DNA from: Candidatus Pelethosoma merdigallinarum
GTDB lineage: Bacteria; Bacillota_I; Bacilli_A; RF39; UBA660
Direction of reading: 5' to 3'
DNA: 38,585 bases
Assembly (NCBI GenBank): GCA_018716065.1
Contig: DVKJ01000024.1
Location: forward strand, 1-38,585
The position numbers and the translations under genes are program-made. Below, piece after piece: positions 1 to 38,585 of this stretch. The notes beneath the pieces are model-generated. The model was not told where the DNA came from. It saw nothing but the letters and a program-made list of their open reading frames with translations, and did no database searches. Numbering within the stretch: position 1 is the stretch's first letter; each line of letters opens with the position of its first letter.

Positions 1-16
1 ATTATATACTTGATAC

Positions 17-78
17 ATATAAACAGCCACCTTTATTTATTCTTATAATTTGATTTTATCAAATTCGGCTGTTTATAT
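17..78. repeat. Nested inverted repeat upstream of parA
   Basis: A perfect 12-bp inverted repeat (ATATAAACAGCC at 17-28 and its complement at 67-78) encloses a second perfect 8-bp hairpin (47-54 and 58-65, 3-nt loop). The two stems could form a cruciform in DNA or a branched RNA. No T-run follows directly, so it is not an obvious terminator. Its function is unknown; the end of an upstream transcript or an origin-proximal structure are both possible. Confidence 0.6.
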
Positions 79-160
79 CAAATATGAGAGGAAAAGTGAC
101 TTAGAGAATATCTTGGTCATTTTTTTCATAATGAAAAACTGTCCGGTTATAAGAATTTAG

Positions 161-190
161 AAAAGGCAAATGTTTATTTTGTCTTTTTTT
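161..190 (+). terminator. Probable intrinsic terminator before parA
   Basis: AAAAGGCA (161-168) pairs with TGTCTTTT (180-187) with one G-T pair, and the stem runs into a T-tract. It would end transcription from a gene to the left of the window. In B. subtilis the genes before soj are noc and rsmG. Confidence 0.5.
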
Positions 191-284
191 GAACTTATTT
201 TTTAATCGATTGTCTTAGAAAGATAGATTTATGTGGTAATTTATGATAAAATGGATTATAGGTATTAAAGGAGAAGTGAGAGTC

Positions 285-1079
285 ATGAATAGAAAAGGTA
301 AAGTCATCGCGTTAGTTAACCAAAAGGGTGGTGTTGGTAAAACAACTTCTAGTATTAATCTTGCGGCTTCTTTAGGTGTCCTACATAAGAAAGTATTATT
401 AGTAGACCTAGATCCACAAGGAAATGCTAGTACGGGTTTAGGAATTAATAAAGCTGACTTTGATAAAAGTGTGTATGATTTATTAATTGATCAAGCAGAG
501 TTAAAAGATGTTGTGATGAAAACGAAGTTTACGAATTTATATGTGATTCCCGCAACCATTAATCTAGCAGGTGCGGATATTGAACTCATGGAAATGAGTC
601 GTATGGATCCTGCTTTCTCTAAGGGAACGCAACTAAAAAAATATCTTGATGTTACAAGAGATATGTTTGATTATATTATTATTGATTGTCCACCTTCACT
701 AGGAATTTTAACGACGAATGCTTTAACGGCTGCGAATTCGGTTATTATTCCAGTACAGTGTGAATTTTTTGCCTTAGAGGGGATTATGCAGCTACTGAAT
801 ACAATTATGCTCGCACAAAAGAAATTAAATCCAACGTTGGATATTGAAGGGGTTTTACTTACAATGTTAGATTCGAGAACGAATTTAGGATTGGAAGTCG
901 TTGAAGATGTTAAAAGTTATTTTAAAGAACGTGTGTATGATACGATTATTCCACGTTTAGTACGTCTTTCAGAAGCTCCTAGCCATGGTAAACCAATACT
1001 TGCTTATGATCCACAAAGTCGTGGAACAGAGGCTTATTTAAATTTAGCAAAGGAAGTGATTGCTCGCAATGGAGACTAA
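285..1079 (+). CDS. parA: Chromosome partitioning ATPase ParA/Soj
   Basis: This is a ParA/MinD-family P-loop ATPase that works with ParB at parS sites in origin segregation and, in Bacillus, in control of DnaA. The deviant Walker A motif KGGVGKTT lies at residues 14-21, followed by the family's DLDPQGNAS motif and the Walker B segment IIIDCPPSLG. The length of 264 aa is normal. The ATG at 285 is chosen because a GGAG site lies at 270-273; an in-frame GTG at 276 sits too close to that site and the open frame from 243 has no ribosome site. The last bases overlap the start of parB, so the two are translated together. Confidence 0.97.
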   Translation: MNRKGKVIALVNQKGGVGKTTSSINLAASLGVLHKKVLLVDLDPQGNASTGLGINKADFDKSVYDLLIDQAELKDVVMKTKFTNLYVIPATINLAGADIELMEMSRMDPAFSKGTQLKKYLDVTRDMFDYIIIDCPPSLGILTTNALTAANSVIIPVQCEFFALEGIMQLLNTIMLAQKKLNPTLDIEGVLLTMLDSRTNLGLEVVEDVKSYFKERVYDTIIPRLVRLSEAPSHGKPILAYDPQSRGTEAYLNLAKEVIARNGD

Positions 1080-1947
1080 GAAAAGAGCGTTAGGTAGAGG
1101 ATTAGAACAATTGTTTAATACGGATAACTTAAATATGTCACAAATTGAACAACAGATTTATGAAGAAACACCAAATGAAGAGATTGTGGAGTTAGATATT
1201 AATGATTTACGTCCCAATCCTTATCAACCACGACAAGTATTTAATGAAGAAGCATTACAAGAACTTGCTAGTTCGATTAAAGAACATGGTGTTTTTCAAC
1301 CAATCATTGTTAAGAAAAGTATTAAAGGTTATGACATTATTGCTGGTGAACGTCGTTATCGTGCGTCTAAATTAGCCGGAAAGAAAACGATTCCAGCAAT
1401 TATTCGTCAGTTTACGGATGAACAAATGATGGAGATTGCGTTGTTAGAAAATTTACAACGTGAAGATTTAAATGCGATGGAAGAAGCCAAAGCTTACCAA
1501 TCATTAATTGATCACTTACACATTACACAAGAAGAAGTAAGTAAACGTGTAGGTAAAAGTCGTAGTCATATTACAAATATGTTGGGGCTTCTTCGTTTAC
1601 CAAAAGAAGTTCAAACGATGATTAATGATAAGAAATTAACAATGGGACATGCCAGAGTATTATCAAAACTAGAGAATGAACAACAAATTATTCAAATGGC
1701 AGAAGACATTGTAGAAAATAAGAAATCGGTTCGTGAGGCAGAAACCATTGCCCAAGATAAAGACGTTGAACACAAAGTTAAAATGAATCGTCGTAAACCA
1801 ACTTCTTCGGAATATCGCTATGTAGAAGAATTATTACGTGATAAATTAGATACAAGAGTTCGTATTAAAGAGAAAAAAATTGAAATTAACTTTACGAATA
1901 AAGCAGATTTAAATCGCATTTTAGAAATATTACAAGTGAAAGAATAG
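1069..1947 (+). CDS. parB: Chromosome partitioning protein ParB/Spo0J
   Basis: This is a ParB-family CTP-dependent DNA clamp that loads at parS sites and stimulates ParA. The N-terminus has the RALGRGLEQLF stretch typical of chromosomal ParB (ParA contact). The ParB/Srx domain with the PNPYQPR and AGERRYRA motifs (CTP binding) follows, then the helix-turn-helix parS-binding region (VGKSRSHITNMLGLLRLP), and a C-terminal dimerisation domain. It starts 11 bases inside parA, with AAAGGAAG at 1049-1056 as ribosome site. No parS palindrome was seen in the window. Confidence 0.97.
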   Translation: METKKRALGRGLEQLFNTDNLNMSQIEQQIYEETPNEEIVELDINDLRPNPYQPRQVFNEEALQELASSIKEHGVFQPIIVKKSIKGYDIIAGERRYRASKLAGKKTIPAIIRQFTDEQMMEIALLENLQREDLNAMEEAKAYQSLIDHLHITQEEVSKRVGKSRSHITNMLGLLRLPKEVQTMINDKKLTMGHARVLSKLENEQQIIQMAEDIVENKKSVREAETIAQDKDVEHKVKMNRRKPTSSEYRYVEELLRDKLDTRVRIKEKKIEINFTNKADLNRILEILQVKE

Positions 1948-1956
1948 GTGATTTAA

Positions 1957-2763
1957 ATGGAAGAATTTGAACAAATACTTGCCTTTTTACTATCGAAAGA
2001 AGTCATACGACCACTATTTATTATTCTAGGAAGTGTTCTCGTTTATATGATTGTAAGTCGTGTTATTCGTCGTATGTTTCGTATTAATTTTATTCATATG
2101 AATGTACGAAAAAACAAAACGATGTGTACATTAACGGTAAATGTCTTTAAATATTTTGTTATTTTAGTATGTGCGTTAATGTTATTAGATGAATTTGGAG
2201 TCGATACGAAAACGTTGGTTGCTTCTTTAGGAGTAGTAGGAGTAGTTGCTGGTCTTGCAATGCAAGATACGTTGAAAGATTTTGTTTCTGGTATTTTCAT
2301 TTTAACAGATGATCAATATAAAGTAGGAGATACGGTTACGATTGATGGTTTTATGGGAGAAGTGATTACCCTTGGTATGAAAACGACAAAAATTCGTGCC
2401 TATACGGGAGAAGTAAAAATGATTTCTAATCGTACGATTACATCGGTTATTAATCATAGTTTAGATTATTCTCTTGCTTTAGTAGACTTTAAGGTAGCTT
2501 ATGAATACGATATTGATAATGTAACGGAGATTGTCAGTGAAGTTTGTAGTAAGTTATCTACAACATTAGAAAAATTAAAAGGAGAAGTGGAACTATGGGG
2601 AGTTACTTCTTTAGATAATGGTGTAGAATATCGTATTGCGGCTAAAACTGTACCTATGGAACATTATGCGATTGAACGTAAGATAAGAGCAGTCGTAAAA
2701 ACAGAATTAGAAAATAAAGGAATTGAATTACAATATCCTCATAGGGTGGTTACCAATGAATAA
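1957..2763 (+). CDS. Small-conductance mechanosensitive channel (MscS family)
   Basis: This 268-aa protein fits the short MscS class: two N-terminal membrane helices, then the pore helix region (VASLGVVGVVAGLAMQDTLKDFVSGIFIL), rich in the Gly/Ala packing of TM3, and the beta domain starting VGDTVTIDGFMGEV. Such channels release solutes during hypo-osmotic shock. A gene of this family next to parB and a DUF951 gene is a common Firmicutes arrangement. It starts 9 bases after parB and overlaps the next gene by 8 bases. Confidence 0.93.
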   Translation: MEEFEQILAFLLSKEVIRPLFIILGSVLVYMIVSRVIRRMFRINFIHMNVRKNKTMCTLTVNVFKYFVILVCALMLLDEFGVDTKTLVASLGVVGVVAGLAMQDTLKDFVSGIFILTDDQYKVGDTVTIDGFMGEVITLGMKTTKIRAYTGEVKMISNRTITSVINHSLDYSLALVDFKVAYEYDIDNVTEIVSEVCSKLSTTLEKLKGEVELWGVTSLDNGVEYRIAAKTVPMEHYAIERKIRAVVKTELENKGIELQYPHRVVTNE

Positions 2764-2941
2764 AGAATATCGTTTAGGAAGTATTGTTGAAATGAAAAAA
2801 CCCCATCCATGTGGAACCAATGAATGGGAGATTACACGAGTAGGTGCGGACATTAAAATTAAGTGTTGCCATTGTAATCGTACGATTTTATTACCGCGTA
2901 TTGAGTTTAATAAAAAATTAAAGAAGGTTCTTAGTTTATAG
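2756..2941 (+). CDS. DUF951 family small protein
   Basis: This 61-aa protein matches the DUF951 family (B. subtilis YyzM), found beside parB/mscS and ychF in many Firmicutes. Visible marks are the conserved KKPHPCG-N-WE segment near the N-terminus and a CCHC cluster (KCCHCNR) followed by IEF. The cysteines suggest metal or nucleic-acid binding, but no function is established. The start at 2756 has a GGTGG site and overlaps the mscS stop, which indicates translational coupling. Confidence 0.88.
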   Translation: MNKEYRLGSIVEMKKPHPCGTNEWEITRVGADIKIKCCHCNRTILLPRIEFNKKLKKVLSL

Positions 2942-2950
2942 GAGGATATT

Positions 2951-4474
2951 ATGGTTCGAAGGAAAAAGAAACGTAATCAAAAAAGAATAAGCCCTATTAT
3001 TGTCTTAATCATGATCATGATTATTGTTATTGTGATTAGTGCCATTTTTTCCTTATTAGGAATGGAAGGAAATATAACTTCTGTTAACAATGGCGCATTA
3101 GAAACTTCACTAGTAACTATGAATAATCTATTAACACCGAGAGGCTTTAAATATTTCTTTAGTCATGTGATTACAAATTTATCTACATTTAAACCGTTAT
3201 TTTATATTATTATATCTTTAATTGGAATTGGAATTGCTGAAAAAAGTGGTTTATTAGAAGCTATTTTTAAACCATTTCGAAGAATGAAACCAGGGATTAG
3301 TACGTTCTTAGTATTAGTTCTTAGTATTTTAGCTGCTGTGTTAGGAGATGCTGGATATGCGATTATGATTCCTATGAGTGCGGTTATTTATAAATATTTA
3401 AATCGTAATCCGATGATGGGAATATTAACGAGCTTTTTAGGATTATCGGTTGGATATGGAACATCTGTTATTTATAATGATCTGGATTATACTTTAGGAA
3501 GTTTAATGCAAGCGGCTGCGCGTGTAGAAGTGGATCGAAACTTTGAATTTACTTTATACTCTAATTTGTTTATTACCATTAGTAGTATGTTTATTCTATC
3601 TTTTTTAGGAACGATTATTATCGAACGTTTCCTTGCTCCTAAATTTAGTCGAAAGAATCGATATGAAATAGAAGAACGTGAAACAAGTAAGAAAGCACTT
3701 CTCTTTACTTTCTTATCATTCCTTCTATTAGTATTCTTTATTGCTTATAGTTTAGTTCCTGGATTGCCTGGATCAGGGTTACTATTAGATCAAAATGCAA
3801 CTACATATGTAGAACAAGTATGGGGAAGTAATGCTCCATTCCATGATGGGTTTGTGTATGTCTTTAGTATTGTATTAGCTATTTTAGGACTTATTTATGG
3901 AGTTGTTTCTAAAAATATTAAATCAAATCATGAATATAGTGATGGCTTAGCTTATGAATTTAAAGATTTAGGTTATCTATTTGTTTTGTTATTTATCGTT
4001 TCTCAAGTGATTGGTATTATTGAGTGGACGCATTTAGATCAAATTATTACAGGACGTTTAGTAGAATTCTTAAGTTTATTAGAATTTTCGGGATTACCAC
4101 TTATTATTCTTTTCTTCTTTATTGTAGTTTTATTAGGTCTCTTAGTCCCATCTACGGAAGCAAAATGGAATTTTATTGCTCCATTGACAATTCCTTTGTT
4201 TATGAGATCGAATATCGCACCTGAATTTACGATGTTTATATTTAAAGGTGCGGATGGTTTAGCTAAGTGTTTGACCCCATTAAATGGAGGATTTATCATT
4301 ATGCTAGGGTTCTTAAAGAAATATAATCAAGAGGAAGAAGATATTACTATTTTTGGTACTCTGGGAAAAATGAAATCAACTATCGCTTTATTCTTTATTG
4401 TATGGTTATTAATTTTAGTAGGTTGGTATTTAGTTGGATTACCACTAGGATATCAAGTACTACCAACATTATAA
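2951..4474 (+). CDS. AbgT-family transporter
   Basis: This 507-aa polytopic membrane protein begins with a basic cytoplasmic tail (VRRKKKRNQKR). It has the AbgT/MtrF hallmarks: IGIGIAEKSGLLEA, the conserved LGDAGYAIMIPMSA stretch, SVGYGTS in the middle, and VPSTEAKWNFIAPL near the C-terminus. Characterised members import p-aminobenzoyl-glutamate or export sulfonamides; the substrate here cannot be told. It sits at the end of the parA operon, 9 bases after the DUF951 stop, with GGAGG as ribosome site, and a strong terminator follows. Confidence 0.85.
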   Translation: MVRRKKKRNQKRISPIIVLIMIMIIVIVISAIFSLLGMEGNITSVNNGALETSLVTMNNLLTPRGFKYFFSHVITNLSTFKPLFYIIISLIGIGIAEKSGLLEAIFKPFRRMKPGISTFLVLVLSILAAVLGDAGYAIMIPMSAVIYKYLNRNPMMGILTSFLGLSVGYGTSVIYNDLDYTLGSLMQAAARVEVDRNFEFTLYSNLFITISSMFILSFLGTIIIERFLAPKFSRKNRYEIEERETSKKALLFTFLSFLLLVFFIAYSLVPGLPGSGLLLDQNATTYVEQVWGSNAPFHDGFVYVFSIVLAILGLIYGVVSKNIKSNHEYSDGLAYEFKDLGYLFVLLFIVSQVIGIIEWTHLDQIITGRLVEFLSLLEFSGLPLIILFFFIVVLLGLLVPSTEAKWNFIAPLTIPLFMRSNIAPEFTMFIFKGADGLAKCLTPLNGGFIIMLGFLKKYNQEEEDITIFGTLGKMKSTIALFFIVWLLILVGWYLVGLPLGYQVLPTL

Positions 4475-4497
4475 GACAATTTATTTGTCTTTTTTTT
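4473..4497 (+). terminator. Intrinsic terminator of the parA operon
   Basis: AAGACAA (4473-4479) pairs perfectly with TTGTCTT (4485-4491) around a 5-nt loop and is followed by a long T-run. The stem overlaps the transporter stop codon. Confidence 0.85.
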
Positions 4498-4620
4498 ACA
4501 CTTTTTTATAAAAGATAAATAAGAACAAATTTATCATCTTATTATTTACTATATGTAAAGGTAACATTATTCTAAAATATAGTATATTTGAATCGATATG
4601 AAAAAAATGTAAAGTTAATG

Positions 4621-4649
4621 TTGAAATTTATTAATGAATGTGTTAGTAT
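4621..4649 (+). promoter_or_regulatory. Candidate promoter of the SNF2 gene
   Basis: TTGAAA at 4621-4626 and TAGTAT at 4644-4649 are separated by 17 bp. The -10 is only 4/6, so this is tentative. It would give a 5' leader of about 15 nt and exclude the upstream ATG at 4650 as start. Confidence 0.4.
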
Positions 4650-4670
4650 ATGGGGGAAGTAGGTGGTTGT

Positions 4671-7600
4671 ATGACTTTTCAAAGAATGCTATATGAACTC
4701 TTTTATTATTATGACTTAGTGGAAGCATATCGTTATTCTCGTTTTCACATAGAATTTAATGGTGTAAAAGAAACAAAAAATCATGATTTTTTACAAACGT
4801 ATTATATTGATGATATTCGAAACAAAAAACGTAAATATAAAGTATTATTGCTTACTCAAGGTCATGAGTTAAAACAATTTCAGTGTGATTGCGCAAGTTT
4901 TAAAAGGAATCATACTTGTCCTCATGTTCCTGCCGTTTTAATAAACTATACTGATGAAATTTTTTCTTATGTTTATGTGGATGAATATAAAGCTAGTCGT
5001 GAAATCTTAAAAACTTCAGAAAAGAATGATGTAAATGCTCAAGCGAAACCCTTAGCGTTGGCTATTCATTTTGATATTTATGCACAATATTATAATTATA
5101 ATCTCCGTTTTGGTAGTGATCGATTATACTCCATTAATAATAAACAAAAATTGGAAGCGCTAAGCAATGCATTTTATATGAATACACCTTATTCTTTTGC
5201 CAAAAACTTTCAATACGATCCCAAGGATTATTATTTTCCGGAAAATGTATCTAGAGTTTTAGATTTTCTCTTATCTTCCTATTCTCCAAATTATGCATAT
5301 AATAGTGTTACGACGTTAGGTAAACGTGAATTTAAGAGTTTAGTTTCACTTTTAAAAGATATTCCATTTACCGTAAATAACCACAAAATTAATCACATTA
5401 TTATCGATCTTCCGACATCACCTCGTTTGTTAAAACAAGGGGATGACTATGTTCTAGAATTTGAAGATTTTAAAAATTATGAATTTTTAGGGAATGAATT
5501 TGATTTATTATTATATAAAGACACTTTGTGTTTCTTATCGAATTCTTATGCTCAACTATTTAAACATCTATCTAAATTAAAAATTTCTCAGTTGAAATTT
5601 AAAAAAGATGATTTGGAAAGCTTTCGTAAGGGATTATTAAAAGATTTACAAAAGAATATTCAAATTGATGAGGGCATTCAAGAGATCGTTCTTCCGAAGA
5701 ACTTTAAACCACTTCTCTATTTTGATATGGAAAAAGATCAATTAGTAGGTGATCTTCGATTAAAATACGATCAAAATCCAGAATTTAATTATTTTGAATC
5801 ATCACAAGTAATTGTTCGTGATGAACAAGAGGAAAAGAAAGTGGTTCAAACGCTTCTAAAGCATCAGTTTAAAATTCAAAATAATCGTTTTATAATGGAT
5901 AAATTGGATGATATCGCTGAATTTATCGAACACGGATTAGATGAATTAAGAGAAAAATATACTATTTTTTGTACAAAAAAAGTAACCGCCATTGATTTAA
6001 TCAAGCATCCAACCCCTGTTTCCCAATTTTCGATTGGGCGAACGGGGATTCTAACGTATGATTTTCATGTTGATCAAGTGGATAAAAAGGAATTAGATAA
6101 ATTATTACCAAATATTAAATTAAAAAAGCGATATTATCGTTTAAAAAATGGAAATATTATTAACTTACAAACCGAAGAAATGCAACAATTTGAACAAATG
6201 ATTGATTCTTTAGATATTGATCATAAAAGTTTAACGAGTGGTCAAGCTAAGATTCCCAAGTATCAAGCTTTATATATTGATAGTATGAGAGGGCAAAATG
6301 ATCAAATTGAAGTAGATGCGAACTTTGAAAAATTTATTCAAAATTATAAAAATTATCATAATGTAGATATTACTTTTGATAAAAAAGATGAAAAATTACT
6401 TCGTGATTATCAAAAAGAAGGGGTTCGTTGGTTATATACTTTATATAAATGTGATTTAGGTGGAATTTTAGCAGATGAAATGGGACTAGGTAAAAGTTTT
6501 CAAACGATTTGTTTTATTAAACAAATTTTAAAAGAAAAGAAAGATGCCAAAATATTAATCGTATGTCCGACCTCGCTCGTATATAATTGGAAGAAAGAAT
6601 TTGATAAATTTGCTCCAGAATTGAAGTATGTTGTAGTTGTAGAAGGTAAACAAAAACGTAGAGAAATCTTAAAACAAATGGATCAATATAATATTTTTAT
6701 TACAACCTATGGTTTAATTCGTAATGATAATGATGTGTATGAAAAAGAGCATTTTGAATTATGTGTGATTGATGAAGCACAAGCCATCAAGAATTATCAA
6801 TCTAAAATGACACGCGAAGTTAAAAAGATTGATGCAGATATTAAAATTGCTTTAACTGGAACTCCAGTTGAAAATTCTATATTAGAATTATGGAGTATCT
6901 TTGATTTTATCATGCCAGGATATTTAAATGGTCTATCAAAATTTAAAGAAAAATACCATATTAGCGATGTTGATGAAGAACATTTATCGGTTTTAGATAC
7001 CTTAAATAAAAAGATAAAACCTTTTATTTTAAGACGTAAAAAAGAAGAAGTTGTTAAAGATTTACCACCTAAAATAGAAAATAATATTTATTTAGATTTA
7101 CCACCGCTTCAACAAGCTTTATATGTTAAAGAATTAACGGAAACTAAAGAGGAATATGAGCAACTTCTTGCTCAAGAAGGAGTTTATAAAGCAAATTTCA
7201 AGTTATTACAACTTTTAATGCGTTTAAGACAAATATGTATCGCACCTTCTATTTTATATAGTCATTATGATGGTGAATCAATTAAAATAGAAAAAGCTGT
7301 TGAAGTTATTCAAGAACAAATTGCTAATGGTCATAAAATTGTTATTTTTAGTAGTTTTAAACGAGTAATTGACTTGCTTGAAAAAGAACTTCGATATGAA
7401 CATATCACCTCTCATAAAATTGTAGGTGGTGTATCTGCTAAAGAGCGTATGCGCATGGTGGAAGCTTTTGATAAAGATGATACAAATTGTTTCTTAATTA
7501 CGTTAAAAGCAGGAGGTACAGGGCTTAATTTAACCGCCGCAGACGTTGTAATTCATTTGGATGTATGGTGGAATCCACAAGTTGAAAATCAAGCAACAGA

Positions 7601-7805
7601 TCGAACCCATCGTATTGGTCAAACGAAACCGGTTACCGTTATTCGTTTTATTACAAGAGGTACGATTGAAGAACGTATTATCGAATTACAAAACAAGAAA
7701 AAAATTCTTAGTGAACATTTAATTGAAGGACATCAAGAGGCAACAACTTTAACTTCTTTAACAGAAGAAGAAATGCGCAATTTATTACAATATGATAAAG
7801 AATAA
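4671..7805 (+). CDS. SNF2-family helicase with SWIM zinc finger
   Basis: This 1044-aa protein is a bacterial Swi2/Snf2 ATPase. A SWIM zinc motif is formed by C72, C74, C83 and H85 near the N-terminus. A long middle region of unknown fold follows, then the helicase core: DEMGLGKS (602-609), the DEAQ box (701-704), LTGTPVEN, FILRRKKEEV, and motif VI QATDRTHRIGQ (974-984). Such proteins remodel protein-DNA complexes using ATP; the bacterial role is poorly known. The start at 4671 has AGGTGG just upstream; an in-frame ATG at 4650 would overlap the promoter. It is a single-gene transcript between two terminators. Confidence 0.93.
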   Translation: MTFQRMLYELFYYYDLVEAYRYSRFHIEFNGVKETKNHDFLQTYYIDDIRNKKRKYKVLLLTQGHELKQFQCDCASFKRNHTCPHVPAVLINYTDEIFSYVYVDEYKASREILKTSEKNDVNAQAKPLALAIHFDIYAQYYNYNLRFGSDRLYSINNKQKLEALSNAFYMNTPYSFAKNFQYDPKDYYFPENVSRVLDFLLSSYSPNYAYNSVTTLGKREFKSLVSLLKDIPFTVNNHKINHIIIDLPTSPRLLKQGDDYVLEFEDFKNYEFLGNEFDLLLYKDTLCFLSNSYAQLFKHLSKLKISQLKFKKDDLESFRKGLLKDLQKNIQIDEGIQEIVLPKNFKPLLYFDMEKDQLVGDLRLKYDQNPEFNYFESSQVIVRDEQEEKKVVQTLLKHQFKIQNNRFIMDKLDDIAEFIEHGLDELREKYTIFCTKKVTAIDLIKHPTPVSQFSIGRTGILTYDFHVDQVDKKELDKLLPNIKLKKRYYRLKNGNIINLQTEEMQQFEQMIDSLDIDHKSLTSGQAKIPKYQALYIDSMRGQNDQIEVDANFEKFIQNYKNYHNVDITFDKKDEKLLRDYQKEGVRWLYTLYKCDLGGILADEMGLGKSFQTICFIKQILKEKKDAKILIVCPTSLVYNWKKEFDKFAPELKYVVVVEGKQKRREILKQMDQYNIFITTYGLIRNDNDVYEKEHFELCVIDEAQAIKNYQSKMTREVKKIDADIKIALTGTPVENSILELWSIFDFIMPGYLNGLSKFKEKYHISDVDEEHLSVLDTLNKKIKPFILRRKKEEVVKDLPPKIENNIYLDLPPLQQALYVKELTETKEEYEQLLAQEGVYKANFKLLQLLMRLRQICIAPSILYSHYDGESIKIEKAVEVIQEQIANGHKIVIFSSFKRVIDLLEKELRYEHITSHKIVGGVSAKERMRMVEAFDKDDTNCFLITLKAGGTGLNLTAADVVIHLDVWWNPQVENQATDRTHRIGQTKPVTVIRFITRGTIEERIIELQNKKKILSEHLIEGHQEATTLTSLTEEEMRNLLQYDKE

Positions 7806-7831
7806 GTGATTTGAATAATCACTTGTTTTTT
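7804..7831 (+). terminator. Intrinsic terminator of the SNF2 gene
   Basis: AAGTGATT (7804-7811) and AATCACTT (7817-7824) form a perfect 8-bp stem followed by GTTTTTT. The loop overlaps the -35 element of the ychF promoter. Confidence 0.85.
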
Positions 7832-7839
7832 GTTATAAT
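7811..7839 (+). promoter_or_regulatory. ychF promoter inside the terminator
   Basis: TTGAAT (7811-7816) and a perfect TATAAT (7834-7839) are 17 bp apart. The -35 occupies the loop of the preceding terminator and the spacer contains its 3' arm and T-run. Confidence 0.75.
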
Positions 7840-7869
7840 AATATCGCTTATTAGAAAAGAGTGATGATT

Positions 7870-8970
7870 ATGAGTTTACGTGCTGGAATTGTAGGTTTAC
7901 CCAATGTAGGAAAGTCTACATTATTTAATGCGATTACCAATCAAAAAATCTTAGCGGCTAATTATCCATTTGCGACGATTGAACCGAATGTAGGAGTGGT
8001 TATTGTTCCTGATGATCGTTTAGATTTCTTAAATGATTTGTATCATCCAAAATCACTTGTTCCTACTTCATTTGAATTTACGGATATTGCTGGATTAGTA
8101 AAAGGTGCGGCTAAAGGAGAAGGATTAGGAAATAAGTTCTTATCCCATATTCGTGAAGTGGATGCGATTGTAGAAGTCGTTCGTTGTTTTGAAGATACGA
8201 ATATTACACACGTAGAAGGAAAAGTAGACCCTGTTCGAGATATTGAAATTATTGGTTTAGAATTAATCTTTGCCGATCTAGAAGTGGTTGAAAATCGTTT
8301 AAATCGTATTGGTAAAAAAGCGAAAATGTCTAATGATAAAGAAACGAAAATGGAAGTTGCTTTATTAGAACGAATTAAAAATGTATTAATGGAAAATAAA
8401 CCAATACGTAGTATGGAATTTACAGAAGAAGAAAACAAATTTTTAAAACCATTTTGTTTTCTTACGAAAAAACCAATTATCTATCTCGCTAATATTAATG
8501 AAGAAGAATTAACGAGTGAAGATAATACCTATGTAAAACAAGTAAAAGAATATGCGGAACGAGAAGGCGCAGAAGTGATTGTTGTTTGTGCGAAAATAGA
8601 AGAAGAATTAAGTGAATTATCAAAAGAAGATAAAGCTTTATTCTTACAAGATTTAGGAATTGAAGAGAGTGGATTAGATAAATTAGTAAAAGCTACGTAT
8701 CATTTACTTGGTTTAGCAACTTATTTTACGAGTGGTAGTGACGAAGTAAAAGCTTGGACATTTAGAAAAGGAATGAAAGCTCCACAGTGTGCAGGACTCA
8801 TTCATACGGACTTTGAAAGAGGATTTATTAAAGCAGAAGTCATGAGTTTTAATGACTTAAAAGAATATGGAACGGAATTAAAAGTGAAAGAAGCTGGAAA
8901 ACTTCGTTTAGAAGGAAAAGAATATGAAATGCAAGATGGCGATATTTGTCTTTTCCGATTTAATGTATAA
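7870..8970 (+). CDS. ychF: Ribosome-associated ATPase/GTPase YchF (EngD)
   Basis: This is an Obg-family protein that in YchF prefers ATP and binds ribosomes. The P-loop GLPNVGKST lies near residue 10, followed by the switch region NYPFATIEPNVG, the G3 motif DIAGLVKGA, the NxxE-type G4 (YLANINEEE), and the C-terminal TGS domain ending in GDICLFRFNV. From the ATG at 7870 the protein is 366 aa, the usual length; earlier in-frame starts at 7861 and 7864 would add non-conserved residues. In B. subtilis it lies immediately before rpsF; here two genes intervene. Confidence 0.97.
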   Translation: MSLRAGIVGLPNVGKSTLFNAITNQKILAANYPFATIEPNVGVVIVPDDRLDFLNDLYHPKSLVPTSFEFTDIAGLVKGAAKGEGLGNKFLSHIREVDAIVEVVRCFEDTNITHVEGKVDPVRDIEIIGLELIFADLEVVENRLNRIGKKAKMSNDKETKMEVALLERIKNVLMENKPIRSMEFTEEENKFLKPFCFLTKKPIIYLANINEEELTSEDNTYVKQVKEYAEREGAEVIVVCAKIEEELSELSKEDKALFLQDLGIEESGLDKLVKATYHLLGLATYFTSGSDEVKAWTFRKGMKAPQCAGLIHTDFERGFIKAEVMSFNDLKEYGTELKVKEAGKLRLEGKEYEMQDGDICLFRFNV

Positions 8971-8995
8971 CAGTAAGAAATTACTGTTTTATTTT
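8969..8995 (+). terminator. Intrinsic terminator of ychF
   Basis: AACAGTAA (8969-8976), a GAAA tetraloop, TTACTGTT (8981-8988) and an interrupted T-run follow the ychF stop directly. Confidence 0.85.
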
Positions 8996-9030
8996 TCCAA
9001 AAATGGGACAAACTATCATTAGGTGATGGT

Positions 9031-9540
9031 ATGTTCTACGTTAATTGTTTTTTATTATATTCTATATTAGGTTATTTATTAGAAACTATTGCGGCTTTTG
9101 TAACGAAAAGTCATTTTAAAAGTGGAATTCTTTTTGGACCTTGGACGCCTGTTTATGGTTTAGGAGCAGTCTTAATTATCTTTATTTCTCATTATTTCTT
9201 TGCTCAACTACACCTACCAAGGTGGAAAGAAACGATTATTGTATTCATCATTATTACCGCTGTTTTAACTTTACTGGAATGGATTGGTGGAGTTGGAATT
9301 GAATTTTTATTTAAAAAAGTATTTTGGGATTATAGTGATGACCCCACATCTATTGGTCATTATATTTCCATTCGTATGAGTCTTATATGGGGATTAGGAT
9401 CTATGATCTTTATTTATGTTATTTATCCTTTCTTAAAAAACTTTATTAAACATATCCCAATGTACGTTACTATTCCCATTCTCTTACTTTTTATATTTGA
9501 TACCGTATATACAATTGTTACTAAGGAAAAGATTACTTAA
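9031..9540 (+). CDS. Putative ABC_trans_CmpB-type membrane protein
   Basis: This 169-aa protein has about five hydrophobic segments and the family pattern FLLYSILGYLLE at the N-terminus, followed by GILFGPWTPVYGLGA. These match the Pfam group called ABC_trans_CmpB (DUF1113), common in gut Firmicutes. Despite the name there is no ATPase partner here and no proven transport activity. AGGTGATGG precedes the ATG. It lies between the ychF terminator and the surface-protein promoter, with no clear promoter of its own. Confidence 0.75.
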   Translation: MFYVNCFLLYSILGYLLETIAAFVTKSHFKSGILFGPWTPVYGLGAVLIIFISHYFFAQLHLPRWKETIIVFIIITAVLTLLEWIGGVGIEFLFKKVFWDYSDDPTSIGHYISIRMSLIWGLGSMIFIYVIYPFLKNFIKHIPMYVTIPILLLFIFDTVYTIVTKEKIT

Positions 9541-9541
9541 C

Positions 9542-9560
9542 TGTTTGCAAATTGCAAACA
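9542..9560. promoter_or_regulatory. 19-bp palindrome, operator-like
   Basis: TGTTTGCAAATTGCAAACA is a perfect inverted repeat with 9-bp arms around a single A. It starts 2 bases after the preceding stop and ends 28 bases before the -35 of the surface-protein gene. There is no T-run, so it is more likely a dimeric-repressor or activator site than a terminator. Confidence 0.6.
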
Positions 9561-9570
9561 TACGTCCATT

Positions 9571-9579
9571 GGGGGGGGG
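9571..9579 (+). repeat. Nine-G homopolymer upstream of the -35
   Basis: A run of nine G lies 9 bp before the -35 of the surface-protein promoter, in an otherwise AT-rich intergenic region. Such tracts change length by slipped-strand mispairing and can switch or tune promoters. A sequencing or assembly error in length is possible. Confidence 0.9.
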
Positions 9580-9588
9580 TATTTGGTA

Positions 9589-9618
9589 TTGACAAATACT
9601 TCTCTTTTTTTGTACAAT
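9589..9618 (+). promoter_or_regulatory. Promoter of the surface-protein gene
   Basis: A perfect TTGACA (9589-9594) and TACAAT (9613-9618) are 18 bp apart. A 7-bp inverted repeat, GTATTTG (9579-9585) and CAAATAC (9593-9599), overlaps the -35 and begins at the last G of the homopolymer. Confidence 0.8.
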
Positions 9619-9665
9619 GAATAAGAAGACTAGACTTGTATCATAATAAGAATAGGGTGTATATT

Positions 9666-12320
9666 ATGAAACTAAAAAGAAAAATCAAGAGAAAATGGGA
9701 AAATATCGGTACGAATCAAAAGATGATGATGGTATTCGTTAGTTTACTTTTCTTTATTACGGTAGGTTATGCGGCAATTAACCAAGTACTTAAAATAACG
9801 GGTTATGCAAGTCTTGATAAAGGTGACGGCATGATTTTTACCAGTGTTGGAATCAATAATAATAATCAAGCAACTATAGAGAAAGATGCCTCTATCAAAG
9901 CCAAAACATTAGTAAATACTCAAATAAGTTTTCAAAGTGCAGGATCCATAACATTTAATGTATCCGCACAAAATCAAGGAACTACAGATGCGAAGCTCAT
10001 TGAAATCAAAGGATTAGAAGAAAGTAACATCAAAGAACCCACTTGTATTCAAATATCTGTACAAGAACACAATGTAGGAGATTTAGTTTTCCCAAGTCAA
10101 ATCAAAAACTTTACGATTACCATAACGAGTACATGTTCAACTTATTCAAGTAAAGAACTAGATTTACATTTTGTCTATGAAAAACAAGAGACCATTAATG
10201 GAGTATTACCAGTACCTACTTTAGGAAGTACTACTACAGATTTATTAAATAATAGTGGTGATGGAACTTACAATTATATGGATGGAACATATTTAAAAGG
10301 AGAACAAGATTCTAATTATATTTGGTTTGATGGGTTCATGTGGCGAATCATGGGTAAAAATAGTGATGGAAGTATTCGTATGATTACCGAAGAAAATGTA
10401 ACAGGAATCCCATGGGGAGCAAGTAAGACTGCCCAAGATTATGACAATAGTTATGTGAATGATTGGTTAAATAATTATTTTTATCCAAAGTTAGAACATA
10501 AAGATTTACTTGTAAATCAAACATGGTGTAGTGAAACAACAACTTCTTCATCTTCATCAAGAACAACCTGTACTAGTAATTTATCCAGTGTACAGAAACC
10601 TATTGGTTTATTATCATTGGATGAATATAATCTGGCAAGTGGCGGTTCAAGTTATTTAGATATATCACAATATTTTTGGACAACTACGCCAAATAGTGCC
10701 TCGTATGCGTGGAGCGTGTACAACAGTGGCATTGCGGGCAACGGCTATGTGACGAATGGGCTCGGTGTTCGCCCAGTTGTAGGGATTTCCTCTGATACGA
10801 CCATTACCGGAGGTAATGGTACTCTAACAGAACCATATGTGATCGGAGAAGTAAGTGATGTCACAGGAAGTTTAAAAGATAACAGTCATGTAGGAGAATA
10901 TGTAACGTATGCAGGAAGAAATTATCGTGTAGTAGAAACATCAAATCAAGGAACAAAATTAATCTTAGATGGATATTATGATAGTAATAATGATGGAATA
11001 ATAGAAGAATCCGATAAAATGACATATGGAGAAAATTGTACATTATGTACAACCATAAATGAAGATAGCTTTGTTAATTGGATCAGTAATAATAATGAAG
11101 TAGATAAAAATAAGCTAGTTTCAACAACATGGTATCGAGGAGATAATTTTGACTATGAGGATAATTATAAAGATAATTTAGAAAGTATAAGTAACCCTTA
11201 CGTTGGAAGAGTTGGATTAATACGAGTAGGTGAAATGTTATCGGGACAAAGTGAAACCATTCTTTCAAAGAATCATACAACAAGTAATAGTTATAATAAT
11301 GCTCAACATTATTGGACAACTACGCCATATAGTGCATCGAATGCGTGGCGCGTGAGCAACTATGGCAGTGCGTACAGCCACAATGTGACGGGTGCGTACG
11401 GTGTCCGCCCAGTTATCATGATCCACCCAGGGGTTCCTATTACAGGAGGACAAGGAACACCAAATGAGCCATATACATTAGGAGAAGCTCCACTAACAGC
11501 AGCTCAATATTTAATTAAAAATAAATTAAGTAGTGATATTAATACGAGTCCAACAAATGGACTGTTTGCGATCGGAAATAGTGGCGAGTTAACGACTTCA
11601 ACTTCTCCAAGAGAATATCGATATATCGGAGCTAATCCAGATAATTACATTCAATTTAACAATGAATTATGGCGAATTATTGGAATTTTTGAAGGACAAT
11701 TAAAAATTATCAGAAAAGATTTATTAGAAAATAAAACATGGGATGATGGTGGTACTACTAATTGGAATGATAAGCCCATGCAAAAGTATTTTAATGGAGA
11801 ATATTTAGAAGGAATGGACGAATCGTCACAAAATAAAATAGCTGATTACACTTGGAAATTAGGTGGTAGTAGTACTTGGGATGATGTAACTGCTCAGATG
11901 TTTTATGAATTGGAAAGAGGGTCTTTAACTTCAACTGGAGATTCAACAGAATGGAGAGGAAAAATTGCTTTAATGTATCCAAGTGATTATGGATTTTCAA
12001 CCAGTGGAGGAAGTACAACGAATCGAAGTAGTTGTTTAGCTACAGCATTATTTAGCTGGTATAGTGCGAATGATTGTAAAAATAATAGTTGGTTATATGA
12101 TAGTTCCAATGATCAATGGACTTTAACTCCGTTTGTACTCGCACGAACACGCGCGCCTAGTATAGGAGCTCCTTTGTCATACATTCTATATAAAAGTGGA
12201 GATGTCGATCTTATGGATGAATTTTCTTCTTATAGTGCTCGTCCTACATTATATCTCCAACCTACTGTAGAAATCGCTTCCGGTATAGGAACAAGTTCTG
12301 ATCCATATATCTTAAAATAA
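9666..12320 (+). CDS. Exported repeat surface protein with two DGR-like variable regions
   Basis: This 884-aa protein has a basic N-terminus (residues 1-25) and one hydrophobic export or anchor segment (about 28-45), followed by a GYAxI...ITGYA stretch reminiscent of SipW-dependent or camelysin-like exported proteins. After a beta-rich region come three related modules, each with a [YF]xxFxxxxWRI[MI]G-like strand. Modules 1 and 2 each end in a WTTTP...AW.V...GVRPV segment (residues 338-371 and 550-583) resembling DUF6273/C-type-lectin-like targets of diversity-generating retroelements. Module 3 ends in a related but non-variable SARPTLYL segment. The two variable segments are about 56-57% G+C against AT-rich surroundings. 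The ATG at 9666 follows AGGGTG; the earlier TTG frame has no ribosome site. No reverse transcriptase lies in the window. Confidence 0.8.
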   Translation: MKLKRKIKRKWENIGTNQKMMMVFVSLLFFITVGYAAINQVLKITGYASLDKGDGMIFTSVGINNNNQATIEKDASIKAKTLVNTQISFQSAGSITFNVSAQNQGTTDAKLIEIKGLEESNIKEPTCIQISVQEHNVGDLVFPSQIKNFTITITSTCSTYSSKELDLHFVYEKQETINGVLPVPTLGSTTTDLLNNSGDGTYNYMDGTYLKGEQDSNYIWFDGFMWRIMGKNSDGSIRMITEENVTGIPWGASKTAQDYDNSYVNDWLNNYFYPKLEHKDLLVNQTWCSETTTSSSSSRTTCTSNLSSVQKPIGLLSLDEYNLASGGSSYLDISQYFWTTTPNSASYAWSVYNSGIAGNGYVTNGLGVRPVVGISSDTTITGGNGTLTEPYVIGEVSDVTGSLKDNSHVGEYVTYAGRNYRVVETSNQGTKLILDGYYDSNNDGIIEESDKMTYGENCTLCTTINEDSFVNWISNNNEVDKNKLVSTTWYRGDNFDYEDNYKDNLESISNPYVGRVGLIRVGEMLSGQSETILSKNHTTSNSYNNAQHYWTTTPYSASNAWRVSNYGSAYSHNVTGAYGVRPVIMIHPGVPITGGQGTPNEPYTLGEAPLTAAQYLIKNKLSSDINTSPTNGLFAIGNSGELTTSTSPREYRYIGANPDNYIQFNNELWRIIGIFEGQLKIIRKDLLENKTWDDGGTTNWNDKPMQKYFNGEYLEGMDESSQNKIADYTWKLGGSSTWDDVTAQMFYELERGSLTSTGDSTEWRGKIALMYPSDYGFSTSGGSTTNRSSCLATALFSWYSANDCKNNSWLYDSSNDQWTLTPFVLARTRAPSIGAPLSYILYKSGDVDLMDEFSSYSARPTLYLQPTVEIASGIGTSSDPYILK
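10677..10778 (+). repeat. DGR-like variable region VR1
   Basis: This 102-bp segment encodes residues 338-371 of the surface protein and aligns without gaps to 11313-11414. The copies share 81 of 102 bases. Differences fall almost only at codon positions 1 and 2, mostly where one copy has A. The shared end GGTGT(T/C)CGCCCAGTT is a candidate homing-initiation end. Confidence 0.65.
11313..11414 (+). repeat. DGR-like variable region VR2
   Basis: This is the second copy, encoding residues 550-583, in the same frame and of the same length as VR1. Sites that read TAC, AGC, CAC, TAT or GGT here correspond to other AAY-derived codons in VR1, as expected if both were copied from one AAC/AAT-rich template with adenine mutagenesis. 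Confidence 0.65.
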
Positions 12321-12348
12321 TGTTCATTTATTAAAAATTTTTTCATAT

Positions 12349-12382
12349 ACTAGTACTGATGAATATGAGTACTAGTTTTTTT
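12349..12382 (+). terminator. Intrinsic terminator of the surface-protein gene
   Basis: ACTAGTACT (12349-12357) and AGTACTAGT (12368-12376) form a perfect 9-bp stem followed by seven T. Confidence 0.9.
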
Positions 12383-12461
12383 GTGGGATAAAATGTGTGA
12401 TTTAGAAGATTGTTCTTATGAAAAAGAGAACGTGAAAATAAAAAATAATCTAAATATCATA

Positions 12462-12490
12462 TTTACTTTTCTAGAAAAGTTTGTTATAAT
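12462..12490 (+). promoter_or_regulatory. Promoter of rpsF-ssb-rpsR
   Basis: TTTACT (12462-12467) and a perfect TATAAT (12485-12490) are 17 bp apart. The start of transcription would be near 12497, giving a leader of about 65 nt. Confidence 0.75.
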
Positions 12491-12512
12491 CTTAGACGAG
12501 TATTCAATTACT

Positions 12513-12550
12513 CCTTGCTTTTATGTGGATAAAAGCCGAAAGACCAAAGG
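12513..12550 (+). ncRNA. S6:S18-binding mRNA leader element
   Basis: CCTT (12513-12516) pairs with AAGG (12547-12550). Inside, GCTTTTAT (12517-12524) pairs with ATAAAAGC (12529-12536) under a GTGG loop, and the 3' side carries a CCG-containing bulge (CCGAAAGACC). This matches the known S6:S18 motif, in which the S6-S18 dimer represses its own operon. It lies just before rpsF, with the ribosome site immediately after. Confidence 0.75.
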
Positions 12551-12563
12551 GAGGAGGATAAAC

Positions 12564-12854
12564 ATGAAAAATTATGAAATTATGTTTATTGTGAAACCTA
12601 CATTAAGTGAAGAAGAAGTTAAGAAAGTTGTTTCTAACTTTGAAAATGTTCTTACTTCAAATGGTGCGACAATAACAGAAAACAAGGCTATGGGACAAAG
12701 AGAATTAGCTTATGAAATCAAAAAATTCAATAGTGGATATTATTTCTTATTTACTTTAGAAGCTAAAGATGATAAAGCTATTAAAGAATTTGATCGTTTA
12801 GCTTTAATTAGTAATGATATTATTCGTCATTTAATTACAAATTTAGAGAAATAA
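12564..12854 (+). CDS. rpsF: 30S ribosomal protein S6
   Basis: This 96-aa protein begins [12 protein letters not shown] and contains the [11 protein letters not shown] and [10 protein letters not shown] strands of S6. It binds S18 and helix 22-23 of 16S rRNA on the platform of the small subunit. The ATG at 12564 follows GGAGGAGG; a longer open frame from 12381 reads through the promoter and the leader hairpin and is not used. First gene of rpsF-ssb-rpsR, the same order as in B. subtilis. Confidence 0.97.
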
Positions 12855-12867
12855 GAAGGTGAGTCAC

Positions 12868-13356
12868 ATGAATCGTGTTGTTTTAATAGGAAGATTAACT
12901 GCAAAACCTGAATTACGTTATACTGGGTCTAATTTACCATATACAAGATTTAGTGTTGCAGTCAATCGTAATTTTACAAATGCTCAAGGGCAAAGAGAAG
13001 CTGATTTTATTAATATCGTTGTTTGGAGAAAACAAGCAGAGAATGTTTGTAATTTCTTAAACAAAGGTAGTTTAGTAGCAATTGAAGGAAGAATTCAAAC
13101 AGGAAGTTATGATGCACAAGATGGAAGTAAGCGTTATACTACGGAAGTAGTCGCAGACTCTGTTCAATTCTTAGAATCTAAGGGACAAAGAGAAGCAAGC
13201 ACTTCTAATAGTGGAAATACAATGAGTCCTTATGATTATCAAACACCAAGTACTCCAAGTCCACAAACTAATTTTACAAATAATGTTAGTGTGGAAGATG
13301 ATCCATTTGCGGATTTTGGAGATACGGTTTCCATTGATGATAACTTCTTAGACTAA
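12868..13356 (+). CDS. ssb: Single-stranded DNA-binding protein
   Basis: This 162-aa protein has an N-terminal OB fold ([48 protein letters not shown]) of about 105 residues. A disordered Ser/Asn/Pro-rich linker and the acidic tip DDPFADFG...DDNFLD follow; this tip recruits repair and replication partners. The sequence does not end in the classic DDDIPF but keeps its acidic-Phe character. The ATG at 12868 is preferred; an in-frame GTG at 12859 overlaps the AAGGTGAG ribosome site. Regulation is shared with rpsF. Confidence 0.96.
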
Positions 13357-13372
13357 TAAAGGAGGGTTACAC

Positions 13373-13597
13373 ATGGCAGAATTTTATAGAAAAAAACGTA
13401 AAAAATGTTTACTTTGCGAAAAAGGTGAAGATGTAGTTAATTATAAAAATGTTGATGTTATTAAAAAGTTTATCAGTCCAGATAAAGGAAAAATTCTAAA
13501 CAGAAAACGTACTGGTACTTGTTCAATGCATCAAAGAGTGGTTGCTCGTGAAGTAAAAAAAGCACGTTTCATGGCATTAATTCCATTCGTTAAATAA
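13373..13597 (+). CDS. rpsR: 30S ribosomal protein S18
   Basis: This 74-aa protein shows the S18 core KNVDVIKKFISPDKGKI and RKRTGTCSMHQRVVAREVKKARFMALIPF. It forms a dimer with S6 on the ribosome and on the leader of this operon. The N-terminal CLLCEKG has a CxxC pair, as in zinc-type S18 proteins; only part of the metal site is visible. GGAGG precedes the ATG and a terminator follows. Confidence 0.97.
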   Translation: MAEFYRKKRKKCLLCEKGEDVVNYKNVDVIKKFISPDKGKILNRKRTGTCSMHQRVVAREVKKARFMALIPFVK

Positions 13598-13627
13598 TAG
13601 GTAGTATGATTTGCTATCTATTTTTTT
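13597..13627 (+). terminator. Intrinsic terminator of rpsF-ssb-rpsR
   Basis: ATAGGTAG (13597-13604) pairs with CTATCTAT (13614-13621) with one G-T pair, followed by T-rich sequence. The stem begins at the rpsR stop. Confidence 0.75.
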
Positions 13628-13639
13628 ATCCCTATCAAT

Positions 13640-13667
13640 TTGACAAAACAAAAAAATGGTGTAATAT
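13640..13667 (+). promoter_or_regulatory. Promoter of the 13.7-kb gene pair
   Basis: A perfect TTGACA (13640-13645) is followed after 16 bp by TAATAT (13662-13667). It would drive the two small unknown genes that follow. Confidence 0.7.
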
Positions 13668-13704
13668 ACCAATCACGCGCTATTAGATGAAAGGGGGAAC
13701 TTAT

Positions 13705-14166
13705 ATGTTTCATACAACAGAGAAAAAAGTAGGAAGAAAAAGTAAAACACGTCTTACGTTAAAAGAGATCAATAATTATGTTTTATCATATTTGAAATTG
13801 CCGATGGAAGCTCGAATCATAGATATGAATTATATAGACAATAGTTTTTATTTTCATATAAAAATTGGAATGCAAAATGTAAATAGTCGCGTAAATGCAT
13901 CGGATCTTGTGAGATATATTAACATTTTATCTCCAATTGAATATAAAAAATATAATGGACCTATGGATTTTTATAGAGAATATTATAAAGATTTATTAGA
14001 ATTTTATCGTAAAGAAATTTTAAAACGTTATGGAGAAGATATCACAAAATATAATTATGTAACAACTAGTGGTGATCAAATTTTACTTGAGCATGATCAA
14101 GAGTATTTGATGGTAAATCAAAAAGATTATAGAGGTTATCAAAACACTCTAAAGAAAATTAAATAG
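13705..14166 (+). CDS. Conserved-looking hypothetical protein
   Basis: I do not recognise this 153-aa soluble protein. It opens with a basic stretch (KKVGRKSKTRLT), then LKEINNYVLSYLKLPMEARI, and is rich in Tyr and Lys throughout. There is no signal peptide or membrane segment. The ATG at 13705 follows GGGGGAAC with good spacing; an in-frame ATG at 13687 precedes that site. It has its own promoter and is cotranscribed with the 57-aa gene that follows 15 bases later. A nucleic-acid-binding role would fit the charge but is a guess. Confidence 0.75.
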   Translation: MFHTTEKKVGRKSKTRLTLKEINNYVLSYLKLPMEARIIDMNYIDNSFYFHIKIGMQNVNSRVNASDLVRYINILSPIEYKKYNGPMDFYREYYKDLLEFYRKEILKRYGEDITKYNYVTTSGDQILLEHDQEYLMVNQKDYRGYQNTLKKIK

Positions 14167-14181
14167 AAAAGAGGGAAAAAT

Positions 14182-14355
14182 ATGGAACTTAAATTAAATC
14201 CAATAGTTATTAAAAAGATTTCAACAGCTGCGGGAGAGGCGACATTAAAGAGAATCGATAATGTATTCTATATCGATGTTGTAAATGTGAATGCGCAAAA
14301 AGCAGAAGAAAGACGTCTTGCAGCCGCTGTTAAAAGTTTAACTTTAGTTAAATAA
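14182..14355 (+). CDS. Small hypothetical protein, 57 aa
   Basis: The gene has a clear GAGGG site and an ATG 15 bases after the preceding stop. The product alternates a beta-like N-terminal half (NPIVIKK, NVFYIDVVNVN) with a charged Ala-rich helix (QKAEERRLAAAVKSL). I do not recognise a family. Its position before the shared terminator makes it the second gene of a two-gene unit. Confidence 0.65.
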   Translation: MELKLNPIVIKKISTAAGEATLKRIDNVFYIDVVNVNAQKAEERRLAAAVKSLTLVK

Positions 14356-14359
14356 CCAA

Positions 14360-14396
14360 AAAGAATATCCAGTGAATTTGGATATTCTTTTATTTT
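14360..14396. terminator. Bidirectional terminator between converging genes
   Basis: AAAGAATATCC (14360-14370) and GGATATTCTTT (14380-14390) form a perfect 11-bp stem with T-runs outward on both strands. It serves the plus-strand small gene and gpsA on the minus strand, whose stop overlaps the stem. Confidence 0.85.
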
Positions 14397-15358
14397 TCAA
14401 CTAAGAAAGTTAATAATTCTTGTGGTTTATGATCATGATAGATAATATTATAAATTAACTCAATAATAGGCATATCAATCTGTTTTTCTTTTCCGAATTG
14501 ATGAATGGAGTCTAAGGTATATAATCCTTCAATGGTAGTATTTTCTCTATATTGTTGGATGGTATCTGGATTTGTTTCGGAACCAATTAAATGACCAAAA
14601 GAGAAATTACGACTCTTTGGACTAGTACAAGTAAGAAGTAAATCTCCGAAGCCTGCAAAAGAGAGGATGGTTTTCTTATCACCACCAAAGATTTCTAATA
14701 ATTCCGAAATATCATGTAAGGATTCAGTAATAAACATTGCTTTGGTTGACTCTGGTAGTTGCATCCCATCAATCATACCAGCCGCTAAAGCAATGACATT
14801 TTTAATTGCTCCACAAAACTCTACACCTGTAATATCTTTTGTCCTTCTTAATTTTAAGAAGTGATTACAAAATGCTTGTTTTACGACTTGTGCGGTTTCA
14901 TCGTTTTCCGTTCCTAGTGCGAGACCAATTGTTACTTCGTTTACCATATCAATCGCAAAAGTTGGTCCAGAAATCGCCGCAACTCTTGTAGTTGATATCT
15001 CATCCGTAATCATATTATGACAGAAACGACAAGTATTATTTTCCATTCCTTTTGTTGCAATACAAAGATGTTGATCTTTGATATAAGGTTTCATTTGTTC
15101 AATGACAGACCCTAAATATTTAGCAGGTACAGCTATGACAATTAATTCTTTGTCCTTGCACACTTCTTCCATATCATTGGTTATATGAATGGTATCTGAT
15201 AAGTGATAATTATTTAACTTAGGTACCATTCTTTCCTTATTTAATAATTCATATTCTTCTTGAAGTGGAGTCCATACTTGGACACTTCCATGGTTTTTAT
15301 TAATAACGCTTGCAAGGGCAATTCCATAGGCACCTGCCCCTAAAATTCCTATTTTCAT
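14390..15358 (-). CDS. gpsA: Glycerol-3-phosphate dehydrogenase [NAD(P)+]
   Basis: This 322-aa enzyme reduces dihydroxyacetone phosphate to sn-glycerol 3-phosphate for phospholipid synthesis. The Rossmann motif GAGAYG lies at residues 7-12. Other family marks are VPAKYL, the ATKGMEN loop, ISGPTFA, and the catalytic-lysine segment FCGAIKNVIALAAGMIDG. GFGDLLLTCTSPKSRNFSFG completes the active site. The ATG at 15358 follows GAGGTGAAG; an upstream in-frame start at 15382 lies in the -10 element. It is the only substantial minus-strand gene in the window. In B. subtilis gpsA lies elsewhere. Confidence 0.96.
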   Translation of the reverse strand: MKIGILGAGAYGIALASVINKNHGSVQVWTPLQEEYELLNKERMVPKLNNYHLSDTIHITNDMEEVCKDKELIVIAVPAKYLGSVIEQMKPYIKDQHLCIATKGMENNTCRFCHNMITDEISTTRVAAISGPTFAIDMVNEVTIGLALGTENDETAQVVKQAFCNHFLKLRRTKDITGVEFCGAIKNVIALAAGMIDGMQLPESTKAMFITESLHDISELLEIFGGDKKTILSFAGFGDLLLTCTSPKSRNFSFGHLIGSETNPDTIQQYRENTTIEGLYTLDSIHQFGKEKQIDMPIIELIYNIIYHDHKPQELLTFLVEK

Positions 15359-15380
15359 ATCTTCACCTCGAAGTATTACC

Positions 15381-15410
15381 ATTTTATCACATTTCTTTTA
15401 GTTATGACAA
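15381..15410 (-). promoter_or_regulatory. gpsA: gpsA promoter
   Basis: On the minus strand, TTGTCA (15410-15405) and TAAAAT (15386-15381) are 18 bp apart, about 22 bases before the chosen ATG. Confidence 0.65.
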
Positions 15411-15419
15411 TGATTATGA

Positions 15420-15448
15420 TTGACAAACGAATAAACGTTGTATAAGAT
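15420..15448 (+). promoter_or_regulatory. Candidate promoter of the 15.5-kb gene
   Basis: TTGACA (15420-15425) is perfect; TAAGAT (15443-15448) at 17 bp is a 4/6 -10. It is divergent from the gpsA promoter, whose -35 lies only 10 bp away. Confidence 0.6.
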
Positions 15449-15469
15449 AATAAAATGGGAGATGAAAAT

Positions 15470-15937
15470 ATGTATAATTTATATTTTAAATTAAATAATG
15501 AATACGATCAAAAAATTTACATGCGATCTATGAAATATATGACCGCATTAGACGCTTATGGAAATGAATGTGTGGAGATATATGATCCAGAAAAGTTTAT
15601 TTCTGTAGTGGAATACTTTAATCAAGCAGAATATGTTGGAAGATATTTAGTAAATAATGAAGAACAAGCAATAACTTTATTATATGATTCAAAACTATTA
15701 GGTATTGGATACGATGAAAGAAAGGATGAATATGAATTGCTTTCCCGTTCTATTATGGATCGTTATCACCAATCTTTTAACTATCATTTAGCAGAAGAGT
15801 CCAAAGCTGGAGATAAAAATCCACGAGTGATTGTTAGAAGTTTGTTACAAGAACAATTGAAAAAGACAAATGAAAAACATTCTTCTTTTGATCGAGAGAT
15901 CGATTATAATGTCAAAAAGTTAGAACGTGTGAAATAA
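15470..15937 (+). CDS. Hypothetical protein, 155 aa
   Basis: I do not recognise this protein. It is soluble and acidic in the middle, with aromatic-rich strands (NLYFKLNNEYDQKIYM) at the N-terminus and a charged helical C-terminus (RSLLQEQLKKTNEKHSSF, then YNVKKLERVK). No known motif is visible. The ATG at 15470 follows GGGAG with good spacing; an in-frame ATG at 15455 overlaps the ribosome-site region. It has its own promoter and terminator, lying between gpsA and the S10 leader. Confidence 0.7.
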   Translation: MYNLYFKLNNEYDQKIYMRSMKYMTALDAYGNECVEIYDPEKFISVVEYFNQAEYVGRYLVNNEEQAITLLYDSKLLGIGYDERKDEYELLSRSIMDRYHQSFNYHLAEESKAGDKNPRVIVRSLLQEQLKKTNEKHSSFDREIDYNVKKLERVK

Positions 15938-15941
15938 CCAA

Positions 15942-15970
15942 AATGGGAAATATACTTTTCCTATTTTTTC
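15942..15970 (+). terminator. Intrinsic terminator
   Basis: AATGGGAAA (15942-15950) pairs with TTTCCTATT (15957-15965) with one G-T pair and runs into T residues. Confidence 0.75.
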
Positions 15971-16017
15971 TTTACGTAAATAGGTCTTTAAAAAATAAAA
16001 AAAGTCATAAAAAATGC

Positions 16018-16046
16018 TTGCTTTTCATAGAGTTTTATTGTATAAT
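16018..16046 (+). promoter_or_regulatory. S10 operon promoter
   Basis: TTGCTT (16018-16023) and a perfect TATAAT (16041-16046) are 17 bp apart. Transcription would start near 16053. Confidence 0.75.
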
Positions 16047-16052
16047 TTTGAA

Positions 16053-16175
16053 TGTGTGGCACGCATAGATGTGTGAGGTTGCTGATACACCTGGTGGAGT
16101 TGTTAAATAAACATTGCTGGGAAATCAGGTTTTTACACGGAGCGAGTCTATACCAGATATAGGCGAAGGGAGGAA
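16053..16175 (+). ncRNA. Structured leader of the S10 operon
   Basis: About 128 nt separate the start of transcription from rpsJ. Visible stems are CACGCA/TGTGTG (16060-16065, 16070-16075), ACCTG/CAGGT (16089-16093, 16126-16130) and GTCTATA/TATAGGC (16146-16152, 16158-16164). The last lies just before the GGGAGG ribosome site. A GAGGTTGCTGATACACC core resembles leaders I recall before rpsJ in other Firmicutes. Autogenous control, by L4 as in E. coli, is a possibility only. Confidence 0.55.
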
Positions 16176-16180
16176 CAAAC

Positions 16181-16489
16181 ATGTCTAAAACTAAAGTTCG
16201 TATCAAATTAAAAGCGTATGATCATAAGAATTTAGATGCTGCTTGTGCAAAAATTGTGGAAGTTGTAAAACGTTCTGGTGGAGAAGTAAGTGGACCAATT
16301 CCACTACCAACAGATGTAGAAAAGATTACAATCTTAAGAGCAGTTCACAAAGATAAAGATTCACGTGAACAATTTGAAAGAAGAACACACAAACGTTTAA
16401 TTGATATCAACAATCCAAGTAAGGAAACAATCGAAGCGTTAACTCGTTTAGATATTCCAAGTGGAGTTGACATTAATATCAAATTATAA
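16181..16489 (+). CDS. rpsJ: 30S ribosomal protein S10
   Basis: This 102-aa protein has the S10/NusE pattern [21 protein letters not shown], and the C-terminal [16 protein letters not shown]...[13 protein letters not shown]. It sits in the head of the 30S subunit and, as NusE, joins NusB in transcription antitermination. It is the first gene of the long S10-spc-alpha run. GGGAGG provides a strong start. Confidence 0.98.
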
Positions 16490-16508
16490 TTATTAGGAGG
16501 ATGAAACA

Positions 16509-17258
16509 ATGAAAGGAATCTTAGGTCGAAAAATTGGAATGACTCAAGTATTTACGAAGTCTGGAAAGCTAATTCCTGTTACTGTTGTTGAAGTAGAGCC
16601 TAATGTGGTTACGCAAATTAAAACAGTAGAAAATGATGGATATGATGCGATCCAACTTGGTTTTGATACGAAGAAAGAAAAGAATTCAACAAAAGCTAAC
16701 ATTGGTCATGCCAAAAAAGCAGAAACTGCACCTAAGCGCTTCTATAAAGAAATCAGAGGCGTAAATGTTAGCGATTACACTTTAGGTCAAGAACTTACAG
16801 TTGAATTATTCAATGAAGGTGAAGTTGTTGACGTTACAGGAACTACTAAAGGTAAAGGGTTCCAAGGTGTTATTAAACGCCATAATCAAAGTAGAGGACC
16901 TATGGGACATGGTTCACAATATCACAGAGGACCTGGTTCTATGGGAACAATGAGACCAATGCGTGTTTTCAAAGGTAAAAAATTACCAGGACACATGGGT
17001 GGACTTACTGTTACGATTCAAAATCTTGAAATTGTGGCAGTAGATAAAGAAAACAATGTATTATTAGTAAAAGGAAATGTACCTGGAGCTAACAAATCAT
17101 TAGTTATTATTAAAACAGCTGTTAAAAACCCAAATAAAGTAAACGAAAGAGAAGAATTAATTTCTTACGTTACAGAGCCTGAAGTAAAAGAAGAAGTAGA
17201 AACTACTGAAGTTACCGAAAACACAGAGGATACTGCCTCTACGGAAGAAAACGAGTAG
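16509..17258 (+). CDS. rplC: 50S ribosomal protein L3 with acidic C-terminal extension
   Basis: The L3 core is complete: the start [13 protein letters not shown], then [26 protein letters not shown] (in two parts here, [10 protein letters not shown] and [18 protein letters not shown]) and the KLPGHMGG loop. At 249 aa it is about 40 residues longer than the usual 205-210. The extra C-terminal tail is rich in Glu, Thr and Val repeats such as [12 protein letters not shown]. The tail is encoded without any frameshift before the rplD ribosome site. L3 initiates assembly of the 50S subunit near the peptidyl-transferase centre. Confidence 0.97.
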
Positions 17259-17270
17259 GAGGAATCTGAA

Positions 17271-17897
17271 ATGGGTAAATATACAGAATTAAATATTAAA
17301 GGCGAAAAAGTAAAAGATATTACTTTAAACGATAACGTTTGGGGAATTGAACCAAATAATGCTGTTTTATATGATGCCATTGTCTTATCAAGAGCTTCTT
17401 TAAGACAAGGAACTCATGCAACAAAAACACGTAGTGAAGTAAGCGGTGGAGGAAGAAAACCTTGGAAACAAAAAGGAACGGGTAATGCTCGTCAAGGAAG
17501 TATTCGTGCACCACACTGGGTTGGTGGTGGAGTTGTATTCGGACCAACACCAGAAAAGAATTATACGAAGAAAATGAATCGTAAAGAACGCCGTTTAGCG
17601 TTAAAATCTGCTTTAGCTTATAAAGCACAAGAAAAAGAACTTATCGTTGTCGATAGTTTAACATTAGAAACACCTAAAACAAAAGAAATGTTAAATGTTT
17701 TAGAAAGTTTAAAAGCAAATAGAAAAACATTAGTAGTTGTAGATGAATTAACAGATAATTTAATCTTAGCTACACGTAATTTAGAAAACGTTGTTTTAAT
17801 TGATGCGGATGAAATTAATACATTAGATGTCGTTTCTGCAGATAATATGATTATTACAGAAGCAGCAGTTAAACGTATAGAGGAGGTGCTTATTTAA
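17271..17897 (+). CDS. rplD: 50S ribosomal protein L4
   Basis: This 208-aa protein has the L4 landmarks: [20 protein letters not shown], the extended tunnel loop [18 protein letters not shown] followed by [16 protein letters not shown], and LNRKERR-like [14 protein letters not shown]. It lines the peptide exit tunnel and is the autogenous regulator of the S10 operon in E. coli. It starts 12 bases after rplC and its stop overlaps the start of rplW by one base. Confidence 0.98.
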
Positions 17898-18181
17898 TGA
17901 TGAGTAATTATAGAGATATTATTAAAGCACCAATCATTACTGAAAAGAGTGCTGATTTAGCACAAAATCATAACACTTATACATTTAGTGTGGATGTAAA
18001 TGCTAATAAAACTCAAATTAAACAAGCAATTGAGAAAATTTTCAACGTAAAAGTATTAAATGTTAATACTGTAAACGTAAAACCAAAAACCAGAAGAGTT
18101 GGTCGTTACGAAGGTAAGACTAACCGTGTTAAAAAAGCAATCGTTAAATTAGATGAGGGAAGTTCAATCGAACTTAACTAA
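17897..18181 (+). CDS. rplW: 50S ribosomal protein L23
   Basis: This 94-aa protein shows the L23 start ([13 protein letters not shown]) and the segment [20 protein letters not shown] plus [17 protein letters not shown]23 lies at the tunnel exit and docks trigger factor and SRP. AGGAGGTG lies at 17881-17888, inside the end of rplD; the ATG at 17897 (spacing 8) is preferred to the next ATG at 17900. Confidence 0.97.
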
Positions 18182-18196
18182 AAAGGAGGATAAATC

Positions 18197-19027
18197 ATGG
18201 CAATTAAAATATATAAGCCAATGACCAATGGACAACGTGGTAAATCAACATTAAAGAATGAAGAAATTACTACGAATAAACCAGAGAAGTCATTATTAGT
18301 TACTTTAACCAAAACTGGTGGTCGTAATAATCAAGGTGTGACTACTGCTAGACATATTGGTGGTGGACATAAGAGAAAATACCGTATCATTGATTTCCGT
18401 CGTAACAAAGATGGTATCGTTGGTACTGTAACTTCTATTGAATATGATCCTAACCGTAGTGCTAACATTGCTTTAATAACTTACACAGATGGAGAAAAAA
18501 GATATATTATCGCTCCAAAAGGATTAAAAGTAGGAATGAAAATTGAAAGTGGAGCTCAAGCTGACATCAAAGTTGGTAACTGCTTACCACTAGAAAATAT
18601 TCCTGAAGGTACATTAGTTCACAATGTTGAATTAAAACCAGGTAAGGGAGCTCAAATGGCTCGTTCGGCTGGTTCTAGTGTACAAATCTTAGGTCGTGAA
18701 GGTAAATATGTATTACTTCGTTTAATGAGCGGAGAAGTTCGCAAAGTATTAGGAACTTGTCGTGCTACGATTGGTGAAGTAGGAAATGAAGATCACGAAT
18801 TAGTAAGTTTAGGTACCGCTGGTCGTAAAAGACACATGGGTATTCGTCCAACAGTGCGTGGTTCTGTTATGAACCCTAATGATCACCCACATGGTGGTGG
18901 TGAAGGTCGTGCGCCAATTGGTCGTAAAGGACCTATGACTCCATGGGGAAAACCTGCATTGGGTAAAAAGACTCGTAAAAATAAAAAAGCTTCAAACAAG
19001 TTAATTGTTCGTCGTCGTAAAAAATAA
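18197..19027 (+). CDS. rplB: 50S ribosomal protein L2
   Basis: This 276-aa protein matches L2 over its length: [22 protein letters not shown], the SH3-like region with [14 protein letters not shown], and the essential C-terminal [17 protein letters not shown]-type loop with the peptidyl-transferase histidine. L2 is needed for subunit joining. AAAGGAGG precedes the ATG. Confidence 0.98.
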
Positions 19028-19043
19028 GGAAAGGATGATTTAA

Positions 19044-19304
19044 ATGGCTAGAAGTTTAAAAAAAGGACCTTTTGTTGATGCTCATTTAATGAAAAAAGTA
19101 GAAGCACTCAACGAAAGTGGAAAAAGAGAAGTAATTAAAACATGGTCACGCCGTTCCACAATTTTCCCAAATTTTGTTGGGCATACATTTGCTGTTCACA
19201 ACGGTAAAGAATTTATTCCAGTTTATGTTACCGAAGATATGGTTGGACATAAATTAGGAGAATTTGCTCTAACTCGTAAATTTGGTGGACATGGCGGACA
19301 ATAA
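19044..19304 (+). CDS. rpsS: 30S ribosomal protein S19
   Basis: The 86-aa sequence begins [19 protein letters not shown] and contains [22 protein letters not shown] and [17 protein letters not shown], all S19 signatures. S19 pairs with S13 in the 30S head. It is slightly shorter at the C-terminus than the usual 91-93 residues. AAAGGATG serves as ribosome site. Confidence 0.97.
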
Positions 19305-19341
19305 TAGTCTTAAAGTATAAAAAGCTGGAAGGAGGACTAAA

Positions 19342-19677
19342 ATGGAAGCTAAAGCAATTGCTAAGGGTGTTAGACTAGCACCTCGTAAAGCTCGTTTAGT
19401 GATAGATTTAGTACGTGGTAAAAACGTAAGTGAAGCGGCTATGATCTTAGATAACATGAATCGTGATGCTTCACGTGCTATTAAAAAAGTATTAACAAGT
19501 GCGGTTGCCAATGCAACAAATAACTTAGAATTAAAAGAAGAAAACTTATATGTTAAAGAAGCATTTGTTAACGAAGGAAGAACATTAAAAAGAATGAAAG
19601 CTGGACCACGTGGTCATGTGAGTCCAATTAAAAAAAGAACAAGTCATATTACGATCGTCGTAAGTGAGAGAAATTAA
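19342..19677 (+). CDS. rplV: 50S ribosomal protein L22
   Basis: The 111-aa protein has the L22 start [21 protein letters not shown] and the tunnel beta-hairpin [26 protein letters not shown] (given here in parts: [25 protein letters not shown]). L22 reaches into the exit tunnel beside L4. The gap of 37 bases from rpsS is longer than most in this operon; GGAGG lies just before the ATG. Confidence 0.97.
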
Positions 19678-19693
19678 GCAAAGGAGGTAAACG

Positions 19694-20371
19694 ATGGGTC
19701 AGAAAGTTAGTCCAGTGGGACTTAGAATTGGAATCAATAAAACTTGGGAATCTAACTGGTATGCTGGTAAAGATTTCGCAAAATTCTTAAATAATGATAT
19801 TAAAATTCGTAAATACTTATCAAAAAAATTAAAAGACGCATCTGTTTCAAGTGTTCTTATTGAACGTACCGCTAAAAAGACTGATGTTATTATCAATACT
19901 GCTAAACCTGGTGTTGTTATCGGTCATGGTGGAGAAGAAATTGAAAAATTAAAGAAAGAATTAGAAAAATTAGTTAAAGAAAATATTCAAATTTCTATTA
20001 TGGAAATTAAAAATCCTAATTTAGATGCTGCGCTTGTTGCGGAAGACATCGCTCATCAAATTGAAAATCGTGTATCATTCCGTGTAGCTCAAAAACGTGC
20101 TATTCGTAATACGATGAAAGCTGGAGCTAAAGGAATTAAAACTGCTGTTTCAGGACGTTTAGGTGGTGCTGATATGGCAAGAACGGAAGGTTATACAGAA
20201 GGAAATCTTCCACTTCATACCTTACGTGCAGATATTGACTATGCACATAAAGAAGCTGATACTACTTATGGTAAGATCGGTGTAAAAGTATGGATTTATA
20301 AAGGAGAAATCCTTGCCTCAAAAAACAATAAAGGAGGTAACGAAAATGGCAGTCATTCCAAAAAGAACTAA
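19694..20371 (+). CDS. rpsC: 30S ribosomal protein S3
   Basis: This 225-aa protein begins [15 protein letters not shown], carries the KH domain with [17 protein letters not shown], and the C-terminal half with [14 protein letters not shown] and [13 protein letters not shown]3 forms the mRNA entry site and has helicase function there. The last 26 bases overlap rplP, so the final residues ([11 protein letters not shown]) are encoded in the rplP ribosome-site and start region. Confidence 0.98.
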
Positions 20372-20777
20372 ATATCGTAGACCACATCGTCTAAGATATG
20401 ATGGTGTTGCAAAAGGAAATACAGAACTACATTTCGGTAGCTATGGATTAATGGCTATGGAAGGTGCTTGGATTACCCAACAACAAATCGAAGCTGCCCG
20501 TGTTGCTATGACACGTTACATGAAACGTGGTGGTAAAGTATGGATTAATATTTTCCCTCACCTTTCATTAACGAAAATACCTCTAGAAACTCGTATGGGT
20601 AAAGGTAAAGGTCAACCAGAAGTATGGGTTGCTGTAGTTAAAAAAGGAAAAATTATGTTTGAAATTGATGGAGTTAGTGAAGAAGTAGCTCGTGAAGCAT
20701 TACGTTTAGCTATGCACAAACTTCCAATTAAATGTAAATTCGTAAAAAAAGAAAGTGGTGAAGCTAACAATGACTAA
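20346..20777 (+). CDS. rplP: 50S ribosomal protein L16
   Basis: The 143-aa protein shows [49 protein letters not shown] and the [22 protein letters not shown] block (in parts) of L16. L16 organises the A-site tRNA region of the 50S subunit. The ATG at 20346 follows AAAGGAGG (20331-20338) inside rpsC; a longer open frame from 20313 has no support. Confidence 0.97.
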
Positions 20778-20967
20778 TAGTGAAATTAGAGAATTAACGA
20801 ACGAAGAAATCGTTAAAAAAATCGAAGAATATAAAGAAGAACTATTTAACTTACGTTTTAGCCAAGCTACTGGAAATCTTGAAAAACCTTCAAGAATCAA
20901 AGAATTAAGAAAGCTAGTCGCACGTATGAAGACCATTCTTCGTGAACGTGAACTAGACAGAGACTAA
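20770..20967 (+). CDS. rpmC: 50S ribosomal protein L29
   Basis: A 65-aa helical-hairpin protein with [20 protein letters not shown] and [20 protein letters not shown] (L29 signature). It lies at the tunnel exit next to L23. It starts 8 bases inside rplP (TGGTGAA as ribosome site), so translation is probably coupled. Confidence 0.96.
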
Positions 20968-20978
20968 TGGAGGTACTT

Positions 20979-21239
20979 ATGGAAAAGAAAAAAGTAAAAG
21001 GATTAATTGGAACAGTTGTAAGTGACGCGAATGATAAAACAATTAATGTTTTAGTTGAAACTTACGAAAAAGATCCAATTTATGGTAAACGTGTTAAAAA
21101 GTCTAAAAAATATATGGCACATGATGAGAAAAATGTTGCTAGCAAAGGTGACAAAGTGCTTATCGTTGAAACAAGACCAATTTCTAAAACAAAACATTTC
21201 CGTTTAGTTGAAGTCGTTGAAAAAGCAGTTATTCGTTAA
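20979..21239 (+). CDS. rpsQ: 30S ribosomal protein S17
   Basis: This 86-aa OB-fold protein has [35 protein letters not shown] and the S17 signature [20 protein letters not shown]. It is a primary 16S rRNA binder. The ATG at 20979 follows GGAGGT; an in-frame ATG at 20967 lies before the site. Confidence 0.97.
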
Positions 21240-21263
21240 TAACTAGAAATAGGAGGGATTAAT

Positions 21264-21629
21264 ATGGTACAACAAGAAACTCGTTTAAAAGTTGCAGATA
21301 ACTCTGGTGCACGTGAAGTTAGTGTTATTCGTGTATTAGGTGGAAGCAAAGTAAAGACGGGAAACATTGGTGATGTTGTTGTTGCTACAGTTAAAAAAGC
21401 AACTCCTAACGGTACAATCGGACGTAAAAAAGTAGTAAAAGCTGTAATCGTTAGAAGTAAATCCGGTCTTAGACGAGAAGATGGGTCTTATATTAAGTTT
21501 GATGATAATGCTTGTGTTATTATTAAAGATGATAAGAGTCCAGTCGGAACTCGTGTATTTGGACCAGTCGCACGTGAATTACGTGATGGATATATGAAGA
21601 TTATTTCACTAGCTAACGAAGTGTTATAA
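21264..21629 (+). CDS. rplN: 50S ribosomal protein L14
   Basis: The 121-aa protein has [18 protein letters not shown], the L14 signature [35 protein letters not shown] and the end [19 protein letters not shown]14 lies at the subunit interface and binds the silencing factor RsfS in other bacteria. AGGAGGG is the ribosome site. Confidence 0.98.
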
Positions 21630-21647
21630 TCCTAAGGAGGAAAGACA

Positions 21648-21956
21648 ATGAACTTAAAAGTTGGAGATCATGTTGTCGTTATTGCTGGTAAAGATAAAGG
21701 AAAAGACGGAAAAATCATTAAAACTTTAAAAAACGATAACAAAGTCGTTGTTGAAGGAATTAATATGATCAAGAAGCATGTAAAACCAAATGGTGGAAAT
21801 GCTGGAAGTATTGTAGAGATGGAAGCGCCTATTCATGCTTCTAACGTAATGATTGTCGATCCTAAAACAAAGAAAAGAACCAGAATAGGACACAGTGTAA
21901 ATAAAGATGGAAAGAAAGTTAGAGTTACAAAAAAATCTAATTCTAAACTTGACTAA
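21648..21956 (+). CDS. rplX: 50S ribosomal protein L24
   Basis: The 102-aa protein has the KOW motif at the start ([20 protein letters not shown]), then [12 protein letters not shown] and [21 protein letters not shown]24 is an assembly initiator for 50S subunits. The 3' end runs up to the rplE leader. Confidence 0.97.
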
Positions 21957-21976
21957 TGAAGAAGGAGGATTTTAAT

Positions 21977-22516
21977 ATGAACCGCCTAAAAGAAAAATAT
22001 GTAAATGAGGTCGTACCTAGTTTAAGAGAAAAATATAATTATGCTAGTTTAATGCAAGTACCTAAGTTAGATAAAATCGTAATTAACATGGGTGTTGGTG
22101 AAGCTGCTCATAACAGTAAAATGTTAGATGCTGCTGTTGCTGACTTAACTTTAATTAGTGGTCAAAAACCAGTCGTTACAAGAGCAAAAAAAGCCATCGC
22201 TGGATTCAAATTACGTGAAGGACAACCTATTGGTTGTAAAGTAACGTTACGTGGAGAAAATATGTATAACTTCTTAGATAAATTAATTAGTATTACATTA
22301 CCTCGTGTACGTGACTTCCGTGGAATTTCACACAAATCATTTGATGGTCGTGGAAACTATACTTTAGGTTTAACAGAGCAATTAATTTTCTCAGAAATAG
22401 AATATGATAATGTTGTAAAAGTACGTGGAATGGACATTGTGTTTGTTACAACTGCAAACTCTAATGATGAAGCGTATGATCTTTTAAAAGGTCTAGGTAT
22501 GCCTTTTAAAAACTAG
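21977..22516 (+). CDS. rplE: 50S ribosomal protein L5
   Basis: The 179-aa protein shows L5 features: [20 protein letters not shown], the signature [36 protein letters not shown] and [20 protein letters not shown]. It binds 5S rRNA. The ATG at 21977 follows GAAGGAGG (21961-21968), itself just past the rplX stop; the ATG at 21956 precedes the site. Confidence 0.98.
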
Positions 22517-22528
22517 GAGGAAAAAATA

Positions 22529-22714
22529 ATGGCTAAAACAAGTATGAAAGTAAAACAAAGTCGTCCACAAAAATTTAAAGTACGTGAATATACACGTTGT
22601 AATCGTTGTGGAAGACCACATGCTGTTCTTAAGAAATATGGATTATGCCGTATTTGTTTCAGAGAATTAGCTTACAAAGGACAAATACCAGGGGTTAAAA
22701 AATCTAGCTGGTAA
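22529..22714 (+). CDS. rpsZ: 30S ribosomal protein S14, zinc type
   Basis: This 61-aa short S14 carries four zinc-ligand cysteines in [10 protein letters not shown] and [16 protein letters not shown]. Its length and cysteines place it in the C+ (type Z) class of Firmicutes, as opposed to the longer zinc-free form induced under zinc starvation. GGAGG precedes the ATG. Confidence 0.97.
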
Positions 22715-22730
22715 TTGAAGGGAGGATATT

Positions 22731-23144
22731 ATGGGAAAAAGAAAAGGATTTGCTACGGATCCAATCGCAGATATGCTTACACGTATTCGTAATGCTAATC
22801 AAATGCGATATAGTGAAGTAGAAGTACCCGCTTCAAATATCAAAATTGAAATGGCTAAAATCTTAAAAAATGAAGGTTATATAGCTGATTATAAAGTTTC
22901 AAAAGAAGATGCTCAAGGAACGATTCTTTTGACATTAAAATATGGAGATAAAAAAGAACGTGTAATTACTGGATTAAAAAGAATTTCTAAACCAGGATTA
23001 CGTGTTTATGCAGACGCTGATAATATGCCTAGCGTATTAAATGGTTTAGGTATTGCGATTGTTTCTACATCAAAAGGTGTAATGACAAGTCGTGATGCTA
23101 AAAAACAACGTTTAGGTGGAGAAGTATTAGCATACATTTGGTAG
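22731..23144 (+). CDS. rpsH: 30S ribosomal protein S8
   Basis: A 137-aa protein with [18 protein letters not shown] at the start and the S8 signature near [20 protein letters not shown], ending [10 protein letters not shown]8 is a primary binder of the central domain of 16S rRNA and represses the spc operon in E. coli. It begins with a few extra residues (GKRKGFA) before the conserved start. Confidence 0.97.
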
Positions 23145-23163
23145 AAAGATTAGGAGGATAATT

Positions 23164-23694
23164 ATGAGTCGTATTGGAAATAGAAAAATTTCTATACCTG
23201 AAAACGTTACCGTTACAGTAAATGATAATAACGTTGTAGTTAAAGGTCCTAAAGGTGAACTTTCTACGAAATTAACTAAAGGAATTAGTGTAGAAGTTGA
23301 AAATAATGAAATTGTTGTTAAACGTGACAATGATTCATTTAAAACAATGCACGGAACTACAAATGCTAATATCAACAATATGATTACTGGTGTAACAACA
23401 GGATTTGAAAAGAAATTAGAAGCTGTTGGTGTAGGATATCGTTTCCAAGTAAAAGGGAATACCGTTGTCGTAAATGCTGGATATTCTCATCCTGTGGAAA
23501 TGATCGTTCCAGAAGGAATTACCGTAGAAGCACCAAGTAACACAGAATTATTTATCAGAGGAATCGATAAATGTCTTGTTGGAGAATTTGCTGCAAATAT
23601 CCGTAAAATAAGACAACCTGAACCTTATAAAGGAAAAGGAATTCGTTACTCTGGAGAACACATTATTCGTAAAGAAGGAAAGAAAGCAGCTTAA
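23164..23694 (+). CDS. rplF: 50S ribosomal protein L6
   Basis: The 176-aa two-domain protein has SRIGNRKISIPENVTV, VKGPKGELS, GVGYRFQVKGNTVVVNAGYS and the L6 signature PEPYKGKGIRYSGEHIIRKE near the C-terminus. It lies by the sarcin-ricin loop where translation factors bind. AGGAGG precedes the ATG. Confidence 0.98.
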   Translation: MSRIGNRKISIPENVTVTVNDNNVVVKGPKGELSTKLTKGISVEVENNEIVVKRDNDSFKTMHGTTNANINNMITGVTTGFEKKLEAVGVGYRFQVKGNTVVVNAGYSHPVEMIVPEGITVEAPSNTELFIRGIDKCLVGEFAANIRKIRQPEPYKGKGIRYSGEHIIRKEGKKAA

Positions 23695-23717
23695 AATAAG
23701 TAAAGGAGCGAATTACT

Positions 23718-24080
23718 ATGATAAAAAACGTATCTCGTAATGAAAAACGTATGGCTAGACACGCACGTGTTCGTAAAACAGTCTCTGGTACTTCAGAAGT
23801 TCCAAGATTAAACGTGTTTAGATCAAATAAAAATATCTTTGCTCAAATTATCGATGATGAAAAAGGTGTTACATTAGTAAGTGCTTCATCAATTGATAAA
23901 GAATTAAACCTTAAAAATGGTGGTAACGTAGAAGCTGCTGCTAAAGTAGGGGAATTAATTGCAAAAAGAGCAAAAAAAGCAAAAATTTCAAAAGTAACTT
24001 TCGATAGAGGTGGTTACTTATACCATGGACGTGTAGAAGCACTTGCAAATGCTGCACGTGAAAATGGATTAGAATTCTAA
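23718..24080 (+). CDS. rplR: 50S ribosomal protein L18
   Basis: The 120-aa protein shows [40 protein letters not shown] and the end [20 protein letters not shown] plus ENGLEF of L18. It binds 5S rRNA with L5. AAAGGAG precedes the ATG. Confidence 0.98.
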
Positions 24081-24093
24081 TAGGAGGGTAAAT

Positions 24094-24597
24094 ATGGAAA
24101 GAAGAAGAAGAGAACCACGCCCAAAACAATATGAAGAAGAAGTTATTAATATTGGTCGTGTTACCAAAGTAACCAAAGGTGGTCGTCATTTCCGTTTCTC
24201 TGTTACCGTAGCTGTCGGAAACCGTAAAGGTAAAGTTGGACTAGGTACTGGTAAAGCAAATGAAATTCCAGATGCAATGAAAAAAGCAGTACAAGCTGCT
24301 ACTAAGAACGTTGTAGAAGTATCTGTTGTAGACGGTACTATCCCACATGAAGCAATTGGTGTAAGAGGAGCTGCTAAAGTACTTTTAAAACCTGCTTCAA
24401 AAGGTACAGGAGTAAAAGCTGGAGGACCTGTTCGTTCAGTATTAGAGCTTGCTGGAGTTACTGATATCTTATCAAAATCACTTGGATCAAATACAAAAAT
24501 TAATATGGCATATGCAACCTTAGAAGCATTAAAATCTCAAAGAACCGTAGAGCACATTGCTAAACTACGTGGGAAGAAAGTAGAGGAGATTATCTAA
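24094..24597 (+). CDS. rpsE: 30S ribosomal protein S5
   Basis: This 167-aa protein has the S5 signature [20 protein letters not shown] with [20 protein letters not shown], followed by [19 protein letters not shown]. It takes part in decoding fidelity and mRNA unwinding. Its TAA overlaps the ATG of rplO (TAATG), so the place usually occupied by rpmD (L30) is absent. Confidence 0.98.
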
Positions 24598-25040
24598 TGA
24601 AATTACATTCATTACAACCAGCTCCAGGTGCTACTACCACTCGTAAAAGAGTTGGACGTGGAGTTGGATCAGGTTTAGGTAAAACAAGTGGTCGTGGACA
24701 AAAAGGACAAAATTCACGTAGTGGTGGAGGAGTTCGTCCAGGATTTGAAGGTGGTCAATCACCATTATTCCGTCGTTTACCAAAACGTGGATTCTCTAAT
24801 GCTCGTTTTAAAACAACATATGCGGTGATTAATTTAAGTGATTTAGATAAATTTGAAGATGGTGCAACAGTTACACCTGAACTATTAAAAGAAATGGGAT
24901 TAATTAAACAAAGTTTAGATGGAATTAAAGTTTTAGGAAACGGAACTTTAACAAAAAAATTAAATGTAAAAGCACACAAATTTTCAAGTGTTGCAAAAGA
25001 ACAAATAGAAAAACTAGGTGGAAAAGCAGAGGTGATTTAA
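24597..25040 (+). CDS. rplO: 50S ribosomal protein L15
   Basis: The 147-aa protein has the Gly/Arg-rich N-terminus ([19 protein letters not shown]) and [20 protein letters not shown] of L15, and the C-terminal signature around [20 protein letters not shown]. It begins at the last base of rpsE; its ribosome site GAGGAG lies inside rpsE. It stops 1 base before secY. Confidence 0.98.
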
Positions 25041-25041
25041 A

Positions 25042-26316
25042 ATGTTTGCCACATTGAAGCAAATATTTAAGCCCCAAAATAAGGACTTACGAAAAAGAAT
25101 CTTATTTACCTTAGTATGCTTATTCATCTTTAAGTTAGGTACTACAATTATCGTTCCTGGAATTGATAAAGAATCTTTAGGAACTGATAATCTAGGATTT
25201 TTGGAATTAATTAACGTTATGGGTGGAGGTGCGATGGAGAGATTTTCAATCTTCTCATTAGGTGTTATGCCTTACATCAGTGCTTCTATTATTGTACAAT
25301 TATTACAAATGGATATTATTCCATACTTTTCTGAATTATCAAAACAAGGACAAGTAGGACGTAATAAATTAAATATTATTACAAGATATTTAGGTATTTT
25401 CTTAGCCTTTATTCAAGGTTGTATGTATGCCTTCGCATTTGTACAAACAGATAATAGCTTAGTATTACTTGAATATGCGGCTGTATTAACCGCAGGAACG
25501 GCTTTCTTGTTATGGATTGGAGATCAAATTACCCAAAAAGGAATTGGTAACGGAATCTCTTTAATCATCATGGCTGGTATTATTATGACCATCCCTACGA
25601 TGTTTGCGGAAGTATGGAGTTCAGTCGTAACCATTGGTACGGCACAAGAAACCAGTTTAGGAATTGTAACATTCATTGCCTTTGTACTTGTTTATATCGC
25701 TATTTTATTAGGAGTTGTTTTTGAAGAAACATCTGAACGTCGTATTCCAATTCAATATGCGAATAAATCCACAAGTGCTTATGGCGCAACTCATAACTAT
25801 ATTCCATTTAAATTAAATAGTGCAGGAGTTATGCCTGTAATCTTCGCATCTGCTTTAATTTCGATTCCAGGAATTATCGCTGGTGTGATTAAAAATGATG
25901 GATTCCAATTATTCGTAAGTAAATACTTATCATTTAATTCAGGGACAGGTTTTGCATTGTATATTCTATTTATAATTTTATTCGCATATTTCTATACATT
26001 CTTACAAGTAAAACCAAAAGAACTTTCAGAAAATTTGCAAAAAAATGGTGGTTATATTCCTGGCGTTCGTCCTGGAGAAGAGACAGTAAAGTATATCTCT
26101 ACTGTTCTTAAAAGAATTACCATTGTTGGTGCAGTCTTCTTAAGCGTAATCGCAGGACTTCCAATTGTCTTTGGATGGTTCTCAAATCTTCCTACAAGTG
26201 TAAGTATTGGTGGTACTGGAGTCATCATCATTGTTGGTGTAGCTCTAGAAACATATAAACAACTAGAAAGTCAATTAGTGACTCGCAGTTACACTAAGGG
26301 AAGAAGAAGATACTAA
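25042..26316 (+). CDS. secY: Protein translocase subunit SecY
   Basis: This 424-aa membrane protein shows ten hydrophobic segments and the SecY signatures: the plug-proximal LGVMPYISASIIVQLLQM, GIGNGISLIIMAGI, the cytoplasmic loop with ERRIPIQYANK, and SAGVMPVIFASAL. A KPKELSENLQKNGGYIPGVR loop precedes the last helices. It forms the SecYEG channel used by exported proteins, including the surface protein at 9.7 kb. It shares base 26316 with adk. Confidence 0.98.
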   Translation: MFATLKQIFKPQNKDLRKRILFTLVCLFIFKLGTTIIVPGIDKESLGTDNLGFLELINVMGGGAMERFSIFSLGVMPYISASIIVQLLQMDIIPYFSELSKQGQVGRNKLNIITRYLGIFLAFIQGCMYAFAFVQTDNSLVLLEYAAVLTAGTAFLLWIGDQITQKGIGNGISLIIMAGIIMTIPTMFAEVWSSVVTIGTAQETSLGIVTFIAFVLVYIAILLGVVFEETSERRIPIQYANKSTSAYGATHNYIPFKLNSAGVMPVIFASALISIPGIIAGVIKNDGFQLFVSKYLSFNSGTGFALYILFIILFAYFYTFLQVKPKELSENLQKNGGYIPGVRPGEETVKYISTVLKRITIVGAVFLSVIAGLPIVFGWFSNLPTSVSIGGTGVIIIVGVALETYKQLESQLVTRSYTKGRRRY

Positions 26317-26966
26317 TGAAAAATATTGTATTTATTGCCCCTCCTGCTGCAGGAAAGGGAACACAATCACTTTTATTACAAGAAAAATATCATCTCGCTC
26401 ATATTTCAACTGGAGATTTATTACGTAAAGCCTCTCAGGAGGAAAGTGAGCGAGGATATTTCATTAAAGAAGCGTTACAAAAAGGGCAACTCGTCAGTGA
26501 TGAAATTACTCTAGAATTGTTAACGGAACGTTTGAAAGAAAAAGATTGTGAAAATGGATATATCCTAGATGGATTTCCAAGAAATGTAAAACAAGCTTTA
26601 GCTTATGAAAATGTTTTAAAAGAATTAGGGAAAGATTTAGGTTATGTATTTTTCTTAGATTGTCCAAAAGAATTATTAAAAAAACGTATTGTCGGTAGAG
26701 AAATCTGTCCGAACTGTGGAGCTGTTTTTAACTCTTTAATTGAAGAGTCAAAACCAAGTGTCGAAGGTGTTTGTGATCGTTGTAGTCATACGCTTGTCAA
26801 AAGAAAAGATGACAATGAAGAAACCTTTGATGCTCGTTATGATATTTATATGAAACAAACAGAACCACTTATCCATCATTATCGTTCTTTAGGAGTGTTA
26901 CACACAATTAAAGAAGAAGATAAAGATGCAGTATTCAAAAAAATAGAAGAAATTATTCATGAATAG
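26316..26966 (+). CDS. adk: Adenylate kinase, zinc-containing lid
   Basis: This 216-aa enzyme equilibrates ATP, AMP and ADP. It has the long LID with a Cys4 zinc site (CPNCG and CDRC), the HISTGDLLR AMP-binding segment and LDGFPRNVKQA. The P-loop reads APPAAGKGTQ, with Ala in both places where the family normally has Gly (GPPGAGKGTQ); the GKGT core is intact. The gene overlaps secY by one base, and map follows. Confidence 0.96.
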   Translation: MKNIVFIAPPAAGKGTQSLLLQEKYHLAHISTGDLLRKASQEESERGYFIKEALQKGQLVSDEITLELLTERLKEKDCENGYILDGFPRNVKQALAYENVLKELGKDLGYVFFLDCPKELLKKRIVGREICPNCGAVFNSLIEESKPSVEGVCDRCSHTLVKRKDDNEETFDARYDIYMKQTEPLIHHYRSLGVLHTIKEEDKDAVFKKIEEIIHE

Positions 26967-26978
26967 GAAGTGAATCTA

Positions 26979-27725
26979 ATGATCACAATCAAGACGCCAG
27001 AAGAAATTGAAAAATTAAAAATCGCTGGTGCGATTGTTGGAGAAACTCATCACTACTTAGAACCTTATATTAAACCTGGAATTACAACCAAAGAATTAGA
27101 TCTTCTAGCGGAAGAATTTATTCGATCAAAGGGCGCAACTCCATCTTTTAAAGGATTATATGGTTTTCCTGGAAGTGTATGTATTTCTGTTAATGAAGAA
27201 GTTGTACATGGAATTCCTGGAAATCGTATCTTACAAGAAGGAGATATTGTTTCTATTGATATTGGTGCTTGTTATGAAGGTTATCACGGCGATTCAGCTT
27301 GGACTTATCCAGTCGGGAAAATCAGTAGTGAAAAAGAATACTTATTACGTCATACCGAAGAATCTTTATTTAAAGGATTATCTATGATTCATGATGGTGC
27401 TCATGTTGGCGATATTGGCTATGCAGTGAGTGAACATGCCAAGAAGTACCAATTAGGTGTCGTGAAAGAATTAGTCGGTCATGGAGTAGGAAGTGCGGTT
27501 CATGAAGAACCAGATGTTCCTAATTATGGTAAAAAAGGTAAAGGACCTGTACTAAAAGCAGGTATGGTGATTGCTGTTGAACCTATGTTAAACTTAGGAA
27601 CACCACATATTTATATGTTAGATGATGAATGGACAATCATTACCGCAGATGAGAAGCCATCGGCTCATTTTGAACATACGGTATTAGTAGAAAACGATGG
27701 ATATACAATTTTAACGAAGAGGTGA
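26979..27725 (+). CDS. map: Methionine aminopeptidase, type I
   Basis: This 248-aa metalloenzyme removes the initiator methionine. Metal ligands and motifs are visible: [20 protein letters not shown] (two Asp), [18 protein letters not shown] (His), VIAVEPM (Glu) and the final HFEHTVLV. The ATG at 26979 follows GGAAG; a GTG at 26970 overlaps it. The stop is TGA, the only one I found in the window, and the next in-frame codon is TAA. Confidence 0.97.
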
Positions 27726-27729
27726 TAAC

Positions 27730-27966
27730 GTGGCAAAAGAAGATATTATTGAAGTTAGAGGTAAAGTATTAGAAGTATTACCAACAGGTAAATACAAGGT
27801 AGAACTTGAAAACGGACATACTGTAACCGCGCACGTTTCTGGTAAAATGCGAATGAACTATATTCGTATTTTGGCAGGTGATACAGTACGTATGGAAATG
27901 TCTCCATATGATTTAACATGTGCGCGTATCACTTATCGAGAAGATAAAATTAGGAGGGATGCTTAA
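27730..27966 (+). CDS. infA: Translation initiation factor IF-1
   Basis: The 78-aa S1/OB-fold protein matches IF-1 throughout: [37 protein letters not shown] and [13 protein letters not shown]. It is about 6 residues longer at the C-terminus than the usual 72 (EDKIRRDA). The start codon is GTG, preceded by GAGGTGAT. The stop overlaps the ATG of rpmJ by one base. Confidence 0.97.
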
Positions 27967-28079
27967 TGAAAATTAAACCATCAGTTAAAAAAATGTGCGA
28001 TAAATGTAGAGTAATTAAACGTAAAGGACGTGTTATGGTAATTTGCGAAAATCCAAAACACAAACAAAGACAAGGTTAA
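27966..28079 (+). CDS. rpmJ: 50S ribosomal protein L36
   Basis: This 37-aa protein has the full zinc-ribbon pattern of L36: [20 protein letters not shown], then VMVIC and NPKHKQRQG, giving ligands Cys11, Cys14, Cys27 and His33. The ribosome site AGGAGGGAT lies inside the end of infA. Position between infA and rpsM is standard. Confidence 0.97.
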
Positions 28080-28094
28080 TATAGGAGGTGTTTT

Positions 28095-28460
28095 ATGGCA
28101 CGTATTAAAGGTGTAGATATACCAAATAATAAAAGAATTGAAATCGCATTAACTTATATTTACGGAATTGGTAGAAGTTTATCAAAACGTATTCTAAAAG
28201 ATGCTAAAGTAAATCCTAATAAACGTACAAAGGATTTAACCAATGATGAATTAACTCGCATTCGTGAAGAAGTTAATAAATATACAACGGAAGGTGATTT
28301 ACGTCGTGAAGTTAATATGAATATTAAACTTCAAATGGAAATCGGATCTTACCGTGGAGATCGTCATAAAAAAGGTTTACCTGTAAGAGGTCAAAGAACA
28401 AATCGTAATGCTCATACTCGTAAGGGTAGAGGAAAAGTTGTAGCTAATAAGAAGAAGTAA
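28095..28460 (+). CDS. rpsM: 30S ribosomal protein S13
   Basis: The 121-aa protein has [20 protein letters not shown], the YGIGRS helix-hairpin-helix and the C-terminal signature [17 protein letters not shown] that contacts P-site tRNA. S13 bridges to the 50S subunit. AGGAGGTG precedes the ATG. Confidence 0.98.
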
Positions 28461-28485
28461 TTAATGGACAAAGGAGGTTATCGTA

Positions 28486-28869
28486 ATGGCTTATAAAGCA
28501 AGAAAGCGTAAAGTTAAAAAGAATGTACCAGAAGGGAAAGCATTTATCCATTCTACATTCAATAATACCATCGTAACGATTGGAGACAAAGAAGGAAACG
28601 CAATTAGTTGGGCTTCTGCCGGAACATTAGGTTTCAAAGGAAGTAAAAAATCAACTCCATTTGCTGCTGGGATGGCTTCAGAAGCCGCTGCTAAAGCAGC
28701 TATGGGATTTGGTATGAAAAAAGTTGAAGTATATGTAAAAGGATTAGGTTCAGGACGTGAAACAGCAATCCGTTCATTACAAACTGCCGGTCTTGAAATT
28801 ACATCTATTACCGATGAAACACCAGTTCCACATAACGGATGTCGTCCACCAAAACGCCCACGTGGATAA
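28486..28869 (+). CDS. rpsK: 30S ribosomal protein S11
   Basis: The 127-aa protein shows [40 protein letters not shown] and the final [18 protein letters not shown] of S11. It lies on the platform by the mRNA exit. AAAGGAGG precedes the ATG. Confidence 0.98.
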
Positions 28870-28890
28870 AAGAAAAGGAGTGTGTTGAAA

Positions 28891-29841
28891 GTGTTAAACT
28901 TTGAAAAACCAGTATATAAAATTACTGATTATATTGAAAACAGTAATTACGGAAAATTTGAATTAGAACCATTAGAAAGAGGATTTGGAACCACTTTAGG
29001 TAACGCATTACGTCGTGTCATGCTATCAAGTATGCCTGGTAGTGCGATTGTCGCAGTATATATTGATGGTGTTGCTCATGAATTCCAAACCATGGATGGA
29101 ATTGTAGAAGATGTCACATCTATCATTCTAAATCTTAAAAATGTAGTGGTTAAAAGTAATTCAGAAGAACCAAAAGTGATTCGTTTATCTGTTTCAGAAG
29201 AAAGAGTAGTAACTGCTGCTGATATTGAAACCGATGGCGAAGTTGAAATCATCAATCCAGATCAAGTAATCGCAACGGTTTCCAAAGGTGGAAAACTAGA
29301 GATGGAAATGATTGTTGCCAATGGTCGCGGATATGTACCATCTACCGAAAACAAGAAGTTTATTGAAAACACAAAATTAGGATACATTCCAATTGATGCT
29401 CTTTATTCACCAATTGAAAGAATTAGCTATGAAGTAGAAGCTGCTCGTGTTGGTCAAGATGCTAATTATGACAAATTAATCATGGAAGTATTTACCAACG
29501 GATCACTTCGTCCAGAAGAAGCAATGGCTTTAGGAGCTAAGATTTTAATTGAACATTTAAATATTATAACGAATTTAAGTGAAATCGCTGATACAACCGG
29601 TATTATGAATGCTAAGAAAGAAGATAGTAAGTTAAAGAAATTAGAAACTTCTATTGATGACTTAGACTTCTCTGTACGTGCTTATAACTGTTTAAAACGT
29701 GCAGGAATTAATACATTAGGTGATTTAACAGAAAAAACAGAATTAGAAATGATGAAAATTCGTAATTTAGGTAAAAAGTCTTTAAAAGAAGTTATGGATA
29801 AAATTAAAGATATGGGACTTAAATTCCGTGATGAAGACTAA
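28891..29841 (+). CDS. rpoA: RNA polymerase alpha subunit
   Basis: The 316-aa protein has the N-terminal assembly domain (LEPLERGFGTTLGNALRRVM, then DGVAHEF and DVTSIILNLKNV) and the C-terminal domain (LDFSVRAYNCLKRAGINTLG, then KNLGKKSLKEV-like RNLGKKSLKEVMDKI). The start is uncertain: in-frame GTG 28882, TTG 28885 and GTG 28891 follow AAAAGGAG (28873-28880). The GTG at 28891 has the best spacing. It lies between rpsK and rplQ as usual. Confidence 0.97.
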   Translation: MLNFEKPVYKITDYIENSNYGKFELEPLERGFGTTLGNALRRVMLSSMPGSAIVAVYIDGVAHEFQTMDGIVEDVTSIILNLKNVVVKSNSEEPKVIRLSVSEERVVTAADIETDGEVEIINPDQVIATVSKGGKLEMEMIVANGRGYVPSTENKKFIENTKLGYIPIDALYSPIERISYEVEAARVGQDANYDKLIMEVFTNGSLRPEEAMALGAKILIEHLNIITNLSEIADTTGIMNAKKEDSKLKKLETSIDDLDFSVRAYNCLKRAGINTLGDLTEKTELEMMKIRNLGKKSLKEVMDKIKDMGLKFRDED

Positions 29842-29857
29842 TAGTTAGGAGGTTACT

Positions 29858-30214
29858 ATGGCTTATAGAAAATTAGGTCGTACAAATAAACATAGAAGAA
29901 GTATGTTAGCAAGCCAAGTGAAAGATGTAGTTAATAATGAACGTATTGTTACTACGGTTACACGTGCGAAAGAAACTCGTAAATTTGTTGATAAAATGAT
30001 CACTTACGGAAAAGACGGATCTTTAGTTTCTCGTCGCAAAGCACTTGCTTTCTTACACAACGACAAGAAAACTGTGGATAAAATCTTTAATGATTTAGCT
30101 GCACGTTACGCTACTAGAAATGGTGGTTATACAAGAATTCTAAAAATGGATGAGCGTAAAGGAGACGATGCGCAAATGGCTATTTTAGAATTAGTAGAAG
30201 GAGATGCTGAGTAA
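29858..30214 (+). CDS. rplQ: 50S ribosomal protein L17
   Basis: The 118-aa protein has [20 protein letters not shown], the L17 signature [20 protein letters not shown] and the end [21 protein letters not shown]17 sits at the tunnel exit. It is the last gene of the superoperon; the terminator stem begins before its stop. Confidence 0.98.
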
Positions 30215-30228
30215 GCATTTCTTTTTTT
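30201..30228 (+). terminator. Terminator of the S10-spc-alpha superoperon
   Basis: GAGATGCT (30201-30208) pairs with AGCATTTC (30214-30221) with one G-T pair and is followed by seven T. It overlaps the rplQ stop. Confidence 0.85.
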
Positions 30229-30275
30229 GTTATAAAGGTAATAAAATCACAAAATAACTTCATATTTTAATACTG

Positions 30276-30295
30276 TGTCAATAAATGTCAATAAG
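30276..30295 (+). repeat. Tandem 10-bp repeat
   Basis: TGTCAATAAA is followed at once by TGTCAATAAG in the AT-rich gap after rplQ. It could be a protein-binding site; no function is known. Confidence 0.6.
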
Positions 30296-30380
30296 ATAAA
30301 GAATATTTTGTTATATTCTAAATCCATAAGCTTATATTTTCTAATTTTCTAAAGATGATAAATATATTTTAACATTAAAG

Positions 30381-30415
30381 CTTGTATTTTAACATTACAT
30401 ATATTAAAATACAAG
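30381..30415 (+). promoter_or_regulatory. 12-bp inverted repeat in the leader of the 30.4-kb gene
   Basis: CTTGTATTTTAA (30381-30392) and TTAAAATACAAG (30404-30415) are perfect complements around 11 nt, ending 26 bases before the start codon. There is no T-run after it. It may be an operator or an RNA hairpin in the leader. Part of its left arm lies in a direct repeat of TATTTTAACATTA that also occurs about 20 bases upstream. Confidence 0.6.
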
Positions 30416-30441
30416 AAGAAAAGTTAAAAAAGGTGATGAGT

Positions 30442-31065
30442 ATGAATGATCAGAATAATGTAGTAAGAGTTTTAACTTGTGAAAATGAGAATTTATATGA
30501 ATATATGATTTCTATTAATGAAGATAAATGGAAAAAATTAGAACGTCAATTAAAAGAATATCATCGAATTGGTGTATATAAATATTATAGTAATCATTTT
30601 TTATCTAAAGGAGAGCGTATAAAAGAGATCTTGAATAAATCTGGGTGTACAAAAGTTATTTCTTTTTCTGTTAATGAGATTAGAAATGATTTACCACCAA
30701 CACTAGGTCTTGATTTATATTCTTATAAAATTGAAGCAACAATAAAAAAGAATACACTTATTTATCAATATATTAAGGAAGAAAACGGTTTAACTATGTT
30801 GAAACACATTTATTATTGGTATGAATCGTCTATAGATTCTTCAATATTTGATTTAGATCAAAAAGAAGACATATTAAATCAAATAAGAGACGCTTTAATA
30901 TTTAATAAAAGGGAAAGATTATCGATGAATGATTTATACAGATGTATCAATGTTCCAGATTCTGATTTTTCTACAAGACTAAACCAATTGATTCAAAGAT
31001 CAGAAGAAAATACAGAAGTAATATCTTTATTTTGTAAAGAAAAATGTAAAAGAAAAATTAAATAA
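30442..31065 (+). CDS. Hypothetical protein, 207 aa
   Basis: I do not recognise this soluble, basic protein. It contains CENENLYEYMISINEDKWKK near the N-terminus, alternating charged helices and a C-terminal cysteine cluster (LFCKEKCKRKIK). No membrane segment or known motif is visible. The ATG at 30442 follows AAGGTGAT; an ATG at 30436 overlaps this site. The 12-bp inverted repeat just upstream suggests regulation. Base composition is more AT-rich than the ribosomal genes before it, as in its two neighbours. Confidence 0.7.
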   Translation: MNDQNNVVRVLTCENENLYEYMISINEDKWKKLERQLKEYHRIGVYKYYSNHFLSKGERIKEILNKSGCTKVISFSVNEIRNDLPPTLGLDLYSYKIEATIKKNTLIYQYIKEENGLTMLKHIYYWYESSIDSSIFDLDQKEDILNQIRDALIFNKRERLSMNDLYRCINVPDSDFSTRLNQLIQRSEENTEVISLFCKEKCKRKIK

Positions 31066-31076
31066 TTTATAAGAAT

Positions 31077-31104
31077 TTGTCATTTAAAAAAATTATGATA
31101 TAAT
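31077..31104 (+). promoter_or_regulatory. Promoter of the 31.1-kb gene
   Basis: TTGTCA (31077-31082) and TATAAT (31099-31104) are 16 bp apart, and a TG at 31096-31097 gives an extended -10. Confidence 0.75.
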
Positions 31105-31130
31105 AACTAGCTAGAAATGGCAGTGATTAA

Positions 31131-31547
31131 ATGAAACAAGAACGAATGATTTATGTTTATGATGGAACCTATTTAAATCAATTTAAAATGAGTTTAAATG
31201 AGTCTATTCTTCACGATTATATTGAATCTGTTCTACAACCTTATTCTGGTGATTTATTTGGATTACGTTCTTATATAGATCGTCTACGTACTCAGAAAAG
31301 AAGCAGTGAATATCTGACTTGTTTATTAGAAGTGAAAGAATATAGTAAAGACTTATTGCGTAGTCCAGAACAACTAAATGCTTTATTTTGTAGTGTGGAT
31401 ATGGAACTTATTTCTACCATAGAATTACATGGAATTGAATTTTTAAAAAGTTGGAATATGAATATTGATACCATTTCTGAAGCTTTAGTTAATTATCATT
31501 TACTTTGTGGAATTTATGAATATCCGGAAAAGAAACTCATAAAGTAA
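31131..31547 (+). CDS. Hypothetical protein, 138 aa
   Basis: I do not recognise this small soluble protein. It starts MKQERMIYVYDGTYLNQFKM and has a mixed alpha/beta character with a helical C-terminal half (SEALVNYHLLCGIYEYPEKK). The start is weakly supported by GGCAGTGATT upstream, but the promoter places transcription about 20 bases earlier, and a terminator lies after the next promoter. The following gene, also unknown, may form a functional pair with it. Confidence 0.65.
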   Translation: MKQERMIYVYDGTYLNQFKMSLNESILHDYIESVLQPYSGDLFGLRSYIDRLRTQKRSSEYLTCLLEVKEYSKDLLRSPEQLNALFCSVDMELISTIELHGIEFLKSWNMNIDTISEALVNYHLLCGIYEYPEKKLIK

Positions 31548-31548
31548 T

Positions 31549-31577
31549 TTGACAGAATATATAAAGTATGATAAAGT
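31549..31577 (+). promoter_or_regulatory. Promoter of the 31.6-kb gene
   Basis: A perfect TTGACA (31549-31554) and TAAAGT (31572-31577) are 17 bp apart, with a TG at 31569-31570 (extended -10). It starts 2 bases after the upstream stop. Confidence 0.65.
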
Positions 31578-31587
31578 AATAATCGTT

Positions 31588-31612
31588 AAAAGAGATGTTC
31601 AATCTCTTTTTC
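31588..31612 (+). terminator. Intrinsic terminator of the 31.1-kb gene
   Basis: AAAAGAGAT (31588-31596) and ATCTCTTTT (31602-31610) form a perfect 9-bp stem with a 5-nt loop and end in T. It lies downstream of the next promoter's -10, at or just past that promoter's start site. Confidence 0.8.
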
Positions 31613-31632
31613 TATGCAAGGAGAGCGATGAT

Positions 31633-32262
31633 ATGTCTGATACATATCTGAATTATTTGTATTCTACCTTTTTAAAGTTAAAAGAAATTATCGTTTCTAA
31701 ACAATATAAAGTAATGAATATCGTTCATATTGGTTCAGAAGATTATTTTGGAGAAGTTTACCAAAATAATAAACAAGAAATGAATCAATATATGGAAGGA
31801 AAGCTTTATCAAAGTATGATGGAACAAATAACCGAAACAAAAATTATGGATAGTCATACACAAATGCTTATTGAAGATCCAAAGATCACTCATCAAGTAT
31901 TATGGGCTTATATTTGGTATTCTTTGAGTCAAGAATATTTTATAAAAGAAAACCAAAAAAGTAAAAGTGTAGAGGAAATATTTAGTTTTGAAGGGTTTAT
32001 GACTTATTTAACTTTTATTAAAGCGATAAAAAAAGTAAAAGAAGAACACCTGCACATGGGGAATCTTTATTATTTACTAGAAAATAAAAATAATCAACTT
32101 ATGTATATGACAAAAGAATTATTTTGTTCACCTGCGTTACCAATTTATAATAAAGAGTGGGTAGTAGGAGATAATGATAAAATTTATTCACCTGGGATGA
32201 TATTTGTAGAATATTTGGAAGATATTCAAGAAAAGAAGAAAATAAAAGAAAAGAGAATGTAA
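31633..32262 (+). CDS. Hypothetical protein, 209 aa
   Basis: I do not recognise this protein. It is soluble and mostly helical, rich in Tyr, Met and Lys, with a hydrophobic stretch LWAYIWYSLSQEYF in the middle and a basic tail (EKKKIKEKRM). The ATG at 31633 follows AAGGAG; a longer frame from a TTG at 31549 is really the promoter -35 and terminator region. It is followed by mtnN after one base, so the two are cotranscribed. Confidence 0.7.
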   Translation: MSDTYLNYLYSTFLKLKEIIVSKQYKVMNIVHIGSEDYFGEVYQNNKQEMNQYMEGKLYQSMMEQITETKIMDSHTQMLIEDPKITHQVLWAYIWYSLSQEYFIKENQKSKSVEEIFSFEGFMTYLTFIKAIKKVKEEHLHMGNLYYLLENKNNQLMYMTKELFCSPALPIYNKEWVVGDNDKIYSPGMIFVEYLEDIQEKKKIKEKRM

Positions 32263-32263
32263 G

Positions 32264-32926
32264 ATGAAAAGAATTGGAATTATTGGGGCTTTTGATCCAG
32301 AAGTAGAAAAGTATATCGAATTATTAAGTTTAAAGAAAATAGACGCTAAGAGAGAAATTTATTTTGGTATAGTGGATCAGAAAGAAGTATATGTTGCGAA
32401 AAGTGGAGTTGGTAAAGTAAATGCGAGTTCCATGACACAATATTTAATTGATCAATATTCTCTTGATGGAGTGATTAATTCAGGATGTGCAGGTAGTCTA
32501 GATACGAATGTAAAATTGTTAGATATTATCTTACCTACTTATGTAACCTATCACGATTTCTTACCTGTGCGCATTATGAAAGCATATACCCCAAATGAGG
32601 CATGTTTAAAACCAGATTCTTATTTATACGAAACAATGAAAAAAGTATTGAAGAATCATCCTGAATACACTGTTCATGAAGGTGTTATTGTGAGTGGAGA
32701 TTGTTTTGTAACGGATGCGAATCATCGTGATCAAATTAAAGAACAAACACAAGCACTAGCTGTAGACATGGAAAGTGCTCCCATTGCGCATGTCTGTGCT
32801 TTAAACCAAGTTCCATGTTTCATTATTCGAACTATATCTGACTTTTCGGATGGTGTAGATAACTTTGAAGAAGAAGCTTCTTATCAATCTAGTTTGTTAG
32901 TTATCGAATGGATAAAGAGTTTATAA
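32264..32926 (+). CDS. mtnN: 5'-methylthioadenosine/S-adenosylhomocysteine nucleosidase
   Basis: This 220-aa enzyme splits methylthioadenosine and S-adenosylhomocysteine, recycling products of SAM use. The family pattern is visible: IGIIGAFDPEVE, the KSGVGKVNAS phosphorylase motif, VINSGCAGSL, the VDMESAPIAHV ribose-binding motif with its catalytic region, and TISDFSDG with the catalytic Asp. The length is slightly below the usual 230. It starts 1 base after the stop of the preceding unknown gene. Confidence 0.95.
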   Translation: MKRIGIIGAFDPEVEKYIELLSLKKIDAKREIYFGIVDQKEVYVAKSGVGKVNASSMTQYLIDQYSLDGVINSGCAGSLDTNVKLLDIILPTYVTYHDFLPVRIMKAYTPNEACLKPDSYLYETMKKVLKNHPEYTVHEGVIVSGDCFVTDANHRDQIKEQTQALAVDMESAPIAHVCALNQVPCFIIRTISDFSDGVDNFEEEASYQSSLLVIEWIKSL

Positions 32927-32937
32927 CTCTTTTTTTG
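32914..32937 (+). terminator. Intrinsic terminator of mtnN
   Basis: AAAGAGT (32914-32920) and ACTCTTT (32926-32932) form the stem, followed by further T. It overlaps the mtnN stop. Confidence 0.8.
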
Positions 32938-32944
32938 TCGCCTT

Positions 32945-32953
32945 TTGTCCACA
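32945..32953 (+). promoter_or_regulatory. DnaA-box-like site
   Basis: TTGTCCACA differs in one base from the DnaA box TTATCCACA and lies just before the promoter of the dehydrogenase gene. It is the first of six similar sites within 1.3 kb, all on the plus strand. Confidence 0.35.
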
Positions 32954-32956
32954 ACA

Positions 32957-32985
32957 TTGTATATTTTTAAAAGCTATATTATAAT
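32957..32985 (+). promoter_or_regulatory. Promoter of the dehydrogenase gene
   Basis: TTGTAT (32957-32962) and a perfect TATAAT (32980-32985) are 17 bp apart. Confidence 0.65.
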
Positions 32986-33002
32986 AATATAAGGTGATGT
33001 TT

Positions 33003-33761
33003 ATGAAAGCACTTATTACAGGAGCTTCTAGTGGTATTGGTGCCGATATGGCACGAGTACTTAGTGAACAGGGGTATGATCTTATTTTAGTTGCTAGACG
33101 TAAAACAAGATTAACACGTTTAAAAAAAGAATTAAAAACGAATGTTGAAATTATTCCTATGGATTTATCTTCTACGTTTCATTGTATGGAACTATACAAT
33201 AAAGTAAAAAAAGAAAACATTGATATTTTGATTAATAATGCCGGTTTTGGTCTTTTTGGACGCTTTAGTAATACAAAACTAGAAAAAGAGTTAGATATGA
33301 TTGATTTAAATATTAAAGCGGTACACACTTTAACGAAACTCTTTCTTCAAGACTTTAGAAAGAAAGATCAAGGTTATATTTTAAATGTTGCCTCAAGTGC
33401 GGCTTTTATGCCAGGACCTTTAATGTCTACCTATTATGCGACCAAGGCATATGTTCTACATTTAACAGAAGCAATCTATGAAGAATTACGAAGTGAAGGA
33501 AGTCATGTTGTAATTAGTTGTTTATGTCCAGGACCAGTAGATACAGAATTTAATAAAGTAGCAGGAGTTCGTTTTAGTTTAAAAGAATTAGATAGCTATC
33601 AAGTAGCTAAATATGCGATTAAAAAACTTTTCCACAGGAAAACCATTATTGTTCCAGGCGTTGTGATAAAACTTGGAATCTTTTCCACACGTTTAGCTCC
33701 TCGTAAATTAGTTACAAGAGTAACTCATAGTATCCAACATCGAAAAGAAAAACAGAAATAA
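33003..33761 (+). CDS. Short-chain dehydrogenase/reductase
   Basis: This 252-aa protein has the classical SDR marks: TGASSGIG for the cofactor phosphate near the N-terminus, the LVARRK turn that suggests NADP(H), the NNAG motif, the catalytic Ser in NVASSAAFMPG, and YYATKAY (Tyr-x3-Lys). The C-terminus (LVTRVTHSIQHRKEKQK) is basic. The substrate is unknown; the closest annotated relatives are DltE/YqjQ-type SDRs. The ATG at 33003 follows AAGGTGATG. Near its 3' end are two of the TTTTCCACA motifs. Confidence 0.9.
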   Translation: MKALITGASSGIGADMARVLSEQGYDLILVARRKTRLTRLKKELKTNVEIIPMDLSSTFHCMELYNKVKKENIDILINNAGFGLFGRFSNTKLEKELDMIDLNIKAVHTLTKLFLQDFRKKDQGYILNVASSAAFMPGPLMSTYYATKAYVLHLTEAIYEELRSEGSHVVISCLCPGPVDTEFNKVAGVRFSLKELDSYQVAKYAIKKLFHRKTIIVPGVVIKLGIFSTRLAPRKLVTRVTHSIQHRKEKQK

Positions 33762-33783
33762 TCTATCTATTTTAGAGTTTTGT

Positions 33784-33789
33784 TATAAT
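33784..33789 (+). promoter_or_regulatory. Extended -10 of a possible small RNA
   Basis: TATAAT (33784-33789) is preceded by TG at 33781-33782; there is no good -35. A palindrome, ATGATA-a-TATCAT (33794-33806), lies across the expected start site and may be an operator. Confidence 0.5.
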
Positions 33790-33795
33790 GATTAT

Positions 33796-33920
33796 GATAA
33801 TATCATTGTATCGAACAGGTATGATTGTCATATCACATGAATAATTAATGATATGAGAAAATGTAACTTTTAATAGGCCGTATCAAATATAAGATAATGG
33901 TTTTGATCATTATCTTTTTT
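33796..33920 (+). ncRNA. Candidate small RNA or leader, about 125 nt
   Basis: Between the extended -10 and the terminator (33891-33920) lies a non-coding stretch with a perfect 8-bp stem, TCATATCA (33828-33835) and TGATATGA (33849-33856), and a competing short hairpin TATGA-TTG-TCATA (33820-33832). The next gene has its own promoter after the terminator, so this looks like a separate transcript. I match no known riboswitch or RNA family. Confidence 0.4.
33891..33920 (+). terminator. Intrinsic terminator of the candidate small RNA
   Basis: AAGATAATG (33891-33899) and CATTATCTT (33908-33916) form a perfect 9-bp stem followed by T. Confidence 0.85.
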
Positions 33921-33922
33921 CA

Positions 33923-33951
33923 TTGAAAAAGTAGTTAAATCATAGTATAAT
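33923..33951 (+). promoter_or_regulatory. Promoter of the ATPase pair and truA
   Basis: TTGAAA (33923-33928) and a perfect TATAAT (33946-33951) are 17 bp apart, immediately after the terminator. Confidence 0.75.
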
Positions 33952-33976
33952 AAATAAACATTGTGAGGTGGAAAAA

Positions 33977-34675
33977 ATGGATGCTTATCAAGTTGAAATA
34001 AATGATCAGATGGTTACGATACCGAGAGATAAGTGGACGATGGTTGTTGGTCCAGTAGGTAGTGGTAAAAGCAAACTTTTCCACAGGATAACTTCTTCAA
34101 GTTTCAAAAAGAAATTTTTTCCACAGGACAAAATCATATTATTAGATAGCCATTCTTTTTTTCCACAGGATAAAATAAAAAAAGAGTTACTTATGAATAT
34201 TGAAGATCAAAAAAATATTGAAACCATATTAAAACTATTTGGTATTTCTTCCATTTCTACCTTGTTTCACTTAGAACCTAGTGCAGGGATGAACCAAGTT
34301 TTAAACTTTTTATATGCGTATATAAAACATCCAACAATATGGATTTTAGATCAAGCTTTTTCCATGATTGATCCGATTCATAAGAAGAAGTTACTCTCTT
34401 GGTTTAAAAAAGAGACTAAGAAAAATCATCTAACCGTTCTTTATGCAAGTTCGGATCCTGAAGATATCTTACAAGTGGATCAAGTAATAGTATATAAAGA
34501 GAAAGTATTATTTACGGGTTCTAAACGTAAGTTTTATGAAGAAGAAAAGCTCGTTCATTCATTAGGTTTAGAATATCCCTTTGATGTGGAGTTGTATCAC
34601 CAATTAAAGTATTACAATGTCTTTGATAAACCAATTTATGATCAGGAAAGGATGATCGATCATCTATGGAAATAA
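33977..34675 (+). CDS. Degenerate ECF-type ABC ATPase (EcfA1 position)
   Basis: This 232-aa protein stands where ecfA1 lies in Firmicutes, between rplQ and truA. Walker A is intact (GPVGSGKS, 25-32). The signature is eroded to PSAGMNQ (101-107). Walker B reads WILDQ, with Gln126 in place of the catalytic Glu, and the switch His is replaced by Ser159 (ASSD). It is also shorter than the usual 275-290 aa. It probably can bind ATP but not hydrolyse it well. FFPQDKI occurs twice (at the TTTTCCACAGGA motifs). The ATG at 33977 follows AGGTGG. It overlaps the next gene by 10 bases. Confidence 0.8.
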   Translation: MDAYQVEINDQMVTIPRDKWTMVVGPVGSGKSKLFHRITSSSFKKKFFPQDKIILLDSHSFFPQDKIKKELLMNIEDQKNIETILKLFGISSISTLFHLEPSAGMNQVLNFLYAYIKHPTIWILDQAFSMIDPIHKKKLLSWFKKETKKNHLTVLYASSDPEDILQVDQVIVYKEKVLFTGSKRKFYEEEKLVHSLGLEYPFDVELYHQLKYYNVFDKPIYDQERMIDHLWK

Positions 34676-35316
34676 AGAAAGGGAAAATAAATGTTTTTAT
34701 TGGAGCGACTGGTAGTGGTAAAAAAGAAGTTGTTTCAAGCCTGGTGAAGAATGCAGAAATGAATGATTTATTTATAGAATCTTTTAAAGATCGTAGTATT
34801 GAAGAAGTTCTTTCTTTACAGACAAAGAGTCAAAAGAAACAAAAAGAAGCGTTACAAATGATTGGTTTTTCAGAAGATGATTTAAAACGTTCTCTAAAAA
34901 CATTAAGTTTAGGAGAGTTAGAGCGACTTTCTGTAGCTTATACTCTATGTTCGAAAAGAGATACTTATATTTTTTGTCATCCTTCTGTTGGATTGGATGC
35001 GAAGAATAAGAAAAGTTTGATTAAATTATTTCGCTTATTAAAAACGCGTTATAAGAAAACCATTGTAGTAATTAGTCATGATAGTAATTGGGTTCACCAA
35101 TTTGCAGATTTTCTATTTGTGGTTTATAATAATAATGTTGTGTCAACAGGTACGACTTATGATATTTTTTGTGATAAAGAATTATGTAAGAAGTATGATA
35201 TTAAGAGACCCGATATTATTGAATTTGAAGACTTCGTTTTTGAAAAAAAGAAGAAACGTTTAGGATATCGAAATGATATCAAAGATTTAATTAAAGATAT
35301 ATATCGAAATATCTAG
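34666..35316 (+). CDS. Degenerate ECF-type ABC ATPase (EcfA2 position)
   Basis: This 216-aa protein occupies the ecfA2 position. The P-loop is GATGSGKK (13-20), with Lys20 where Ser/Thr binds magnesium. The signature LSLGE (80-84) is good and the switch His138 (ISHD) is present, but Walker B reads IFCHP with Cys104 and His105 replacing Asp and Glu. The D-loop GLD (109-111) is kept. The defects complement those of the partner, so the pair may keep a single composite ATP-binding site. No EcfT gene follows; truA begins 13 bases later. Confidence 0.8.
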   Translation: MEIKKGKINVFIGATGSGKKEVVSSLVKNAEMNDLFIESFKDRSIEEVLSLQTKSQKKQKEALQMIGFSEDDLKRSLKTLSLGELERLSVAYTLCSKRDTYIFCHPSVGLDAKNKKSLIKLFRLLKTRYKKTIVVISHDSNWVHQFADFLFVVYNNNVVSTGTTYDIFCDKELCKKYDIKRPDIIEFEDFVFEKKKKRLGYRNDIKDLIKDIYRNI

Positions 35317-35328
35317 AAGAGGTGTGTT

Positions 35329-36072
35329 ATGCGTTATTTAATTACATTTGCTTATGATGGATCTGGTTATAAAGGCTATCAAAAACAACCAAAGAAGAAA
35401 ACAATTCAAGGAGAGCTTGAAAAGGCACTTAAAACGATTAATAATGATACAAAAGTAGAAGTTCATGCCTCTGGAAGAACGGATGCAGGAGTTCATGCCC
35501 ATAATCAAAAAGCTCATTTTGACTTAGAGATTAATATTACTCCAAGTAATCTTCAAAAAGCTTTGAATTCTCTAACTCCTAAAGATATTTACATTCGCCG
35601 CGTAGAACCAGTCTCTGAGACCTTTCATGCTCGTTTTAATGTCAAAGCGAAAGAGTATGTTTATAAGATTAATATGGGAGAATATGATCCCATTGAACGT
35701 AATTATGTTTATCAATATAATAAAAAATTAGATGTTGTAGAAATGGAAAGAGCTTTAAAATACTTAGAAGGAGAACACGATTTTAAATCTTTTTCCAAAG
35801 CTGACGAAGAAAAAGAAGATTATGTAAGACGTATTGTTCAAACCAATTTAATTCGTACATTAAAAAATGTAAATAAAATCGAAATTGTATTTTTAGGAAC
35901 TGGCTTCTTACGTTATCAAGTACGTAATATGGTTGGTACACTCATTGAAATTGGCGAAGGAAAACGAAAGAGTGAGGACATTATTGAAATATTAAATGCG
36001 AAAGATCGTCGAAAGGCAGGGAAAACAGCCGCGCCTGAAGGTCTTTACTTAAATGATGTATTTTACGACTAA
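35329..36072 (+). CDS. truA: tRNA pseudouridine(38-40) synthase TruA
   Basis: This 247-aa enzyme modifies U38-U40 in the anticodon arm. Key motifs are FAYDGSGYKGYQKQP, the catalytic SGRTDAGVHA with its Asp, HARFNVKAKEYVYKI, and the end RKAGKTAAPEGLYLNDVFY. AGAGGTG precedes the ATG. Its place before rplM-rpsI is standard in Firmicutes, but ecfT, which normally precedes it, is missing. Confidence 0.97.
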   Translation: MRYLITFAYDGSGYKGYQKQPKKKTIQGELEKALKTINNDTKVEVHASGRTDAGVHAHNQKAHFDLEINITPSNLQKALNSLTPKDIYIRRVEPVSETFHARFNVKAKEYVYKINMGEYDPIERNYVYQYNKKLDVVEMERALKYLEGEHDFKSFSKADEEKEDYVRRIVQTNLIRTLKNVNKIEIVFLGTGFLRYQVRNMVGTLIEIGEGKRKSEDIIEILNAKDRRKAGKTAAPEGLYLNDVFYD

Positions 36073-36099
36073 AGAATGTCAAGTACATTCTTTTTTTTT
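36071..36099 (+). terminator. Intrinsic terminator of truA
   Basis: AAAGAATGT (36071-36079) and ACATTCTTT (36085-36093) form a perfect 9-bp stem followed by a long T-run. It overlaps the truA stop. Confidence 0.9.
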
Positions 36100-36119
36100 C
36101 TTTTATCTTTTTTCTTTTA

Positions 36120-36128
36120 TGGTATAAT
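36120..36128 (+). promoter_or_regulatory. Extended -10 promoter of the 36.2-kb gene
   Basis: TGG-TATAAT: TG at 36120-36121 and TATAAT at 36123-36128. No good -35 is seen in the T-rich upstream sequence. Confidence 0.6.
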
Positions 36129-36152
36129 CTAGGTGTATAGTAGGAGGTAAAA

Positions 36153-37037
36153 ATGGGGAATGAGGAAAGAAAAGATAATAAAAAAGTTAAAATATTAACT
36201 TTCTTATTAATTATTTGTGTATTAGGGTTTATTGGTTATGTTTTAGTTGACCAAGGAATTATTTCATTTGGAGAAAATAAGAATACAACCACAGAAAAAG
36301 AAAAGGAAAAAGATGATAAAAAAGAAAAAGAAGAATCATCTGAGGAAGATAAAGGAGAAACATTAGATATAACAAATGCGAATATCATTTCCATGTTTGA
36401 TCATGCACATTTTAATATTGGTATAACAACTGACACACATATTTATCGTGACGGTGGATATCGTGTTTCTGAAATGAGTATAGAGGAAAAAATATTATTA
36501 CTTGCAACGCAATGGTCTCCACTTGTAGAAATATACAACACAGATGATCCTGAGTATTCAGTATATGAGCTTGAAGAGAGTACTTTAAAAGAACTTGCTG
36601 AAAAAACGTTTGGTCCAGGGACTTATGAACCGGTTAATCAAATTACAGATGGATGCGTTACGCTTGAGTATGATGCAAACGGCAAGAAGTATACCCATAC
36701 TGGATTTTTTGGTTGCGGTGGGATAAATCCTTTTCATGCATATGAAAGTATTATCAGTGCGACAAAATACGAAGATCGTATTGAAATCGTCAGTGCGGTT
36801 GTTTATTTCGATTTAGAATCAGAGAATATTTACAAAGATTATCGTAAAGCAACTTCTTTAGGGAAAGATCCAGTGAATCAAAGTTCCATTTATAATAATG
36901 GTGGAAGTGCCGAAGACGTTAAAAAAGCATATGACCAATACATTAACCAAAATAAAGATCAACTAGAAAAATATGTCTATACTTATACATTAGGTGAAGA
37001 TCAGTTCTACTATTTAAGCAGTGTAGCTAGGATGTAA
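36153..37037 (+). CDS. Membrane-anchored hypothetical protein
   Basis: This 294-aa protein has a basic cytoplasmic N-terminus (NEERKDNKKVK), one membrane helix (about 14-34, ILTFLLIICVLGFIGYVLV), a low-complexity Lys/Glu linker (about 45-72, KEKEKDDKKEKEESSEED) and an extracellular domain. That domain is acidic, with GFFGCGGINPF as the most distinctive motif. I do not recognise the family. AGGAGG precedes the ATG. It is a single gene inserted between truA and rplM, with a promoter of its own. Confidence 0.75.
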   Translation: MGNEERKDNKKVKILTFLLIICVLGFIGYVLVDQGIISFGENKNTTTEKEKEKDDKKEKEESSEEDKGETLDITNANIISMFDHAHFNIGITTDTHIYRDGGYRVSEMSIEEKILLLATQWSPLVEIYNTDDPEYSVYELEESTLKELAEKTFGPGTYEPVNQITDGCVTLEYDANGKKYTHTGFFGCGGINPFHAYESIISATKYEDRIEIVSAVVYFDLESENIYKDYRKATSLGKDPVNQSSIYNNGGSAEDVKKAYDQYINQNKDQLEKYVYTYTLGEDQFYYLSSVARM

Positions 37038-37078
37038 TTATTTTTGTAAAAAAATATTGGGAAAAACATATAATTTTA

Positions 37079-37107
37079 TTGACTTTTATATGTTTTTTTA
37101 GTACAAT
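37079..37107 (+). promoter_or_regulatory. rplM-rpsI promoter
   Basis: TTGACT (37079-37084) and TACAAT (37102-37107) are 17 bp apart; transcription would start near 37114. Confidence 0.75.
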
Positions 37108-37113
37108 TTTAAC

Positions 37114-37175
37114 TGGTACATTTTGTATCTTGAGAGATTCACCCTGGGAAAGTGAATAGGGATAGATACGCATTC
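37114..37175 (+). ncRNA. L13-type leader RNA before rplM
   Basis: An outer stem GTATCT (37125-37130) / AGATAC (37164-37169) encloses ATTCAC (37137-37142) / GTGAAT (37152-37157) with a CCTGGGAAA loop. Position just before rplM and the compact two-stem form fit the L13 leader family of Firmicutes, thought to give autogenous control. I cannot check the consensus. Confidence 0.6.
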
Positions 37176-37202
37176 TATATTTTAAAGAAAGGGAAAGTAA
37201 CA

Positions 37203-37637
37203 ATGAAAAATACGTATATGCAAAAAAAAGAAGATGTTAAACGTAATTGGGTTGTTATTGATGCAGAAGGACAAACTCTTGGACGTTTAGCTACACAAGC
37301 TGCTCACGTATTACGTGGTAAACATAAACCAACTTATACTCCTCATATTGATGGTGGAGATTATGTAATCATCGTGAATGCAGATAAAGTAAATTTAACA
37401 GGTAATAAATTAGATGATAAAATTTATTACAATCATAGTGGTTATACTGGTGGTCTTCGTGAAAGAACTGCTCGTGTAATGAAAGAAAAATATCCAGTAG
37501 AAATGGTAGAAAGAGCTATCAAAGGAATGCTTCCAAAAGGAAGATTAGGTCGTCAAATGTATAAAAAATTATTTGTTTATGCTGGTTCTGAGCATCCACA
37601 TGCTGCTCAAAAACCTGTAGAGATGAAAGTTAAGTAA
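37203..37637 (+). CDS. rplM: 50S ribosomal protein L13
   Basis: The 144-aa protein has [51 protein letters not shown] and the L13 signature region with [20 protein letters not shown]. It is one of the early 50S assembly proteins. The ATG at 37203 follows AAAGGGAAAG; the longer frame from 37152 reads through the leader stem. rpsI follows after 10 bases. Confidence 0.97.
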
Positions 37638-37647
37638 GGAGGAAATT

Positions 37648-38067
37648 ATGGCAAACACTAGAAAATTTACTGGTACAGGAAGAAGAAAATCATCTGTTGC
37701 TCGTGTAACAATGACTGCGCCTGGAAAAGGAAAAATTACTGTTAACGGAGTGGATGTAAGAGAATTCTTTCCTTATGAAACAAACGTTATGGATTTAATG
37801 CAACCATTAGTTGCTACTAATACAGAAGAAACATTTGACATTGATGCTAAAGTAAACGGTGGAGGATTCACTGGAGCTACTGGAGCTATTCGTTTAGGAA
37901 TCGCACGTGCTTTATTAGAATACGATAAAGAAAACGAAGGTAATGAAGGATCTTTCCGTTCTATCTTAAAGAAAGCTGGATTCGTTACTCGTGATTCACG
38001 TAGTAAAGAACGTAAGAAACCAGGATTGAAAGCCGCACGTCGTGCACCACAATTCTCAAAACGTTAA
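37648..38067 (+). CDS. rpsI: 30S ribosomal protein S9
   Basis: The 139-aa protein shows [14 protein letters not shown], the S9 signature [20 protein letters not shown], and the C-terminal [24 protein letters not shown] tail that touches P-site tRNA. It is a few residues longer than usual, due to an EGNEGSF insertion. GGAGG precedes the ATG. Confidence 0.98.
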
Positions 38068-38077
38068 TATATGTAAG

Positions 38078-38106
38078 ACCTATAAACGTATGTTTATGGG
38101 TTTTTT
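38078..38106 (+). terminator. Intrinsic terminator of rplM-rpsI
   Basis: ACCTATAAAC (38078-38087) pairs with GTTTATGGGT (38092-38101) with one G-T pair and is followed by T. Confidence 0.85.
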
Positions 38107-38125
38107 AAATATTTAGTTAATTTTG

Positions 38126-38153
38126 TTTAGAAATCAAAAAGATCTGTTACAAT
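38126..38153 (+). promoter_or_regulatory. Promoter of the small-peptide gene
   Basis: TTTAGA (38126-38131) and TACAAT (38148-38153) are 16 bp apart, with TG at 38145-38146 (extended -10). Transcription would start at about 38160, at the GGATATACC repeat. Confidence 0.7.
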
Positions 38154-38210
38154 ATTTTTTGGATATACCAAACGTTAGGTGCCCTCCTCATAAAAAAGGA
38201 GGTGGGGAAT

Positions 38211-38288
38211 ATGACGAAAAGAGAAAGATCTCTTCATTTCATCATTATCCTCCTATTTATTTTAGTATTCATCTTACTATCTAAATAG
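38211..38288 (+). CDS. Putative type I toxin, 25-aa membrane peptide
   Basis: The peptide has a charged N-terminus (MTKRERS) followed by one Ile/Leu/Phe/Val membrane segment (about 9-23) and ends LLSK. This is the architecture of small type I toxins (TxpA, BsrG, Fst, AapA groups), though I do not recognise a sequence family. It has a strong GGAGGTGGGG site, which can be masked by CCTCCT upstream. Its own promoter lies after the rpsI terminator. A minus-strand terminator abuts its stop codon, as expected for a 3'-overlapping antisense RNA. Confidence 0.65.
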   Translation: MTKRERSLHFIIILLFILVFILLSK

Positions 38289-38324
38289 AAAAAAGCACAC
38301 TAACGTAAATACGTATTAGTGTGC
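38288..38324 (-). terminator. Minus-strand intrinsic terminator
   Basis: The hairpin GCACACTAA (38295-38303) / TTAGTGTGC (38316-38324), with an inner CGTA/TACG stem, is followed on the minus strand by TTTTTTC. On the plus strand no T-run follows, so it mainly ends leftward transcription. Confidence 0.7.
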
Positions 38325-38367
38325 ACACAACATTTTGGAGTGTACCTAACTACTATTAGGTATATCC
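38289..38367 (-). ncRNA. Candidate antisense antitoxin RNA
   Basis: A minus-strand TATAAT lies at 38379-38374; transcription would start near 38367 and end at the terminator near 38289, giving about 79 nt. It would be fully complementary to the 3' part of the toxin mRNA, as in TxpA/RatA and BsrG/SR4. The -35 is weak, so this is an inference. Confidence 0.5.
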
Positions 38368-38513
38368 TCTTTTATTATATGAGGACATTTCATCCATATA
38401 CATTTTATCATGATTATCTAAGATATTCAATAAAATTAACAAATAAATGGTTGAATCGTAGATTTTTATTTGGAATTCCGTTTTATAATAAAAAACTGAA
38501 ATAAGTCTGACAA

Positions 38514-38522
38514 TGATATAAT
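38514..38522 (+). promoter_or_regulatory. Extended -10 promoter at the right edge
   Basis: TGA-TATAAT: TG at 38514-38515 and TATAAT at 38517-38522, about 38 bases before the next start codon. Confidence 0.65.
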
Positions 38523-38560
38523 ATAAGTGTTTCTTTGCTAAAGAGATGGGAGGAAGAAAA

Positions 38561-38585
38561 ATGAAAACATGGAAACACTTAACAT
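38561..38585 (+). CDS. Start of a gene cut by the window edge
   Basis: GGGAGGAAG lies 9-10 bases before an ATG, and the frame reads MKTWKHLT up to the end. Too short to identify. Confidence 0.6.

Follow-up and report, generated by a model that had tools for sequence, protein, structure and literature searches.

The stretch of DNA analysed here (the window) is a 38,585-nucleotide contig of Candidatus Pelethosoma merdigallinarum, and those of its features that are described below lie on the forward (+) strand. A co-directional gene for an ABC_trans_CmpB-like membrane protein (PF06541; 9031–9540) ends 30 nt before a tract of exactly nine G (G9; 9571–9579). The initial annotation had placed this tract 9 bp before a perfect TTGACA, which was confirmed: the gap sequence TATTTGGTA separates G9 from a −35 element at 9589–9594. 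A good promoter was also correctly predicted behind the tract. The −35 element is followed by an 18-bp spacer (9595–9612), the end of which is T7-G with the T7 run at 9605–9611, and by the −10 element TACAAT (9613–9618). The two hexamers match sigma-A/70-type sequences at 11/12 positions, and their spacing lies within the 16–19 bp of such promoters. In agreement with the proposed exported product, the gene downstream encodes an exported or surface protein of 884 aa from an ATG at 9666 (9666–12320) that has a hydrophobic signal at its N terminus and carries DUF6273 domains. Searches with this protein found no relatives in the PDB and no match in NCBIfam. An ordinary terminator-like hairpin (ACTAGTACT..AGTACTAGT) with a T-run and no G tract follows the surface gene (12349–12383, identified by eye).

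The window contains a single run of eight or more G, where 0.03 are expected from shuffled sequence. We rejected a second upstream promoter with G9 as its spacer, since no TTGACA-like site was seen by eye at the right distance. Between the upstream gene and the tract lies an inverted repeat, TGTTTGCAAATTGCAAACA, that has no T-run (9542–9560; −8.1 kcal/mol for 9541–9570). TGCAA-type palindromes of this kind lie shortly 5′ of several G tracts (the window repeat, L012, L024 and L076), and are also found in the sister genus G005 and near the tracts of another relative, G033.

The nine-G tract belongs to a repeated module

In the source genome (G000; 1.32 Mb in 66 contigs, 91% complete), runs of eight or more G occur 17 times, each exactly nine G long. 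All 17 sit in one module of the form G9-TATYTGnnn-TTGAYA-(16–19)-TACAAT/TATAAT or a close variant, which rules out a unique promoter accident; the window tract is one member of a module family. In two additional copies the tract is interrupted by an A (GGGGGGAGG and GGGAGGGGGG), giving 19 copies in all. Most modules precede dispersed paralogous exported proteins that start with MRTRQKQRIIIGTLCAVIIGLAVGYAVLSQ or MKLKRKIK. At the end of one contig (G000:C20:1–300, L026), a G9 module whose −10 is broken is followed by no surface gene and is apparently dead. A quadruplex of two tetrads was discarded as an explanation because it is not conserved, the TATCTG copies being without the extra GG.

Within the genus, the module recurs in congener G002 (four G9 copies and one GGGGGAGGG) and in G001 (one copy, G8), resulting in a set of 25 modules from the three genomes. 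No module with the same flanks was found outside the genus among 193 family genomes. One match there (G102) is without the T-run of the module and looks like chance, as does a match named Bacteroidales (L075), which lies in unrelated sequence. A phage origin was rejected, with no match in viral contigs. The layout of the module is constant, with a 9-bp gap to the −35 in 24/25 modules and spacers of 16–19 bp. Mean pairwise identity is 98% in the G9 columns, compared with 59% in the sequence immediately before them and 71% across the gap.

The tract is predicted to form one arm of a conserved hairpin

At the window locus, G9 and the adjoining TATTTG can pair with CAAATA and a pyrimidine tract to form a predicted 14-bp stem-loop (9572–9606), comprising a 5′ arm (9572–9585), a 7-nt loop (9586–9592) and a 3′ arm (9593–9606), and then T7. 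The −35 element falls within the loop and the start of the 3′ arm, and the T7 run is both the terminator-like tail and a portion of the promoter spacer. The predicted stability was −15.5 kcal/mol (z −6.48), and 0/200 shuffled sequences were as good. Any G tract followed by pyrimidines folds to some degree. A terminator scan returned 9571–9607 as the sole terminator-like site in 3.5 kb, with about 1.4 expected by chance. The element ranks in the top 0.12% of the 42-nt windows of the contig, alongside ordinary terminator-like hairpins; the few other such hairpins that were viewed by eye contain no G run.

Folding of all modules gave stems of 13–15 bp, loops of usually 7 nt and mostly z-scores from −2 to −6; the L012 and L107 modules fold poorly. 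The stem-loop is followed by a T-run, as in an intrinsic terminator, in 23/25 modules. The 3′ arm opposite G9 is rich in G-U pairs. The remaining arm pairs differ between copies and match within each copy (TATTTG/CAAATA, TTATTG/CAATAA and TATATG/CATATA). Swapping downstream halves between copies weakened the pairing, with 0/3000 permutations as good, a test that ignores the relatedness of the copies. Similarly, an alignment of eight copies had standard pairs in 97.3% of pair cells, compared with 62–72% when slid, again with relatedness ignored. Changes from G to A in the L071 and L073 copies still permit pairing with U. Structure is thus kept by paired changes, as judged by tests blind to relatedness, and this signal is weak in the TATC subtype, which has a short upper stem and little covariation.

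The gene upstream of the module is co-directional at 24/24 readable sites. Its stop codon lies within 50 nt of the tract at about half of the sites, often at 6–50 nt. Another T-run precedes the module at several sites, and termination by the module would be redundant there.

Tract length in the genus and in family relatives

Tract regions are 9 nt long in 23/25 modules of the genus, and 21/22 uninterrupted tracts have nine G, the exception being the eight G of G001. For the source genome and G002, all 21 uninterrupted tracts are exactly nine, with no length difference between copies (95% lower bound for the share of length nine, 0.87), an outcome that is unlikely if lengths varied freely between loci. 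As the consensus of a metagenome-assembled genome hides minority lengths, this uniformity argues against frequent differences between loci and not against all slippage within a population.

In relatives, poly-G tracts occupy a different place. A tract of seven or more G lies between TTGACA and TANAAT in 35/193 family genomes (32/148 genera); a reversed-pattern control over the family genomes gave no such spacer matches. The 138 listed sites of this spacer type have tracts of 7 to 16 G and spacers of 14 to 23 bp. Among these sites, 17/20 groups with identical flanks within one genome hold more than one tract length, for example 11, 12 and 13 in G022, or 13, 16 and 16 in G165. By analogy, the layout corresponds to that of promoters known to phase-vary through their spacer (PMC4235727), and our limited literature search found no report of spacer G-tract switching in these organisms. 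Spacer tracts of G7–G16 precede exported or pilin-like proteins in G022, G029, G039, G094, G130, G143, G165, G166 and others (L178–L207), and 14/15 of the downstream genes that were read begin with a hydrophobic signal or a pilin-like segment. The modal length accounts for 21/21 tracts in the source genome and G002 and for 67/115 spacer-type tracts in 16 relatives (Fisher P = 8e-5); against the most uniform relative alone (17/20), the difference is not significant (P = 0.11).

Further arrangements occur elsewhere in the family. The tract lies 14 bp before the −10 in G008, with G8 at 18/20 fetched sites, and 5 bp before the −10 in G033, with G9 at 18/20 fetched sites. The sister genus G005 (L103, L165, L166 and L167) has a leader hairpin composed of G8–10, TAAATATTTA, CCCCTC and T7, which has a U-tail and no −35/−10 behind it. 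This hairpin is placed directly before a Shine–Dalgarno site and is preceded by a GTGTGCAATATGCACAC palindrome; it is possibly a variable attenuator. In G024 (L079, L091, L102 and L148–L153), behind a spacer tract of 9–14 G comes a leader inverted repeat (TATCCTAGTCA..TGACTAGGATA) extending up to the start codon.

Variable blocks and diversity-generating retroelements

The surface protein had also been credited with regions like those diversified by retroelements (DGRs). Variable blocks are indeed present: block 1 (10677–10787) has a GC content of about 0.5, compared with about 0.3 around it, and NNC/NNT codons between constant codons; block 2 (11313–11423) shares this design and has matches of 78–80% at four further loci of the genome. 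Judged from sequence, the NNC/NNT variation is what template-A mutagenesis would leave. The machinery is a different matter, as neither an intact reverse transcriptase in the 91%-complete source assembly nor a template repeat for these blocks in the same genome (degenerate-pattern and DNA searches) was found. A DGR-like reverse-transcriptase fragment of 143 aa is present in the source genome (G000:C54, L070 3180–3608), apparently as a remnant.

A complete-looking DGR occurs in the sister species G003, where a protein with this type of signal precedes an accessory-like gene and a reverse transcriptase; in its variable/template repeat pair (L074 1572–1696 and 1994–2118), 21/21 mismatches are at template A. 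In G002, a template-like stretch beside a reverse transcriptase is similar to the variable block in a source-genome gene under G9 control, with 10/19 core differences at template A; the remaining core differences are presumably due to species divergence. Two layers of diversification on one protein family are therefore plausible at the level of the genus only, because the assembly of the window has just a reverse-transcriptase remnant and no template was found.

Discussion

We think it somewhat probable that the module joins a terminator to a promoter and so insulates each surface gene, G9 being retained for its role as a pairing arm. In read-through RNA from the co-directional gene upstream, G9-TATTTG would fold onto CAAATA-CTTCTCTT, and transcription is predicted to end at the T-run. 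This run of T would double as a spacer segment in a sigma-A-type promoter, the −35 lying in the loop and 3′ arm and the −10 behind, such that the surface gene would initiate its own transcript directly downstream of the T-run. The nine G would be maintained for their pairing with C or U in the opposite arm. With one module per dispersed paralogue (19 copies, one apparently dead), surface genes are probably insulated from the housekeeping operons that precede them. The tract, the promoter match, the repeated module, its uniform length, its hairpin potential, the covariation and the co-directional upstream genes form the sequence basis for this proposal, from which we infer that the hairpin ends transcripts, that transcription starts from the promoter and that a change of one base in tract length would have little effect. 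Like an intrinsic (Rho-independent) terminator that overlaps a promoter, the module has a stable stem, a 7-nt loop, a T-run, a co-directional gene before it and a promoter directly behind. It differs in that its 5′ arm is an invariant G9 predicted to pair with a loose C/U tract, and in that the same module is repeated before a whole family of surface genes.

The initial annotation had favoured phase variation via G9, which is plausible for the family, where tracts in relatives vary, and weak at this tract, given its uniform length and its place in a hairpin arm. Under this alternative, slippage of G9 would alter the output of the surface-gene promoter, nine would be the commonest and perhaps the high state, and the assembly would report the majority length. 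We regard such a contingency locus as rather unlikely here. Tracts above seven G are classed as hypermutable, and the window G9 belongs to this length class (PMC4235727); poly-G promoters in the family differ in length among otherwise identical copies in 17/20 groups, and near-identical G005 sites have 10, 9 and 8 G. Homopolymers and repeats in or upstream of promoters can matter, as in Bordetella fim, where a change from C7 to C8 at fimX lowers the transcript 3.8-fold (PMC1891110), and in Mycoplasma gallisepticum vlhA, where GAA repeats lie about 40 nt upstream of the start (PMC6258824), and it is possible that G-tract length affects promoter strength from upstream. However, the window tract lies outside the −35/−10 spacer, 9 bp upstream of the −35, and so has neither the spacer geometry nor the reading-frame position of a contingency locus. 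Its uninterrupted relatives in the source genome and G002 are 21/21 at nine (P = 8e-5 against the 16 relatives, P = 0.11 against the most uniform), and A-interrupted, presumably locked copies persist and keep their pairing. That the tract is the arm of a conserved hairpin explains its fixed length by itself. As in the homopolymer promoters of Neisseria porA/fetA and Bordetella fim, a G/C tract lies close to a surface-protein core promoter; in contrast to them, it is upstream of the −35, has a uniform length of nine over 21 copies and belongs to a hairpin, and it is the relatives within the family that have a spacer tract of variable length. The vlhA system is likewise similar in having numerous surface paralogues under individual promoters, with a repeat about 40–50 nt upstream of the start and conserved flanks, but its repeat number varies between loci, with 12 considered the active state (PMC6258824), whereas here the length is the same at all loci.

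Strong conservation of the tract and its flanks, their constant spacing to the −35 and a position that suits an activator site would also fit an element in which CAT-G9-TATNTG is read by a regulator or aids polymerase, the dyad being an operator. Since the dyad arms change with compensation and do not hold one fixed sequence, structure fits better than recognition, and the G tracts of relatives stand at differing places relative to the −35/−10; we consider such a protein-binding or structural promoter element improbable. Least probable is that the module merely spread by duplication with its gene family and that G9 has no function of its own. The copies are paralogues, many of them located close to contig ends, as expected of a repeated family, but G9 is far better kept than its flanks (98% versus 59–71%), and instability would be expected of a G run this long.

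The fused terminator-promoter may have a wider setting. DGRs and the window protein have variable blocks in DUF6273-type domains in common, although the assembly of the window retains only the 143-aa reverse-transcriptase remnant and yielded no template repeat. Tentatively, and with some doubt, we suggest that poly-G is a lineage-wide diversifier of surface expression, acting as a spacing switch in about 32 genera, as a variable leader-terminator arm in the sister genus and as a fixed arm before DGR-diversified genes in the genus of the window. Among uncultured gut Bacilli, the spacer-type G tracts have the appearance of a large, so far undescribed repertoire of phase variation. The length-uniform G9 hairpin-promoter would be a compact cassette, and could explain how surface genes are scattered in the housekeeping operons of a small genome without being coupled to them.

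Follow-up and report, generated by a model that had tools for sequence, protein, structure and literature searches.

Tandem variable regions in a lectin-like protein of a gut bacterium point to a DGR whose machinery is incomplete in the assembly

In a diversity-generating retroelement (DGR), the reverse transcriptase (RT) and Avd make a cDNA of a template RNA, inserting random bases where the template has an adenine, and the cDNA replaces a variable region (VR). Does a gene in which two domains each end in a GC-rich segment of this appearance belong to such a system, and, if so, where are its RT and template? The gene lies in a 38,585-nt stretch of Candidatus Pelethosoma merdigallinarum DNA (the window), which is contig C7 of genome G000, a 1.32-Mb assembly of 66 contigs that is 91.4% complete. 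As set out below, the two segments, VR1 and VR2, are very probably variable regions of one DGR target protein, with two lectin-like domains that have each been rewritten in the recent past of the lineage.

A tandem repeat that ends two lectin-like domains

VR1 and VR2 align without gaps at 81/102 identical positions, a count that we reproduced exact to the base. Differences between them fall mostly at codon positions 1 and 2 (19 of 21: 10 at position 1, 9 at position 2 and 2 at position 3), and recounting found an A in one of the two copies at 15 of the 21. At every other offset in the gene, in-frame pairs of 102-nt windows agree at no more than 54/102 positions, which puts the repeat far above background; its limits come out slightly wider in a repeat search, at 10668-10778 and 11304-11414. 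The GC richness ascribed to the segments is also borne out, with 56-57% GC in VR1 and VR2 compared with 35% in the whole gene. Adenine occupies 8/59 constant columns of the 79-nt core and 930/2448 positions elsewhere in the gene.

Table 1. Features of the probable DGR target gene in the window
Feature	Coordinates	Strand	Description and basis
Probable DGR target gene	9666..12320	+	884 aa from the ATG at 9666; multidomain, membrane-anchored or secreted; ORF and Pfam
Hydrophobic N-terminal segment	9723..9785	+	Putative signal or anchor, from the translation
First DUF6273 domain	10233..10850	+	Predicted C-type-lectin fold with VR1 at its end; AlphaFold2 model (pLDDT 93.9) and PDB comparison
VR1	10677..10778 (core 10698-10776)	+	Repeat and column comparison
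Second DUF6273-type domain	10854..11486	+	VR2 at its end; domain 2 profile search and paralogue alignment
VR2	11313..11414 (core 11334-11412)	+	Repeat and column comparison
Third DUF6273-like domain	11694..12320	+	Without a matching VR; DUF6273 match at 11694-11873, unmatched in VR searches

A membrane-protein gene precedes the target gene and rpsF- and ssb-like genes follow it (named from their translations). Searches of viral contigs and phage records returned none that encodes a relative of the target protein. Pfam finds DUF6273 in three stretches of the protein (E=7.7e-13), and the domain assignment made from the sequence agrees with both this match and a high-confidence structure model. 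A model of the two domains together was poor (pLDDT 50.6), and we used instead a single-domain model of the first domain built from 91 homologues (AlphaFold2), in which VR1 lies at the end of the lectin-like domain. The closest PDB match of this model is an N-terminal region of the Thomasclavelia IgA peptidase (Z 16.7). The next matches have Z scores of 6-8, a range (Z < 8) that the comparison tool itself notes as suggestive only, and one fold dominates the list: the C-terminal domain of Legionella Lcl, many C-type lectins and Treponema TvpA. TvpA of Treponema denticola is a DGR target; its structure (2y3c) shares the C-type-lectin fold with the model (Z 6.4, 4.8 A rmsd over 124 residues) but only 15% sequence identity. 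On this modelling, the VR-bearing domain is predicted to have a C-type-lectin fold.

VR-like segments on other contigs of the same genome were sorted by eye into three types. Type A, to which the VRs of the window belong, occurs in two copies each on C7 and C19, on C20 and C23, and as eroded copies on C31; type B (WTDSA or similar) on C26, C4, C21, C28 and C61; and type C (WTMSPS) on C2, C41 and internally on C20. The type-C segments resemble the template of a sister species, G002. One type-B VR, on C28 (L038:6500-6650), contains an in-frame TAG, and C61 (L036:1-300) holds the truncated remnant of a VR gene close to the contig end.

The codon-position bias dates the process. Third positions differ in 2/34 codons between VR1 and VR2, against 31% (133/425) outside the VRs between the C7 and C19 genes, which indicates that the last rewriting was recent. 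When the C7 gene is compared with its C23 paralogue, the VRs contain 19, 23 and 16 differences at codon positions 1, 2 and 3, and the sequence outside them 91, 73 and 207 (p=6e-5).

Variable columns coincide with adenines of sister-species templates

With the genome's own template missing, we asked whether the variable columns of VR1 and VR2 are the adenines of the templates of a sister species, G004. Adenines of one of these templates (G4.TR2) fall on 16/20 differing core columns as against 8/59 unchanged columns (p=9.8e-8), and those of the other (G4.TR1) on 15/20 differing columns (p=2.8e-7). The tandem gene on C19 behaves in the same way, 14/15 of its differing columns lying at adenines of either G004 template (p=2e-8 and 3.4e-9), and 13/17 differences between the type-C VRs of C41 and C2 lie at adenines of the G002 template (p=2.4e-6). 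Direct comparisons of templates with VRs inside the sister genomes are likewise adenine-biased, with p from 0.004 to 6.5e-7. This independent test supports the DGR reading of the original prediction.

The sister templates are stand-ins. Because they show 2-7 non-A differences from the VRs of their own genomes, they have drifted or are not the exact parents of those VRs, and with 13-14 non-A mismatches among 79 positions they are not direct parents of the VRs in the window. A search of the loci of relatives for a template agreeing with the window VRs at almost every non-A position yielded none that surpassed the G004 template; the remaining hits were A-rich chance matches. The parental template would read approximately GCG TGG AAC GTG AAC AAC AAT GGC AAT GCG AAC AAC AAC AAT GTG ACG AAT ACG AAC GGT GTN CGC CCA, a sequence with AAY codons. 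VR1 and VR2 would then have been rewritten from such a template by mutagenic retrohoming, if RT and Avd acted on this gene as they do in other DGRs. The gene presumably encodes a surface protein with two ligand-binding faces that would vary independently of each other.

Could the same pattern arise in ordinary paralogous lectin domains through positive selection and gene conversion, with no DGR involved? The genome does have 28 DUF6273 matches, and its assembly lacks the machinery (see below). However, the variable columns coincide with adenines of sister-species templates that are non-coding, and the VRs vary at codon positions 1 and 2 but are conserved at position 3, the opposite of the flanks. 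We rejected ordinary positive selection on the test against the sister templates, and regard the explanation as a whole as very improbable.

A complete DGR in one sister species, and related RT loci

The sister species G004 (E10__bin67, an uncultured Bacilli bacterium) has RT, Avd, templates and VRs together (C77 and C16). Its contig C77 (CALVZI010000077.1) encodes in a row a target gene with two VRs, a non-coding template, MutS_I, bAvd and the RT. The template has AAC/AAT codons and lies between the target ORF (1166-2998) and the MutS-like gene; the target has two DUF6273-type domains with a VR at the end of each. The layout of this two-domain target and the AAY-codon pattern of its VRs are those of the window; the G004 system differs in being complete, whereas the genome of the window has a truncated RT and no template or Avd that we could find.

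RTs of 371 aa, 350 aa and 333 aa occur in G002, G003 and G004, respectively. Upstream of each lies a bAvd-like gene, in turn preceded by a small gene whose product in G003 and G004 matches MutS domain I. The Avd family PF22296 is present in all three and was not found in G000; the G004 Avd matches NCBIfam DivGenRetAVD, under the curated cut-off. Both Avd and MSL (PF01624) are known DGR accessories (PMC10053308). In G001, of the same genus, we found no RT and no clear VR match.

The second G004 template (C16:5500-5732, minus strand; L217) follows a target gene with DUF6273-type domains, and the stretch read shows no RT next to it. Its 3′ flank (~150 nt) is 98% identical to that on C77 and 97% identical to a flank at a G003 contig end. 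A solo template with shared flanks suggests that templates served in trans, an activity described for the DGR of Thiohalocapsa (PMC10907252). A SipW-like signal peptidase gene (named by eye) follows the C16 template and resembles the gene after the RT on G003 contig C7.

The RT family of the sister species is a true DGR RT: in 52/79 related loci a scan detected template/VR pairs whose mismatches are confined to template adenines, often 10-20 at adenines and none elsewhere. Accessory ORFs at the related loci are Avd-like in 76/80 and MutS-like in 68/80. At one locus (L137), a single template serves both VRs of one ORF, with 7 and 11 mismatches at A and 0 and 2 at other bases, the same layout of two VRs per protein as in the window. 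A matching RT was found in 73/145 genomes of the family sample and in 62/113 good genomes. RT matches with several stop codons occur in four genomes (G048:C1, G070:C8, G096:C61 and G076:C1), and DGR RT decay seems to recur within the family.

Remnants of the machinery in the window's own genome

The original prediction held that the RT and template must lie outside the window. For the RT this is true of a truncated stub; the template and Avd were found nowhere in the assembly. Searches with the inferred template, with template flanks and with patterns detected no template or template flank in the 91.4% complete assembly, and a PF22296 search of it detected no Avd. The absence of a DGR RT or template from the complete genome had been named in advance as evidence against a DGR, and our search of a 91%-complete assembly, with no template and no intact RT, formally gives that outcome; the templates and intact RTs of the sister species outweigh it.

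The only RT match in G000 is a 134-aa frame on C54 (C54:12206-12610; L001:1444-1848), 65-67% identical to residues 208-329 of the G004 RT, with everything before replaced. It keeps YMDD; because the first catalytic region is absent, it should not work as an RT, judging from RT biochemistry. The contig of the stub is 55 kb long, and the ezrA-like and thiI-like genes on either side (named by eye) are intact. An upstream extension of this frame, through 6 stops, was rejected: it has no tblastn support and runs antisense to another open frame.

A second apparent remnant lies on C26 (C26:~1000-1172; L032:1000-1172), where a type-B target gene is followed by a leader and a template-like 5′ half, the latter fused with the 3′ end of a type-A target gene. 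As a candidate template, C26:1000-1112 was rejected because it is a fusion: its 3′ half runs into this target-gene end, which is 86% identical to the C19 gene. On a simple reading, a template recombined here with a VR downstream of it, and the intervening DNA would have been deleted. An assembly chimera or misassembly is a possible source of the fusion, but no long shared run of bases is apparent by eye at the junction.

Live system or frozen repertoire

If the VRs are products of a DGR, is that DGR still present in the cell? One answer is that recent diversification was followed by loss of the RT, Avd and templates, partly through template/VR recombination, leaving the VRs frozen. Consistent with this are the truncated RT on a long contig with intact neighbours, the Avd and template not found in the assembly, the resemblance of C26 to a template 5′ half fused to a type-A target 3′ end, the stop-containing type-B VR on C28 and the truncated remnant on C61, and degraded or stop-containing RT matches in further members of the family. 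Against it stand the near-identity of third positions in VR1 and VR2, which makes the rewriting recent, and the incompleteness of the assembly. DGR loci are easily lost in assembly, as the sister species show: their RT contigs are short or break off within a template (the RT contig of G002 is 3.1 kb, and G003:C77 ends within its template). We put loss of the machinery a little short of an even chance.

The other answer is that the cell still has an intact system whose RT/template contig went unassembled or unbinned, with the C54 stub an old second copy. The breaks of sister assemblies at templates and RTs and the frequency of the matching RT among good genomes of the family fit this answer, as do the near lack of non-A changes both between VR1 and VR2 and between the two C19 VRs, and the presence side by side of three VR types with AAY patterns. 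It would, however, require three template families to be absent from the assembly simultaneously, C26 looks like a genuine scar, and a whole template core was found nowhere in the assembly. We give an intact system an even chance; the two readings are near even.

The full version of the first answer is a gut bacterium that retains some twelve lectin variants, made by a DGR from three or more template families, its machinery lost, at one locus by template/VR recombination. We consider this combination possible but lean towards doubting it; if true, it would show, in nature, a repertoire that was first diversified and then fixed.

Relation to known systems

Two variable domains in tandem had been thought unusual, a view that does not hold: tandem VRs have been described (PMC3521204, PMC6642488, PMC10907252) and are frequent in this genus. 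A Marichromatium target ORF has three tandem FGE-sulfatase paralogues (PMC3521204); tandem VRs in one ORF account for 31 of 271 multi-VR DGRs, and a target of Pseudomonas costantinii has several VRs in one ORF (PMC6642488); Thiohalocapsa PB-PSB1 has tandem VRs in a single target, with incomplete loci that are diversified in trans or possibly orphaned (PMC10907252). These systems share with the window gene the tandem VRs within one target protein and differ in belonging to other lineages and, for Marichromatium, in the FGE-sulfatase nature of the ORF. Degradation in PB-PSB1 is tied to transposons and MITE-like repeats, whereas the genome of the window has an apparent template/VR fusion. DUF6273 targets are known from Faecalibacterium prophages, with the VR at the DUF6273 C-terminus (PMC11792537) as in the window protein; those are phage proteins, whereas the window gene has a housekeeping neighbourhood and two VRs per protein.

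Tandem VRs, DUF6273 targets and incomplete DGR loci are thus each known already, and what the window system adds is an instructive state of decay. The genus spans a complete system (G004), RT cassettes (G002 and G003), an RT remnant only (G000) and neither RT nor clear VRs (G001), so that close species can be compared for the gain and loss of a DGR and for possible trans-acting templates. Chromosomal DGRs with tandem DUF6273 lectin targets in uncultured gut Bacilli are also a rich source of hypervariable surface binding proteins.

Two minor observations concern other arrangements of VRs. At two related loci, L200 and L202, a single template matches VRs of two different target genes within the locus, on opposite strands in L202. 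The third DUF6273-like domain of the window protein and its paralogues diverge at the VR position (window:12100-12260; L030:6400-6600; L030:11200-11600), and in the C23 paralogue GCG, AGC and TAC codons are abundant there, perhaps marking a fourth, eroded VR type.
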